Shown here in pieces: positions 1-55,958 of a stretch of 55,958 nt of DNA. The notes beneath the pieces were generated by a model. The model was not told the DNA's origin. It did no database searches and saw only the letters and a list, made by a program, of their open reading frames with translations. Each line of letters begins with the position of its first letter. Positions within the stretch are counted from its first letter, which is position 1. The translations under genes and the position numbers were made by a program. The stretch is from Actinomycetota bacterium (lineage in GTDB: Bacteria > Actinomycetota > Geothermincolia > Geothermincolales > RBG-13-55-18): positions 1 through 55,958 of the forward strand of contig JABLXL010000043.1 of assembly GCA_013178005.1 (NCBI GenBank), given 5' to 3'.

Positions 1-20
1 CGCCGGCGAGATTCGCCCGG

Positions 21-256
21 GTCGCATAAGCCGGCATAAACCTGATCAACTGACACGCTCCAGGGACGAGCTCTGGAGGTCAGCGCCGTTGTCGCATAAG
101 CCGGCATAAACCTGATCAACTGACACTCCTTAGGAGACTTTTTCCGTGCCATCCGATTAGCCGTCGCATAAGCCGGCATAAACCTTATACATACTGTCAG
201 TGGTCCCTGGCATTATTTAGTTGCATATACAGGCATAAGGAATAATCATCTGACAC
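21..256. repeat. 36-bp direct repeats with CRISPR-like spacing
   Basis: Two identical 36-bp copies lie at 21-56 and 91-126, starting GTCGCATAAGCCGGCATAAA and ending AACTGACAC. A third copy at 163 matches for about 23 bp and then diverges, and a looser variant sits at 220-256. Intervening segments are 34 and 36 bp and unrelated to each other. This geometry resembles the degenerate end of a CRISPR array, but the first intervening segment contains its own hairpin (CTCCAG...CTGGAG) and no cas gene is in the window. A family of transposon-end or REP-like repeats is the alternative. The remaining bases to 405 show no gene. Confidence 0.5.
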
Positions 257-405
257 CAATCTCCTGAACGGAGACAACTTGAGGTTATTCTCAATTGCAA
301 AGCGCTACTTAATTAAATGCGTTTAGAAAAGTTGCCCGCCACCAGCTGAGGTGTATTCAACGGGCTACAGTGCAACCTGTTGTTTGACGTCAACTAGAAT
401 AAACC

Positions 406-3400
406 TTATCCCAGCATGCATCTCATGATGCGGGGCATGAGGTGGGGCATGATCCTATCCATCACCTGGGGCAGGATGTCCGGCATGAGCTCGCGCATGG
501 AGTCGGTCATGGTGGGCATCTTCGCCTCCATGAGGGGCATCATGCGCGGGAGCATCCAGGGCATCATCACCGGCAGCATCCTGGGCATGAGCGGCGGGAT
601 GAGCCGGTCGGTCAGCGCGAACATGCCCTTCTTCAGCGGCTCCGGCAGCTTCTTGCCCAGGCGCATGATCCTGCCCAGCAAGGGCGAGATGGAATCCAGG
701 AACTCCCACATGAAGTCGGCCATGCCATTGGGGGTCATGAGCTGGATCATGACGTCGAACACCGCCCAGGAGTCCTGCACCTTGGGGTCGGGGTCCTCCA
801 GCTCCTCCCCCAGCGCCTCGGCCACCACGGAGGCGAAATCAAGGACCTTCAGGCTGTTACCCTCCGCCGCGTTCCACACCCGGAGCTGGAACTCGCAGCA
901 GGGGCAGGTGGTCACGATGGCCTCGGCGCCGGTGGCGCGCGCCTCCTCCAGGCGCTGGTGCGCGATGCGCCCCGAGGTGGGCCGGGTCTCGCCGATCAGG
1001 GTGAGCACGCTCCCGCAACACAGGCCGTCCTCGCGGTTGTGCTCCATCTCCTTAAGCTCCAGGCCGGGGATGGCCGCGAGCACCTCGCGCGGTTCCTCGT
1101 AGATGCCGCCGTGCCGGGCGATGTGGCAGGGGTCGTGCCAGGTGGCCTTCATGGGCACTTCCTTCTTGAACTGCAGCCTGCCATCCCTTACCAGCTCCGC
1201 CGCCAGCTCGGAGATGTGCCTGACCTCCACGTCCCACTCCAGGCCCAGCTTCTCCGCCCATTCCTTGTAATGGTGGCCCAGGGTGACCCAGCAGCCGGGG
1301 CAGGAGGCGTAGATGGTCTTCACGCCCCGCTCCTGGATGTTGCGGATGTTCTTGCGCACCGCCTTCTCGAAGACGTCCCACTTGCCGCTCATGAGGAAGG
1401 GCACGCCACAGCAGGTCTCGTCCTTGCCCAGGTAGGCGAAATCTATGCCCCCCTCTTTAAGGATGCGCACAGCCCCGCGGGCGATGTCCTGCTCCACGTA
1501 GGAGGCGGTGCACCCCGCCCAGTAGAGCACGGGGCCGCTTTGCGCCGGCTTGACGTCCTCGGGGAGCCAGGCGTCGCGGTCCTGGGCGAAGCCGGCCCAG
1601 ATGTTGTTCTCCAGGTCGTAGGAGGCGCACATCATCTCGAAGGGAGGGAAGGTGTGGAACCTGCCCTTGGCCACCAGCTCGCCGCGCATCTCCTCCCAGA
1701 TGGACTCGATGGGCAGGTCGGTCTGGCAGGCGAGGTCGCACTTCTTGCAGGTGGTGCAGAGGAGGAAGGTGTCGGACATCTCCTCGGTGAGCGGCACCTC
1801 GCCGCGGGCGTAGCCGCGCAGGTACTGCATCTTGCCCCGGGGCGAGGCGCTCTCCCAGCCGCGCCCCGCGTAGAGGGTGCACCCCTCCTTGCAGTATCCG
1901 CATTGGGCGCAGGTGAAGGCGGCCTCCTCCACCCTTTCGGGAAGGCGGCGGCGCATGACGCGGGCGTGGGGGGCCAGTTTGCGAGCGGGGGCCGCGAGGG
2001 GCAGGGTCAGCTCCGCGGCGGCCATCATGGCGCGCAGGGCCTTCAGGCGGGGGGAAGCGGCGCAGGTGTCCACCAGCTTGCCGGGATTGAGGAGGCATGC
2101 GGGGTCGACCTCCCCCTTGGCCTGGCTCAACCTGCGCCGTTTCGTCATTCCCATGCTCTCTTTCGCCTTGTCCACGAAATAAAGGCCCACGCCGTAGGGG
2201 GCGCCGCCGTATTTCTCCGCCAGGCGGAGGAACTCCAGGGAAGCGGTGAAGTTGGCGGTGAAGTCGGAGGCGCGCGAGTCGCAGGGGATGAAGCCCAGGA
2301 ACACGGACATGCCATCCCGTCCTGCCACCACCTCCAGGGCCAGCTCCGGGAGGCGCTTTGCCACCTCGTCGAGCAGCGCTCCCGCCTTGGAGGTGGGCAC
2401 CTTAGCCTCGGCGGGGACCAGGGAGGGGCCCGCCTTCTTTATGCGCATGGGGTAGAGCCTTTCCTCCCATTCGCGGGCGGCGGCCTCGCCCTCCACACGC
2501 CCGCCTCCCGCGGAGGCGGCCAGTCGCTCCAGCTCCTCGCGGTGGAAAGAATTGGTGGCGGTTCCCCCTTGAACCTCTCCGTCCGAGGGACCCTCGTGGG
2601 CCGTCTCGCCGCCTCCCTCCAGCACCGCCAGGACGAGATATGAACCCTCCGGAAGGTATGGGGAATCGGAAACCTCGTTCTTCAGCGCGGCCAGACGGGG
2701 GCTTATCAACTGCAGGTGGAAGAGGGGAAGCGCGCTGCCTTTTAAGGAATCAATGAAGCGCTGCGCGGCCTCCGGCTTCGCGAAGGAGAAGAGATGGGGC
2801 TCGTCCGCAACGGCCTCGCGCACCGCAATCCTGACGGCGGAGATGAAGCCCAGGATGCCCTCGGAACCCACGTAGAGGGAGAGCTCTTCCGCGTCGCTCA
2901 CCGGCCTCGCGCCCGCCGGCGTCACCACGCGCAGCTCGCGCACGCTGTCGGCGATGCCGCCGTACCGGTAGGCCCCGATGCCCGATCCGCCCTCGGCCAC
3001 CCAGCCGCCCACCGTGGAGGAGGGGGCGCTGGAGGGATATGAACGCAGGGCCAGCCCGTGCTTGCGCAGTTCTTTTTCCAGGTCCCACCAGACGACGCCC
3101 GGTTCCACCAACACGGACGGCTCTTTCTCGTCGATGGCCAGGATGTGGTTCATGCGTATGAGGTCCACCACCACCCCGCCGTTAACGGGTATGGCGCCTC
3201 CGTAGCCGCTGGTGGCGGCGGCACGGGGGGTGAGGGGGAGGCCGCGCCGCGAGGAGAACTCGCACAGCCATACCAGTTCTTCCTCGTTCTCTACCTGGAC
3301 CACCGCCTGGGCCAGCCCGCCCACCACTTTTCCCACCAGGGAGGGGAACTCGCCCATGTCGCGGGAATAGATGTAGCGCTCCACGGGGTCGGCGCTGAAA

Positions 3401-3516
3401 CGGTCGCCGAAGCGCTGCTGGAGCTCTTCGATGCTTTCCGTTATGTCCTTTCCGTTCGACATGCCCGGCAAGACCCCGGCCAGAACCGACGCAAACCTGC
3501 TGCTTATGCCGCTCAT
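406..3516 (-). CDS. FAD-binding / 4Fe-4S / CCG-domain oxidoreductase with Met-rich C-terminal tail
   Basis: This 1036-residue protein resembles D-lactate/glycolate-type dehydrogenases fused to a GlpC-like iron-sulfur subunit. The N-terminal half carries a FAD_binding_4 (VAO-type) domain with PRAAATSGYGGAIP near residue 98. Around residues 535-625 are two ferredoxin-like clusters, CAQCGYCKEGC and CTTCKKCDLAC, followed by two CCG domains (CCGVPF, CPGCW, CCGSVL, CPCCEF) typical of heterodisulfide-reductase/GlpC proteins. The likely role is oxidation of a 2-hydroxy acid or similar substrate with electron transfer through Fe-S clusters; the substrate is unknown. The last ~112 residues hold about 23 methionines in M-P-x-M patterns and are not part of the known fold. 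The start is supported by GGAGGTGGGCG before ATG. Confidence 0.88.
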   Translation of the reverse strand: MSGISSRFASVLAGVLPGMSNGKDITESIEELQQRFGDRFSADPVERYIYSRDMGEFPSLVGKVVGGLAQAVVQVENEEELVWLCEFSSRRGLPLTPRAAATSGYGGAIPVNGGVVVDLIRMNHILAIDEKEPSVLVEPGVVWWDLEKELRKHGLALRSYPSSAPSSTVGGWVAEGGSGIGAYRYGGIADSVRELRVVTPAGARPVSDAEELSLYVGSEGILGFISAVRIAVREAVADEPHLFSFAKPEAAQRFIDSLKGSALPLFHLQLISPRLAALKNEVSDSPYLPEGSYLVLAVLEGGGETAHEGPSDGEVQGGTATNSFHREELERLAASAGGGRVEGEAAAREWEERLYPMRIKKAGPSLVPAEAKVPTSKAGALLDEVAKRLPELALEVVAGRDGMSVFLGFIPCDSRASDFTANFTASLEFLRLAEKYGGAPYGVGLYFVDKAKESMGMTKRRRLSQAKGEVDPACLLNPGKLVDTCAASPRLKALRAMMAAAELTLPLAAPARKLAPHARVMRRRLPERVEEAAFTCAQCGYCKEGCTLYAGRGWESASPRGKMQYLRGYARGEVPLTEEMSDTFLLCTTCKKCDLACQTDLPIESIWEEMRGELVAKGRFHTFPPFEMMCASYDLENNIWAGFAQDRDAWLPEDVKPAQSGPVLYWAGCTASYVEQDIARGAVRILKEGGIDFAYLGKDETCCGVPFLMSGKWDVFEKAVRKNIRNIQERGVKTIYASCPGCWVTLGHHYKEWAEKLGLEWDVEVRHISELAAELVRDGRLQFKKEVPMKATWHDPCHIARHGGIYEEPREVLAAIPGLELKEMEHNREDGLCCGSVLTLIGETRPTSGRIAHQRLEEARATGAEAIVTTCPCCEFQLRVWNAAEGNSLKVLDFASVVAEALGEELEDPDPKVQDSWAVFDVMIQLMTPNGMADFMWEFLDSISPLLGRIMRLGKKLPEPLKKGMFALTDRLIPPLMPRMLPVMMPWMLPRMMPLMEAKMPTMTDSMRELMPDILPQVMDRIMPHLMPRIMRCMLG

Positions 3517-3637
3517 CGCCCACCTCCGGAAACGGGTGCGAAACCGTATAACTTTTACGCAACCTCACGCGGCATAAATCTTATACCCCTATGGGTATCA
3601 TCGACATAATCTAAATCATACGAGGCTAAATCATATA

Positions 3638-3945
3638 GGGGTCGTATCTTGAATTTTTCCTCGCTCCGCTGGGGAGGTATAGGCAGGGAGGTAGAAACAG
3701 GTCAAAGGCTGAGGGATCATGCCTTGCGCTCGAGGACAGGGACGAGGTTCTGGGTAATTGAAGCGAGGAGAACGCGGTGATTCCATAAGAGGCTTGGGGT
3801 CGTATCTTGAATTTTTCCTCGCTCCGCTAACCTCATCATGGTCATCACACAACACTCCATCATGGGGTCCATCATGGGGTCGTATCTTGAATTATTCCTC
3901 GCATTGCTAGACCTCATCAGGGTAATCACATAATGGGGTCGCATA
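3638..3945. repeat. truncated copies of the 279-bp inverted-repeat element
   Basis: Positions 3638-3790 match the left ~150 bp of the full-length elements at 4969, 5631 and 6407. Isolated left ends follow at 3795-3828 and 3875-3908, each with GGGGTCGTATCTTGAATT. The segments after these two ends (CCTCATCATGGTCATCACA and CCTCATCAGGGTAATCACA) are also related, giving a tandem period of about 80 bp. A further fragment, TGGGGTCG, lies at 3934. No gene is visible in 3517-4048 apart from these remnants. Confidence 0.8.
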
Positions 3946-4048
3946 ATAGGATCGGTCGCGGACCGGCTGTAAATATCCATTCGAGCTATTCCGATACAGA
4001 AATAACGCACGTTGATATCCTTGGCGGAATGAGTTTCCAGAGAGAGGG

Positions 4049-4942
4049 ATGAGGATGAAGAAAAGTGTTGCGGTCTCGGTACTAGCACTGGCAGCGTGCC
4101 TCTGCCTGGTCGCGCTGACGCTTGCCGCTTGCGGCGGGAGCGGCACGGCCAAACTCGCAAACCCTCTGGATTTCTTCGAGCAGGCGCGCAAGAACATGCA
4201 GGGAGCGGACTCCTTCCGCATGAGCGGCAAGATGGCCGCGGAGATAACCGGCCTGGACACGCAGGGCGCCTCGTCTCTCTCGGTTGACTACGACATGGTC
4301 TACGAGCAGAAGGGCGGGGAGCCGCTGGCCAGGATGGAGATAAGCACCCGTGGCCCTGCCTCGAACGACATGGAGGCATACATCGACGGAGACAGGATGT
4401 ACCTGCAGATGCCCGATGGCACGTGGATATACCAGGAGGTGGGCTTGACCTCCGAGCTGGCCAACATGAGCCAGGGCATGGGTCCTCAGTTTTTTAAGGA
4501 GACCCTGGCTATGGCAGAGAACGCCAAGGTCGTCGAGGAGGACGCCGAGACTATCACCTACGATCTCACCCTGGATTTCGACAAGATGATGCAATCACAG
4601 GGGGAGGAGGAGTTGCGGCAGAGGATCGAGGAGTTGGGTATTCCCAACATCGACGTGGACACGTTCGTGAATTACTTGCGCGAATTGATCTCCGAAATGG
4701 AATACCGCATGACTGTGGATAAGAAGAGCGGCCTCGTTACCAGGTTACAAATGCACATGGACATGGGCCTCTCCTCCTTCGCCGAGATGATGCCAGGCGA
4801 GTCGATCCCCGAGGGGGCAAGGATGGTGGAGGACGCGGAATTCTACTTCAGCGACTACGGCGAGAGTTTCGACATCGAGCTACCGCCGGAGACAAAGAAC
4901 GCCATCCCCGCTAAGATGTACGGGAAGAACGCGGAGACCTGA
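4049..4942 (+). CDS. secreted lipoprotein (LppX/LprG- or DUF6612-like)
   Basis: This 297-residue protein has a lipoprotein signal peptide: basic MRMKK, a hydrophobic core and the lipobox LTLAAC with Cys near residue 27. The mature part (LDFFEQARKNMQGADSFRMSGKM..., later MYLQMPDGTWIYQEV and a DKKSGLVTRLQMHMDM segment) looks like the LolA/LppX-type half-barrel family that measures or carries lipid-like ligands. The family assignment is from pattern only. The start at 4049 follows AGAGAGGG; ATG at 4055 is an alternative. It is convergent with the CsoR-family gene, and an inverted-repeat element fills the gap. Confidence 0.7.
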   Translation: MRMKKSVAVSVLALAACLCLVALTLAACGGSGTAKLANPLDFFEQARKNMQGADSFRMSGKMAAEITGLDTQGASSLSVDYDMVYEQKGGEPLARMEISTRGPASNDMEAYIDGDRMYLQMPDGTWIYQEVGLTSELANMSQGMGPQFFKETLAMAENAKVVEEDAETITYDLTLDFDKMMQSQGEEELRQRIEELGIPNIDVDTFVNYLRELISEMEYRMTVDKKSGLVTRLQMHMDMGLSSFAEMMPGESIPEGARMVEDAEFYFSDYGESFDIELPPETKNAIPAKMYGKNAET

Positions 4943-4968
4943 AGCGTAGCTGGTTTGGGGTCGTGGTT

Positions 4969-5246
4969 TGGGGTCGTATCTTGAATTTTTCCTCGCTCCG
5001 CTAGGGAGGTATAAGCAGGAAGGTGGAAACAGGCCAAAGGCTGAGGGGTCATGCTTTGCGCTCGTGAACAGGCACGGGGTCTAGATAACTAAAACGAGAT
5101 GAACGCGGTGATTCTGTAACGGGGCTGCGATTTCGTTATTCACTGGCATTAACCTTCCCCGACATCAACCAGAAGTTGCGTGCAGCAACAAGCGCAAGGT
5201 ATGAAAGCGAGAAGCAAAGCGAGGAAAAATTCAAGATACGACCCCA
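4969..5246. mobile_element. MITE-like element, copy A (278 bp)
   Basis: The left end TGGGGTCGTATCTTGAATT and right end AATTCAAGATACGACCCCA are inverted repeats of about 34 bp: 29 bp perfect, then 2 mismatches. The interior (~210 bp) is shared with copies B and C and has no convincing coding sequence. It sits between the stops of the convergent lipoprotein gene (27 bp away) and the CsoR-family gene (6 bp away), so a folded transcript could act as a bidirectional terminator. No transposase for it lies in the window. Confidence 0.85.
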
Positions 5247-5251
5247 GGGCT

Positions 5252-5545
5252 TTAATCGGGGGGGACTGGGCCGATACTGGAGCTGAAGCGCCGGAAGATG
5301 TCGATAGCGTCGCTCACGGCATCCTCGATGGACTCAGGTGGGTTCTCCTTAAGACACTCCCTCATGCGGTGGGTGATGATCTGGATGCCCACGCGATCCA
5401 TGGCCGAGCGCGCCGCAGCCACCTGGGTAAGGACCTCCTCGCAGTCCTTGCCCTCCTCTACCATGCGGATCACGCCACGAACCTGTCCCTCCACACGGCG
5501 CAACCTCCGCAGGATAGCCTCCTTGGTATCATCGCTCTTCGGCAT
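5252..5545 (-). CDS. CsoR/FrmR-family (DUF156) transcriptional repressor, CstR-like
   Basis: This 97-residue all-helical repressor belongs to the DUF156 family. EEGKDCEEVLTQVAAARSA carries Cys35, and ITHRMREC carries Cys64. The family's X-Y-Z sensor positions are spaced 25 and 29 residues. Here X is Cys35 and Z is Cys64, but the Y position (60) is Arg, where copper-sensing CsoR has His. Two Cys without the Cu-ligand His resemble the persulfide sensor CstR, which also has an EEGKDC-type segment; that role is inferred. The start has GAGGAGGTAAC before ATG, and a TATAAT lies upstream on this strand at 5572-5577. No sulfur or copper target gene is adjacent. Confidence 0.85.
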   Translation of the reverse strand: MPKSDDTKEAILRRLRRVEGQVRGVIRMVEEGKDCEEVLTQVAAARSAMDRVGIQIITHRMRECLKENPPESIEDAVSDAIDIFRRFSSSIGPVPPD

Positions 5546-5630
5546 GTTACCTCCTCGCTCCGATCAGTTCAATTATATTACTTTTGCCCGTTAGCAGCGT
5601 GGATGGGGACTATATTGGGATGGAGAGGTT

Positions 5631-5909
5631 TGGGGTCGTATCTTGAATTTTTCCTCGCTCCGCTGGGGAAGTATAGGCAGGAAGGTGGAAACAGGCCAAC
5701 GGCTGAGGGATCATGCCTTGCGCTTGAGAACAGGCACGAGGTTATGGAAAACTAAAGCGAGGAGAACGCGGTGATTCCGTAACGTGGCCGCGCTTTCATT
5801 ATTCGCTGGCATCAAGCTTCCCCGACATCAACCGGACCTTGCGTGCAGCCACAATTGCGAGGCGAGACCGTGATAAGCAAAGCGAGGAAAAATTCAAGAT
5901 ACGACCCCA
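5631..5909. mobile_element. MITE-like element, copy B (279 bp)
   Basis: Full-length copy with the same 34-bp terminal inverted repeats and closely similar interior as copies A and C. It lies upstream of both the CsoR-family gene and the EF-Tu-like gene, so it could affect the 5' regions of both. The bases between 5910 and 6130 contain only a degenerate leader duplication. Confidence 0.85.
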
Positions 5910-6018
5910 TCGAGGGGGGCGGTTTATCCTGCGGTGGAACTGGGTATTGATATGGCAACGGCGGGCGAGAATAGGGCGAAAGGATGGCGAGGCTGCCGGG
6001 GCGACGCAAGCTTTGTCT

Positions 6019-6130
6019 CGACACCAGACCTAATGATCCGGAGGTGGCCAAAGTTAGTTATGGAGTTCGGCTGGGCGACACGTATATCCATATGGCGATG
6101 CCGGACATTATGATCCCGAGGTGGTGAAAG
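6019..6130 (+). repeat. degenerate 35-bp duplication of a ribosome-binding leader
   Basis: Segments 6019-6053 and 6096-6130 align over about 35 bp with a period of 77, sharing ATGATCC, GAGGTGG and AAAG. The second copy supplies the Shine-Dalgarno (GAGGTGG) of the gene starting at 6131. In the first copy, the ATG has become TTAG. Confidence 0.55.
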
Positions 6131-6385
6131 ATGGAAAAGCAGGTAGGCAGGGTAACCCACTATTTCGGCAAGATCGGAGTGGCCGCGATCGAGCTCGAGG
6201 ACGAGCTCAAGGTCGGAGACATAATCCACGTGCGGGGCCATACCTCCGACTGGAAACAGCGGGTGGACTCCATGCAGGTGGAACACGACACGGTCGAGAA
6301 GGCCGGCCCCGGTGCGGTAGTGGGCATCAAGGTGGAGGAACACGCCCGCGAGCACGACGTGGTATATAAGGTCATCGAAGACTAG
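6131..6385 (+). CDS. translation elongation factor-like small beta-barrel protein
   Basis: This 84-residue protein resembles domain 2 of EF-Tu-type translation factors without a GTPase domain. It has GRVTHYFGKIGVAAIEL, the DELKVGDIIHVRG segment and a final GIKVEE...VVYKVIED strand. Stand-alone copies are known in bacteria, often near peptidase U32/YegQ-type genes, but no such partner is visible here and the role is unknown. GAGGTGGTGAAAG precedes the ATG. The gene is bracketed by inverted-repeat elements B and C, and copy C begins 22 bp after the stop codon. Confidence 0.8.
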   Translation: MEKQVGRVTHYFGKIGVAAIELEDELKVGDIIHVRGHTSDWKQRVDSMQVEHDTVEKAGPGAVVGIKVEEHAREHDVVYKVIED

Positions 6386-6406
6386 CTTCCGCGAAGGTCG
6401 GAGGTT

Positions 6407-6685
6407 TGGGGTCGTGTCTTGAATTTTTCCTCGCTCTGCTGGGTGGGTATATGCAGGAAAGCAGAAACAGGCCAAAGGCTGAGGGATCATGCCTTGCGCT
6501 CGAGGACAGGGACGAGGTTCTGGATAACTGAAGCGAGGAGAACGGGGTAATCCTGTAACGGTGCCGCGCTTTCATTATCCGCTGGCATCAAGCTTCCCCG
6601 ACATCAACCGGACCTTGCGTGCAGCCACAATTGCGAGGCGAGACCGTGATAAGCAAAGCGAGGAAAAATTCAAGATACGACCCCA
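6407..6685. mobile_element. MITE-like element, copy C (279 bp)
   Basis: Full-length copy with one change in the left end (GTCGTGTC for GTCGTATC). Its right end is followed by a small tandem duplication of ACGACCCCATGTCT. It begins 22 bp after the upstream stop codon, as copy A does. Confidence 0.85.
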
Positions 6686-6756
6686 TGTCTACGACCCCAT
6701 GTCTAAGTGGCGTGGATGGGGGCGGTATGCGGATGGGGCGTGGCAAGGGCGTTAAA

Positions 6757-6837
6757 AGCAAAGCGAGGAAAAATTCAAGATACGACCCCATATCGCGCCC
6801 GGAAGCAAAGCGAGGAATAATTCAAGATACGACCCCA
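6757..6837. repeat. two solo right ends of the MITE-like element
   Basis: The right-terminal 34 bp (GCAAAGCGAGGAA...GATACGACCCCA) occurs at 6757-6790 and again at 6803-6837 without an element body. The second copy overlaps the 3' end of the neighbouring minus-strand gene and supplies its stop codon. Confidence 0.8.
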
Positions 6838-7595
6838 TCTTGGGAGGGTTGGTAGCGGAAGTGCTCGTACCAGGCCATGGGTTGCTCGGGGCCCCTGGCC
6901 AACAGGGTCCAGACGGCTCCCGCCAGGCTTTTCAGCGCCTGTCGCGCCAGCTTCTCCCTCAAGCCCGGCGCCTCGATGCGCGGGGGGAATTCGCCCGGCG
7001 TGGCCTGCGGCGATGGCTTGCCGGCCTCGCGGTGCGAGAGCGGCAGCTCGATCACCGCCCGGCAGCAGGAGTCGCCGCGTGAAAGCAGCTCCGTTATCTC
7101 CGGTATCTTCAGGTCCGGATTGAGCACCGAAAAGGTCCCCGCTTCCATGGCCACCATGAGCTTGGTGCACACCTCCGGGCAGCGCTCCAGGTCCGTTGCC
7201 GCGGGGCAGTACCTCTCCTCCTTCACCGCCCGGCCCCTGGTTTCCTCGGTCCAGATGCCCTTCACGCCCACCATGCCGTCCTCGAAATCGAGGATGCGTC
7301 CCAGGCTTCTGGCGTCATAGGGATCGATGTCCAGCGCCTCGCGCATTATGGGGGCGCGGTCCTCCCCAATGCGATAGAAAACGTACTGCAGGGCGCGAAC
7401 CCCCCGCTCCCCGAAACGCGCATAGAGCTCGGGCAGCAGCCAGGCGAGCCCCCGCATGGTCACGCGCAAGGGGACCTCGCGGTGCCAGGAGGGGTCGACG
7501 AGGTCCTTGAGCTCGGGACGCAGCGACCAAGCCGCCGCGCCGTAGGCAGCAACGCCAACCAACAGGATCCTTTTGGCTCTCTTGATCATTCCCAT
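6822..7595 (-). CDS. L-2-amino-thiazoline-4-carboxylate hydrolase-like protein
   Basis: This 257-residue protein resembles the ATC hydrolase-like family (Pfam PF14196). The diagnostic region is CPEVCTKLMVAMEAG...LNPDLKIPEITELLSRGDSCCRAVIEL. The N-terminus has a hydrophobic segment (RILLVGVAAYGAAAW) that could anchor it. The start at 7595 (MGMIKRAK) is chosen for AAGGGAGG nine bases upstream; a longer reading frame to 7658 lacks a ribosome-binding site. The last residues (DGVVS) and the TGA stop are encoded by a solo end of the MITE-like element, so the original C-terminus was probably altered. The real substrate is unknown. Confidence 0.7.
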   Translation of the reverse strand: MGMIKRAKRILLVGVAAYGAAAWSLRPELKDLVDPSWHREVPLRVTMRGLAWLLPELYARFGERGVRALQYVFYRIGEDRAPIMREALDIDPYDARSLGRILDFEDGMVGVKGIWTEETRGRAVKEERYCPAATDLERCPEVCTKLMVAMEAGTFSVLNPDLKIPEITELLSRGDSCCRAVIELPLSHREAGKPSPQATPGEFPPRIEAPGLREKLARQALKSLAGAVWTLLARGPEQPMAWYEHFRYQPSQDGVVS

Positions 7596-7930
7596 CGCAA
7601 AGAACCTCCCTTGGTGTCCAGGCCCGTCAAAGCCCCACCGGCTCGGCTCAAGCAACATCGTTTGGGCATCACCATCTCACCAAGGCCCCTAAACCCCTCG
7701 TCGATTCGGCGCTTCCGACATCGTTTCGACAGCGTGTCGTAAATAATAATATCCTCAAGGCCCTACGGCGTAAAGCATTAACCGGAAACCAGGGCTCAAA
7801 GGCGTCCCCGACCATCCTTCCATCGATCATCGATCTCTTCTATTGCCTTTGCTTAGGAGACCAGACGTAGCACATATCGCCCAGATTGAACGTTTGGAGA
7901 TTGCTCCGTTCCTCATGCCGAGTTTGCTTG

Positions 7931-8100
7931 TTCTGCCAGTATGACAGGGTGCTCCTCCGGCCATTTTCAACCTGGAAAGCGACTGCCGAAACCATACGGC
8001 ACCTGTTCCTCACGTCGAATACGTTTGTTCTGACAGTATGACAGGGTGCTCCTCCGGCCATTTTCAACCTGGAAAGCGACTGCCGAAACCATACGGCACC
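7931..8100. repeat. 73-bp unit duplicated with a 97-bp period
   Basis: Units 7931-8003 and 8028-8100 are almost identical (TATGACAGGGTGCTCC ... CCATACGGCACC). Each ends in a small inverted repeat, TGCCG...CGGCA. A related TGCCGTATGGTTCGGCA occurs at about 32949. No gene is supported in 7596-8526. Confidence 0.8.
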
Positions 8101-8140
8101 CCAGTAGCCACGCTTTTTCCGTTCGGCAGCGTATAGGATT

Positions 8141-8432
8141 GTTCCTCCAGCTACTCGCCTTTTGCCCCTTCGAGGGTGTCGAGAATGCCCTTGCTTTCCT
8201 AAATATGTTTTGGTTTATTCCTGGATACGAACGCCATTTTCACCCCAGAGGCCTCACGGCAAGGTGAGGACACAAACATCGTATTGCTTCTTCCTCCAGC
8301 CACTCGCCTTTTTGCCCCTTCGAGGGTGTCGAGAATGCCCTTCCTCCCCCTCGAACATGTTTTGGTTTATTCCTGGAGACGCATGTCGTTTCCACCCCAG
8401 AGGCCTCACGGCAAGGTGAGGACACAAACATC
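8141..8432. repeat. ~140-bp unit duplicated with a ~150-bp period
   Basis: Units 8141-8281 and 8291-8432 share CTCGCC...CCCCTTCGAGGGTGTCG, a central ATGTTTTGGTTTATTCCTGG and a terminal perfect hairpin CCTCAC-ggcaag-GTGAGG. They lie in the same geneless stretch as the 97-bp repeats. Open frames across them are byproducts of the repetition. Confidence 0.8.
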
Positions 8433-8526
8433 GCTTTGGTTTTTCCTCGATACCCAAGCCTTTTCCACCACCGGCAGCCGCACAAGAGCACGATCGTCAG
8501 CTATGGGAGAGGAGTGCGCCGAGCGC

Positions 8527-9699
8527 TCAGGTCAGGGGGCGGTTGACGTCTATCTCCACCACCTCGCCGCTTCCCGCCCGCACGGCGAAGACGATCCCCT
8601 TGGTATTATATTCCATGATGGTCATTTCCTCTCCCTGGTGGGTGGCGGTGGTCTGCCGTTCGGGGCTTCCGAACTCCTTGATCACGTCGTTGGAAGAAGA
8701 ACCTATGCCCACGCCCTTGGGAGTCTTTCCCTGGTAGGGGCTGCGCACGCTGATGGATACCACGGTGTCGAAATCGCCCAGGGCCTCGTTCTTGTCCTTG
8801 TCCTCGAGGTAGAGGCTGAGCTTCCAGGTGCCGTATCCGCCGGTGTACGTGGCATAGACATACCCCTCGGTGGTGAAACCAGAACTGTCGGGCGGACCGT
8901 AGAGGTCCTTTACCGCCTTGAAATCGTCGCCCACGTTTATCCCCGCCGCCGTCTGACCCGCCACGATGGGGGCCGAGGCATAAGACCCGAAAAGCCCGCC
9001 CGCCTTGCCGCCGTCCTGCCCCCCGCTCTCCACCGGGCGCAGGCCGCCGTAGGCGGTAACCAGTACCGTTATTACCCCTTCCTCGGGGGAGACGAGGAAC
9101 TCCACCCCCCTTTGCAGGTAAGAATAGAGCTCGAGGACCCCTCCCTGCGTGTCCCTCGAGGACGTCACGCTCTCGGCCTTCCCGAACTCCGCCTCGATAT
9201 CCGAGGGGGCGCTGCCGATGCCCACCCCCCCGGCGGTCTTGCCGAAATAAGGGGCGGACACTTCCACCCCGCCCACCTCGTCCCCCGCGTCCAGGTAACC
9301 GTTGCCGTTGTCGTACAGGGTCACCACCAGTCGCCAGGAAGCCGGGTCGTCGATATGTCCCCCTTCCCTGGTGCGCTGGTAATAAGCGTAGAGGTAGCCC
9401 CCCTCCTTGCGCTTGTCCGCGGGATCGCCGTGCGCCTCCTGCACGGCGGAGAACTGGTCCCCGATGTTTATCTCCGCCAGCGAGTATCCGGGCACGATGG
9501 GGTCGCGTTCCCAGGAGGCCATACCGGCGCCGCCGTCGCCGCACGCGGCCACGGACACGGCCACGATGATGGCCAGCAAGGTCGCCGAGGCCGCGCGCAT
9601 CCCCCTGGCGATTACGGACCCCGTAACCGATGCCGTTATCATCCCCTCCGCATTACTTCGCATCCCACTATCTTCGCTTTGCTTACGCCTTCTTCCCAT
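8527..9699 (-). CDS. lipoprotein with two tandem ~160-residue domains
   Basis: This protein of up to 390 residues has a lipobox (VSVAAC, then GDGG) after a hydrophobic helix. The mature part is an internal duplication: GYSLAEINIGDQFSAVQEAHG...VGIGSAPSDIEAEFG is paralleled by GQTAAGINVGDDFKAVKDLYG...VGIGSSSNDVIKEFG. Each half also has a GGYLYAYY or EGYVYATY strand and an SAPYFGKT or RSPYQGKT segment. The function is not recognised; it is presumably extracellular and membrane-anchored. The exact start is uncertain: internal ATGs at residues 20 and 34 have purine-rich tracts too close to the codon. The neighbouring segment 9700-9900 holds no gene. Confidence 0.7.
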   Translation of the reverse strand: MGRRRKQSEDSGMRSNAEGMITASVTGSVIARGMRAASATLLAIIVAVSVAACGDGGAGMASWERDPIVPGYSLAEINIGDQFSAVQEAHGDPADKRKEGGYLYAYYQRTREGGHIDDPASWRLVVTLYDNGNGYLDAGDEVGGVEVSAPYFGKTAGGVGIGSAPSDIEAEFGKAESVTSSRDTQGGVLELYSYLQRGVEFLVSPEEGVITVLVTAYGGLRPVESGGQDGGKAGGLFGSYASAPIVAGQTAAGINVGDDFKAVKDLYGPPDSSGFTTEGYVYATYTGGYGTWKLSLYLEDKDKNEALGDFDTVVSISVRSPYQGKTPKGVGIGSSSNDVIKEFGSPERQTTATHQGEEMTIMEYNTKGIVFAVRAGSGEVVEIDVNRPLT

Positions 9700-9900
9700 C
9701 TTGCCTTGCCCGCCATGCCCTCGTTTTGCCCCGGCCTTTTATTATCCTACGCCTTTACTTCCTTCCCATCCCGTCTCATCCGCGCCGCCTCAGCATCTAT
9801 CTCACCGTTTTCTCCATGCTTACGCCGCCCTTAAGATACCGTGTTCATACCGCTTTCTCGCCCGTTCCTTTACTTTCGTCCCATCATCCCGACTTGAGGA

Positions 9901-10452
9901 CTATGCCTCCGCCGTTCCACCGGCGCCGCGGCGCTTGTAGGTCACCGGAAGGTCCCCGGCCTCCGCCAGGGCCTCCGCGATAAGGAAAGCTGCCGTGCGG
10001 TTGTCAGCCGGTGCACCCGTCATCCCGGAGCGAAAGACCTTCAACTTCCGCCCCCCGGAGAGTAAAAGGTAAACGCGCACGAAGTAGGAAAGGTCGTGGC
10101 GCGATCCCCGCTCCCCCTCGGATGCGGGAAGCCTGGGGGACTCCACGACCTCCACGCCCTCCAGCGCGTCACGCCCCAGCGCTCGCCGGCTGGGGAGGAA
10201 GAAATGGTACTTGAGCAGGCTTATGCCGTCATCGCCTATGACCACGAAGCGCGGGCTGGAGAAGATGGCCAGCATGCTGTAGAAAAGCAGGACGATGGCG
10301 CCTATCCCGAAATAGACGCGGAAGATTCCTGCCGTCGCCAGCACCGCCAGGGTCAACGCGGCGTAAAAGATCACGGCGTGCACGCCTTCCCAGGCTCCCC
10401 CGCGGATCTCGAACTCGACCTTACCGCTACCGTCGCCGACCGTTTCCGTCAT
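9901..10452 (-). CDS. small membrane protein of unknown function
   Basis: This 183-residue protein has two closely spaced hydrophobic segments (AVIFYAALTLAVLATAGIF and GIGAIVLLFYSMLAIF) near residues 25-65. A soluble beta-rich part follows (VVIGDDGISLLKYHFFLP, RALGRDALEGVEVV) that resembles bacterial PH-like or YcxB-type domains. GGGGGGAGGAG directly before the ATG at 10452 decides the start. I cannot name a function. Confidence 0.6.
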   Translation of the reverse strand: MTETVGDGSGKVEFEIRGGAWEGVHAVIFYAALTLAVLATAGIFRVYFGIGAIVLLFYSMLAIFSSPRFVVIGDDGISLLKYHFFLPSRRALGRDALEGVEVVESPRLPASEGERGSRHDLSYFVRVYLLLSGGRKLKVFRSGMTGAPADNRTAAFLIAEALAEAGDLPVTYKRRGAGGTAEA

Positions 10453-10741
10453 CTCCTCCCCCCGCGCCAGGCGTGAGCATTGAAATAGGCCAATCCTGCC
10501 AGGGATATTATACATGGCGGCATCCATAGCCGGTGCCGGCCCGGTGTGCTCTCGTGAAGTCGGAAGGGGAATTTTGAGAAGAAGGAGAGAGGGGAGTACG
10601 GGAAAGGGGAGAGGGGAAGTACGAAAATATATTGACCGTGACCATCCTGACCGCGTTCACCTGATCTTGCAATCGTGAGCATGTGCCTGGCAACTCAGGG
10701 GGAACGGCTCGGTGGATCTGGAGAGCACGTGCTCCCAGGCA

Positions 10742-11048
10742 AACGGAAGGCGCGGGCGAAGCGGGAGGAAAAGCTTGGCTTTCCCAGAAGCCCCTCTCTG
10801 AAAGGTTAACAGTTTAGCCGGCCTGGAGAGCCGGTTTCCAAAGGGATAAAGGCGAGGCCATCAAGCAATGCTTGCGGCTTCAAGGTGAACGGAAGGCGCG
10901 GGCGAAGCGGGAGGAAAAGCTTGGCTTTCCCGGAAGCCACTCTCCACAAGGTTAACAGTTTAGCCGGCCTGGAGAGCCGGTTTCCAAAGGGATTAAGGCG
11001 AGGCCATCAAACAATGCTTGCGGCTTCAAGGTGAACGGAAGGCGCGGG
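10742..11048. repeat. 146-bp tandem repeat ending inside a gene
   Basis: Two nearly identical 146-bp units begin at 10742 and 10888. A third starts at 11034 and continues only for about 15 bp, where it becomes the 3' end of the flavoprotein gene. Each unit contains GGAAAagcttggcTTTCC and CCGGCctggagaGCCGG hairpins. The array therefore appears to have grown from the 3' end of the gene. 10453-10741 contains nothing recognisable. Confidence 0.85.
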
Positions 11049-12129
11049 CGAGGGCGCGGCGGTCGCGCCGGGCGGTCTTCCCGGTAGCGAGGGAGGAGGT
11101 GTCGAAATCGCCCACCATGCCGCCCAGGCCCTTGCGTTCGGCGGCCTCCCTCTCCAGGATCTCCTTCATGCGGTAGCGGTAGCGCACGTGGGGGGTGATG
11201 CGTTCCCCGGCGCTCTCCACCAGCGATTCCGCCGCCACCCTACCGCTCTCCAGCGCCAGGAAGATGCCGAACCCCCATGGGTCTAGCAGGCCCGCCGCCT
11301 CTCCCGCCAGCAGTGCGCATCCCGCACCCAGGTTGTATTGCCCCGCCGCCGCCATGCGGTTGGAGGCCGCCGTCCTGCGCACCATCTCGCCGCGCATGCG
11401 CAGGCCCGCTCGCTCCTCCAGGAAAGAGAGGAGCCTGTCCAGCTTCTCCTTCCATTCCTTTCCAGGAGAGATGTTGACCGCCAGCCCCACCAGGTCGCCC
11501 CTCCTGAAAAAACGCGCTAGGCCAGCGTCCTTGCGTAGCAAGGCCAGGCCCATCCACTGGGAGTCCCAGTCCATATCGCCCTCGCCGGCGACTAGCATGC
11601 CCCGCTCCAGTACGGGAGCGGCGTACAGGCGGTGGAACTCGGGCCGTAACAGGCGCAGCGCGAGGGAACCGGCGCCGTCCGCCGCCACCAGGTAGGTCGA
11701 TTCGAACTCCTCCCTGCCCTTTTCACCTCTCGCTTTCAATTGCACGCGGAAACGCAGGGCAGTGAACTCCTCCACCTCCATGCCGTCCCTCACCTCGGCG
11801 CAGCACTCGGCGGCCAGGAAGGCATCGAAGCGCCCTCGTTCCACCGCAAGGCCGGGCGAGGAGAAGGGTAGTTCGTAGTCGCCCCCGCCCTCGCAGAGGA
11901 GGCGGGCGCCCAGCATCTCGGGTTGTGGTGCGAAGCACGAGGAGGGCAAGGGGCCGAAGGACTCCTCCACCATCTTCACCGCCCGGGGAGGAAGGAAACC
12001 CCCGCAGGCCTTGTCCCTGGGGATTCTCTCCTTCTCGAGCAGCAGCACCTTGAACCCCGCCCGCGAGAGGGTGCGCGCGGCCATGCAGCCCGCGGGTCCC
12101 GCCCCGATGACTATCGCGTCGTAGTGCAA
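11026..12129 (-). CDS. geranylgeranyl reductase family flavoprotein
   Basis: This 367-residue FAD-dependent oxidoreductase has a Rossmann motif DAIVIGAGPAGCMAART at the N-terminus, followed by the family signature DKACGGFLPPRA. A second FAD contact lies near ALLAGEAAGLLDPWGFGIF. Members reduce isoprenoid chains or act as lycopene-cyclase-like or lipid-modifying enzymes; the substrate here is open. The start codon is TTG at 12129, with AGGAAAACAGGA upstream. The 5' end is partly duplicated just upstream (12181-12242), and the 3' end carries the start of the 146-bp tandem repeat. Confidence 0.82.
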   Translation of the reverse strand: MHYDAIVIGAGPAGCMAARTLSRAGFKVLLLEKERIPRDKACGGFLPPRAVKMVEESFGPLPSSCFAPQPEMLGARLLCEGGGDYELPFSSPGLAVERGRFDAFLAAECCAEVRDGMEVEEFTALRFRVQLKARGEKGREEFESTYLVAADGAGSLALRLLRPEFHRLYAAPVLERGMLVAGEGDMDWDSQWMGLALLRKDAGLARFFRRGDLVGLAVNISPGKEWKEKLDRLLSFLEERAGLRMRGEMVRRTAASNRMAAAGQYNLGAGCALLAGEAAGLLDPWGFGIFLALESGRVAAESLVESAGERITPHVRYRYRMKEILEREAAERKGLGGMVGDFDTSSLATGKTARRDRRALARAFRSP

Positions 12130-12242
12130 GTCCTGTTTTCCTTTCTGCCATTATGCCGGGACCTGCATGCCGCTCTGGATAGGGTGCGCGCGGCTATGCA
12201 GCCCGCGGGTCCCGCCCCGATGACTATCGCGTCGTAGTGCAA
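12111..12242 (-). pseudogene. 43-residue upstream mini-ORF, duplicated N-terminus of the flavoprotein gene
   Basis: A 62-bp segment covering the start of the flavoprotein gene (12068-12129) recurs at 12181-12242 with one mismatch and a period of 113. The copy keeps the TTG start and the dinucleotide-binding motif (HYDAIVIGAGPAGC). It then runs out of frame and stops with TAG inside the real gene, 19 bases past its start codon. It is preceded by GAGGGATGAT and could be translated. It may be a relic or a translational-coupling leader. Confidence 0.6.
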
Positions 12243-12440
12243 ATCATCCCTCGCTTTCCAGGTCGTGAATCCGCGCCACATCACGACACGGAGATATTGT
12301 ACCGCCGGGAAAAGGGAAAGGCGAAAGGCGCCCGTCGCGCGCTATAGGGCCTGAGGGAAGAGAGCAGTGCGGGGCGTTAGGGGTCAAGCGCGGGGGCGGG
12401 GTCCCCTGGACGAAAAAGCGGGGGGTCTCCTGGGTCCGGC

Positions 12441-12692
12441 CATGCCCGGTGGGAACCGGAGCCGGGAAACGGGGCATGACGAGGGGAAACCGGGGCTGGC
12501 GAGGGGGTGCCGCGCCCGGCGGGCGCTGCCTCCCCCTCAAACGCAATGGGACTCCGGCATAGGCAGCATAGCGGCGGCCCAATTACCCGGCGAATTCGAT
12601 CTCCCTTCTCATGCCCGGTGGGAACCGGAGCCGGGAAACGGGGCATGACGAGGGAAAACCGGGGCTGGCGAGGGGGTGTCGCACCCGGCGGA
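12441..12692. repeat. 83-bp direct repeat, period 169
   Basis: Segments 12441-12523 and 12610-12692 match with only a few changes, beginning CATGCCCGGTGGGAACCGG. The unit is itself partly palindromic (CCCGGTGGGAACCGG, CCGGGAAACGGGGCATG). It lies in the 510-bp gap between two minus-strand genes, which holds no other feature. Confidence 0.8.
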
Positions 12693-12753
12693 TTCTACCC
12701 CGTCCCCTTCCGACTGCCCGCGCCGGGGCCTCGAAGCCGCCTTCCGCTTTCCC

Positions 12754-13824
12754 TCAAGCGGTGCGCGCCTGGGTGGGCTCCAGGAAGGTGGGATGGGATT
12801 CCAGCGCCCGGCGGTACAGCTTCAGGTAGCTTTCCGCCATGGCGCGGGGGCTGAAACGCTCCTCGGCGACCCGCCGGCATGCCGCCGGGTCGATCTCGCT
12901 TATGCGCTCGATATAGGGCTCCAGCTCCTCGGGGGTATCGGCGAGGAAGCCGGTAACCCCGTGATCCACCACCTCGGGCACCGCTCCCCAGCGCGTGGCC
13001 AGCACGGGCGTGCCGCAGGCCAGGGCCTCGGCCATCACCAGGCCGAAGGGCTCCTCCCACTGTATGGGGAAGAGGAACGCGCGCGCTCGCGACACCAGCT
13101 TCACCTTCTCCTCCTGCGATACCTCGCCCAGGTATGCGGCCCTTTCCCCGTCGAGGAGCGGCTTCACGCGCGTCTCGAAGTAATCGCGGTCCGCGCCGGG
13201 ATCGATCTTGCCCGCAAGCAGGATGCGGTGCCCGGTTTTCAAGGCCAGGCGCACGGCGTTTTCCGTGCCCTTGGCCTCGCATATGCGGCTCACGCACACC
13301 AAGTAGTCTTCCTTTTCCGCCTGGAAGGCGTGTTCCTCCACGTCGACCGCGTTGGGCACCACCCCCAGGTAGTTCAATCCCGGACACCCCTCCATCTGCC
13401 GGCGGCTGATGGCCACGTACCAGCAATCGTCCTTGAAGGTCTCGTAGAAGAGCCGGGTGTCACGGGTGAAAGGCCCGTGCAGGGTATGCACCACCGGCAA
13501 CGGCAGCAGGCTCGCGAAGGCGGGGCCCAGGAAACCGGAATGGTCGTGTACGATGTCGTATCCGCCGCCGCGGATCTCCCGGTAGGCTTGCCCCACGTGC
13601 AGGGCGTCGAACAGGGTCTCGCCCATGTGTTCGGTGGGGGCCTTCTCCAGGACGATGCGCTGGCAAGCGGCGGTGCGGCATTCCCCGGCCGCGAACAGGG
13701 TTACCTCCTCCCCTTGTTCCGCCAGCTCGTCCACCAGTAGCTTAAGAACCCTCTCTATCCCCCCGTAACCGTCGGGTGGGATGGGTATCCAGACCGGCGC
13801 TATCATCGCGATACGCAATGCCAT
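12754..13824 (-). CDS. glycosyltransferase family 4 protein
   Basis: This 356-residue GT-B glycosyltransferase has an N-terminal glycine-rich loop PPDGYGGIERVLKLLVDELA and HDHSGF in the acceptor domain. The donor-binding half is marked by LLAGKIDPG, AFLFPIQWEEPFGLVMAEALACGTPVLA and ITGFLADTPEEL-like sequence. The E-x7-E pattern (EEPFGLVMAE) is the usual GT4 signature. It probably transfers a sugar to a cell-surface or glycolipid acceptor; acceptor and donor are unknown. AAGGAGGTCG precedes the ATG at 13824 and fixes the start. Confidence 0.88.
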   Translation of the reverse strand: MALRIAMIAPVWIPIPPDGYGGIERVLKLLVDELAEQGEEVTLFAAGECRTAACQRIVLEKAPTEHMGETLFDALHVGQAYREIRGGGYDIVHDHSGFLGPAFASLLPLPVVHTLHGPFTRDTRLFYETFKDDCWYVAISRRQMEGCPGLNYLGVVPNAVDVEEHAFQAEKEDYLVCVSRICEAKGTENAVRLALKTGHRILLAGKIDPGADRDYFETRVKPLLDGERAAYLGEVSQEEKVKLVSRARAFLFPIQWEEPFGLVMAEALACGTPVLATRWGAVPEVVDHGVTGFLADTPEELEPYIERISEIDPAACRRVAEERFSPRAMAESYLKLYRRALESHPTFLEPTQARTA

Positions 13825-14115
13825 CGACCTCCTTCTACGGCAATATATCTTTTGCCCGATCCAGACCCGGCTCCTCGGCTCGTGATGGGTTCCGTCGCGC
13901 CACGAGCCAGGCGGGCAGCCAGTGTCACGCTCGCCCGCCTTACAACAACCCTCGTGCATAGGGATGGTTTCAACCGGTCCACGCTTTAAGCCTCTCCAGG
14001 TCTAAGCCCTCCCGGGGCGCGCACTCTGCCAAAGCAAAGGAAGCGTCGCGCCACGCCTTGCAACCTGGAAGGTCCCGGGAAACCCGGTTGAATCCCGTTC
14101 AAGTTCCATTCTAAC

Positions 14116-14517
14116 CACGGGAGGTTATCGTTAAACTTCGACGGCGTAAAGTGCCCGTGGGTTCCCCCGAAGCGGGTTCGCCGGAATAGCGGGGGCCTTC
14201 GCGATGGGATAGGCAGGCGGCAATCCATTCCCATCGGGGGAGGTTAGGTTGGACTTCGGCTTAGCAAAAGGCCTGGGGGCTCACGCCCGTGGGTTCCCCC
14301 GAAGCGGGTTCGCCGGAATAGCGGGGGCCTTCGCGATGGGATAGGCAGGCGGCAATCCATTCCCATCGGGGGAGGTTGGGTTGGACTTCGGCTTAGCAAA
14401 AGGCCTGGGGGCTCACGCCTGTGGGTTCCCCCGAAGCGTGGTTCGCCGGGATAGCGGGGGCCTTCGGGCGAGGTTGTGGTTGGGTTTCGGCTTAGCAAAA
14501 GGCCCGGGGGCTCACCT
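14116..14517. repeat. 132-bp tandem repeat array
   Basis: Units begin at 14154, 14286 and 14418, each with GTGGGTTCCCCCGAAGC...TTCGCCGG, then GGACTTCGGCTTAGCAAAAG. The third unit is shortened and ends near 14517, and a degenerate earlier unit precedes the first (from about 14116). No gene is visible between 13825 and 14720. The array lies upstream of the debranching-enzyme gene and could influence its expression. Confidence 0.85.
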
Positions 14518-14720
14518 TGGAGCTGGTTTATCGCTGCAGAAAGGAGCTTACGCGAAGGCCCAAGGGGGCTGCGGTAAACCCATAAACGTGGGTTTCATGA
14601 TAGAAATACTTGGGAACCATAGCAATAACCGTTGAGGAATCTTGACCGAGGCCGGATTCCATGTATCCCTGTAATATGAGGCCGCGTGAGAGCCGAGCAA
14701 GGCGCGTGACATGACGGCGG

Positions 14721-16913
14721 GTGATGTATAGGATGCCTTCGAGCGAGAGGTCATTGTGCCTTGGGGGAAGCGGGGGGCTCCCTTTCATCGTAAGCGAGGT
14801 CCCCAGGCAATCCCTGATCATCAAGGAGGGGGAATATTTCCTCTTCACCTATGAGAACGGCGATATAACCCACGGCAACCGGGCAGGCCTGGGTTTTTAT
14901 TACCGCGACACACGCTTTCTCACCAGCCTGGAGACGCGGGTGGAGGGTATGCAGCCGCTCTTCCTCTCCTCGTCCGTGGAGCGCGGCTACATGGCCAACA
15001 TACACCTCTCCAACCCGGACATCGTCCGCGACGGCGAGGCGGTCATACCGCAGGACACCGTGAGCATACGCCGCAGCAGGCTCATCGCCGACGGCCTCAT
15101 CGAGAGATTATACGTGCGCAATTTCCATATCGCGCCCGTGCATCTTCGTTTGACCATGGCCTTCACCAGCGACTTCGCGGATATCTTCGAGGTACGCGGC
15201 ATGCGCAGGGCGAAGCGGGGCAGGGTTCACCGCCCCCGCCTCGAGGACGGCGTCTTCATCCTCTCCTACACCGGTACCGACCGCATGAGGCGCAGCACGC
15301 GCATCTTATTCTCCCGCCAGCCGGACGAATGGCGCCTGGGACGGGCGGGAGTCGAGGTGGCCTTCGACTTCCTGCTCAACCAGTACGAGGTGGAGATGCT
15401 CGACCTTCACGTCATCCCCCTAGAGGAAGGCGAGGAGAAGCCGCCGGTGAAATTCACCGACGCCCGCGCCGCCCTGAGGCGCTCCTATGAGGGCTGGGTG
15501 GAGGGCACCACGCGCGTGGAGACCGACAACAACGTCTTCAACCTCACCATCCAGCGCAGCGTGCGCGACCTGAGGGCGCTGCACACGCGCACCCGCTACG
15601 GGGAGATCATCGTGGGCGGCGTGCCATGGTACTCCGCGCCCTTCGGTCGCGACGCGTTGATCACCTGCTACGAAGCCCTCATGCTCAAGGCGGAACTGGC
15701 GCGGGACAGCCTCCGTTTCCTGGCCGCCTTTCAGGGCAAGGAGGTCAACGACTGGCGAGACGAGGAGCCGGGTAAGATCCTGCACGAAATCCGGCAAGGG
15801 GAGATGGCGAGGATGGGGGAGATACCGCACACCCCCTACTACGGGTCGGTCGATTCCACGCCGCTCTTCCTGCTCCTGCTCACCGAGTACCTGAAATGGA
15901 CGGACGACATGGAGACCTTCAGGGCGCTGGAGGAGAACGTCGACGCGGCCCTGAGGTGGATAGACGAATACGGCGACCTCGACGGCGACGGCCTGGTGGA
16001 ATACAGCCGGCGCAGCGACCGGGGGCTCACCAACCAGTTCTGGAAGGACTCCGGGGACTCCCTCCTGCTGCCTGGCGGCCGCCTTCCCTGCGCCCCGGTG
16101 GCCACGGTGGAGACCCAGGGCTACGTCTATTACGCCAAGCGGCGGCTCGGGGAGCTGTACATTGTGCAAGGCGAGCTCGAGAAGGGAAAGCGGCTGTTGC
16201 TGGAGGCGGAGGAGATGCGCCGGAGGGTGGAGGAGCTATTCTGGGACGAGGACCTGGGGTTCTACGTCATCGCCCTGGACGGGAACAAGAACCCGTTGCG
16301 CGTGGTGTCCTCCAACGGGGGGCAGCTCCTTTTTACCGGCCTGCCCGCTCCGGAGCGTGCCCATCGCGTCATCACGCGGCTCATGGAGGAGGACATGTTC
16401 TCGGGCTGGGGGATACGCACCCTGAGTACGCGCGAGTTCTACTACAACCCCATGAGCTACCACAACGGCAGCATCTGGCCGCACGACAACGCCATCATCC
16501 TCAAGGGGATCAAGCGCTATGGAAGGCATGACGCATGTGTCAGACTTGTGGAAGGTCTTTCCAGGGCGAGCTTGAGCATGGACCACCTGCGTCTGCCAGA
16601 GCTATTCTGCGGCTTCCGGCGGGCGCGCTTCGCCGAGCCCGTCCCCTACCCCGTGGCCTGCAGCCCCCAGGCCTGGGCCTCCGGGAGCGTTTTCCTCATC
16701 CTCCAGTCCATGCTCGGCCTTGCCCCGGACGCCGCCAAGGGAGTGCTCTACGTTAACAACCCCTGCCTCCCCCCCTGGCTGGAGATGGTGACTCTGCACA
16801 ACCTTAGGGTGGGCTCGTCGAGGATCTCGCTGTTCTTCCGCCGTGAGAAGGAGATCACCGTCTTCAGCGTGGTCGAAAAGCAAGGGGACGTGCGCGTGGT
16901 CATGGAGGAGTGA
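14721..16913 (+). CDS. amylo-alpha-1,6-glucosidase / glycogen debranching enzyme family
   Basis: This protein of about 730 residues has an N-terminal GDE_N_bis beta-sandwich (IIKEGEYFLFTYENGDI, LGFYYRDTRFLTSLETRV) at roughly residues 30-225. An (alpha/alpha)6 catalytic region occupies about residues 270-700. Family motifs include PWYSAPFGRDALITCYE, NQFWKDSGDSLL and SYHNGSIWPHDNAII. It probably hydrolyses alpha-1,6 branch points or related alpha-glucans in the cytoplasm. The start is uncertain: GTG at 14721, ATG at 14724 and ATG at 14733 are all possible, with weak ribosome-binding sites. The last 14 bp overlap the convergent DAG-kinase-type gene. Confidence 0.85.
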   Translation: MMYRMPSSERSLCLGGSGGLPFIVSEVPRQSLIIKEGEYFLFTYENGDITHGNRAGLGFYYRDTRFLTSLETRVEGMQPLFLSSSVERGYMANIHLSNPDIVRDGEAVIPQDTVSIRRSRLIADGLIERLYVRNFHIAPVHLRLTMAFTSDFADIFEVRGMRRAKRGRVHRPRLEDGVFILSYTGTDRMRRSTRILFSRQPDEWRLGRAGVEVAFDFLLNQYEVEMLDLHVIPLEEGEEKPPVKFTDARAALRRSYEGWVEGTTRVETDNNVFNLTIQRSVRDLRALHTRTRYGEIIVGGVPWYSAPFGRDALITCYEALMLKAELARDSLRFLAAFQGKEVNDWRDEEPGKILHEIRQGEMARMGEIPHTPYYGSVDSTPLFLLLLTEYLKWTDDMETFRALEENVDAALRWIDEYGDLDGDGLVEYSRRSDRGLTNQFWKDSGDSLLLPGGRLPCAPVATVETQGYVYYAKRRLGELYIVQGELEKGKRLLLEAEEMRRRVEELFWDEDLGFYVIALDGNKNPLRVVSSNGGQLLFTGLPAPERAHRVITRLMEEDMFSGWGIRTLSTREFYYNPMSYHNGSIWPHDNAIILKGIKRYGRHDACVRLVEGLSRASLSMDHLRLPELFCGFRRARFAEPVPYPVACSPQAWASGSVFLILQSMLGLAPDAAKGVLYVNNPCLPPWLEMVTLHNLRVGSSRISLFFRREKEITVFSVVEKQGDVRVVMEE

Positions 16914-18015
16914 CGGGGCGGAGGACCTTCACCGAGGGGCCGCGCTCGATGGTGAGTTCGTATGGTTCCTCCAGCTCGAAGACCTCTCCGTCCAGGCTGT
17001 ATCCCTCGCGGCATTCAATGCGGATTCGCGATGCCCGCTGGTTGAAAAACTCCTCCTTGGGGTACGGCGGCGCGCCGCCCCTCGCCCACAGCAATTTGTG
17101 CAGGCGCCTCGCTAGCTTGAATATGGGGACACTGGTGGCGATGACGAAAAAATCCCCCTCCCCCTCGTCGCGGAAAGCGTCGAAGGTGATCACCACCACC
17201 TGGAAGATCACCGCCAGCACCACCGTGACCTCTTCCGCCGGGAGCTCGAAGTCGTCGATCACCACCCTCGCGGGGGTGAGGCCGAAGACGTCCTTGTAGT
17301 GGGTGCGCCGCGTCGCCCCGCCGAAGGCGCACTTGGCGAAGAGCTTGGCCGCCGCGACAGGCCCCCCCTTGGTCTCGCGGTAATAAACGCGGTGGAAGCG
17401 GTAGAGGGCGCCGTTGCCGTAGAAGAACCCGTATTCCCTCTCCTCCCGGTCCCCCATGCGGCGCGTCACCCGCAGGGTGGGGACGTCCACGCAAGGGAGA
17501 TCGCCGCCATGGCGTTCGATCTCCATGGCGAGGCGGAGCAGCTCGGGCGGCGTCCCCTTGATGCCGAGGTGGTCGGCCAGCAGGTTCATGGTGCCCCCGC
17601 GCAGGGGAAAGATCACCGGGATGCGGTCCGATCCCTCCCCGAACTTTTTCACCATGTGGGTGACGGTGCGCTGCACGGTTCCGTCCCCGCCGTTCAGGCA
17701 CAGGAGGCGCTCCCCCCGGGCGAGCATGCGCTCCACCGCCCCGTCGATCTCCTCCATGGTCTCCGTCTCCACGACCAGGCCGTCGGCGCCTACGATGTCC
17801 GGGATACCGTAGCGCCTGTAGCGTCCGAAGCGGTTCTTTCCTGCCTCCAAGTTGGTGAGCACCGCGATGCCGAGCAGGGGCAGGGCAAGCGCGGCGCGGG
17901 GCGGCTCGCCGGAGCAGAGGATAAAGGCCGGGACGAGGGCGAGGAGGAGAATGCACATATGATGAAGACTTGGGTGCCCGCGTCCCGCGGCAGCTCTACG
18001 GATCGCTTTCCTCAT
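16900..18015 (-). CDS. diacylglycerol kinase-type lipid kinase with N-terminal membrane segment
   Basis: This 371-residue protein belongs to the DAGK/sphingosine-kinase-like family. It has the nucleotide motif CLNGGDGTVQRTV, then FPLRGGTMNLLADHLGI and a late SLDGEVFELEEP motif typical of the second domain. The N-terminus has a hydrophobic stretch (MCILLLALVPAFILC) followed by another weak one. The substrate is presumably a membrane lipid. The start at 18015 (MRKAIRR) is preferred, with GGGGGAAGGCGGGG upstream; a start at 18045 would add ten Gly-rich residues. It overlaps the debranching-enzyme gene tail to tail. The following 309 bp up to 18324 show no feature. Confidence 0.82.
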   Translation of the reverse strand: MRKAIRRAAAGRGHPSLHHMCILLLALVPAFILCSGEPPRAALALPLLGIAVLTNLEAGKNRFGRYRRYGIPDIVGADGLVVETETMEEIDGAVERMLARGERLLCLNGGDGTVQRTVTHMVKKFGEGSDRIPVIFPLRGGTMNLLADHLGIKGTPPELLRLAMEIERHGGDLPCVDVPTLRVTRRMGDREEREYGFFYGNGALYRFHRVYYRETKGGPVAAAKLFAKCAFGGATRRTHYKDVFGLTPARVVIDDFELPAEEVTVVLAVIFQVVVITFDAFRDEGEGDFFVIATSVPIFKLARRLHKLLWARGGAPPYPKEEFFNQRASRIRIECREGYSLDGEVFELEEPYELTIERGPSVKVLRPVTPP

Positions 18016-18324
18016 GCCATCCCCGCCTTCCCCCTTCCAATCCATCCTTCGATTCAGCCACCCGGACCGACGCTGCTAGCGATCCGAGATCCGGCTTTCC
18101 AAGGCGCCGGGGAATCGGCCCGTCCTGACCCGTCCATTCTAATCCATTTTCGCGGAGACATGCCTCGTAAACATGCATGCCAACATCGCCAGGATAATAA
18201 GACTGTCGCACGATCTCTTATAATCCAGAAAGTGCCAGGCGAAATCGCGCGGCGTTTGCATGGGCGCAGGGTATCGAGCGATATCGTCCCTTAAGGCAGC
18301 CCTCCCGTAGTATCCCCTGACCTG

Positions 18325-19140
18325 TCAACCGGACATGGCCATGCCGCCGCCCACCAGCCCCAGGAAGGAGAAGGCGATCAAGATGACCGTCCCCACGCCC
18401 ACGGAGACACCGTCGCTTCGCAATATGGTGGTGAGGTTGGTGACGGCTATGCCCAGGGCGAAGATGGAGAAGAGTATGGCCACCCCGCCCAGCCCCCTGC
18501 TCTGGAAAATGAGCATCAGCAAGGCTATCAGGGCGATGAGCGCGCCGAGGATGAGGGAGCAAAGCCCGGTGAAGAGGGGACGCCCATCGGAGTAGATGAA
18601 GAAGGCGTTCACCACTTCCCCTTCGCCGCCGCCGCCCTGCTTTCCTATGTCGAACCAGTCCCATCCCGAGAGAGACATGAGGCCGCGGGATCCTGTTCCC
18701 CATGCCATCCAGGTGCTGGCGAGGATGAGCGCCCCCGCCACCAGGAGGATCAACGTCCCCACCCAGAACATGCCGCCCCTCCTCGCGCCCGCGGCGGGGC
18801 GAGGGTAGGCGGCCGGAGCCGCGGCCGCCGGTTGCTGGGGGTAACCCACCGGAGGCCCGGGCGGGACGGCGGCCTGCTGCTGGTACTGGTATGCCTGCTG
18901 CCCGTAAGGCGGGGAAGGCTGTGCCGGGTAAGACTGCTGCGCCGGGTAGGGTTGCGGGGGCGTGGGGGCAGTCGCCGCCGCGGCCGGAGCCTGGACTTGG
19001 GGTGGAGGAGGCGGTGCAGCCTGAGCCTGGGGCGGCGGGGAAGGCGAGGCTTCCACCGGCGCCTGCAGCGAGGCCCCGCATTTCACGCAGAACCTGGCGT
19101 CGTCGTTATTGGCCTGGCCGCACTGAGGACATTCGCGCAT
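18325..19140 (-). CDS. zinc-ribbon membrane protein with Pro/Gln/Ala-rich linker
   Basis: This 271-residue protein starts with a zinc ribbon (CPQCGQANNDDARFCVKCG), followed by about 100 residues rich in P, Q, A and Y. Four hydrophobic segments then follow (GGMFWVGTLILLVAGALILAS, LFTGLCSLILGALIALIALLM, VAILFSIFALGIAV and VGTVILIAFSFLGLVGGG). The topology suggests a cytoplasmic ribbon and linker on a four-helix membrane domain. The function is unknown. ATG at 19140 is preferred over GTG at 19149 because AGGTAGGGG lies about eight bases before it. Confidence 0.65.
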   Translation of the reverse strand: MRECPQCGQANNDDARFCVKCGASLQAPVEASPSPPPQAQAAPPPPPQVQAPAAAATAPTPPQPYPAQQSYPAQPSPPYGQQAYQYQQQAAVPPGPPVGYPQQPAAAAPAAYPRPAAGARRGGMFWVGTLILLVAGALILASTWMAWGTGSRGLMSLSGWDWFDIGKQGGGGEGEVVNAFFIYSDGRPLFTGLCSLILGALIALIALLMLIFQSRGLGGVAILFSIFALGIAVTNLTTILRSDGVSVGVGTVILIAFSFLGLVGGGMAMSG

Positions 19141-19236
19141 GAGGCTCACCCCCTACCTGAGTAACCACCGCCGCAATCGATCACATCGATTATATACTTA
19201 CCGCGTCCTTCGCGCTCTCAAGACCAACGCCAGGGC

Positions 19237-20226
19237 TTAAACGACTCCCTGCAGGGCCTCCACCAGCCAGCCCTCCTCCTCGCCGCGGCACCTCACCCTT
19301 CCCTCGGCCTCGAGCTTGTCCAGGTGGCACCGCAGGATCTGGGGACCGGGGAAGAAGGCGATCATGGGGTTCCTGAAGACACGGGATGCCAGTTCCTGGA
19401 AGGATACCGGCCCCGCCGCCAGCTCGCCCAGTATCTTTTTCTCGCGGCGCAGCAGGCGCTCCCTGGTCCTGGCGATCTCGCGGGACGGCGAGCCGCTTAT
19501 CTCGCCGTGGGAGGGCACCAGGAAGGCCGCGGGCAGTCCGGCCAGGCGGTCCAGCCCCTCCAGGAAGCCGGTAAGCCCGCCCGAGGAGGGGGAGTACCAG
19601 GCCACCACGTCCCCCACGGCGTCCGCGGTGAAGAGCATGCCGCTTTCGGGCTCGAACAGGGAGACGAGGCCGTTGGCGTGGCCGGGGGTGACGACCACCT
19701 TGAACCTGAACCGCCCCAGCTCAAGCTCGCCGTCGGGCTCGATGATGTGGGTGGCGTCCGCGCTCGCCATGGGGCAGAGGTTGCTGAAGTACTCGAGGAT
19801 ATCCGGCTTCTCGAGGTTGAAGGGGTTTATCCCGTAGCGCAGGGGCAGGGCCATGTCGAAGGTGTGGTTGAGGCGGGACGGCTCCGCCGCCAGGGGAGCC
19901 TCCACCGGGTGCAGTAATACGCGGGGCCTCGTCTCCTCCAGGAGATAGCGCATGGCCCCCATGTGGTCGGGGTGGGCGTGGGTGAGCACCACCGTGTGCA
20001 CGTCGCCGATCTCAAGCCCGTGGGAGGCGAGGAAATCCTTGAGCCTGAGGTAGACCTCCTCCTTGCCGCAGCCCACGTCCACCAGCACCGCGCCGTCGGG
20101 GTCCCTTACCAGCAGCGCGTTCGCCGATGCCGGCCAGATGGCCTCCTCGTCCCTGTGCAGGTAAATTCCGTCCGGAAGCATGCTTCGATGATATTCCAAA
20201 CCGTGGGGCCGCGCCATAGCGGGCAA
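19237..20226 (-). CDS. MBL-fold metallo-hydrolase (LACTB2-like)
   Basis: This protein of about 329 residues has the metallo-beta-lactamase motif THAHPDHMGA near residue 83 and later metal-ligand candidates in VTPGHANG and FTADAVGD. A C-terminal segment (ILRCHLDKLEAEGRVRCRGEEEGWLVEAL) resembles the winged-helix-like tail of LACTB2/GloB-type hydrolases. It is probably a cytoplasmic hydrolase; the substrate is not inferable. The start at 20226 is a TTG with AGGAAATC upstream; ATG at 20217 is an alternative. A palindrome with TATAAT on both strands lies 32 bp upstream. Confidence 0.8.
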   Translation of the reverse strand: MPAMARPHGLEYHRSMLPDGIYLHRDEEAIWPASANALLVRDPDGAVLVDVGCGKEEVYLRLKDFLASHGLEIGDVHTVVLTHAHPDHMGAMRYLLEETRPRVLLHPVEAPLAAEPSRLNHTFDMALPLRYGINPFNLEKPDILEYFSNLCPMASADATHIIEPDGELELGRFRFKVVVTPGHANGLVSLFEPESGMLFTADAVGDVVAWYSPSSGGLTGFLEGLDRLAGLPAAFLVPSHGEISGSPSREIARTRERLLRREKKILGELAAGPVSFQELASRVFRNPMIAFFPGPQILRCHLDKLEAEGRVRCRGEEEGWLVEALQGVV

Positions 20227-20257
20227 GATTTCCTATGAACATGCCTGATCTAATTAC

Positions 20258-20275
20258 CATTATATGGGTATAATG
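20258..20275. promoter_or_regulatory. palindromic double -10-like sequence
   Basis: CATTATA-TGGG-TATAATG is a perfect inverted repeat that gives TATAAT on both strands. On the minus strand it is well placed to be the -10 of the MBL-hydrolase gene; no clear -35 is seen. It could equally be an operator. Confidence 0.4.
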
Positions 20276-20304
20276 AAGTTGGAAAGGCTGTCCCCGTTCA
20301 ATAA

Positions 20305-20328
20305 AGCGGCCCCCGGGAGGGGGCCGCT
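20305..20328 (-). terminator. intrinsic terminator of the beta-oxidation operon
   Basis: AGCGGCCCCC-GGGA-GGGGGCCGCT forms a 10-bp stem. On the minus strand it is followed by TTTATTG, 29 bp past the stop codon of the hydratase/dehydrogenase gene. Confidence 0.75.
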
Positions 20329-20356
20329 CGACGTCCTTGCCTCGATTCCGCGCGCG

Positions 20357-22399
20357 TCAGGCGTCGGGGTGGAACTTCTTCCCCTTCACCTTCTCTGAAT
20401 ACCCCGCGTAGTCGAGGTAGCGGGTGAGGCCGCCCATGTAGAATGGATAGCCGGCGCCGAAGATCATGCAGATGTCGATCTCCTGGGGCGCCCCCACCAC
20501 GCCCTCTTCCAGCATCCTCCAGCACTCGTCGGCCAGGGCCTCGCTCACCCGGTCGCGCATCTCCTGGGGACTGAGCTTCTTGGGCGGGTCGGCCTGCTTC
20601 CAGAACTCGCGCACCTCGGGGTCCACCTCGCCGTCGGGCCCGTACACGCCGGGCTTCCTGCGCGCCACCAGTTCCTTGAAGTTCTCGCTGACCACGTAGC
20701 GGTCCGGGAAGGCGGCGGCCAGGGTCTCGTTGGTGTGTAGGGCGATGGCCGGCCCCACCAGGGCAAGCAACGCGAAGGGCGGCATGGGGGTGCCCAGCGC
20801 CCACAGCGCCTGGTCCACTTCCTTGAAGTCATTGCCCTCGTCCACCAGCTTCACCGTCTCCACCATGGAGCGCAGGAGCAGGCGGTTGACGATGAAGGCG
20901 GGCGCGTCCTTGCACAGCACGCAGCGCTTGCCCAGCTTCTTGCCCACGTCGAAGGCGGTGATGAGGGTGGGGTCGTCGGTCTTTTCCGCCTTGATGATCT
21001 CCAGCAAGGGCATGGCCGCCACGGGGTTGAAGAAGTGGAAGCCCACCACGCGACCGGGGTGCTTGAGGTCGGAAGCCATCTCCGTCACCGAGAGGGACGA
21101 GGTGTTGGTGGCCAGGATGGCGGTCTCGGAGACATGCTCCTCGAGCTCCCCGAAGACCTGCTTCTTGATGGGCATCTCTTCCAGCACCGCCTCGATGATG
21201 AAGTCGCAGTCGGCCATGTCCTTGTAATCAAGGGTGGGCTCCACGAGGCCGAGCAGCCAGGGCACCTGACCCTTGTCTATGCGCCCCTTCTCGGCCTGGC
21301 GGTTTATCTCCTGCTCGATATAGCCCATGCCCTTGTCCACGAACTCCTGCTTGATGTCCTTGATCACGATCGGCACCTTCATGCGGCGCAGGAAGAGCAC
21401 CGCCAGCTGGCTGCCCATGAGTCCCGCGCCCAGGATCCCGACCTTCTTCACCGGCAGGGGCGCTCCCTCGGGCACGCCCACGGGCTTCTTGGCCCTGCGC
21501 TGGGTGAGATCGAAGGCGTAGGCGCCCGCCTGCATCTGGGGCGAGGGGATGAGCTCCGCCAGGGCCTCGTCCTCCAGGGCGAACCCCTCGTCTATGGTGT
21601 TGTCCTTGGCGGCGCGGATGTTGTCGATGGCGATGTAGGGGGCCCGGGAGTTGCCGTGTACCTTGGAGTCGGCCACCGCCTTGGCCTGCTCGCACAGGGC
21701 GTCGAGGTTGGACCAGTCGGGCTCCGGCCGCTCCACCTTCTCCGTGCCCTGCAGCAGCCCCACGGTGAAGGCGATGGTCTTGTCCATGAGGTCCACGGGC
21801 TCGAAGAGGCGGTCGGCGATGCCCAGCTCGAAGGCGGTCTTGCCGTTGATCATGCGGTTGTTGTTGAGGGCGTTGTGGATGATGATCTGCAGCGCCTTCT
21901 CGGGGCCGATGAGCTTGGGCAGCAGGGTGGTCCCTCCCCATCCCGGGATGAGCCCCAGGAAGCACTCCGGGAAGCCGATGGCGGTGACGCCCGAGGACAC
22001 GGTGCGGTAGTCGCAGGCCAGGGCGATCTCCAGCCCGCCTCCCAGGGCCACGCCGTTGATGGCCGCCACGGTGGGGAAGGGCAGGTCGATGATGCGCTTG
22101 AAGGCCGCGTGGCCCGTGCGCGCGATCTCCAGGGCCTGCTCCCGGGTCTTGATGAGGGGCACCTGGGTGAGGTCCGCTCCCGCCCCGAAGATGAAGGGCT
22201 TGCCGGTCAGGATCATGGCCTTCACGTCCGGCTCCGCCGTGACGCGGTCCAGGCACTCGTTGAGGCTGGCCATTCCGCCCAGGCCGAAGCTGTTGGGCTT
22301 GCGGTAGTCCTCGCCGTTGTCCATGGTGACGATGGCGATCTTTCCCGCCGGCGATTCGAAATAGGTATCTTTAAACTGGGTTACCAGCTCGTCGGGCAT
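20357..22399 (-). CDS. fused enoyl-CoA hydratase / 3-hydroxyacyl-CoA dehydrogenase (FadB/FadJ-like)
   Basis: This 680-residue bifunctional beta-oxidation enzyme has an N-terminal crotonase domain at about residues 15-270 (AAINGVALGGGLEIALACDYR; FLGLIPGWGGTTLLPKLIG). A 3-hydroxyacyl-CoA dehydrogenase follows, with the NAD motif VGILGAGLMGSQLA near residue 330, ATNTSSLSVTEM, and the catalytic segment GFHFFNPVAAMPLLEI. It hydrates enoyl-CoA and oxidises the resulting 3-hydroxyacyl-CoA in the cytoplasm. GAAAGGAGGAAAGAG precedes the ATG. The thiolase gene lies 27 bp upstream in the same operon. Separate FadB and FadJ assignment is not possible from sequence alone. Confidence 0.93.
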   Translation of the reverse strand: MPDELVTQFKDTYFESPAGKIAIVTMDNGEDYRKPNSFGLGGMASLNECLDRVTAEPDVKAMILTGKPFIFGAGADLTQVPLIKTREQALEIARTGHAAFKRIIDLPFPTVAAINGVALGGGLEIALACDYRTVSSGVTAIGFPECFLGLIPGWGGTTLLPKLIGPEKALQIIIHNALNNNRMINGKTAFELGIADRLFEPVDLMDKTIAFTVGLLQGTEKVERPEPDWSNLDALCEQAKAVADSKVHGNSRAPYIAIDNIRAAKDNTIDEGFALEDEALAELIPSPQMQAGAYAFDLTQRRAKKPVGVPEGAPLPVKKVGILGAGLMGSQLAVLFLRRMKVPIVIKDIKQEFVDKGMGYIEQEINRQAEKGRIDKGQVPWLLGLVEPTLDYKDMADCDFIIEAVLEEMPIKKQVFGELEEHVSETAILATNTSSLSVTEMASDLKHPGRVVGFHFFNPVAAMPLLEIIKAEKTDDPTLITAFDVGKKLGKRCVLCKDAPAFIVNRLLLRSMVETVKLVDEGNDFKEVDQALWALGTPMPPFALLALVGPAIALHTNETLAAAFPDRYVVSENFKELVARRKPGVYGPDGEVDPEVREFWKQADPPKKLSPQEMRDRVSEALADECWRMLEEGVVGAPQEIDICMIFGAGYPFYMGGLTRYLDYAGYSEKVKGKKFHPDA

Positions 22400-22426
22400 C
22401 TCTTTCCTCCTTTCCCTCTCCCGTTC

Positions 22427-23617
22427 CTAGTTCTGGACGTTCTCCCAGATCACCGAGCCGCCCTGTCCCAGCCCCACGCACATGGTGGCCAGGCCGTACT
22501 TCGCCTCGGGGTGCTCCGCGAAGTAATAGGCGAGCTGGGCCATGAGGCGGCCTCCGGAAGAGGCCAAGGGGTGCCCGAAGGCGATGGCCCCGCCCCAGGG
22601 GTTGAGGCGCGGGTCGTCGTACTTCTCGATGCCGAATTCCTTCATGAAGGCGATGACCTGCACCGCGAAGGCCTCGTTGATCTCGATGACGTCGAGGTCC
22701 TCGAACTTCATGCCTGCCCTCTCCAGCACCTTGTGGGTGGCGGGAACGGGACCCAGGCCCATGATCTCGGGCTTGACCGCCGCGAAGGAGTACTGCACCA
22801 GGCGCATCATGGGCTTGAGGCCGTATTCCTTGACCGCCCTCTCCGAGGCGAGGATGGCCCCCGCGGCTCCGTCGTTGAGTCCGGAGGCGTTGCCAGGGGT
22901 CACCCTTCCCTTCACCCGGAAGGGGGTGCGGAGATCCTTCATGCCCTCGAGGGTGGCCTCGGGGCGCGGTTGCTCGTCCCTGTCGGCCACCTTCCAGCCG
23001 TTGCCGGTCCAGATGGTCATAGGGACGATGATCTTCTCGAACTTTCCCTCGTCCAGCGCCTTCTTGGCCTTCTGCTGGCATATGACGGCGTACTCGTCGC
23101 ACATCTCCTTGGTGATGTCGGGGTACATGTCGTGGAGGTTCTCCGCGGTCATGCCCATGTTCAGCGCGCTCTGGTCCACCAGCTTCTCCGCCAGGAAGCG
23201 GGGGTTGGGGTCGGCGCCCTGCCCCATGGGGTGGTTGCCCATGTGCTCTACCCCACCCGCGATGACGATGTCCGCGGCGCCGACCTGGATCTCGGAGGCG
23301 CCGAAGCAGATGGCGGTCATACCTCCCGCGCACATGCGGTCGATGGCCACTCCCGGGGTGGATACCGGCAGGCCGGCCAGCAACGCGGTGGTGCGACCGA
23401 TGGTCAACCCCTGGTCTCCCCACTGAGTGGAGGCCGCCCAGACGTTGTCGTCAACCTTGTCCTTCGGGACCTCGGGATTGCGGTCCAGCAGGCTGCGGAT
23501 CACCTTCACCACCAGGTCGTCGGCGCGGGTCTGCGCGAAAATACCGTCGGGCCGGGCTTTTCCGAAGGCGGTGCGGCAGGCGTCGATGAGGTAGACTTCC
23601 TGTAATTCCCTGGCCAT
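22427..23617 (-). CDS. acetyl-CoA C-acyltransferase (thiolase)
   Basis: This 396-residue thiolase catalyses the last step of beta-oxidation, cleaving 3-ketoacyl-CoA to acetyl-CoA. The nucleophile is Cys96 in DRMCAGGMTA. The C-terminal motifs are NEAFAVQV, GHPLASSGGRLMAQL (catalytic His) and CVGLGQGG (catalytic Cys). It has the usual length and is the first gene of an operon with the fused hydratase/dehydrogenase. GGAGGGGAAGTT precedes the ATG. A TTGCTT-18-TATAAT promoter candidate lies about 190 bp upstream. Confidence 0.94.
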   Translation of the reverse strand: MARELQEVYLIDACRTAFGKARPDGIFAQTRADDLVVKVIRSLLDRNPEVPKDKVDDNVWAASTQWGDQGLTIGRTTALLAGLPVSTPGVAIDRMCAGGMTAICFGASEIQVGAADIVIAGGVEHMGNHPMGQGADPNPRFLAEKLVDQSALNMGMTAENLHDMYPDITKEMCDEYAVICQQKAKKALDEGKFEKIIVPMTIWTGNGWKVADRDEQPRPEATLEGMKDLRTPFRVKGRVTPGNASGLNDGAAGAILASERAVKEYGLKPMMRLVQYSFAAVKPEIMGLGPVPATHKVLERAGMKFEDLDVIEINEAFAVQVIAFMKEFGIEKYDDPRLNPWGGAIAFGHPLASSGGRLMAQLAYYFAEHPEAKYGLATMCVGLGQGGSVIWENVQN

Positions 23618-23807
23618 AACTTCCCCTCCTTCAAGTCGCCAAGGTCAGCATCTTGCGATGCCCGGATCATCAAGGAACACGATGTGGGTTTATGTGAAGG
23701 GGCGCGAAACCCCGTTTCTCCGCGTGGGATGATTCAATCGTGACCAAGAGATGACCTGCTGCGAACATTGCTGCGACCGTTCCTTCCGCCCTTACCGTCC
23801 GACGTTA

Positions 23808-23837
23808 ATTATATGTTCGGGGAGAAGCGAAAAGCAA
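23808..23837 (-). promoter_or_regulatory. sigma-70-type promoter candidate for the beta-oxidation operon
   Basis: On the minus strand, TTGCTT (23832-23837) and TATAAT (23808-23813) are separated by 18 bp. The leader to the thiolase start would be about 180 nt. The match is by eye only. Confidence 0.45.
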
Positions 23838-24212
23838 CCAACCCCGTCAGCTCGGCCGAGGGGAAAACATGCAGGTGAAAAAGCCCTTGCGGGCGGTGAC
23901 GCGAAACCATCGTCAGTTGCTTTTCCGGACCGGGCGAACCAACAATGGAGACGGTTCCACCTGGCGCTAGACGATCATCTGGTATTGGCGCGGGCGGGAG
24001 GTGAAGGCAACCCGGCAAACACGGCGCGCATCCAGGTGACGCAGTGATGATCCGGAGACTCCGACCAGCCCGGAAAGCCAGGGAGGGAAGCAATAGAGCG
24101 GAGTCATCGTAAATGGGCGAACATGAAAGCGACCCAGCGCGGCGGACCGGGAACCGCGCCCGGTACCAGTTTATGCCAACAGCAAAAGCGGCCCCGTTTC
24201 GGAGTCCGGGCT

Positions 24213-24258
24213 TGACCCCCAGGCCTCAGGCCGATGGCCAGGCCTGACCCCCAGGCCT
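24213..24258. repeat. short REP-like repeat TGACCCCCAGGCCT
   Basis: TGACCCCCAGGCCT occurs at 24213-24226 and 24245-24258 around a CAGGCCGATGGCCAGGCC near-palindrome, just upstream of the radical SAM gene. A related CCTGACCCCAAGGCC is found at 32829. The rest of the 650-bp stretch from 23618 holds only the promoter candidate at 23808. Confidence 0.5.
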
Positions 24259-24270
24259 TATCATGAAGGT

Positions 24271-25416
24271 ATGAAAGTTGTTCTGCGCGAGCGGCGTTCC
24301 CCCACCCTGCACGACTTCCCCTACCGGGGAGAGGGGCGGAAATGCTACCACAAGTGGATCGTGAACGCGACCCCGCCGGGCAGGGAGCACTGCATCCATT
24401 CGTGCCTGTATTGCTATGCGCGCGACGCCGTGTACTCCAGGGGGAACAGTGGGGGAACGGTGGTCTATTCGAACCTGGCCTCGACGGTGGAGGGGGAGCT
24501 CTCCCGCCTGGAGCTCTGCCCGCCGCTCTCCATCTCCAACGTTACCGATCCCTGCCAGCAGTTGCCCGAGTTGCGCCGGGCGGTGGGGGAACTGGTGAGG
24601 GTGCTGGCCGCGTGGGGCGTGAACTTCCACGTCATCACCAAGGGCGATCCGTCCTTCCTGGAGAAGGTACCCGGATTCCCCGGACCTGGGAAGTTCTTCC
24701 TGGCCGTGACCATCGAGGGTCCGCCGGAGGTCCTCGCCGCCCTGTCGCCACGAGCCCCCTCCTACGAGAGCAGGCTGGACGCGCTGCGCTGGGCCGCCTC
24801 GATGGGCCTTCCCTCCATGGTGCGCCTCGACCCGGTCATCCCTCCGCTGTGGCGGGCCCTATACGGCGAGGAATGGAGGGCCAGGGCGGTGGGGGTGTTG
24901 TCCGACTGCGCCGCCGCGGGGGTTAAGCACGCGGTGAGCTCCACGGGGCGGTTCACCGTCCGAACCCGCAGGGCGCTGGCGGAGATGCCGGGCATACCGC
25001 GCGCCGTGAGCGACGAGCTCCTCCTGTCATACCAATACGACCGCTCCTACACTTCCGCCGGTTACATGCTGCGCCACGACCTGAGATCGGAGTTTCACCG
25101 CGCCATGCGGGATGCGGCCCACGATCTGGGCATGACCTACGCGGTCTGCCAGGAACTGTCAGCGGAGGAGGCGGACACCCCGGGGCTTCCCCACTGCGAG
25201 GCTTACCCGATGCCCTTCTCACGCCGTTCCGGGCCGCGGGAGTTCGCCCCCATACCCGGTTGCACCGCCAACTGCCACGCCACCTGCCCCAATCCCGCCG
25301 CTCCGCCCTGCGGCAGGCCTGAGCTGGCGTCGGCTCAACCATACAGGCCGTCCCTGCTCAAGCGGGCCGGGACGACCGGGAAGGAGAGAAAGGGAGAGAT
25401 GCCATGCATGAGCTGA
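24271..25416 (+). CDS. radical SAM protein, spore photoproduct lyase-like
   Basis: This 381-residue protein has the radical SAM cluster motif C41-x3-C45-x2-C48 (CIHSCLYCYA) and a downstream core resembling SplB-type proteins (VNFHVITKGDPSFLEKV; FFLAVTIEG; SMVRLDPVIPPLW). The C-terminus has a further Cys-rich segment (CTANCHATCPNPAAPPC) that may bind a second cluster. SPL-like enzymes act on nucleic acids, but many family members have no known substrate. It is followed by a gene for a CCG-domain (HdrB-like) protein, so the pair probably works together. The stop codon lies inside a duplicated start region of that gene. Confidence 0.8.
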   Translation: MKVVLRERRSPTLHDFPYRGEGRKCYHKWIVNATPPGREHCIHSCLYCYARDAVYSRGNSGGTVVYSNLASTVEGELSRLELCPPLSISNVTDPCQQLPELRRAVGELVRVLAAWGVNFHVITKGDPSFLEKVPGFPGPGKFFLAVTIEGPPEVLAALSPRAPSYESRLDALRWAASMGLPSMVRLDPVIPPLWRALYGEEWRARAVGVLSDCAAAGVKHAVSSTGRFTVRTRRALAEMPGIPRAVSDELLLSYQYDRSYTSAGYMLRHDLRSEFHRAMRDAAHDLGMTYAVCQELSAEEADTPGLPHCEAYPMPFSRRSGPREFAPIPGCTANCHATCPNPAAPPCGRPELASAQPYRPSLLKRAGTTGKERKGEMPCMS

Positions 25417-25526
25417 TAGACGCGAAGATGGTCGAGACCATCAGTGAGACCGGGAACGCGGCGCCCGGCATGCCGCCCCGAACCGAGGTATCGGAGACGA
25501 CCGGGAAGGAGAGAAGCCATGCATGA
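25404..25526 (+). pseudogene. 40-residue mini-ORF, duplicated N-terminus of the CCG-domain gene
   Basis: A 115-bp tandem duplication copies the ribosome-binding site, ATG and first ~29 codons of the downstream gene. The first copy reads MHELIDAKMVETI, drifts into the duplicated leader and ends at a TGA overlapping the real start (ATGCATGA). It overlaps the end of the radical SAM gene by 13 bp. Its translation would couple the two real genes. Confidence 0.65.
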
Positions 25527-26319
25527 GCTGATAGACGCGAAGATGGTCGAGACCATCAGGGAGACCGGGAACGCGGCGCCCGGCATGCCGCCCCGAACCG
25601 AGGTATTGGAAAAGCACGGGCTAGTTTGCGACCGCGAGGCGGAGAACGTCATCGTCACCGGGTGCCAGGTCCTGCACCTTCTCCCGGGCGCGATATCGTC
25701 GCTGGCGCGCGTGCTCGACCGGGGCGGCCTCTCCTACACATTCCTGTCGCGGGAATACTGCTGCGGAAACTACCTCTACCGCCCCGCCATCAAGGCCAAG
25801 GACGAGGAGGCGCTGGCGGGGTGTCGCGAGCTATCCAAGGAATTCGTGGCCCTCAACCTCATCAGGGCCAGGGAGCTGGGAGCCAAGCGACTGGTGATAT
25901 TCTGCTCCCCCTGCTACCCGATATACCGGCACGCCTTCCCCGACGAGGAAATCGTCTTCTACCCGCGCGCCGTCGCCGAGGCCCTCGAGCGGGCCGGTTT
26001 CGAGGGGGGGTCCAGCCGGGAGATCGACTATTACGCCGGATGCTACCGGCTTCACCGCAGGTTCTCGCCCGTGCCCATGGACCTCGATTCCACGGAGGAG
26101 GTCTTCTCCCGCCTGGAAGGCCTGGAGGTGAACCGCATAGGCGCGCCGCGCTGCTGTTATACGCCTGAGGGCGCTTCCCACATCGCCCAAAGCGTGAGGA
26201 CGGGCACCCTGGTGACCATCTGCACTGGATGCTACGGCCAGGCCCTGACCGTCCTTCCCCCCGGAAGCGGGACCGAGGTCCTGATGCTGCCCGAGTTCGT
26301 GGAGAGGATTCTTGCTTGA
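25519..26319 (+). CDS. CCG-domain (heterodisulfide reductase B-like) Fe-S protein
   Basis: This 266-residue protein has repeated Cys pairs typical of CCG domains (pfam02754): SREYCCGNYLY, FCSPCYPIY, YYAGCYRLH, PRCCYTPEG and CTGCYGQ. Such domains bind non-cubane [4Fe-4S] clusters in HdrB or mediate thiol/disulfide or quinone chemistry. A partner of the upstream radical SAM protein, perhaps as electron donor, is inferred from co-orientation and overlap. The start at 25519 follows GGGAAGGAGAGAAGCC. The reading frame is also open upstream through the duplicated copy, but that part is a duplication artefact. The gene's 3' end is tandemly duplicated as well. Confidence 0.75.
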   Translation: MHELIDAKMVETIRETGNAAPGMPPRTEVLEKHGLVCDREAENVIVTGCQVLHLLPGAISSLARVLDRGGLSYTFLSREYCCGNYLYRPAIKAKDEEALAGCRELSKEFVALNLIRARELGAKRLVIFCSPCYPIYRHAFPDEEIVFYPRAVAEALERAGFEGGSSREIDYYAGCYRLHRRFSPVPMDLDSTEEVFSRLEGLEVNRIGAPRCCYTPEGASHIAQSVRTGTLVTICTGCYGQALTVLPPGSGTEVLMLPEFVERILA

Positions 26320-26502
26320 ACGCTTGCAGGCGAGGGGTGCTCATATTCTGCCCGGTCTCAAGCAATGGATTCAGGCAATGGGCAAGGGCTGCCCTCATAT
26401 GCCTGATGCTGCCCGAGTTCGTGGATAGGATTCTTGGTTGAACGCTTGAGGGCGAGGCACGCTTATATTCTGCCCGGGCTCGTGGAGCGGGTTCAGGCAT
26501 AG
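26281..26502. repeat. 122-bp tandem duplication of the CCG gene's 3' end
   Basis: CTGATGCTGCCCGAGTTCG, which encodes the C-terminus and stop (26281 onward), recurs from 26403 with the following ~60 bp also matching (ATATTCTGCCCGG, TTCAGGCA). The copy carries a second stop codon, and several mismatches show it is older than the 5' duplication. Confidence 0.75.
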
Positions 26503-26523
26503 AGAGAGGATGCATTTAAAGAT

Positions 26524-28402
26524 AATCGACATAGGTAGGCCCTCGCGGGCTGTCCCTGTCACACCACCGTGCGTACGGGTCCGTACACGGCGGTTCGGCA
26601 AGGTTAAGCGGAGCAGCGGGCCTCCAAGGTGATGAGTCCGAGTTCGGAGAAGAAGGCATTCGGGAAGGCGAAGCTTAACGCGGGGCTGCGGCTGATGCGC
26701 CAGGGGCCATGGACGCTGCCGGCGGTCTTGGCCGCAAGGCCCCTGCTGATATCCCTGGCCCTGAGTTCCGCGTATCGTCTCTTGCCCCGCTTGAGCTGCT
26801 TCCAGATGAAGCACCGCAGTCTGCGCCTGATCCAGGAGTCGAGGTCGCGGAGGACCGACGGGGTCTGGCAGAAGCCGAAGTAGCCTATCCAGCCCCGCAG
26901 GTAGGTATTAAGGTCGGCCACCACCCGCTCCAGGGGTACCCCCCGGGTCCGGCGGGTGATCTCCTTTATCCGCCGGCGCAGGCGTTTGCGGGCCTTGGGC
27001 GATATGCTCCGCTTGGTCTTCTCCCTCCCGACGATGCGGAAGGAGAGAAAGTCCCGCTCGTGCGCCGGGGCCACCGCGCTCTTATCCCCGTTCACCCGGA
27101 GCTTGAGTCTCTTTGCGAGGAAGTGGGTGATTCCCTCCATGACTCTCCTGCCCGCCCGCTCCGATGCCACGTAGATGTTGCAGTCATCGGCATAGCGGAC
27201 GAAGGCGTGTCCCCTCCTCTCCAGCTCGCGGTCCAGGTCATCCAGGTAGATGTTGGAGAGCAGCGGGGAGAGGGGTCCTCCCTGCGGGGTGCCCATCTCG
27301 GGCGGGGATACGAGCCCTCCCTCCATCACCCCGGCCTTGAGGTAGGCCCGGATGAGTTTCAGGAGCACCTTGTCGTCTATCCTGCGGGCCACCCTGGCCA
27401 TGAGCGCGTCGTGGCAGACGTTGTCGAAGAAGCGCTCGATGTCCAGGTCCACCACCCAGCTCTTCCCCTCTTCCACATAGGACTGGGCCTTGGCTACAGC
27501 CTGGTGGGCCGAGCGGTGAGGCCGGAAGCCGTAGCTCCCCTCCGAGAGGTGGGGGTCGAATACGGGGGTTAGGACTTGCAGGATGGCCTGCTGGATGAGG
27601 CGGTCGGCCACGGTGGGGATGCCTAGGTACCTATGGCCTCCGTCCGGCTTGGGTATGCCTACCCGCCTCACCGGCTGGGGCCGGTAGGTGCCTGTGAGCA
27701 GCTCCTCCCTTATCTCCTGCCAGCTCTGGCTGAGGAAGAGGGGCAGCTCGGCGGTGGTCATCCCATCCACCCCTGGGGCTCCCGCGTTCTCCATGACCTT
27801 CTTCAGTGCCTTCTTCATGTTCTCCGGGCTTACCACCACCTCCATGAGTCCCGTTGCCTTTGCCGGGCGTTCGGGGCTGCGCTCCGCCGCGGGCGGTTCG
27901 TTCCCTTCCAGCGAGGGGTTGCGGGCTTCACCCTCCCCCGTCTCGCCGAAGGCCAGTTGTCCCTGGTCTTTCCGCCGCTTGCCGTCCCGCGAGTCACGCA
28001 TCCTACTTGCCACTCCTTGCCGTTCGGCCCTTCGGTGGACGAAAAGTCCTCCTACTATGGCCTCTGCTGACTCCTGCGCCGCGGTCAGGGTCCCTCACGG
28101 TTCCCTCAGTCCCCTTGGGGGGACACGGCGCAGGCCTCCCGGGGTAAGACCGGCCGCCTTCCCCGCACACCCGCCGGATTTACGCCCGTGGCCCTTGACG
28201 GATATGGACTTCGCGATCTCTTGCTCGCTCGTCCGGCCACGCTCGCCTCGTATCCGGTTCCTGTTCGTCGGGTCGCGTTTTGCTCCTGCGCTTCCTTCAG
28301 ACTCAACCTCGCGATTGAGCCCTTGCGCTTCGCTAGTCCTTCACCTCCGTCAGGTTGGACAGGGGACTTTCACCCCCGAGCTGCCGGCCATGCCCGGCAC
28401 AC
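26524..28402 (-). mobile_element. class-C-type group II intron
   Basis: The minus strand begins with GTGTGCCGGGC at 28402, a consensus GTGYG start. An intron-encoded reverse transcriptase follows. The 3' end is a domain V/VI-like region with GAACCGCC...GTACGG...CCGTACG...GGTGGTG, closing near CCTACCTATGTCGATT. The 5' junction lies immediately after a terminator stem plus TTTT, the hallmark insertion site of bacterial class C introns. The 127 terminal bases are identical to those at 55832-55958. The 3' boundary is inferred from where the two copies diverge. 28014-28402 is the 5' ribozyme part. Confidence 0.85.
26604..28013 (-). CDS. ltrA: group II intron reverse transcriptase/maturase
   Basis: This 469-residue intron-encoded protein has RT fingers and palm with [51 protein letters not shown] and an intact YADD catalytic box ([14 protein letters not shown]). 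A thumb and GIIM maturase domain follow ([16 protein letters not shown]). No HNH endonuclease domain follows, as in class C introns. All catalytic motifs look intact, so the element may be active. It promotes splicing and retromobility of its own intron. Confidence 0.93.
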
Positions 28403-28430
28403 AAAAGAGGGCGGGGTTTACCCCGCCCTC
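28403..28430 (-). terminator. intrinsic terminator interrupted by the group II intron
   Basis: GAGGGCGGGG-TAAA-CCCCGCCCTC followed by TTTT on the minus strand lies 20 bp after the MaoC gene stop. The intron starts right after TTTT. Joining the exons would restore TTTTATCTTT as the T-tract. Confidence 0.85.
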
Positions 28431-28450
28431 GTCGATCCCGACACTCGCCC

Positions 28451-29299
28451 TCAGACGTTGAGCCAGACGGCGGCGTTGGTGATGCAGTACTCCTCCGGGC
28501 GCTCCTTGGTGGTGCAGCGGAAGAGGATCTTGTCGTCGGATTCCTTCCACATCTGGGTGACGATGGTGTCCCCCGGCCACACCGGGCGGCTGAAACGCAC
28601 CTTGATGGCCTTGAACTTCGCGGGGTCGTTGTCGCAGAACTCCCTGAGGACCGCCCTGCCGGCGTGCCCGAAGGTGCACAGGCCGTGCAGTATGGGGCGG
28701 TCGAATCCCGCCATAGCCGCGAAATTCGGGTCCACGTGCAGGGGGTTGTAATCACCCGAGAGGCGGTAGATCATGGCCTGCGTGGTCACGGTCTTCATCT
28801 CCACCACCTTGTCGGGATCGCGATCCGGGGGCTCGTTCCCCGGATCGGGGCCGCGCTCGCCGCCGAAGCCCCCCTCGCCGCGGATGAAGCTGGAGAACTT
28901 GTTGAAGAAGACCACTTCTCCCGACTCGTCCACCGTGTCCACGTCCAGGTCGATCACCGCGCCCTTGGTCTTGTCCCAGACGGCGGCGATCTTGGGCTTT
29001 GAGGTCAGCTTGCCCTGCACGGGTATGGGCTTGCGCACCTCCAGGTATTGCTCGCCATGCACGAGCATCACCAGGTTGATGTCCACGCCCTCCACCGCCA
29101 CCAGGCCCATGAGGGCCGGGAAGGGCGGGATGACCCCGAAGGTGGGGAGCGCCTGCAGGCCGTTCTCGTAGACGAACTTGAGCTCGTCGGCCTCGTAGCC
29201 CGCTCCCACGCCGAGGGCGTAGAGGATCACGTCGCGAGTGGTGTACTCGTAATCGAGCGGGGGAAGCTCCTTCCCCACCACTGAAAGATCGATAGGCAT
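28451..29299 (-). CDS. MaoC-family enoyl-CoA hydratase (hydratase 2)
   Basis: This 282-residue double hot-dog protein has an N-terminal half with DYEYTTRDVILYALGVG and a C-terminal half carrying the hydratase-2 motif YRLSGDYNPLHVDPNFAAM, with catalytic Asp and His, followed by ILHGLCTFGHAGRA. It resembles the hydratase domain of peroxisomal MFE-2 and makes (3R)-hydroxyacyl-CoA. The SDR gene lies 39 bp upstream in the same operon and would supply the matching dehydrogenase. The terminator after the gene contains the group II intron. Confidence 0.88.
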   Translation of the reverse strand: MPIDLSVVGKELPPLDYEYTTRDVILYALGVGAGYEADELKFVYENGLQALPTFGVIPPFPALMGLVAVEGVDINLVMLVHGEQYLEVRKPIPVQGKLTSKPKIAAVWDKTKGAVIDLDVDTVDESGEVVFFNKFSSFIRGEGGFGGERGPDPGNEPPDRDPDKVVEMKTVTTQAMIYRLSGDYNPLHVDPNFAAMAGFDRPILHGLCTFGHAGRAVLREFCDNDPAKFKAIKVRFSRPVWPGDTIVTQMWKESDDKILFRCTTKERPEEYCITNAAVWLNV

Positions 29300-29338
29300 C
29301 TTATCAACCCCTTCGTTCTGCCGTTCGCATACCCAGGC

Positions 29339-30250
29339 CTAGCCCATATTCAGCTTGGAGAGGGCGTAGCCCGTCTGCTCGGTGGCGCTTCCGAAGGTCT
29401 GGGCGCCCTCCAGGGAGACGATCTTGTCGATGTTCTCGTCGATCTTCTCCAGGGTGATCCCTTCCGCCGGGGGGATGAAGACTCCAGGGCCCTCCATGAA
29501 GGCGGTGCGGCTGAAGTAGCCGGCGCCGGCCACGAAGGTGTATCCGGAGAAGGTGCACTGCTCGGAGCACGCCCACACCACCATGGGGGCGACGTACTCC
29601 GGCTTGAGCATCTCCACCAGGTTGGGCGGGAGCACCGTGGCGGTCATCCTGGTGCCGGCGATGGGCACGATGACGTTGGCCATGATGTTGTACTTGGCGC
29701 CCTCCTGCTTGAGCACGTGCATTAGCCCCACGATGCCCATCTTGGCGGCGCCGTAGTTGGCCTGGCCGAAGTTGCCGTACACGCCCGCGGCGGAGGAGGC
29801 GGAGATGATGCGGCCGTAGTTGTTCTCCCTCATGTAGGGGAATGCGGCCTTGCTGCAGAAGAAGGTCCCGTCCAGGTGGACAGCCATCACCTTCTCGTAA
29901 TCCTCCATCTCCATCTTGATGAAGCTCTTGTCGCGCAGGATGCCGGCGTTGTTGATCAGGATGTCGATCTTGCCATAGGCATCGATGGCGGTCTTGATGA
30001 TGTTCTGGGCGCTCTCCCAGTCCGCCACACTGTCGTAGTTGGGAACGGCCTCGCCGCCGGCGTCCTTGATCTCCTTCACCACCTGCTCGGCAGCGGTGGT
30101 CCCGGATCCCGTGCCGTCCATGGCGCCGCCCAGGTCGTTCACCACGACCTTGGCCCCGCGGCTGGCAAGGAGCAAGGCGTATTCCCTACCCAGGCCGCCT
30201 CCGGCCCCGGTCACTACTGCGACGCGGTCGTCAAACCTTATTTCCGCCAT
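29339..30250 (-). CDS. short-chain dehydrogenase (MFE-2 dehydrogenase-like)
   Basis: This 303-residue SDR has TGAGGGLGREYALLLASRG at the NAD(P) site, DILINNAGI and a catalytic Ser-Tyr-Lys set (ISASSAAGVYG; NYGAAKMG). The long insertion VVNDLGGAMDGTGSG is typical of the 3-hydroxyacyl-CoA dehydrogenase domain of peroxisomal multifunctional enzyme 2. Together with the MaoC hydratase it makes a split (R)-specific oxidation module. GGAAAGGAGAGGGTTT before ATG at 30250 sets the start; in-frame sequence further upstream lacks such a site. Confidence 0.88.
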   Translation of the reverse strand: MAEIRFDDRVAVVTGAGGGLGREYALLLASRGAKVVVNDLGGAMDGTGSGTTAAEQVVKEIKDAGGEAVPNYDSVADWESAQNIIKTAIDAYGKIDILINNAGILRDKSFIKMEMEDYEKVMAVHLDGTFFCSKAAFPYMRENNYGRIISASSAAGVYGNFGQANYGAAKMGIVGLMHVLKQEGAKYNIMANVIVPIAGTRMTATVLPPNLVEMLKPEYVAPMVVWACSEQCTFSGYTFVAGAGYFSRTAFMEGPGVFIPPAEGITLEKIDENIDKIVSLEGAQTFGSATEQTGYALSKLNMG

Positions 30251-30382
30251 AAACCCTCTCCTTTCCTTCCTCGGGGGACCTGTCCCCCACGGCTTCATTG
30301 CCCTTCCCGGGCCCGGGATAACGCGCAGGAGTCTCGCCCGTCCCTTTCCCTCGCCCGGTATCCGCCGCCCGGCGGCTTTAAT

Positions 30383-30411
30383 ATTATATACCCGATCCGG
30401 CCGGCGAAACA
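30383..30411 (-). promoter_or_regulatory. -10 element upstream of the SDR-MaoC operon
   Basis: TATAAT lies on the minus strand at 30383-30388, 132 bp before the SDR start. The -35 position (TGTTTC at 30406-30411) is a weak match. Confidence 0.35.
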
Positions 30412-30572
30412 GCCAGGGCGGCATCTTACCCGCGGTACGCGATCTTCGCGCGCAAACGGTGCGCGGCAGCCCTCGTGCCGCCTTTACGCCGCTCCGCGGC
30501 GCGCTTCCGGTTCGAGGATCACGCCGGTTGCCGCGGACCCCGGAGGCGCCGCGCCGCGCTTCCGTTTGAGGC

Positions 30573-30578
30573 TATAAT
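30573..30578 (+). promoter_or_regulatory. -10 element of the PrcB-like lipoprotein gene
   Basis: TATAAT in GGCTATAATAGG lies 62 bp before the chosen start codon. No clear -35 is seen. The site argues against a longer reading frame beginning with TTG at 30584. Confidence 0.4.
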
Positions 30579-30640
30579 AGGCCTTGTGGAAGCGATCTCG
30601 AGCGCAAGGCACGAAAGAAGTTCCGGAAGGGGTGTTGGAG

Positions 30641-31234
30641 ATGTGTCCCAGATCCGGCGGGAGGAGAAACGCCGTTATGTGGTTCCTCGTCATGGCGCTT
30701 CTCGCGGCGACGTTCCTCGTCGCGGGGTGTGCGGAAAACGGGGGCAACCGAGAGGGCTCGCCCGGAGACGGCCCCGATGCCGCCAGGGAGGTGGCTGTGA
30801 AAACCCTGGCGCAGGGCATCCACAGCGAATACGGGCGGCTGGAGGGAGTGCCCGCCGCGGAAAACGCCCTCCCGGAATGCCTGGTGATAACCGATGCGGA
30901 TGAGCTGCAGCGCCTGATCTCCCTCTCCCTTTTCCAGGAGCCTTTGGGCGAGGTTGATTTCTCCCATAGCCTGGTTATCGCGGTCATGCTCGGACCCAGG
31001 GATACGGGAGGCTATGCCGTTTCCATAACCCACGTCTACCAGGGTGGCCCCGAGGTAAGGGTGGAACTTGAGCTGGTGGAACCGGAGCCGGGAAGCATGA
31101 ACGCCCAGGTGCTGACCAGCCCCTATCACCTGGTCACCGCCGACCGCGACTCCTTCCAGCCGGGAGGATCCCTGCTTTTCACCTTCTTGGATCAGAACGA
31201 CAACATCGTCTCCGAGCAACGGGTGGAGATTTAA
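30641..31234 (+). CDS. lipoprotein with PrcB_C-like domain
   Basis: This 197-residue protein has a lipoprotein signal (RRNAVMWFLVMALLAATF, then LVAGC). The mature part has DADELQRLISLSLFQ and FSHSLVIAVMLGPRDTGGYAV, followed by alternating strands and SPYHLVTADRD. This resembles the PrcB C-terminal family found in protease-associated lipoproteins. The link to proteolysis is by family only. AAGGGGTGTTGGAG precedes ATG at 30641. Confidence 0.65.
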   Translation: MCPRSGGRRNAVMWFLVMALLAATFLVAGCAENGGNREGSPGDGPDAAREVAVKTLAQGIHSEYGRLEGVPAAENALPECLVITDADELQRLISLSLFQEPLGEVDFSHSLVIAVMLGPRDTGGYAVSITHVYQGGPEVRVELELVEPEPGSMNAQVLTSPYHLVTADRDSFQPGGSLLFTFLDQNDNIVSEQRVEI

Positions 31235-31373
31235 TCCCCGCGCCCTGGAATGGCGCCGCACGGCCAAGGGATGATAATGGATTGGGAGTGGGCAATACGC
31301 ATTTGCAGCTGGCGTTGCCCCTGCGCCTATTGACCTTTGAATGCCTTTGGATGCAAGGGAGGGACGTAAACTT

Positions 31374-32834
31374 ATGGGCGTAAAGCGGGTTGTAGTAATC
31401 GGGTCCGGGCCGGGTGGAGTGTCGGCTGCGGCGCTCCTGGCTCACGCCGGCCACCAAGTCACGTTGCTTGAGCGTAACCCCATCTTGGGGGGAAAATGCT
31501 CCTCCCTCGCGCGCGGCGGCTACACCGTGGATACGGGCGTGCACATGTTCGGCCGTGGCCCCTACGGGCCTTTCGGGGATATAAGCCGCATCCTGGGTTG
31601 CGGTCCGGCATGGGTGGCAAGCAGGCCTTCTTTTACCTTGAGCCTTTCCGGCCGCGGCAAGCTGGAGATGGCCTCATCCGTTTTCCACCCCCTCTCGCTC
31701 CTCAACTTCGCCAAGGGCCACCTCAAGGGATGGCAGAAAATGGGGTGGATCTCCACCGGCGCCAAATCCCTGGAAAGCCTGGGAGCGCTGGGAACCGCGC
31801 GACTTGCCAGGAAATTCCATGATAGGCGGGACCCGCTATACGGCGAGCTCCAGGGCGTTTCGGCCATGGAATTCCTCTCCTCCTTATCTGACTCGCCGGA
31901 TTTCCTGCGCACCTTCCACGCCCAGGCCATGCTGACCATGGTCCTCCCCTGGCACCGCGCCTCCATGGGGGAGTTCGCCTATATCCTCGCGTCCACCATG
32001 CGCGCCGCCCATCTCTGCTATCCGCGGGGCGGCGCCGGCGCCATACCGGCGGCCTACCTCGATTTCCTTTCGCGATCGGGAGGCGACATACGCGCGGGTT
32101 GCGCCGTTGACAGGATCCTGGTGGAAGGGGGTCGCGCTCGCGGGGTGGTCACCTCGGAGGGGGAACTCATACCCGCTGACCTGGTGGTCTCCAACGCGGG
32201 CCTGGCGAACACCGTGGAGCTGGCGGGCAGGGACAATTTTCCTCCCGAATACCTGGAGATGGCGGATAGCGCCTCGGACTCGGAGGCTTTCATAGCCGTC
32301 AAGTTCTTCCTCGACGGCAGGATAAGGACCATGCGCACCCCGTGTCTTTTGCACCTGCCCGACCTCGACCCCTTCCACATGTTCGACTACTTGGAAAACG
32401 GCAAGGCGCCGGAAGACCTCTTTCTCTTCGTGACCGCCCCCGCGCTATGGGATGCGTCGCTGGCCCCCACCGGAAGGGACATGCTGCTGGTGGGAGCTCC
32501 CGCCCCTTCCGACCTTGCGGCGGGGGACCGCTGCCGCGCCGTCCTCGACCTGGCTGAGGAGATAGCCCGCTCCCTTTTTCCGGAGATAGACGCATCGGCG
32601 GTGGAGGTCGAGCGCGTGGCCACCCCGGCCATCGCCTCCTTGAGCGGAAGGAGGGGCGGGGACTGCATCGGGCTGGCGCAGCAGGTGGGGCAGGACGTCT
32701 CCAACCGACCGTCGCAGGAGACGCCCGTGCATGGCCTGTTCCTGGTGGGGTCGGACGCCGGCGGGCGTGGCATCGGGACCGAGATGGCGGCGGACAGCGC
32801 TTTGCGCCTGTTTTTCAAGCTCAAGGACGCCTGA
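31374..32834 (+). CDS. phytoene desaturase-family FAD-dependent oxidoreductase
   Basis: This 486-residue amine-oxidase/CrtI-type flavoprotein has an N-terminal FAD motif VVVIGSGPGGVSAAALLAHAG followed by GGKCSSLARGGYTVDTGVHMFG. RGGAGAIPAAYLDFLSRSGG lies in the middle, and the C-terminal flavin contact is LFLVGSDAGGRGIGTEMAADSA. Related enzymes desaturate or saturate carotenoids and retinoids, but in non-phototrophic anaerobes the substrate is often unknown. GGAGGGACGTAAACTT precedes ATG at 31374. No other carotenoid gene is adjacent. Confidence 0.82.
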   Translation: MGVKRVVVIGSGPGGVSAAALLAHAGHQVTLLERNPILGGKCSSLARGGYTVDTGVHMFGRGPYGPFGDISRILGCGPAWVASRPSFTLSLSGRGKLEMASSVFHPLSLLNFAKGHLKGWQKMGWISTGAKSLESLGALGTARLARKFHDRRDPLYGELQGVSAMEFLSSLSDSPDFLRTFHAQAMLTMVLPWHRASMGEFAYILASTMRAAHLCYPRGGAGAIPAAYLDFLSRSGGDIRAGCAVDRILVEGGRARGVVTSEGELIPADLVVSNAGLANTVELAGRDNFPPEYLEMADSASDSEAFIAVKFFLDGRIRTMRTPCLLHLPDLDPFHMFDYLENGKAPEDLFLFVTAPALWDASLAPTGRDMLLVGAPAPSDLAAGDRCRAVLDLAEEIARSLFPEIDASAVEVERVATPAIASLSGRRGGDCIGLAQQVGQDVSNRPSQETPVHGLFLVGSDAGGRGIGTEMAADSALRLFFKLKDA

Positions 32835-33152
32835 CCCCAAGGCCGCAGGGTGAGTTCGCCGAGAGCCCGCCACCTGCGAGACGCATAAAATGGCGAGGGC
32901 GGCATCGCCCCTGCCGACCGACTGACGAAGAGACCGGCGGATGCCGTATGGTTCGGCAGACTCTTTCGGTTATGGCAATGGTCCGGGGGGCCCATTCTCC
33001 CCGTTGAAACAAGCCAAGCCGGGATTTCAAGAGGCGGCCTCCGGGATACTCCGTCCGGCTTCCGCTGCCCAAGGGCAAAGGCTGCCTCTGAAGCCGAGTG
33101 GGTGACGAGATGGAAGACAGGGCAGAGGGGACCGTCTTCGAGTCCAGGCAGC

Positions 33153-33183
33153 TTGCCCGGCGCGGTCCCCGCTGGGTTATAAT
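33153..33183 (+). promoter_or_regulatory. promoter candidate for the AIM24-type gene
   Basis: TATAAT at 33178-33183 is preceded by TTGCCC at 33153-33158 with a long 19-bp spacer. The transcript leader would be about 80 nt. The remaining 32835-33150 has a repeated motif TGCCGTATGGTTCGGCA but no gene. Confidence 0.35.
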
Positions 33184-33271
33184 CATGTATAGCAGCAGCA
33201 TGGCTTCGCACGTCGGTCCATCCGTGTTCGTTCACGACCTGGTGACAACGTCGCCCAAGGAGGTAGAAAAA

Positions 33272-34228
33272 ATGTTCTGTCCCAACTGTGGCCAGGAAAA
33301 CGCCGATAGCGCCGCGTTTTGCCGCTTCTGCGGCCAGTCGCTCGCGGGAGCGGCGGCGCCGGCGCAGGACGCTCCCCAGGCTCAACACCAAGCCCAGCCG
33401 CAAACGGCCCCACCACAACCGGCGGCGGTCCCGCCCCAGGGCGCGGGGGTTCCCTTCTCCGAGGAACTCGCCCCCACCACCCTGGCGCAACTGGTTAACA
33501 AATCCATTGAGGTGGAAAGCCCCAACGCCTTCAACCTCCAGAACAAGAAACTGTTGAGGGTGAACATGGCTGCCTCCGGCGGTCAGGTTCTCGCCAAGGC
33601 CGGATCCATGATCGCCTACCAGGGACAGATAAGCTTCACCCGCCAGGGAAGCGGAGGCGCGGCCAAATGGGTCAAGAAAGCCATATCGGGAGAATCGTTC
33701 ACCCTCATGCTCTGCCAGGGTACGGGCGACCTCTTCCTGGCCGACGGCTCCAACGACATCGTGCTCCTGTACCTGAACAACGAGAGCATCACCGTGGAGG
33801 CGCTGAACCTCCTGGCTTTCAGCCCCAGCATCTCCTGGGATATCGTGATGATAAAGGGAGCCGCGGGGATGATGAGCGGCGGCCTATGGACGGTCCAGCT
33901 CAACGGCACCGGCTACCTCGCTCTCATCTCCAAGGGAGAGCCCATGACCCTGAAGGTGACGCCCGAACAGCCCACCTACACCGACCCCAACGCCACCATC
34001 GCCTGGTCGGCCGGCTTGAATCCCACCGTGCATGTGGACGCCAACCTCACCAGCCTCAAGGGCCTTTTCGGATCCACGCACGGGGAGCTCTTCCAGCTCG
34101 CCTTCCAGGGAAACGGCTTCGTGGTGGTCCAACCCAGCGAGGAGGCGCCCAAGACCACGCTGCAAGGCCCCAAGAGCGGCGGCAGTGGCCCCGCCGGGGG
34201 AATACTCGGGGGCGTGCTGGGGCATTAG
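33272..34228 (+). CDS. zinc-ribbon AIM24-family protein
   Basis: This 318-residue protein has an N-terminal zinc ribbon (CPNCGQENADSAAFCRFCG) and a Gln/Pro/Ala-rich linker to about residue 60. An AIM24/TerD-like beta-helix domain follows (LLRVNMAASGGQVLAKAGSM; VKKAISGESFTLMLCQGTG; GLWTVQLNGTGYLALIS). The C-terminus is Gly-rich (SGGSGPAGGILGG). The family's molecular role is unclear. AAGGAGGTAGAAAA precedes ATG at 33272. The ribbon-plus-linker design parallels the membrane protein at 18325-19140. Confidence 0.82.
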   Translation: MFCPNCGQENADSAAFCRFCGQSLAGAAAPAQDAPQAQHQAQPQTAPPQPAAVPPQGAGVPFSEELAPTTLAQLVNKSIEVESPNAFNLQNKKLLRVNMAASGGQVLAKAGSMIAYQGQISFTRQGSGGAAKWVKKAISGESFTLMLCQGTGDLFLADGSNDIVLLYLNNESITVEALNLLAFSPSISWDIVMIKGAAGMMSGGLWTVQLNGTGYLALISKGEPMTLKVTPEQPTYTDPNATIAWSAGLNPTVHVDANLTSLKGLFGSTHGELFQLAFQGNGFVVVQPSEEAPKTTLQGPKSGGSGPAGGILGGVLGH

Positions 34229-34254
34229 GAACCGCGAGCGCAATCGCGTATTCC

Positions 34255-34373
34255 GGCGACGGCCGAGGGAGCGGTTCTCCATACCGCCAGCCGTCTTCAC
34301 CAAGCATACCCGGCTTCAACCTCGCGGCGGCGATGGCCGAGGGTCAGGTTCCCGTATTGCCAGGGACGGCCGT
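34255..34373. repeat. degenerate ~40-bp direct repeat, period ~73
   Basis: Segments 34255-34295 and 34328-34373 share GGCGAYGGCCGAGGG, a GGTTCYCCRTA core and CCAG..GACGGCCGTC-like ends. They lie between the AIM24-type gene and the activase gene, in a 254-bp gap without other features. Confidence 0.5.
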
Positions 34374-34482
34374 CCCCCAACCGTACTCCGGCCTCGATGC
34401 CGTATGATATCGTGGCGCCGCGATGCCGCACGCGATACAATTCATTTCCGGGAATGTCGGCACCGCAAGCGGGAGGGAAAGC

Positions 34483-35253
34483 ATGAGGAGCCTGGGCTGC
34501 GACGTGGGTAGCCTGTTCACCAAGGCGGTGATCATGGATGGCGAACGCCTGCTCGCCTCGAGGGTCACCGCCACCACCGGCAATATAGCCGAGGAGATGG
34601 AGGTGCTCATCGAGCAGGTGTGTCGGGATGCCGGCCTGGAATGCGATGCGCTTGGCGGCATCGTTGCCACCGGTAGCGGGGCAGAGCTCATGCCGGACGC
34701 CGCTTTCCTCGAGGACGAGATAGCGTGCATCGCGTGGGCCGCGAGGTGCTTCCTTCCGGAGGTGGACCTGGTGGTGGACATCGGCGGCCAGAGCATAACC
34801 TCCCTGCTGCTGGACGAGGAAGGCGAGGTGCTGGATTTCATGCGCAACGACAAGTGCGCCTCGGGCACCGGCCGTTTCCTCGAGGTTATGAGCAACGCCG
34901 TGGGCGTTCCCGTTGAGCGCATAGACGAGGAGGCCTCGAGGGCCTCCAAACAGGTCTCCATCAGTTCCCAGTGCGGGGTCTTCGTGGAAAGCGAGGTCAT
35001 CACCCACGTCAACAACGGGGAGGCCCCCCAGGACATCGTGGCCGGGCTGTGCGACGCGGTGGCGCGCATCGTGGCCTCCCAGGCCAGGCGCTTCGGGATG
35101 GGAAAACGCTATACCTTCACGGGCGGCGTGGCCAAGATAGGGACGGTGGTGGAACTGGCGCGCCGGCGACTGGAGGGCGAATACGTCCCCTTTCCCCTGG
35201 ACCCACAGTTGGCCGCGGCGGTGGGCGCCGCCCTCTCGGCGGAGGAGGATTGA
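34483..35253 (+). CDS. BadF/BadG/BcrA/BcrD-type ATPase (2-hydroxyacyl-CoA dehydratase activase-like)
   Basis: This 256-residue ASKHA-fold ATPase has GCDVGSLFTKAVIMDG at the phosphate-1 loop, ATGSGAELM, VVDIGGQSITSLLLD at phosphate-2, and GKRYTFTGGVAKIG for the adenosine site. The two cluster-binding Cys of activators are present in NDKCASGTGRFLEVM and SSQCGVFVESE. The family couples ATP hydrolysis to low-potential electron injection into dehydratases or corrinoid proteins. No dehydratase subunit is adjacent; instead an unrecognised protein and a CooC-type ATPase follow. ATG at 34483 has GGGAGGGAAAGC upstream. Confidence 0.9.
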   Translation: MRSLGCDVGSLFTKAVIMDGERLLASRVTATTGNIAEEMEVLIEQVCRDAGLECDALGGIVATGSGAELMPDAAFLEDEIACIAWAARCFLPEVDLVVDIGGQSITSLLLDEEGEVLDFMRNDKCASGTGRFLEVMSNAVGVPVERIDEEASRASKQVSISSQCGVFVESEVITHVNNGEAPQDIVAGLCDAVARIVASQARRFGMGKRYTFTGGVAKIGTVVELARRRLEGEYVPFPLDPQLAAAVGAALSAEED

Positions 35254-35254
35254 G

Positions 35255-35326
35255 TTGGGTCGCTTCGACGTTGAGGCGGCGGCTGTCGAGCTCGCTCGCC
35301 CGCTCCACTCGGCGGAGGAGGATTGA
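35255..35326 (+). other. 23-residue mini-ORF at a duplicated gene junction
   Basis: The stop/ribosome-binding/start junction CGGCGGAGGAGGATTGAG + TTGGG occurs twice, 73 bp apart. The frame between the copies begins MGRFD, like the next gene's MGLFD, and ends SAEED-stop, like the activase C-terminus. Its stop lies one base before the real downstream TTG start. It is a possible coupling peptide or a duplication by-product. Confidence 0.55.
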
Positions 35327-35327
35327 G

Positions 35328-36050
35328 TTGGGACTATTCGACCGTCCCCTGGAGGAGATACGGGCTTTCATAGACGGCAAGATAGCCTCGGGGGAGGCGA
35401 GGGTCCTTCCCTTCACGCATGTCCTGCCGCGCGCCGAATCCTCCCAGGTCATCCTGAGCGAGGACACCGGCCTGGAGTTGGGCAACCCCGGGACGGCCTC
35501 GCGATCCCTGCTGCTGTGGGACACGGAGGGCGGCGTGGCGGACGGCCGCATCGTGCTGGTGGGACCGGACTTCCGGGAGGCCTCTTCCCAAAGTCTGCCC
35601 TACGCCCAGGTGATCATAGCTGGGGGCGAATTCAGCGACGAGTACGACTGCTACCGCGACCTGCGCGACGCCACCTACAACCTCAGGCTGCGCGGCTTCA
35701 TGACCAGGGTTTTTCCCGGCAGACAATCGGTCTGGTGCCGCATCGGAAAGGAAGCCCTGGCGGCGGGTTTCAGCGCGCAGGTCCTGGGCAGCGCCCTCAT
35801 CCAGGCGATCAGGGAACTGCCCTTCGTGCACGCCGCCGAGGCGCTGCTGGTCACCTCTTCCCGGGAGGACATCCAGGAACTGGAATCCCCCGCGGACCAG
35901 GTCATGGATATCGTGGAAGCCCTCATCAAGATGTACGAGGAGATGAACTTCGACTGCGAGGAATGCGAGTACGTGGAGGTATGCGACAGCGTGGTGGAGC
36001 TGCGGCAGATCCGCGACCGCCTGCAGAGGGAACGTGGTGGCGATGAGTAG
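35328..36050 (+). CDS. unrecognised protein between activase and CooC-type genes
   Basis: This protein of about 240 residues I cannot name. It begins LFDRPLEEIRAFIDGKIASGE, has a central VIIAGGEFSDEYDCYRDL and a basic VFPGRQSVWCRIGKEAL. It ends with a likely metal site C-x2-C-x5-C (CEECEYVEVC) before a charged helix. It may be an accessory protein of a CO dehydrogenase/acetyl-CoA synthase-like or other metalloenzyme; that idea rests only on its place between an activase and a CooC-type ATPase. The start is TTG at 35328 after GGCGGAGGAGG. Confidence 0.6.
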   Translation: MGLFDRPLEEIRAFIDGKIASGEARVLPFTHVLPRAESSQVILSEDTGLELGNPGTASRSLLLWDTEGGVADGRIVLVGPDFREASSQSLPYAQVIIAGGEFSDEYDCYRDLRDATYNLRLRGFMTRVFPGRQSVWCRIGKEALAAGFSAQVLGSALIQAIRELPFVHAAEALLVTSSREDIQELESPADQVMDIVEALIKMYEEMNFDCEECEYVEVCDSVVELRQIRDRLQRERGGDE

Positions 36051-36251
36051 AAACCCGCAAGCTTTGCCACTCCGGGCTTCCGGGCTTGGCGGCGTGACAC
36101 CGCCGCTTCGGGCCGGAAGGATGGAGGCGCTGACCGCGGGCCGAGCGGGCGAAGGCCCGGGCTCGCGCCGGGTCGGTTGGGAGGGGACCACCGGGCGGAA
36201 CCGGCGGACCGCGCGACCCCGCCTCTTGATAGACATTGAGGTGGTGTGAAA

Positions 36252-37043
36252 ATGGGAGGTCACCATCACGGCGAAGGCAAGGCTCCCGAGGGCACGGTGC
36301 TCGCGGTGTGCGGCAAGGGCGGCGTGGGCAAGACCACGGTTTCGGCCCTCCTGGCCCGCCTCTTCTCCGTCCGAAAAAACGGGCGCGTGCTCCTGGTCGA
36401 CGCCGATCCTGCCGTGGGGCTGGGCATGGCCTTGAGCATCTTCCCGGAGCGCACCGTGAACGACATCCGCGAGGAGATAATCTCCGTGGTGAAGGAACGC
36501 GCCACGGACAGCCTGGACCTCGCCGCCTCCGTGGACTACAAGCTCATGCAGGCGGTGCACCAGGACGGCGGGATGGGATTCCTTTCCGTGGGGCGTCCCG
36601 AGGACGAGGGCTGCTACTGCCAGCTCAACACCCTGTTGCGCGAGGCTATAGAGACCCTTTCCGCTCATTTCGAGCTCACCCTCATCGACGCCGAGGCGGG
36701 AGTCGAGCAGATAAACCGCAGGGTGATGCGCTCCGTCAGCCACCTGCTCCTGGTTTGCGACACCACGCCCAAGAGCCTCAACGTGGCGGAAACCATACGC
36801 AAGGTTGCTGAGGAGGCGGTGAACTACCGCAAGCTGGGGTTGCTGGTGAACCGAGCCAGGGGTGAGGGGGAAGCGCGCGCCCTGGCCGCGCGCAGCGACC
36901 TTCCCCTGCTCGGCTGGATACCCGAGGACGAAACGGTGAGGGAGTTCGACTCGAGCGCCAGGAGTTTCCTCGAGCTGCCTCCCTGCCAGGCCCTTCACGC
37001 CGTGGAGGAAGCGGTGCTCGAAGGAGGTTTTCTGGACATCTGA
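36252..37043 (+). CDS. CooC-type nickel-insertion/MinD-family ATPase
   Basis: This 263-residue P-loop ATPase of the SIMIBI/MinD class has the deviant Walker A CGKGGVGKTTVSALLAR and VDADPAVGLGMALSIF. A CooC-like Cys-x-Cys lies in EGCYCQLNTLLR near residue 121, followed by TLIDAEAGVEQINRRVM. The N-terminus is His-rich (MGGHHHGEG), which could hold metal ions. CooC inserts nickel into CO dehydrogenase; no dehydrogenase gene is visible here. ATG at 36252 is preferred, though GTG at 36246 is possible. The 200-bp gap upstream contains a GGCGG...CCGCC hairpin near 36090. Confidence 0.85.
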   Translation: MGGHHHGEGKAPEGTVLAVCGKGGVGKTTVSALLARLFSVRKNGRVLLVDADPAVGLGMALSIFPERTVNDIREEIISVVKERATDSLDLAASVDYKLMQAVHQDGGMGFLSVGRPEDEGCYCQLNTLLREAIETLSAHFELTLIDAEAGVEQINRRVMRSVSHLLLVCDTTPKSLNVAETIRKVAEEAVNYRKLGLLVNRARGEGEARALAARSDLPLLGWIPEDETVREFDSSARSFLELPPCQALHAVEEAVLEGGFLDI

Positions 37044-37316
37044 GCCGGGTGGGTACCACCAGTTAATGGAAATCCCCGCGACCTACAGAAAGGCCAAACA
37101 CCTCGTTACAGCGGCCACAGCCCGGTCGTATTTCTCATGAAGGCGTCGCCGCTCAGTGCCATCGTTCAAAGGTAAGAATATGCCCACCCAGCACGAGATC
37201 GCACGGCCATGCTTCATACAAAGCGTCATGGGTTTCGCCCGCGTGCCAATCCCTGAGGAGCTCGTGCTGAGATAGCAGGGTGCGAAAACGACCGGAGCAT
37301 GAACCACATGAGGGAG

Positions 37317-37407
37317 CCATGGCATATTATGGATTTACACACTTTTAGTTGCACTAACGAACCATGGCATACCATGTATTTGCGCGCCTTAATTGCACCA
37401 ATTGACC
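37317..37407. repeat. 45-bp degenerate tandem repeat in an AT-richer gap
   Basis: CCATGGCATATTATGGATTT and CCATGGCATACCATGTATTT start units at 37317 and 37362 that also share TTGCAC. They lie in the 500-bp gap after the CooC-type gene (37044-37551), which has no supported gene and lower GC than its surroundings. Confidence 0.6.
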
Positions 37408-37491
37408 CTGTGTCCAGCAAACCGGCGCGAGATCGCATCCTTATGGCATATGCCACCGGCCAGGATTCAGCGGCGACCGCACATCAACTGG

Positions 37492-37526
37492 AAAGGCCGG
37501 CCCCTTCCGGCAGGCGACCGGCCTTT
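37492..37526 (-). terminator. terminator-like hairpin after the acyl-CoA ligase gene
   Basis: AAAGGCCGG...CCGGCCTTT arms enclose a 17-nt loop and give TTT followed by CC on the minus strand, 25 bp past the stop codon. Confidence 0.55.
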
Positions 37527-37551
37527 AGGTTCGAAAGCTTCGGGTGGCGCT

Positions 37552-39390
37552 TCAGGCCTCGCTCATCTCCTTGATCTCCAATTCGCGCAGGTACTTCTTG
37601 TTGACCTTGAACACCTCGGTGAGGGGCATCTCGTCCAGGAAGGCCACGGAGCGGGGCACGGCATACTTGGCCACCTTACCTCTCAGGTACTCGAGGTATT
37701 CCTCCTCGCTGACCTTGCCCTTGTATTCCTCCTTAAGCTGCACGAACACCTTGATGCGCTCGCTTCCCTCGCGCTCCGGGTCCGGCACCCCGATGGTCGC
37801 GGCCATGGCGGTGGCGGGATGTTCGTAGAGGATGTCGTCGACCTCGCGTGTGTACACTTTGTAGCCGGAGACGATGGCCATGTCCTTGGTGCGGTCGACG
37901 ATGGAGAAGTAGCCGTTTTCGTCCATCTTCACCACGTCGCCGGTGTGCACGAAGCCCTCCTCGTCCAGCCCCCGGCCCGGCTCCGGCCAGTAGCCGAGCA
38001 TGCGCTGCGGCCCCTGCAGGAGCATCTCCCCGACTTTGCCGTCGCGGTAAAGCTCCTCGAAGGAGAGGGTCGCGCCGCTGTCCACCTCCACCACCTTAAC
38101 CACCGTGTCCGGAAGGGGGATGCCGATGGTGGCGCGCTTTTCCACCTGGCGCGCCTTCTTTCCCCCGCCCGCGAACCTGGTCATCAAGCCGATGATGGTG
38201 CTGAACATGCGCCCGTACCTCGCGGGACCCAGCAGCTTGGCCTGAGCCCGCATAAAGGCGACGTTGAACCGGTTGAAGAGCAGCTTGTTCATGAGGGGTA
38301 CCCTTTCGCGGCCACCCATGATGCGGATGTTGGTGGAGACGTTGAAGTGGGTCACGGGAGACAGCTCGGAAAGACCGTAGCCCTCGGAGACGAAGCCACC
38401 GCTGGTCTTCTCGAACTCCTCCTGCACGTTGGGGGGCAGGGCCGCTGAGCCCGAGATGCCGATTATATGGGTGCCCTTCAGGTCCTCGCTCAGAAGCTTC
38501 ATGAACTGGGTGGGCACGCCGAACTGAAGCACGGGGTGGTATTTCTTCACCATCTCCACCATGGCCCTGGTGTCCCGGGGATCGGGGACGATGAGCATGT
38601 TGGCGCGCAACCCCCCGATCATGGTGTGCATCATGCAGTGGCCGTAACTGTGGAAGAAAGGCAAACCCATGATCACGGAGACGTTGCCCTCCAGGATCTT
38701 GGTCACCGGTCCGAAGATGGCGATGTTCTGCAGGGCGTTGGCCACGATGTTGCGGTGGGTGAGCATGCATCCCTTGGGGAGCCCCGTGGTGCCCCCGGTA
38801 AAAAGCAGCGTCTCCAGGTCGCGCGCCGGCTCGAAGCCGATAACGGGAGGCAAGGGCTTGGCCTGATCTATCACCTCAACAAGCCGTAGCGCGCCGGCAG
38901 CGCCGCCCTGCTTCCCGGGATGGGAGGAATAGTCTTCCAGGGTGGTCAGGATGACGTTGGGGGCGCCCATGAACCCGCGCAGGTGCTCGGCCAGGGCCAT
39001 GTGCTCGTCCAGGCAGATAAGGGCCTTGGGCGAGCTCTCCGTGAACTTGTGCGCCAGGGTGTCCTCCGCCTCCAGGAAACTGCAGGGGACATGCACCGCC
39101 CCGGCCTTGGATATCCCGGCGTCCGCCACCACGAATTGAATGGAGGTGGGCAGGAGCGTCGCCACCCGGTCGCCTTTCTCCACCCCCATGGCGGCCAGCG
39201 CGTTGGCCAGGCGGTCGGCGTGCTCCTTCACCTCCGCGTAACTCATCTCCAGGCCAAGCTGCACGCAACCCAGGCGCGGACAGCGCTCCGCCGCCTGGTC
39301 CAGGAAGAAATGCGTGGGCTCGTCCGGATAGGGCTCCAGGGTTTCAGGGACGCCGAAAAGCCTGTACTCCTTGAACCACGGATACTCCAT
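37552..39390 (-). CDS. fadD: long-chain fatty acid-CoA ligase (AMP-binding)
   Basis: This 612-residue ANL-superfamily enzyme has the P-loop LLFTGGTTGLPKGCMLTHRN, GYGLSELSPVTH as the adenine motif, and VHTGDVVKMDENGYFSIVDRTKD with a later GYKVYTREVDDIL hinge segment. The C-terminal lysine region is GKVAKYAVPRSVAFLDEMP. It activates fatty acids to acyl-CoA and would feed the beta-oxidation genes elsewhere in the window. AGAAGGCG precedes the ATG. A TATAAT lies upstream at 39467. The chain-length preference is not known. Confidence 0.88.
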   Translation of the reverse strand: MEYPWFKEYRLFGVPETLEPYPDEPTHFFLDQAAERCPRLGCVQLGLEMSYAEVKEHADRLANALAAMGVEKGDRVATLLPTSIQFVVADAGISKAGAVHVPCSFLEAEDTLAHKFTESSPKALICLDEHMALAEHLRGFMGAPNVILTTLEDYSSHPGKQGGAAGALRLVEVIDQAKPLPPVIGFEPARDLETLLFTGGTTGLPKGCMLTHRNIVANALQNIAIFGPVTKILEGNVSVIMGLPFFHSYGHCMMHTMIGGLRANMLIVPDPRDTRAMVEMVKKYHPVLQFGVPTQFMKLLSEDLKGTHIIGISGSAALPPNVQEEFEKTSGGFVSEGYGLSELSPVTHFNVSTNIRIMGGRERVPLMNKLLFNRFNVAFMRAQAKLLGPARYGRMFSTIIGLMTRFAGGGKKARQVEKRATIGIPLPDTVVKVVEVDSGATLSFEELYRDGKVGEMLLQGPQRMLGYWPEPGRGLDEEGFVHTGDVVKMDENGYFSIVDRTKDMAIVSGYKVYTREVDDILYEHPATAMAATIGVPDPEREGSERIKVFVQLKEEYKGKVSEEEYLEYLRGKVAKYAVPRSVAFLDEMPLTEVFKVNKKYLRELEIKEMSEA

Positions 39391-39466
39391 CGCCTTCTAC
39401 CCCTTTCTCGCCTCGCACTCTCGCCATGCCGAAGGTCGTGACACGGTAACGCTTTTCCACCTTGAT

Positions 39467-39472
39467 ATTATA
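39467..39472 (-). promoter_or_regulatory. -10 element of the acyl-CoA ligase gene
   Basis: TATAAT on the minus strand lies 77 bp before the start codon. No convincing -35 hexamer is seen. Confidence 0.35.
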
Positions 39473-39575
39473 CGAATCTTGCCATGACGTTCGTTTCTTC
39501 ACGCCATTGGCCGCGCGGGTGCGGTTGCCCGTCCAGGACTCCTTTCCCGAATGGTTTTACGGCAGTCCCTTGGCG

Positions 39576-39707
39576 TTGCGGACGGCCGCGTCGGTTTATC
39601 TGCCCTGCAGCGCCGCAACAGGCACCGATTTCCCCATCATCTTTTCAATCGCTTGGTTGCGGACGGCCGGGGCGGGTTATCGGCCCTGCGACGGTCGACC
39701 GAATCGC
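39576..39707. repeat. degenerate ~50-bp repeat, period 81
   Basis: TTGCGGACGGCCGCG...TTTATCTGCCCTGC at 39576 recurs as TTGCGGACGGCCGGG...TTATCGGCCCTGC at 39657. It is part of a 718-bp gap (39391-40108). The gap otherwise has only a GC-rich AAGGCCGGCCC/GGGCCGGCCCTT hairpin near 40036-40079, just past the next gene's stop, which may act as a terminator but lacks a T-tract. Confidence 0.5.
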
Positions 39708-40108
39708 CCCCTTTTCGCCCTATCCCTTCCCTCGAATGCCTGCCCACCGCTCCGTGCCGCCCCTGCATCCGCGCCGCAGCCGCGCCAGGCCCTTCCATCG
39801 GAACTGACACGTCATTACTATATCCCCATGTTACCGCACAGTCAATGAACATCTATTCATCCGGCGTTCATTATCCCTCGCCTTGCGGGCCTGTTCCGTC
39901 GGGTTCCGGAGAAGACCTGGCGCGTTTCTGGGAAGCGGCGCGTATGCAGGAAGAGACAAGCGCGCCCGTCACGCCCACACCATCCACGGACAGGCGCTTG
40001 CAGATAACAAGGTGGCCTTCAGGTCGGGAAAGGCGAAGGCCGGCCCTCAAGCCGGATACGAAGAGGGGGCCGGCCCTTATGCCTATGCCTGTGCTTATAC
40101 GGAAATCT

Positions 40109-40627
40109 CTACAGGTTGCTTTTTCCGGCCATGCGACCGATAGAGATCTTGACCTTGCCTTCTTCCTCCGAGACGGTGACCACCGTGAACGACTCCTCGT
40201 TCGCGTTGATCATCCAGGTGGCCTCCTTGGAGGTGGTGTCCTCGTACATGGGGGCGCCCAGCTTGCCGGTGTAGAAATCCACTACCTTGGCATAGCTGTC
40301 CTCGGTCACGAACTCCGCCCCTGCCGTGGTGAACTCCCCCTCTTCCCCGGTTGCGGTGGCGGTTCCGCCGCTACCCTCCACGTACTCTGCGTCGGGATAG
40401 ACGGGGGCGCCCAGCTCGGCCTCGCTGGGAGCTCCCTCGGAACCCTCGTAGGTCACCTTGCCCTCTTCGGTCTCGTAGGTGACCCTTCCGTCCTTCTCCT
40501 CGACCTGGACCTCGCCTTCGGGCGTCTTGATGGTGGTTTCCTCCGTCTTGCTTCCCCCGCATCCCACGGCTATCACCAGGGTCGCCACCAGGGTCACCAG
40601 AAGAAGCATCGCAAGCAATTTCCTCAA
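40109..40627 (-). CDS. lipoprotein with acidic beta-rich domain
   Basis: This 172-residue protein has a signal peptide MRKLLAMLLLVTLVATLVI and lipobox AVGC near residue 23. The next part is acidic and repetitive (TPEGEVQVEEKDGRVTYETE), then APVYPDAEYVEG and a domain with SYAKVVDFYTGKLGAPMYED and TVVTVSEEEGKVKISIGR. The last part resembles small secreted domains that pair a helix with a sheet. The function is unknown and the location is presumably the outer face of the membrane. Confidence 0.7.
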   Translation of the reverse strand: MRKLLAMLLLVTLVATLVIAVGCGGSKTEETTIKTPEGEVQVEEKDGRVTYETEEGKVTYEGSEGAPSEAELGAPVYPDAEYVEGSGGTATATGEEGEFTTAGAEFVTEDSYAKVVDFYTGKLGAPMYEDTTSKEATWMINANEESFTVVTVSEEEGKVKISIGRMAGKSNL

Positions 40628-40947
40628 CGTCCTACCTCCTTTGCGCAGTCACCTCGCCCAAGCCTTTCCTTAAGAATCTTTCATCGTAAGCAATCTCCTA
40701 TGCCTAGCATGAAGGATATTCCCACGAAAGTCCACCCTCGGCCTCAATTCTGTGTCCTCCTCCGCCCTCAATCGTTATCCCGCATTTAATGGGCGTTTAA
40801 GCGGGGCGGGATGACGGATACATGAGGATTTCTGGTTTGTCCATAGCCATATCTCGTGTTGCGATATCCATAGGGCAAAACAATTTTGACACGTCAAGGC
40901 AAAGGCCCCCCCGCGCAACCCGACCGAAATGCATACCGACCATAAGA

Positions 40948-40969
40948 AAAAGGGCTTGAAAGCCCTTTA
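40948..40969 (-). terminator. terminator of the tRNA-Ala transcript
   Basis: AAAGGGCTTTCAAGCCCTTT, followed by TTCTTATG on the minus strand, lies five bases after the tRNA 3' end. 40628-40947 holds nothing else that I recognise. Confidence 0.8.
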
Positions 40970-40973
40970 TTGT

Positions 40974-41048
40974 TGGTGGAGCCGACGGGACTTGAACCCG
41001 TGACCTCTACCATGCCAAGGTAGCGCGCTCCCACTGCGCCACGGCCCC
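40974..41048 (-). tRNA. tRNA-Ala (GGC)
   Basis: The minus strand folds as a standard cloverleaf. The acceptor is GGGGCCG paired with CGGCTCC (one G-U). The anticodon stem CTACC/GGTAG encloses TTGGCAT, giving anticodon GGC. The T-arm has GGGTTCAAGTCCC-type sequence, and an encoded ACCA end is present. The upstream 41049-41387 shows no feature. Confidence 0.95.
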
Positions 41049-41387
41049 TCATGCACACCTTATGAAGTATAAGGACTGGGGGGAACCCCGTCAACGAATG
41101 GCCTTTCATGTAGAATTCTCTTCAACGCAACGGGCGAACCGAGTGACTGTAAACGGTATCATGGTCCAAAATAGAACTTGCGGCAGGCCGCCCATTTTCC
41201 ATCTCCATCCAGTTCGATTTCCGGGACAACATGATAGTCTCTGGCCACTTTGAGCCCTGAAAGTGTCCGATAGGGATTCACAGCACCCGGTTTCGGCCGT
41301 GTCCTTTCATAAACGCAGCCGGCGTCCTGAATCCTGAAGAATCCAGCCCCTCCTGCAACGGGAGAGAAGCGCGGTCGTCCCGGTGAC

Positions 41388-41768
41388 TCAACTGGAGGTC
41401 GCGGCCTTGCTGTCCTCCTCTCCCCATTGCACCAGGGGCGCGTCCTTCCACAGCCTCTCTATCTCGTAATAGGCGCGTTCCTCCTCCCGGAAGATATGCA
41501 CCACCACGTCGACGTAATCGAGAAGGACCCACCTGCGATGGCGCTCCCCCTCGCGCCTGGCCGGCTTGCGCCCCATGGCGGCGAGCCTCTCCTCCACCGC
41601 CTCGCGGATGCTCCCCACCTGCCGGTCGGTTCTTCCGCTGCAGATCACGAAATAATCGGTGAGGACCATCACCTCCCGCATGTCCATGACCAGGATGTCC
41701 TCGGCTTTCTTGTCGGATGCGGCCCTTGCCGCCGCGATCGCGAGCTCCCTGTTTTCTTCCGCGGTTAT
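41388..41768 (-). CDS. rsfS: ribosome silencing factor RsfS (Iojap/YbeB)
   Basis: RsfS binds L14 and blocks subunit joining during starvation. The conserved core is present: MVLTDYFVICSGRTDRQVGS, then RWVLLDYVDVVVHIF and YYEIERLW. The first ATG in frame (41687) would delete the conserved N-terminal helices. The sequence before it reads TAEENRELAIAAARAASDKK, matching RsfS N-termini, and begins at an ATA codon at 41768 directly after AAGGAGGTGC. No ATG, GTG or TTG occurs in frame between that point and an upstream TGA. The start is therefore given as ATA, with 41687 as the conservative alternative. Confidence 0.88.
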   Translation of the reverse strand: MTAEENRELAIAAARAASDKKAEDILVMDMREVMVLTDYFVICSGRTDRQVGSIREAVEERLAAMGRKPARREGERHRRWVLLDYVDVVVHIFREEERAYYEIERLWKDAPLVQWGEEDSKAATSS

Positions 41769-41858
41769 GCACCTCCTTCGCGTCGGCCTCGAACTCGCCT
41801 TAGCCCTTCAGGCTCTCTCCACCTCAAGCTTACCATACCTCGTCACCGTCTCCAGGCC

Positions 41859-43139
41859 TTAAGGCGTCGCCATGTCTCTCCCCGCGATGAGTACGATCTC
41901 CGGCCCGGATCCCGCCTCGAACCTGACCTCCTTCACGGTGAGCAGGACTCCGAGGTAACGCGCGTATGCAGCGACCCTCTTCGCCTGGTCGCGATAGATT
42001 ATCATGCTCTCCTCGTGGGTGAAATCGTTGATCTCTTCCCCTTCCACCGTCACCTTGGCGTTGCCACCCGTGCCGGCCAGGGGAACCCCCAGGGCGGCGA
42101 GCCGCTCGCCCACCTTCTTCCCTAAATCGGGCACGCCGCACCCGTTCAATACCTCCACCCGCGGGACCGCACGGACCACCAGGTCCCCGTCGCCGAGCTC
42201 AAGGAAGGCCTGGAGCATGGAGGACAGGTAATCGCGGTCCCCCTCCCTCGAGCCGGTGGACGGGACCATCTCCAGGCCCTCCGACTCCGGCGTGTAGCCC
42301 CCGGGCATGAGCCCCTCCGCCTCCCCGACCTTTTCCGCCCTGAACTCCTCCAGGTACCGCCGCGCGCGCTCGCCGCGCAGCGCGTAACCCTCCCGGCGGT
42401 CCAACTCGTCCGTGCCTAAAAGCCACATGAACAGGCGATCGGCGTCCCTCACCTCTTGCCCCCGGACCAGGAAATTCGTCTCCCCGTTCAGGGGGTTCAC
42501 CAGCACCGTGTCCTCCTCCATGACCACGGGAACCGGCGCCATCTCCTGGAACATTCTCACCGCCTCCCAGAACTCCACCGCCACCAGGTAGTCCACTTCC
42601 TCACCCGCCAGGTTGGAGACCGTGCTGACCAGGAGATCTCGGCCCTTCTCCTCGCGCAGCGCGCGGCGCAGGTCGGTAGCCTGCCCGGCGGCGTTGAAGG
42701 CGACGGAATCCTCGGGAACTATATACACCTCGCCTTCGCCCGTGGGCGTGGAATAGGTGAAAAGGGCCAGGCCCAGAACGGTAGGTCCTTCCTCCCCGCT
42801 TGCGCTGTCCGCGTAAAGCGCGGTGAGCACCGAGACGTCCCCGTCCATCCGCCGCCCGGTCTTGGGATTGGTCAGGAAGAGGTATCCGGGCTCGCCGGGG
42901 TTTTCCGCTTCCGAGGACGGAGAAAATAGTTCGCCTAGCTTTGAACCCGCCACCCGAGCCAGGTTGATGTAGGGGATATCCAGGGCCGCCCCCAGGGCGA
43001 GGACCAGTCCTGCCGCCAGGGTTACGCAGATGATGGCGCGGCGCTTCCTTTTCGCTTCCGCGTCCCGCCGCTTCCTGACCCGCGAAGGCTTGACCTTCAC
43101 CCCGGGATCGGGCGTCTCCGGTTCCCTTTCCTTTCTCAA
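41859..43139 (-). CDS. LytR-CpsA-Psr-type cell wall protein with LytR_C domain
   Basis: This 426-residue membrane-anchored protein has a basic cytoplasmic N-terminus (RVRKRRDAEAKRKRR), one transmembrane helix (AIICVTLAAGLVLALGAALDI) and an LCP-like region (VEFWEAVRMFQEMAPVPVVM). A C-terminal LytR_C domain has VEVLNGCGVPDLGKKVGERL. Canonical LCP Arg/Asp motifs are weak, so it may be a divergent member. It overlaps nadD by 4 bp, an operon arrangement seen in many Actinomycetota. LCP proteins attach wall polymers to peptidoglycan; whether this one is active is unclear. Confidence 0.75.
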   Translation of the reverse strand: MRKEREPETPDPGVKVKPSRVRKRRDAEAKRKRRAIICVTLAAGLVLALGAALDIPYINLARVAGSKLGELFSPSSEAENPGEPGYLFLTNPKTGRRMDGDVSVLTALYADSASGEEGPTVLGLALFTYSTPTGEGEVYIVPEDSVAFNAAGQATDLRRALREEKGRDLLVSTVSNLAGEEVDYLVAVEFWEAVRMFQEMAPVPVVMEEDTVLVNPLNGETNFLVRGQEVRDADRLFMWLLGTDELDRREGYALRGERARRYLEEFRAEKVGEAEGLMPGGYTPESEGLEMVPSTGSREGDRDYLSSMLQAFLELGDGDLVVRAVPRVEVLNGCGVPDLGKKVGERLAALGVPLAGTGGNAKVTVEGEEINDFTHEESMIIYRDQAKRVAAYARYLGVLLTVKEVRFEAGSGPEIVLIAGRDMATP

Positions 43140-43765
43140 CGATAGAACCCGTTCTTCTCGATGAACTCCTTGACCCCTTGCGGCACCAGGTAGGTGATGG
43201 GCCTTCCCTCCCTGACCCTCCGGCGGATGTCGGTAGAGGATATGGCGAGGGCGGGGATCTCCATCACCAGCACCCGCGGGCTTTCGGCGTGTCTCGCCTT
43301 CTCCTCCTCCGGCAGGGATTCCTCCAGCCTCTTAAGGTCGTACCCCGGGCGCGTGGCGGCGATAAACAACGCTTCCCGGAGCAGCTTTTCCGGTTCCTTC
43401 CAGGTGAGGATCTCAAGGATCGCATCGGCTCCGGTGATGAAATAGATCTCGGTGTTTGGTCCGTAGAGGCGCCGCAGCTCCCTCACCGTGTCGATGGTGT
43501 AGGATGGCCCCGGCCGCTCGAGCTCCAACCGCGATACCCGGAAGCACGGGTTGGTGGCGGTGGCGATGACCGCCATGATGTAACGGCTCTCGGGATCCAG
43601 GCTTTCGCGGTCTTCCTTGTGCGGGGGATGGGCGCTGGGGACAAACAGCACCTCGTCGAGCCCGAACTGGTGCAGCGCCTCCTCCGCCGTCACCAGGTGG
43701 CCGGTGTGTATGGGGTCGAAGGTGCCCCCCATCACCCCGACGCGCTTGATCCTCAGCCTTCCCAT
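43136..43765 (-). CDS. nadD: nicotinate-nucleotide adenylyltransferase
   Basis: This 209-residue NadD makes deamido-NAD from nicotinate mononucleotide and ATP. The nucleotidyl-transferase motif VMGGTFDPIHTGHLVTAEEA is at the N-terminus, FVPSAHPPHK marks the substrate loop, and SSTDIRRRVREG is the C-terminal ISSTxIR motif. It lies in the proA-nadD-LCP-rsfS order common in Gram-positive genomes. The stop overlaps the LCP gene start. Confidence 0.95.
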   Translation of the reverse strand: MGRLRIKRVGVMGGTFDPIHTGHLVTAEEALHQFGLDEVLFVPSAHPPHKEDRESLDPESRYIMAVIATATNPCFRVSRLELERPGPSYTIDTVRELRRLYGPNTEIYFITGADAILEILTWKEPEKLLREALFIAATRPGYDLKRLEESLPEEEKARHAESPRVLVMEIPALAISSTDIRRRVREGRPITYLVPQGVKEFIEKNGFYR

Positions 43766-43766
43766 C

Positions 43767-45014
43767 TCAGGGCCTCACCTGCCCGTCCCCGTAGATGATG
43801 AACTTGCTGGAGGTAAGCTCCCGCAGGCTCATGGGCCCCCGGGCGTGCAGTTTCTGGGTGGAGATGCCGATCTCGGCTCCCAGGCCGAACTGGCCGCCGT
43901 CGGTGAAACGCGTGCTGGCGTTCACGTAAACGTCCGCCGAGTCCACCTCCGCGGTGAAGCGCCTCGCCGCCTCCAGGTCGCGGGTGACGATGGCCTCGGA
44001 GTGCCGCGATCCATATTTATTGATGTGATCGATGGCCTCGCGCAGGGAGGACACCACCTTCACCGCGAGCACGAGGTCCAGGTACTCCTCGTACCAGTCC
44101 TGCTCCGACGCCGCCTCCACGTCGGGGAGAATGGATAGAGTGCGCTCGCATCCCCGCAGGAGGACCCCCCGCTCCCTCAAGGCCGCGGCGGCACGGGGCA
44201 GGAATTCATCCGCCACCGCCTCGTGCACCAGCATGGTTTCCATGGCGTTGCAGACGCCGGGGCGCTGCGTTTTGGCGTTGACGACAATCCTTTCGGCCAT
44301 CTCCAGGTCCGCTGAGGCGTCCACGTAGGTGTGACAGTTGCCGACCCCGGTCTCGATCACCGGCACCGTGCTCTCCTCCACCACGGTGCGGATCAGCCCG
44401 GCCCCCCCGCGGGGGATGAGCACGTCCACGTAATCGCGCATGCGCATGAGCTCCCTGGCGGACTCGCGATCGGTGAGCGGGATTAGCTGTATCGAGCCAG
44501 CGGGAAGGCCCGCCGCCTCTCCCGCTCCCGCTATGACCTCGGTGAGCACCAGGTTGGAGCGGATGGCGGAGGAGCTTCCGCGCAGGATCACGGCGTTACC
44601 CGACTTCACGCACAGCCCCGCGGCGTCCACGGTCACGTTGGGGCGCGCCTCGTAGATGATCCCCACCACCCCCAGGGGAACGCGCACCTTCCGGATCTCC
44701 AGCCCGTTGGCGAGCCTCCACCCTTCGATGATCTCCCCCACGGGGTCGGTGAGGGCGGCTACCTCGCGCAGCCCGAGCGCCATGTCCTCGACCCTCTTCT
44801 CGGTCAGGGTGAGGCGGTCGATGAGCGCGCCGCTCAGTCCCGCCTGCCGCCCCGCCTCCAGGTCCTCGCGGTTGGCGGCCAGGATGTCGTCCTGTCTTGC
44901 CAGAAGGGCATCGGCCATCTCCTCCAGGGCGCGGTTCTTGGTCTCCGCGTTCATGAGGCACAGCTCCCTGGACGCGGCCTTTGCCCTGATTCCCATCTCC
45001 TCGACCAGGCCCAT
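43767..45014 (-). CDS. proA: gamma-glutamyl phosphate reductase
   Basis: This 415-residue ProA catalyses the NADPH-dependent second step of proline synthesis. It has the aldehyde-dehydrogenase-type cofactor region [21 protein letters not shown], catalytic Cys in [18 protein letters not shown], and [20 protein letters not shown] near the end. AAAGGGAGGATTA precedes ATG at 45014. The neighbouring ProB supplies its substrate. The upstream gap to proB (45015-45170) shows nothing else. Confidence 0.96.
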
Positions 45015-45170
45015 TAATCCTCCCTTTTTCCTATGCCTGTATATTGTTTTGATAGCCCCTCGTCGATTCCTGCCCACCTCGAGCCCACAGCGGAGTCGAG
45101 CTGGGCAAGAAACGGCGTCTAAACCCTCGTTAAGAACATGCGCACGAGGGGAAGCCGCCGTTCCCTCCCC

Positions 45171-46304
45171 TCATCCCCGGTCCAATATGACCAGGTAATC
45201 GCGGTGGATCACCTCCTCGCACTCCTCCTCCCCCAACCTGCATGCCGCCTCGTCGCTGCGCAGCCCCTTCACCATATCCAGCTCCGTCGACGACAGCCCG
45301 CAGATGCCGCGGGCTATCCTCCTCCCCTCCCGGTCGACCACCTCCACGGCGTCTCCGGACACGAACTCGCCGCGGCACTCCACCACCCCCGCCGGCAACA
45401 GGCTGCGGCCGCCACGCAGCAGGGCTTCGCGCGCCCCTTCGTCGACGACGATTACCCCCCGCGGGCGAGCTCCGTAGGCTATCCAGTGTTTCTGGCCGCG
45501 GAGCCTCCTCTTCGGAGGCCGGAAATATGTGCCCACCGGCTCGCCGGCAAGCACCCGGTCCAGGACGCCACGCTCCCTCCCATAGGCGATCACCGTGCCA
45601 ATGCCGGCCGCGCCGGCTATGCTGGCGGCCTCCAGCTTCGCCGCCATGCCCCCGCTGGAATGTTCTTCCACCGCCTCTCCCGCCAGCCTGAACATCTCCG
45701 GCGTTATGTGCTCAACCTCCCGGATGATCCTGGCGCCCTGGTTTCGCTTCGGGTCGGCGGTGAAAAACCCCTCGGTGTCGGAGAGCATCACCAGCAGGTC
45801 CGCTTCCACCAGCACCGCCACCAACGCCGCGAGGCGGTCGTTGTCCCCGAAGCGGATCTCCTCCACCGCCACGGTGTCGTTCTCGTTCACCAGGGGCACG
45901 ACGCCCATCTCCAGCAGGCGCCTGAAGGTATTGCGGGCGTTGAGGTACTGCCGGCGGTGGGCGAAATCGTACTGGCTGAAGAGCACCTGTCCCACCCTCA
46001 GGCCTTCCGCGGCGAAAAAGTCCGCGTAGAGCGCGACCAGCAAGCCCTGGCCCACCGATGACGCCGCCTGCAGGGTGGGGATGTCACGGGGTCGCTCCCC
46101 GAGGCCGAGCAGCTCTACCCCCGCGGCTATGGCCCCGGAGGATACCAGCACCACCTCGCGCCCGCTCCGCCGCAGGGACGCTACCTGTCCCACCAGGTTG
46201 CCCACCTGCTCGCGGTCGAGGCGGCCCTGCGCGTCGCTCAGGGTGTAGGTGCCCACCTTTACCACCACACGGCGCGAATCCAGCTCGCGCCTTTCCGAGA
46301 CCAT
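45171..46304 (-). CDS. proB: glutamate 5-kinase with PUA domain
   Basis: This 377-residue ProB phosphorylates glutamate in the first step of proline synthesis. The amino-acid-kinase domain has VVVKVGTYTL, VLVSSGAIAAGVELLGL, QVLFSQYDF and PLVNENDTVAVEEIRFGDND, with GGMAAKLEAA as the nucleotide segment. A C-terminal PUA domain follows (GVIVVDEGAREALLRGGRSLLPAGV). GGAAAGGAAGCG precedes the ATG. The gene lies 156 bp upstream of proA, and 46305-46501 upstream holds no gene. Confidence 0.96.
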   Translation of the reverse strand: MVSERRELDSRRVVVKVGTYTLSDAQGRLDREQVGNLVGQVASLRRSGREVVLVSSGAIAAGVELLGLGERPRDIPTLQAASSVGQGLLVALYADFFAAEGLRVGQVLFSQYDFAHRRQYLNARNTFRRLLEMGVVPLVNENDTVAVEEIRFGDNDRLAALVAVLVEADLLVMLSDTEGFFTADPKRNQGARIIREVEHITPEMFRLAGEAVEEHSSGGMAAKLEAASIAGAAGIGTVIAYGRERGVLDRVLAGEPVGTYFRPPKRRLRGQKHWIAYGARPRGVIVVDEGAREALLRGGRSLLPAGVVECRGEFVSGDAVEVVDREGRRIARGICGLSSTELDMVKGLRSDEAACRLGEEECEEVIHRDYLVILDRG

Positions 46305-46501
46305 CTAAACGCTTCCTTTCCGCCTGGAACGCTTCCTTCTACCTTGCCCGTTTTCTCCCGAGCCCGTAGGCTCGCCGTTTCCCATCGTCCGCAAAGGACG
46401 ACACGGCCATTATCATTATCAGTATAATTCTCCCTGCGCTTTCGCGCCCCGCGCCGAACGCCCAGGCCCCGGATCGCCGTCTCCCTCTCATGAACTAAGC
46501 G

Positions 46502-47782
46502 TCATCTCCCTGGGAGGAAATCGAAAACGTACCCGGCGATGATCACAGCGTCTCCTTCCCTGGCGCCCAGCCTCTCGAGCTCTTCCTCTACGCCCATCCT
46601 CTTCATCCGCGCCTGGACGTAGGAAAGGGCCTGGGGGTTGGAGAGGTCCATGCTCTTAACCAGGCGCTCCACCCCCTTGCCCTCCACGTGGAACTCGTCG
46701 CCGCGGCGGAAAACCCTGAAGCCGCGCTCCCGCTCCGGGTCGTAGGTGTAGATGGTCCTCTCCCGCGGCAGTTCCTGCTCCCCGGTGGCGCGCGCCTCTT
46801 CCACCAGCTCCGCCAGCCGGTTGACCAGCTCCGGGAGACCGTCGCCGCTCACCGAGGAGATGGGGTGAAAATCCCATCCCCTCACCTCCGCCGCACTCCG
46901 CGCCTCCTCCAGGCGCGAGGGGTCGGCGACGTCCAGCTTGCTGCCCGCCACCAGGTGCCGCCTCTCCATGAGTCCCGCGCCGTAGGAGGAGAGCTCCCCG
47001 AGCATGATCTCCAGGGCGCGCGCGGGGCCCACGGGGGCGGCGGGAGAGAGGTCGAGCAGGTGCAGGATGACCGCGGTTCTCTCCACGTGGCGCAGGAAGC
47101 GCAGGCCCAGCCCCTTTCCCTCGTGCGCTCCCTCCACGAGCCCGGGAAGGTCGGAGATCACGAAGCTCCTCTCCTCATCCACCCGCACCACGCCCAGCAC
47201 TGGCTCGAGGGTGGTGAAGGGGTAGTCGGCGATGCGAGGCCTCGCCGCCGACAAACGCGAAACGAGGGTGGACTTACCGGCGTTGGGCAAACCCACCAGG
47301 CCCACGTCGGCCAGCAGCTTGAGTTCCAGGGTTATCCACCTTTCCTCGCCCGCGTCACCCCGCTCCGAGAAATCAGGGGCCCTGCGGGCGGGAGTTGCGA
47401 AAGAGGCGTTCCCGCGCCCGCCCCTGCCACCCGCGGCGGCGACCACCTGCCTGCCGGGACGGGAGAGGTCCGCAAGCAACCTTCCTCCCTCTCCCCTCAC
47501 CTGCGTCCCCACCGGGACCAGGAGCACCAGGTCCTCCCCGTCCGCTCCCCGGCGGTTGTTTCCGGAACCGCTGCCGCCGTCGCCTGCGCGAAAATGCCTC
47601 TTGCGCGTGTATTCCACCAGGGTGTTCACGGAATCGGAGGCGCGGACGATCACCGATCCACCTCTTCCCCCGTCACCGCCGTCCGGGCCACCCAGGGGCC
47701 TGAACTTCTCGCGGTGGAAGCTGGTGCACCCGTCCCCCCCGCGTCCTCCCCTTACCTTGATCCTCGCCTCGTCTATGAACAT
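46502..47782 (-). CDS. obg: GTPase Obg/CgtA
   Basis: This 426-residue Obg has a glycine-rich Obg fold (RGGRGGDGCTSFHREKFRP, GGRGGRGNASFATPARRAP), a G domain with GLPNAGKSTLVSRLSAARP and SDLPGLVEGAHEGKGLG, and a C-terminal OCT domain (FRVFRRGDEFHVEGKGVERL). It acts in 50S ribosome assembly. The start at 47782 (MFIDEARIKV) is the usual family N-terminus; an in-frame upstream extension is not expected. It follows rpmA as in most bacteria. Confidence 0.95.
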   Translation of the reverse strand: MFIDEARIKVRGGRGGDGCTSFHREKFRPLGGPDGGDGGRGGSVIVRASDSVNTLVEYTRKRHFRAGDGGSGSGNNRRGADGEDLVLLVPVGTQVRGEGGRLLADLSRPGRQVVAAAGGRGGRGNASFATPARRAPDFSERGDAGEERWITLELKLLADVGLVGLPNAGKSTLVSRLSAARPRIADYPFTTLEPVLGVVRVDEERSFVISDLPGLVEGAHEGKGLGLRFLRHVERTAVILHLLDLSPAAPVGPARALEIMLGELSSYGAGLMERRHLVAGSKLDVADPSRLEEARSAAEVRGWDFHPISSVSGDGLPELVNRLAELVEEARATGEQELPRERTIYTYDPERERGFRVFRRGDEFHVEGKGVERLVKSMDLSNPQALSYVQARMKRMGVEEELERLGAREGDAVIIAGYVFDFLPGR

Positions 47783-47859
47783 CTGCCTCACCGTCCGAAA
47801 AACCGCTGCGAAGGACGGCGCCGCGCGGCGCATCACGGCCGGCGCTCTTTCCCCGTAAC

Positions 47860-47890
47860 GGCAGAACCCCGGCCGGGCCGGGGTTCTGCC
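47860..47890. promoter_or_regulatory. perfect 15-bp inverted repeat between rpmA and obg
   Basis: GGCAGAACCCCGGCC and its complement are separated by one base. No T-tract follows on either strand, so this is more likely an mRNA-processing or stability hairpin than a terminator. Confidence 0.5.
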
Positions 47891-47915
47891 ACGACGAAGG
47901 ACCGCTCTGCGCGGC

Positions 47916-48173
47916 CTATTCCTCCGCCGGTGTCACGCTCACGATATGCCGGTCACCGCTGCGGCGGAAAGTCACGTACCCGTCCGTTTTGGCGAACAGG
48001 GTGTAATCTTTTCCCACTCCCACGTTCTCGCCCGGCTTGATCTTCGTGCCGCGCTGACGCACCAGGATGGCGCCTCCGCTCACGAACTGTCCTCCGAAAC
48101 TCTTTATCCCCAACCTCTTCGAGTGGCTGTCGCGGCCGTTGCGCGAGCTTCCCACGCCCTTCTTGCTGGACAT
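47916..48173 (-). CDS. rpmA: 50S ribosomal protein L27
   Basis: This 85-residue L27 begins [20 protein letters not shown], without the cleavable leader of Firmicutes, then has [22 protein letters not shown] and [14 protein letters not shown]. It lies 25 bp after rplU in the standard order. The ending IVSVTPAEE is normal. Confidence 0.97.
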
Positions 48174-48198
48174 TAGGCCTCACCTCTCCACTTCGGCC

Positions 48199-48564
48199 TC
48201 AGCTTTCCTCGGCCTCTTCCTCTTCCTTTTTCTTGCCCGACCTGCTTCCGCCGGGAGTGCCCGCTATCCTGTCCACCCTCACCTCGGTGAAGAGCTGGCG
48301 GTGGCCTTGCTTGCGGTGATAGCCCTTCTTGGGCTTGTATTTGAAGACGATTATCTTCTTCCCCTTGCCGTGCCTCACCACCGTGCCCTCGACCTTGACC
48401 CGACCGGCCTCGGGGCCCGCGAGGACCTCTCCCTCGCCGCCTGCGAGCAGCACCTTATCGAAAACCACGGAGTCCCCCTCGGGCACGTCGATCTTCTCGA
48501 TCCTTATGACCGAGCCCTGCTCCACCCGGTACTGCTTGCCTCCCGTCTCGATGACTGCGAACAT
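48199..48564 (-). CDS. rplU: 50S ribosomal protein L21
   Basis: This 121-residue L21 has FAVIETGGKQYRVEQGSVIR, a central VVRHGKGKKIIVFKYKPKK and the conserved KGYHRKQGHRQLFTEVRVDRI. The acidic/basic tail (GKKKEEEEAEES) extends beyond the usual end. No prp-type protease gene lies between it and rpmA, consistent with the leaderless L27. 48565-48801 has no supported gene. Confidence 0.97.
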   Translation of the reverse strand: MFAVIETGGKQYRVEQGSVIRIEKIDVPEGDSVVFDKVLLAGGEGEVLAGPEAGRVKVEGTVVRHGKGKKIIVFKYKPKKGYHRKQGHRQLFTEVRVDRIAGTPGGSRSGKKKEEEEAEES

Positions 48565-48801
48565 GCTATACCTCCAGGGCTAATTTTACCACAGCAACAA
48601 ACAGTAACACGCCCGCGAGGCCATGTAAAGGCAGGCGGGGCTCGAGTCGGTCGCGTCGGCGGGGCAAGCTGCCCTATCCCGCCCACCCATGCCCCGTCCG
48701 CCTGTAAGATGATCGCGCACACGCGCCCGCGGATGAGGTCGGAATGCCGGAGGAGCGCCGCATACTAACGGCGCCCCTCCTCTATGAAATCCCTCAACCG
48801 C

Positions 48802-50652
48802 CTATTCCACGCATCCCTCCGCGAAATACCAGGTAGTGGAGGGCTCGCTCGCTCCCATGGCGTTGTTTCCGTCGGCCATGCCACGGTAGTTGAAATACTG
48901 CGCCAGCTCGACCACCACCGGCGACGAGGACCTCACCTCCGTGCTCACCTCGGCGTCGCCCAGGTTCTCCACCTCGTCCACGTGTATGGTGTAGCGCGCA
49001 TGAGGAGGGATATTCACCCGGCGCTCCACCTTCAGGCCGTCGGAGCGCATGAAGACCACCTCGGTGCTCGCAGCTTCGGCGCCCGGGTTCATCAGAAGGA
49101 CGTACTCGTCGAATTCCCCTCCCGTGTATCCCTCCGCCAGGTACCACTGCTGGTTGGGTCCGGGCGCTCCGATGGTCACGTGGCCGCCCTTCCTTCCCCG
49201 GTAGTCGAAGTACATGGCGCGCTCCGCCACGATGGGCAGGTCGGAGGTCACCGAGGTCGAGACGTCCGTGGACTCCAGGCCGGGGATCTCGTCCACGTGC
49301 ACGGAGTACCGCCGGCGGCCGGGCACGCTCACCCGCCTCTCCTCCACGCTCCCGTCGGGCTTCATGAAGCTCAGGGAAACCGTGGCCGCGCTGTCGTTGG
49401 GGTTCATCAACAGGACCCAGGTGTCGAAGGAATCGCCGGTATATCCCTCGGCGAAGAACCAGGTCGGCGAGGGGGCGCCTGCGCCGATAGAGCCGTGGCC
49501 CCCGTCCTTGCCCCCGTAATTGAAGTACATGGCGCGCTCGGCGACCACCGGCAGGTTCGAGGTCACCTGGGTGGAGACGTCCGCTGACTCCAGGCCCGGG
49601 ATCTCGTCCACGTGCACGGAGTGCCTGCGCCTCGGCAGGATATCAACCTGGCGGGTGATAACCGCCCCATCGGGCCGCATAAAGCTCAGGGTCACCGACG
49701 CCGTGGCGTCGTTGGGATTCTGTAAAAGGATCCAGGTATCGAAGGAATCGCCGGTATATCCCTCGGCGAAGAACCAGGTCAGTGAGGGGGCGCCTGCCCC
49801 GATGGAATCGTGGCCGCCCCGCCTGCCCTGGTAGCTGAAATACATGGCGCGCTCCGCGAGCACTGGCATATCGCTCTCCACCTGGGCGGAGAAGGAACCT
49901 CGGCCCACCGTCTCGCGCACCGGTACCGTGAAGCGGCTCTCGGGCCCCACCGTGTAGGTGAAGCTGTGGATACCGCCGTCCTCTCCCTGGAAGTCCACTT
50001 TGACCCGCGCGGGCTCCCGGTTGGGGTTCATGAGCAGCAGGTAGGAATCAAAGCTGTCTTCCGAGGGCGCGGGGGAGGACGCGGGCGCGGGGGATGAGCC
50101 GCCCGATGCCGGCGGGGTGTTGCCCAGGTCGGCACTTCCGGGGATGGGGGAGAAACACATGAATTCCTGCGATATGTAGAGGGTGTTCCCGTCCGCCACT
50201 ACCCCTATCCCGATGCAGTTGAACTCAGGGCGCAGGATGTTCTCCCGGTGTCCGGGGCTGTTCATCAAGGCCTCAAAGGCCACGTCCACGCTGGGCGCCT
50301 TGGCGATGTTCTCGCCCGCCAGGGTCCAGCCCGTGATCCCCCTTGCCGCGATGCGCTGCTGCAGGTTGCCGGATACGGGAGAGACGTGGCCGAAGAAATC
50401 GTACTGGATCATCTCCGAGGAGTAGGCGCGCGCGAAGTCGGTGAGCTGCTGTTCGGCGTAAAGGGACGGGAGACCCGCCGCGTTGCGCGCCTGGTTTACC
50501 AGCTCCAGCATGCGGGCCTCCCCGGCCGACGTAGTGACCGTCGCGGCGGCCCCTGCGGCCGGAAAGACCATCGGCATCGATACGGTCAGGGCGAGAAAGA
50601 CGATCGCGAGTAAAGGTGTTGCGCCCTTCTGCCACCGAGTGAGCCCCTTCAT
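48802..50652 (-). CDS. secreted CAP-domain protein with four beta-repeat modules
   Basis: This 616-residue exported protein has a signal peptide (WQKGATPLLAIVFLALTVSM) and a CAP/SCP (YkwD-like) domain at about residues 40-170 with SSEMIQYDFFGHVSPVSG, GENIAKAPSV and NSPGHRENILRPEF. A Pro/Ser/Ala linker is followed by four ~105-residue repeats, each ending in a variant of TWFFAEGYTGDSFDTW with a preceding AERAMYF-YxG-GGH block. The repeats probably form an extracellular adhesive or structural rod. ATG at 50652 has AGGGAGATGCTGAC upstream. A GEMM-type riboswitch and terminator precede the gene, which suggests second-messenger control. Confidence 0.85.
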   Translation of the reverse strand: MKGLTRWQKGATPLLAIVFLALTVSMPMVFPAAGAAATVTTSAGEARMLELVNQARNAAGLPSLYAEQQLTDFARAYSSEMIQYDFFGHVSPVSGNLQQRIAARGITGWTLAGENIAKAPSVDVAFEALMNSPGHRENILRPEFNCIGIGVVADGNTLYISQEFMCFSPIPGSADLGNTPPASGGSSPAPASSPAPSEDSFDSYLLLMNPNREPARVKVDFQGEDGGIHSFTYTVGPESRFTVPVRETVGRGSFSAQVESDMPVLAERAMYFSYQGRRGGHDSIGAGAPSLTWFFAEGYTGDSFDTWILLQNPNDATASVTLSFMRPDGAVITRQVDILPRRRHSVHVDEIPGLESADVSTQVTSNLPVVAERAMYFNYGGKDGGHGSIGAGAPSPTWFFAEGYTGDSFDTWVLLMNPNDSAATVSLSFMKPDGSVEERRVSVPGRRRYSVHVDEIPGLESTDVSTSVTSDLPIVAERAMYFDYRGRKGGHVTIGAPGPNQQWYLAEGYTGGEFDEYVLLMNPGAEAASTEVVFMRSDGLKVERRVNIPPHARYTIHVDEVENLGDAEVSTEVRSSSPVVVELAQYFNYRGMADGNNAMGASEPSTTWYFAEGCVE

Positions 50653-50704
50653 TGTCAGCATCTCCCTTTGTCCCCGAGGCCGGTGGCAACTCTCCCGTCC
50701 CCCG

Positions 50705-50739
50705 AAAAACAAACCGCCCTTTCCTCCTGGGAAAGGGCG
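50705..50739 (-). terminator. riboswitch-associated intrinsic terminator
   Basis: CGCCCTTTCC-caggA-GGAAAGGGCG, followed by GTTTGTTTTT on the minus strand, sits between the aptamer and the CAP-protein gene. Ligand binding probably changes whether it forms. Confidence 0.8.
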
Positions 50740-50747
50740 TCGCTTTC

Positions 50748-50836
50748 GAGGCGGCAGCCTGGCGATCATAACCGCTTTCGCGGTCTTAGACCCATGGCTT
50801 TGCGCCCTCTCCTTTCGGAAGAGTTTGCCTTTATCA
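50748..50836 (-). ncRNA. cyclic di-GMP-I (GEMM) type riboswitch aptamer
   Basis: On the minus strand the sequence has GATAAAGGCAAAC, a stem capped by a GAAA tetraloop (CTCTTCCGAAAGGAGAG), then GGCGCAAAGCC, the receptor-like GGGTCTAAG, a second GC-rich stem and ATCGCCAGGCTGCCG. This matches the GEMM-I order (GGCAAAC, GAAA loop, GCAAAGCC, YCTAA, RGGYWGCCG). It precedes a terminator and the secreted CAP-protein gene. Discrimination between c-di-GMP and cGAMP specificity is not attempted. Confidence 0.85.
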
Positions 50837-51094
50837 CCTACAGGGATATGTGATTCTCAATGTCCGGGTATTTTATCGACAGTCGTCGCCTGATCCTTGA
50901 GCGTGAAAATAATGCTTGGGCGCGATACCAAGAAGGCCTTGAGCGCCCCGGGGCATCCCGGCGAGCGGATTTTGACAGGGGCGAAGCGCGGATCGATTCC
51001 ATACGGAGAGGTGCTAAATGTTCGGTGAAATGCGGAGGCGGAATCCGAAAATAGGGCTAAAGTCGGTAGGGGAGGCGACCGATATAATTAATGC

Positions 51095-51168
51095 CAAAAT
51101 ATCTACGCCGAGTGAGTTTTGGCCTCGACCGGAAAGCCTGCCCACTTTCCGGTCTCTATTTTTAACCG
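51095..51168 (+). ncRNA. candidate small RNA with terminator
   Basis: In the AT-rich part of the 490-bp gap between the CAP-protein and sortase genes, TATAAT (51083-51088) precedes a possible ~75-nt transcript. It folds as GCCAAAA...TTTTGGC, then GACCGGAAAG-cctgccca-CTTTCCGGTC, followed by TCTATTTTT. The -35 is weak. No protein of reasonable length is encoded. The rest of 50870-51363 shows no feature. Confidence 0.4.
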
Positions 51169-51363
51169 GTCCCATTTCCCACCCTTACTTGCCCGCTCGC
51201 CAACGCCCGGTTCTCCCGATCTCCGAGATGTCCTCTTGGACGATAGCCCGTGGTGACGATCACGGTCCTCGGATCCCAACGTTGAACGCGCCTACGTTCG
51301 AGGCCGTCTCATCGCCTCTCCAGCGACGGGGCTCCCACCCATCTCCCCTGGAGATCTCTCTCA

Positions 51364-52014
51364 TCATTCGCGGGGGCCGCTTTCCACCAGCCTGGCGATT
51401 ACCACGATGCGCTCAGCCGCGCTGTACCAGGGATGGCATGCGGTCAGGGTGAGCTTGGGTTCTTCCCCCTGCTCCAGCACCGTCAGGTCGGAGGGTTTCA
51501 CGATGCGCTGCTCGTAGGCCTCGTACACGTAGCGCCCCGATGCGGTCAGGAGGGTGATCCTCTCACCCGCCGTCAACTGCTCGATGTGGCGGAAAGGGGC
51601 CCCGTAGGTGGTGCGGTGTCCGGATATGACGCAGTTGCCCGGCTGACCCGGGTAAGCCGTCCCGGGTATGTGTCCTGGTCCTCGCTTGAGGTTCTCGGCG
51701 TCGTCCAGGCCCCACAGCTCCACCACGATGGCGTCGAGGCCGATGCGGGGCGCGATGATGCGGGCTATGCCGTCTCCCACCGTGACCTCCCCGGTCTCAG
51801 GGGACGACGGGTCCCTTTCCCATTCCCGCCTCAGCTCCTCCTGCGCCGCCTGCGCCCGCCGATTGGTGTAGAAGATGTACACGTACACCCCGGCCAGGGA
51901 CAACAGGCCCAAAAGGATGAGCGACACGCCAACGGCGATCAGCGCTTTACCTTTGCGACGGCCGCGCTTCCCGCCCCCGCCGGCATCCTCGGCGGGAACC
52001 ACGCTCTCCCCCAT
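51364..52014 (-). CDS. class E/D-like sortase
   Basis: This 216-residue sortase has one N-terminal transmembrane helix (ALIAVGVSLILLGLLSLAGV) and a sortase beta-barrel with PRIGLDAIVVELWG, GHIPGTAYPGQPGN, catalytic His in VISGHRTTYGAPF, catalytic Cys in LTLTACHPWYSA and the following Arg in ERIVVIARL. Sortases attach LPXTG-type proteins to the wall. Its substrate is not identified; the CAP-domain protein ends without an obvious sorting signal. It follows rng by 12 bp, apparently in one operon. Confidence 0.87.
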   Translation of the reverse strand: MGESVVPAEDAGGGGKRGRRKGKALIAVGVSLILLGLLSLAGVYVYIFYTNRRAQAAQEELRREWERDPSSPETGEVTVGDGIARIIAPRIGLDAIVVELWGLDDAENLKRGPGHIPGTAYPGQPGNCVISGHRTTYGAPFRHIEQLTAGERITLLTASGRYVYEAYEQRIVKPSDLTVLEQGEEPKLTLTACHPWYSAAERIVVIARLVESGPRE

Positions 52015-52026
52015 GTGCGGCTCCTT

Positions 52027-53307
52027 TCAGGGCTCGCGGAACACCACCCCGCGCCCGTGACATACCGGGCATTCCTCGCCGAAAACCTCCATGAGCCCCT
52101 CGGAAACGTTCTTGCGCGTCATCTCCACCAACCCGAGCTTGGTAAGCTCCACCACGTAGGTCTTGGTGCGATCCTTTTCCAGCTCCTGGTTGAGGGTCTT
52201 GAGGACGGCGCGCCGGTTCTTGGCCTCGTTCATGTCTATGAAATCGATAATGATGATCCCCCCGATATCGCGCAGCCTGAGCTGGCGGACCACCTCGGCC
52301 GCCGCCTCGATGTTGGTGCGTAGAACCGTCTCCTCCAGGGACTTGTCCCCCACGTACCGTCCGGTGTTCACGTCGATGGCGGTCAGGGCCTCGGTCCTGT
52401 CGATGACTATGGAGCCCCCGGAGGGAAGAGGGACCTCCCTGCGCAGGGCGTCTCGTATCTGGCGGTTGATATCGAGGGCCTCGAAGACCGGGGTTTCGTC
52501 GGCATAACGCACCACGCGCTCGGCCAACGCCGGCGCCACCATCTTGAGGTACTGCTTGATGCGGCGGAAGGAGCGGTGCGAGTCAACCAACACCCGCTCG
52601 AAGCTGTCATCCATGACGTCCCTGATCACCTTGATCTCCAGCTCCGGTTCCTGGTAAAGGATGGCAGGCGCCCTTTTCTTCTCGGCCGCGCGGTGTACCT
52701 GACGCCATACCTTGTTCAGGTAGGCGAGGCTCTTCCTGAGCTCCGCCGCCTCCGCCTCGCGGGCGGCCGTGCGCACGATTATCCCCACATCCTTCGGCCT
52801 CACCTCCTCCACCAGCTTGCGCAGGCGCTCCCTCTCCCCTTCGTCCAGGCGGTGCGAAATGCCCACCGTGTTCATCTGGGGAAGCAGTACCAGGTAACGC
52901 CCGGGTATCGACAGGTAGGTGGTGAGGCGCGCCCCCTTGCTTCCCATGGGGTCCTTGGTCACCTGCACCACCACCTCCTGGCCCACCTTGAGAAGCTTGG
53001 TGATGTCGCGCCGCCCCTTGTTGCGGTTGTCGTCCACGAAGATGTCTCCCGCGTAGAGGAGGGCATTGCGGTTGTGGCCGATGTTGACGAACGCCGCCTC
53101 CATGCCGGGCAGGACGTTCTGCACCTTTCCCTTGTATATGTCACCCACGATGGAGCGGCGCTCGTGATGGCCGACGAAGATCTCCTGCAGCTCCCCCGAC
53201 TCCAGCACCGCAACCCTGGTCTCGTCGCGGTAGGAGGCCACCACTATCTCCTTGCGCGGGGATCTCGCCTTGCTCTCCTCCCCCTTCGCGCCTTTCCTTC
53301 TCGCCAT
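52027..53307 (-). CDS. rng: ribonuclease E/G
   Basis: This 426-residue RNase E/G-type endonuclease has an S1-like domain (VGDIYKGKVQNVLPGMEAAFVNIG), VIDRTEALTAIDVNTGRYVG and GIIIIDFIDMNEAKNR with the catalytic Asp pair, and a zinc-link-like CPVCHGRG near the end. It matures rRNA and degrades mRNA. The length fits the RNase G form without a long scaffold. ATG at 53307 has GTGAGGGAC upstream. Upstream in the same direction are the DUF2344 and radical SAM genes, the usual order in these phyla. Confidence 0.93.
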   Translation of the reverse strand: MARRKGAKGEESKARSPRKEIVVASYRDETRVAVLESGELQEIFVGHHERRSIVGDIYKGKVQNVLPGMEAAFVNIGHNRNALLYAGDIFVDDNRNKGRRDITKLLKVGQEVVVQVTKDPMGSKGARLTTYLSIPGRYLVLLPQMNTVGISHRLDEGERERLRKLVEEVRPKDVGIIVRTAAREAEAAELRKSLAYLNKVWRQVHRAAEKKRAPAILYQEPELEIKVIRDVMDDSFERVLVDSHRSFRRIKQYLKMVAPALAERVVRYADETPVFEALDINRQIRDALRREVPLPSGGSIVIDRTEALTAIDVNTGRYVGDKSLEETVLRTNIEAAAEVVRQLRLRDIGGIIIIDFIDMNEAKNRRAVLKTLNQELEKDRTKTYVVELTKLGLVEMTRKNVSEGLMEVFGEECPVCHGRGVVFREP

Positions 53308-53385
53308 GTCCCTCACCCGCTCGCCTCAGAAGGTCGTGGCGTTTGGCACAACGCGTATCTTTTCACGCCGCAAACCAACCTCCGC

Positions 53386-53967
53386 TCATTCTCCCAGCTC
53401 GCGCAGGTCACGCCCTTCTCCGTCGAAATAATAGACCTTGCCCCGCACATCCTCGAACACCTCCTCGGGGGAAGCGTACAATCCCGCCCTGACAACCCTT
53501 TCCGGTCCCGGAACCCATCCCAGTCTCGAGGCCACGGCCTCCAGCGCGTCCTTCAGCCTCGCCTGCCCCTCCCCTGCCACCTTGATGAGAAGGTGAATCC
53601 CATCCTCTTCGCCATCCAGGCGATAGAGGCCGTAACGCGCCCAGCGGGAGAGCTTGGGCATGCCGGGAGGCAGCATGCGCACCTCCCGCACCCTCAAACC
53701 CTCCGGCAAGGCGCGGTTCAGCGCCTCCAGCGCCTCCCCCTCGTCCACCTCCCGCGTAACGGAGACCTCCAGGTACTCCGCCTCCGCCGCGACCCCCAGC
53801 GGCAGGGCGGGAGAAAAGCTCATGCGCGGCCTGGGGTTGTAGCCGGCGGTGAACTCCAGGGGCAGGCGGGAGCGCCTGAGCGCCCTCTCCAGCGCCCGCA
53901 TGCACTCACGGTGAGAGAGCAGTGCCGCGTCCCCCTGTTTACCATATTTCACCATCAGCCGCGGCAC
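53386..53967 (-). CDS. TIGR03936/DUF2344 family protein
   Basis: This 193-residue protein has the family N-terminus VKYGKQGDAALLSHRECMRAL, then RALRRSRLPLEFTAGYNPRPRM and FSPALPLGVAAEAEYLEV. It regularly neighbours or is fused to the TIGR03960 radical SAM protein, and may modify or bind tRNA or rRNA; the function is not established. GTG at 53967 is chosen because GAGGGG precedes it by four bases and the upstream gene stops one base before; ATG at 53955 is also possible. Confidence 0.85.
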   Translation of the reverse strand: MPRLMVKYGKQGDAALLSHRECMRALERALRRSRLPLEFTAGYNPRPRMSFSPALPLGVAAEAEYLEVSVTREVDEGEALEALNRALPEGLRVREVRMLPPGMPKLSRWARYGLYRLDGEEDGIHLLIKVAGEGQARLKDALEAVASRLGWVPGPERVVRAGLYASPEEVFEDVRGKVYYFDGEGRDLRELGE

Positions 53968-53968
53968 G

Positions 53969-55840
53969 TCACCCCTCCCCCTCCCGGTTTCCGTCCCTGT
54001 CCGGGCACGCCCCGCAACGCGAGCAGGCGGCCAGGCGGCAGTCGGGCGTCTCCTCTCCCCGCAGCGCCCGTTCATACTCCGCCCACAGGAAATCCTTTTC
54101 CACGCCGGCATGGATGTGGTCCCAGGGCAAGACCTCGCTCCGTTCCCTGCCCCTTTCCGCGTACCATGCCGGGTCCAGCCCCGCCGCCCCCAGCGCGCGT
54201 TCCCAGCGCTCCCAGGAGAAGAACTCGCTCCAGCCGTCCAGGCACCCAGCGCGCGCGGCATCCAGCACCACCGGGAGCAGCCTCCGATCGCCCCTGGCGA
54301 GCACCCCCTCCAGGTAGCTCATCTCGCGCGAGTGCCAGCGCAAAGTAACGCCGCGCATGCGCAAGCCCTCCTTGAGTATGAAATGGCGCCTCGCCACCTC
54401 GGGCACGGACATCTGCCCCACCCACTGCAGGGGAGTGTGGGGCTTGGGAACGAAGGTGGACACGCTGATGGTCACCTGCAGCCCCTTGGCGGGAACGCCA
54501 TCGTTTCCCTCGCGCATGATGCGCCGCACCAGGGCGCAGATTGCCTCCACGTCCTCCTCTTCCTCGCCGGGAAAGCCGATCATGAAATAAAGCTTGAGTT
54601 TCCTCCAGCCTTCCCGGTAAGCGCTGGAAACTGCTTCCAGGAGATCCTCGTCCGATACCCCCTTGTTCACCGCCCTGCGCAGGCGCGCGGAGGCCGCCTC
54701 GGGCGCCAGGGTGAGGCCCGTCCTCTTGACCCTCCGCAGCCTGGAGGCCAGCTCCACGCTGAAGGTATCGGTGCGCAGAGAGGGAAGGGACACCGCCACG
54801 CTCCTCGCTTCCATCTCCCGAGCCAGGTCGTCGACCAGCGATGAGATCCGGCTGTAATCGGCGCTGTTCAGGGAAGCCAGGGTGAGCTCGTCGCATCCGG
54901 TGTTGTCCACCAGCTCCCGCCCCCAGTCCCTGAGCAGCCCCTCGTCGCGCTCGCGCACCGGGCGGTAGATCATGCCCGCCTGGCAGAACCTGCAGCCTCG
55001 CGTGCAGCCCCGGAATATCTCCAGGCTGCAACGGTCATGCACCGACTCCACCAGCGGGACGGGCGGGCGGCGCGGATAGCGCCAGGCGTCCAGGTCGCGC
55101 ACGACGCGCTTGCGCACCGGCATGGGGGCTCCCCCTTGCGGCTCGATGCTCTCCACCGTCCCGTCGGGGCGATAGTCAACGCGGTAGAGGGAGGGAACGT
55201 AGATGCCAGGCAGGGAAGCGCAGGCGCGGAGAAATCCGGCGCGGTCCCTCCTTCCTCCCGCCTTCCATTCCCCGACGGCGTCCAGGAGCTCGTGGATGGC
55301 CTCCTCCCCTTCCCCGACCACCAGGAGGTCGAAGAGCTCGGCGATCGGCTCCGGGTTGAAAGCCCCCGGGCCTCCTCCCACCACCAACGGACAGCCATCG
55401 TCCCTTTGCGCCGCGTGAAGAGGAATGTGGGCCAACTCGAGTACCCGCGCGACGTTGGCGTAGGTGAGCTCGTGCTGTAGGGTTATCCCCACCAGGTCGA
55501 AATCGCGCAAGGGAGAGCGGCTCTCCAGGCCGAAAAGGGGAACGCCGCGCGCCGCCATGCGTTCCTGCATGTCCACCCAGGGAAGGTAGGCGCGGTCCGC
55601 CATGGCATCCGAGCGCTCGTTTATCTCCTCGTAGAGTATGAACAGCCCCAGGTGCGACATCCCGATCTCGTAGGCATCGGGGTAGACGAGGACGCAGTTG
55701 ACTCCCCCGTCTGCGAGGGGCTTGCGCCGCGCGTTGACCTCGATGCCGAGATACCGCCCCGGCCGGGAGACCTCGCCCAGCTCCTCGCGCAGAAATCCTC
55801 TCAGATCCAATCCCGCCTTTTCCTTCCTCTCAATCGACAT
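53969..55840 (-). CDS. B12-binding-type radical SAM protein (TIGR03960)
   Basis: This 623-residue protein starts with RGFLREELGEVSRPGRYLGI and a cobalamin-type region (VLVYPDAEYEIGMSHLG-like, GGGPGAFNPEPI). The radical SAM cluster motif is CTRGCRFCQAG, and LTLAPEAASARLRRAVNKG follows. The C-terminus has CRLAACSRCGACP. The family is a conserved neighbour of rng and the TIGR03936 protein; its substrate is unknown. The ATG at 55840 lies inside the terminal bases of an adjacent group II intron copy, and the first three codons appear intron-derived. A TTG at 55810 after AAGGAAAAGG may be the original start. Confidence 0.9.
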   Translation of the reverse strand: MSIERKEKAGLDLRGFLREELGEVSRPGRYLGIEVNARRKPLADGGVNCVLVYPDAYEIGMSHLGLFILYEEINERSDAMADRAYLPWVDMQERMAARGVPLFGLESRSPLRDFDLVGITLQHELTYANVARVLELAHIPLHAAQRDDGCPLVVGGGPGAFNPEPIAELFDLLVVGEGEEAIHELLDAVGEWKAGGRRDRAGFLRACASLPGIYVPSLYRVDYRPDGTVESIEPQGGAPMPVRKRVVRDLDAWRYPRRPPVPLVESVHDRCSLEIFRGCTRGCRFCQAGMIYRPVRERDEGLLRDWGRELVDNTGCDELTLASLNSADYSRISSLVDDLAREMEARSVAVSLPSLRTDTFSVELASRLRRVKRTGLTLAPEAASARLRRAVNKGVSDEDLLEAVSSAYREGWRKLKLYFMIGFPGEEEEDVEAICALVRRIMREGNDGVPAKGLQVTISVSTFVPKPHTPLQWVGQMSVPEVARRHFILKEGLRMRGVTLRWHSREMSYLEGVLARGDRRLLPVVLDAARAGCLDGWSEFFSWERWERALGAAGLDPAWYAERGRERSEVLPWDHIHAGVEKDFLWAEYERALRGEETPDCRLAACSRCGACPDRDGNREGEG

Positions 55841-55958
55841 AGGTAGGCCCTCGCGGGCTGTCCCTGTCACACCACCGTGCGTACGGGTCCGTACACGGCG
55901 GTTCGGCAAGGTTAAGCGGAGCAGCGGGCCTCCAAGGTGATGAGTCCGAGTTCGGAGA
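55832..55958 (-). mobile_element. 3' end of a second group II intron copy
   Basis: These 127 bases are identical to 26524-26650 of the complete intron and then leave the window. They include the domain V/VI-like region and the last codons of a maturase (26604-26650 equivalent). The intron is directly upstream of, and reads toward, the radical SAM gene. Confidence 0.9.

Follow-up and report, generated by a model that had tools for sequence, protein, structure and literature searches.

We asked what kind of element separates consecutive small genes between positions 3638 and 6837 of the window, by which we mean the whole 55,958-nt stretch of DNA analysed here (contig C38 of a 3.6-Mb genome in 98 contigs), and how it came to be repeated there. 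The first-pass annotation had described in this region three full-length copies of a 279-bp element, one left half and at least four solo ends. All of them were found where it had placed them, and microduplications accompany some of the ends:

3638..3788, + strand: left-half copy H, the left end with about 117 nt of interior, truncated (sequence comparison)
3795..3828, + strand: solo end U (sequence comparison)
3858..3881, + strand: terminus-anchored microduplication, two times CATCATGGGGTC, preceding the solo end at 3875-3908
3875..3908, + strand: solo end U (sequence comparison)
4952..4977, + strand: microduplication, two times GGTTTGGGGTCGT, at the left end of copy A
4969..5246, no strand assigned: copy A, full-length element with inverted ends
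5631..5909, no strand assigned: copy B, full-length element (comparison with relatives)
6407..6685, no strand assigned: copy C, full-length mosaic element
6671..6698, - strand: microduplication of the GACATGGGGTCGTA type as read on that strand, located at the right end of copy C
6757..6790, - strand: solo end U
6804..6837, - strand: solo end U

The repeat family in the window and in the genome

The full-length copies differ in length by one base and consist of an inverted pair of ends around 211 nt of passenger DNA. As described before, the inverted ends are 34 nt each, and they are 94% complementary in copies A and B. Inspection of the copies revealed no conserved reading frame and a Y1 transposase search of the window returned none, in agreement with the noncoding interior and the absence of a transposase that had been claimed. 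The ends are better conserved than the interior in the four full copies of the genome, most clearly in comparison with the copy on contig C53 (ends 88-97%, interior blocks 56-78%). Copy C is nearest to H at about element positions 80-120 and nearest to B in its right half.

On the scale of the genome, it is the 34-nt end (U, GGGGTCGTATCTTGAATTTTTCCTCGCTTTGCTT) that is informative, rather than the 279-bp element. Searching the genome for the full element yielded one more full copy outside the window (C53, 78%), that is, four in total with three of them in the window, while nearly everything else was solo ends. On the contrary, GGGGTCGTATCTTGAATT with at most two mismatches matched the genome 176 times against 0 for the reversed control, and the repeat is thus not due to chance. 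For further analysis 134 units were taken from stretches around many of these matches, the inner box being also required; near-duplicate clusters are among them, mostly on C70, and the numbers of units are therefore not numbers of independent events. The assembly is in many contigs, and repeats sit at several contig ends. The consensus of the 134 units reads (A/T)T followed by GGGGTCGTATCTTGAATTTTTCCTCGCTTTGCTT, and conservation stops sharply on both sides. U folds at 0 kcal/mol on both strands, showing neither hairpin nor palindrome, and its consensus has no GTAG-type tetranucleotide. The earlier description of a repeated, non-autonomous element holds, and the element is apparently mobile; what would move, instead of the 279-bp element, is the 34-nt end together with its inner flank. 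A second type of repeat (GGGTCAAGATACGACCC / GGGTCAAGACCCGGG) adjoins U units at L082 (C16), around 3460-3691, and at L233 (C72), and may represent a related, degenerate end family.

Comparison with genomes of the same genus (G001, G002) and of the same family (G009) gave some history to the window. Copy B lies between csoR and a gene of 84 aa, in an intergenic region that is otherwise comparable in G001 and G002, which is compatible with a simple insertion between genes. Compared to G001 and G002, about 3.5 kb within 6385-11063 are inverted, a block that holds the homologues of 6883-7596, 8526-9555 and 9925-10420; copy C and two solo ends occupy the region of its left breakpoint, an association at one place that does not show causation. 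The DUF6612 lipoprotein-like gene at 4049-4942 is bracketed by repeat units, with H and two solo ends before it and copy A after it; this gene is absent between its two neighbouring genes in two to three relatives, including G001 and G002.

Other repeats were also noticed in the window. At the contig start (14-198), three repeats of about 37 nt (GTCGCATAAGCCGGCATAAACCT...) lie about 70 nt apart and resemble the last part of a CRISPR array, and similar repeats are found at the end of C53 near a gene resembling Cas4/Cas1. Tandem or near-tandem repeats of 82-146 nt, by eye unrelated to U, occur at 8202-8464, 10731-11022, 12441-12691 and 14153-14416. A 127-nt stretch at 26524-26650 recurs identically at 55832-55958, where the contig stops; it is probably a repeat at which the assembly was interrupted. 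At 49036-50053, repetition with a period of 315 nt probably corresponds to repeated protein domains.

A Y1 HUH transposase gene between near-identical ends

The first-pass annotation had proposed to look for an autonomous element with the same ends. A transposase gene with near-identical ends was found on contig C61. The genome contains two Y1_Tnp genes, this one and one on C45, near which no such ends were found. The C61 gene lies between inward-pointing ends, with U at 2166 and 2207 and inverted U at 3593 and 3711; these ends are 134 and 367 nt from the gene, farther than in most relatives. The protein carries NHYH at residue 59 and YIVLNP at 119. In a profile search, its match to Y1_Tnp exceeded the curated cut-off, its match to the REP_Tyr_transpos model fell under the cut-off of that model, and a C-terminal HTH_23 (residues 246-279) was matched weakly (E 1e-4, 22.3 bits, under the cut-off of 24.6). 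Sequence search of solved structures gave no meaningful match.

The ends at the C61 gene (GGGGYCGTATCTTCACTTTTTCCTCGCTTTGCTT) differ from the bulk consensus mainly by CAC for GAA, reading CTTCACTT at the gene and CTTGAATT in the abundant copies, which makes the C61 protein a candidate for the cognate enzyme of the bulk. The source enzyme was probably the one encoded on C61, or a close relative that was lost or is missing from the assembly. Orthologues of the C61 protein in G002 and G009 (65-67% identity) have ends reading GGGGTCGTATCTTC, and more distant paralogues in the same family have ends reading GGGGTCAGGTCTTG. Exact matches to GGGGTCAGGTCTTG numbered 0-16 in each of 15 other host genomes, a count made with a single exact 14-mer, to which not every host conforms, and not like-for-like with the 176 matches reported above.

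We also looked at the ends of related genes in a set of 84 proteins, composed of 80 relatives drawn from the species collection, two of which were dropped, together with C61 and five proteins of genomes related to this one. GGGGTC-type motifs flank both sides of the gene for 70 of the 84, in many phyla, at a median of 51 nt upstream and 38 nt downstream, although some of the 70 may be due to chance as the motif allows one mismatch. As an independent test, the two flanks of each gene were compared for their best inverted repeat, which had a GGGGTC-type start in most loci and exceeded shuffles. NHYH is present in 83/83 aligned proteins and YxxLNP in nearly all. Protein identity and the similarity of the ends, measured outside the detection motif, are correlated (Mantel r 0.40, p<0.0005, host relatedness not removed). 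As judged from these comparisons, the repeats would be detached end-sequences of a widespread family of transposases that cut single strands, and the ends would have spread as solo units, as tandem clusters and as a few inverted pairs.

One-sided duplication of flanking DNA

Neighbouring units within 400 bp of each other are mostly in the same orientation (69 pairs, against 11 inward and 1 outward), and in many tandem pairs the spacer matches the DNA following the second unit. After masking of the units, 67 units showed inner-flank similarity contiguous with U within clusters and 54 showed it between loci, compared to 4 and 2, respectively, for the flanks on the GGGG side. About 13 families of inner flanks were distinguished, and the inner ends are ragged in some of them; the pairs of one such family stop near 137, 150, 167, 190 and 357 nt. 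Some inner flanks may themselves be older repeats.

The long tandem duplications have short outer edges, as the duplicated segment also takes a short piece outside the GGGG. An edge exactly at the GGGG was considered and ruled out by the short shared outer flanks, which place it slightly farther out. Of the 134 units, 32 are preceded, 8-32 nt upstream, by a truncated head reading GGGGTC or GGGGCC, compared to 34 of 1340 random positions. Among exact duplications, the piece taken from outside the GGGG measures 4-15 nt, whatever the period; the retained head of at least 6 nt is a limit set by the search, while the range of 4-15 nt is not. The same signature was observed, also in other phyla, at 88 loci around related genes, in which 34 anchored duplications were counted at GGGGTC, compared to a mean of 0.72 for its other permutations (the highest, 9, being CGGGGT, which overlaps GGGGTC) and a mean of 0.32 for random hexamers. 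Microhomology at the junctions is mostly 0-2 nt; its mean of about 1 nt barely exceeds the 0.67 nt that chance would give, and slippage between direct repeats is therefore not an obvious source. A preferred dinucleotide at the putative nick was searched for and none was found; the TnpAREP enzymes studied so far cut at CT or CA.

At C3:20588 the duplicated flank ends inside the conserved 3' part of a host gene, which is single copy at the matching place in G001 and G002. The outer flanks differ in several tandem pairs, C3:20588 among them, and the simplest form of the model given below does not fit every case. For the intergenic region at C12:60956, no alignment with relatives was obtained.

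Tandem duplications starting a few bases outside one end, as carried by many units, suggest that the enzyme nicks there and copies the neighbouring DNA. The nick would fall outside the GGGG end, at a distance of about 4-15 nt, and extension of the free 3' end would run across the unit and on into adjacent DNA for a variable length; the 5' end that the enzyme holds covalently would then be rejoined by it to the new 3' end. The outcome would be a tandem duplication whose outer edge is near-fixed and whose inner edge is ragged, and the unit with its flank would spread by transfer of such a strand elsewhere. Related TnpAREP enzymes join, in vitro, a free 3'-OH to their own 5'-phosphotyrosine end (PMC8266576). 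We consider it likely that the 34-nt ends are the TIRs of a TIRYT-type Y1 HUH transposase, spread and duplicated by nicking, extension and resealing.

This reading has to be weighed against others. An ordinary MITE derived from a DDE insertion sequence, namely an internally deleted transposon copied by cut-and-paste, could have the 279-bp size, the 34-bp inverted ends and the lack of coding capacity. However, by eye no target-site duplication surrounds copies A, B and C, whose flanks differ; most copies are solo ends, which are not a cut-and-paste product, and the gene found between such ends encodes a Y1 HUH enzyme, making a DDE origin highly improbable. The repeats could also be structured intergenic elements retained as terminators or RNA stabilisers, considering where they lie: 96 of the 134 units (72%) are outside ORFs, compared to 119 of 670 random positions (18%; greedy ORF calling, approximate), and the GGGG side is within 60 nt of a stop codon in 25 units and near a start in 6 (crude ORF calling). 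Copies A and C start exactly 27 and 22 bp after stop codons ending at 4942 and 6385, as noted when insertion at, or use as, terminators was first put forward. The location after stop codons is real and general, but a use as intrinsic terminators is not supported, as terminator-like sites are at shuffle level (3 vs 2.8) and U is unfolded. An Rfam search gave no match, and the interior folded better than shuffles in one of the four full copies, copy B alone, with no consistent fold. Proximity to stop codons thus fits a preference or tolerance of insertion and is not evidence of termination; retention for such a structural role appears improbable.

Another explanation accepts the ends as transposase TIRs and attributes the tandem duplications to replication slippage or end joining at a fragile sequence, free of the enzyme. 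Short tandem duplications are common in general, and the low junction microhomology is also compatible with end joining. On the other hand, the scars are confined to one end of the unit and their outer edges measure 4-15 nt regardless of period, they are found in many phyla at GGGGTC ends and not at permuted hexamers, and U lacks a fold of the kind that would obviously stall replication. We regard an enzyme-free source of the duplications as rather unlikely.

Relation to known systems and significance

The ends around the C61 gene and around related genes place the U family with the TIRYT/TIRtron systems, its amplification being unusual among them. These systems were named in 2013 by Di Nocera and colleagues (PMC3733652) and probably correspond to subclass 2.1 of Quentin and colleagues 2018 (PMC6006769). 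Common features are the Y1 HUH enzyme, a gene between inverted repeats starting with GGGG, and repeats also scattered as singles, dimers and groups; the C-terminal HTH of these systems is matched weakly here. The outer box found here, GGGGTCGT, agrees with 6 of the 8 positions of the published TIR consensus GGGGWSAS, which is common to many, not all, of the published TIRs (PMC3733652); the ends of most relatives (GGGGTCAG) fit this consensus. Differences concern the copy number, with 176 copies here against the 0-16 exact matches of the 15 other host genomes, counts that are not like-for-like, and the end-anchored duplication of flanking host DNA, which the available sections of PMC3733652 and PMC6006769 do not mention. 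For subclass 2.1, PMC6006769 reports no REP-like sequences.

The GTAG-tagged REP/REPIN/RAYT systems resemble the U family in having a related enzyme, high-copy intergenic repeats and some inverted pairs, whereas neighbouring units are here mostly in the same orientation, and U has no palindrome. With neither hairpin nor GTAG tag, U is thus not a classical REP. The catalytic superfamily is also in common with IS200/IS605, but U has no subterminal hairpin and the inner ends of its copies are ragged, not precise. One-ended HUH movers such as IS91/ISCR and Helitrons are similar in having one fixed end and in capturing variable lengths of neighbouring DNA; they are different enzyme classes, and the lengths involved here range from tens to hundreds of bases.

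Both the extent of the amplification and the end-anchored duplications appear to be new with respect to the available part of the open-licence literature, where a search with the end sequences returned unrelated papers alone and nothing relevant was found on tandem duplication with REP or TnpAREP. It is possible, and we put it forward tentatively, that TIRYT-class Y1 transposases of many phyla act from one end, nicking a few bases outside a non-palindromic TIR, with extension of the 3' end through it into adjacent DNA and resealing, giving rise to anchored duplications, to capture of host DNA including gene ends, and to the spread of the TIR with its flank.

How REP-like and TIR repeats spread is presented as an open question in the literature, as far as its available parts go. 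The end-anchored duplications provide, across phyla, a sequence record of a possible cut site and of strand rejoining, and they make the model of cutting, extending and resealing testable in vitro. If this model is true, it would name a source of small tandem duplications beside genes.
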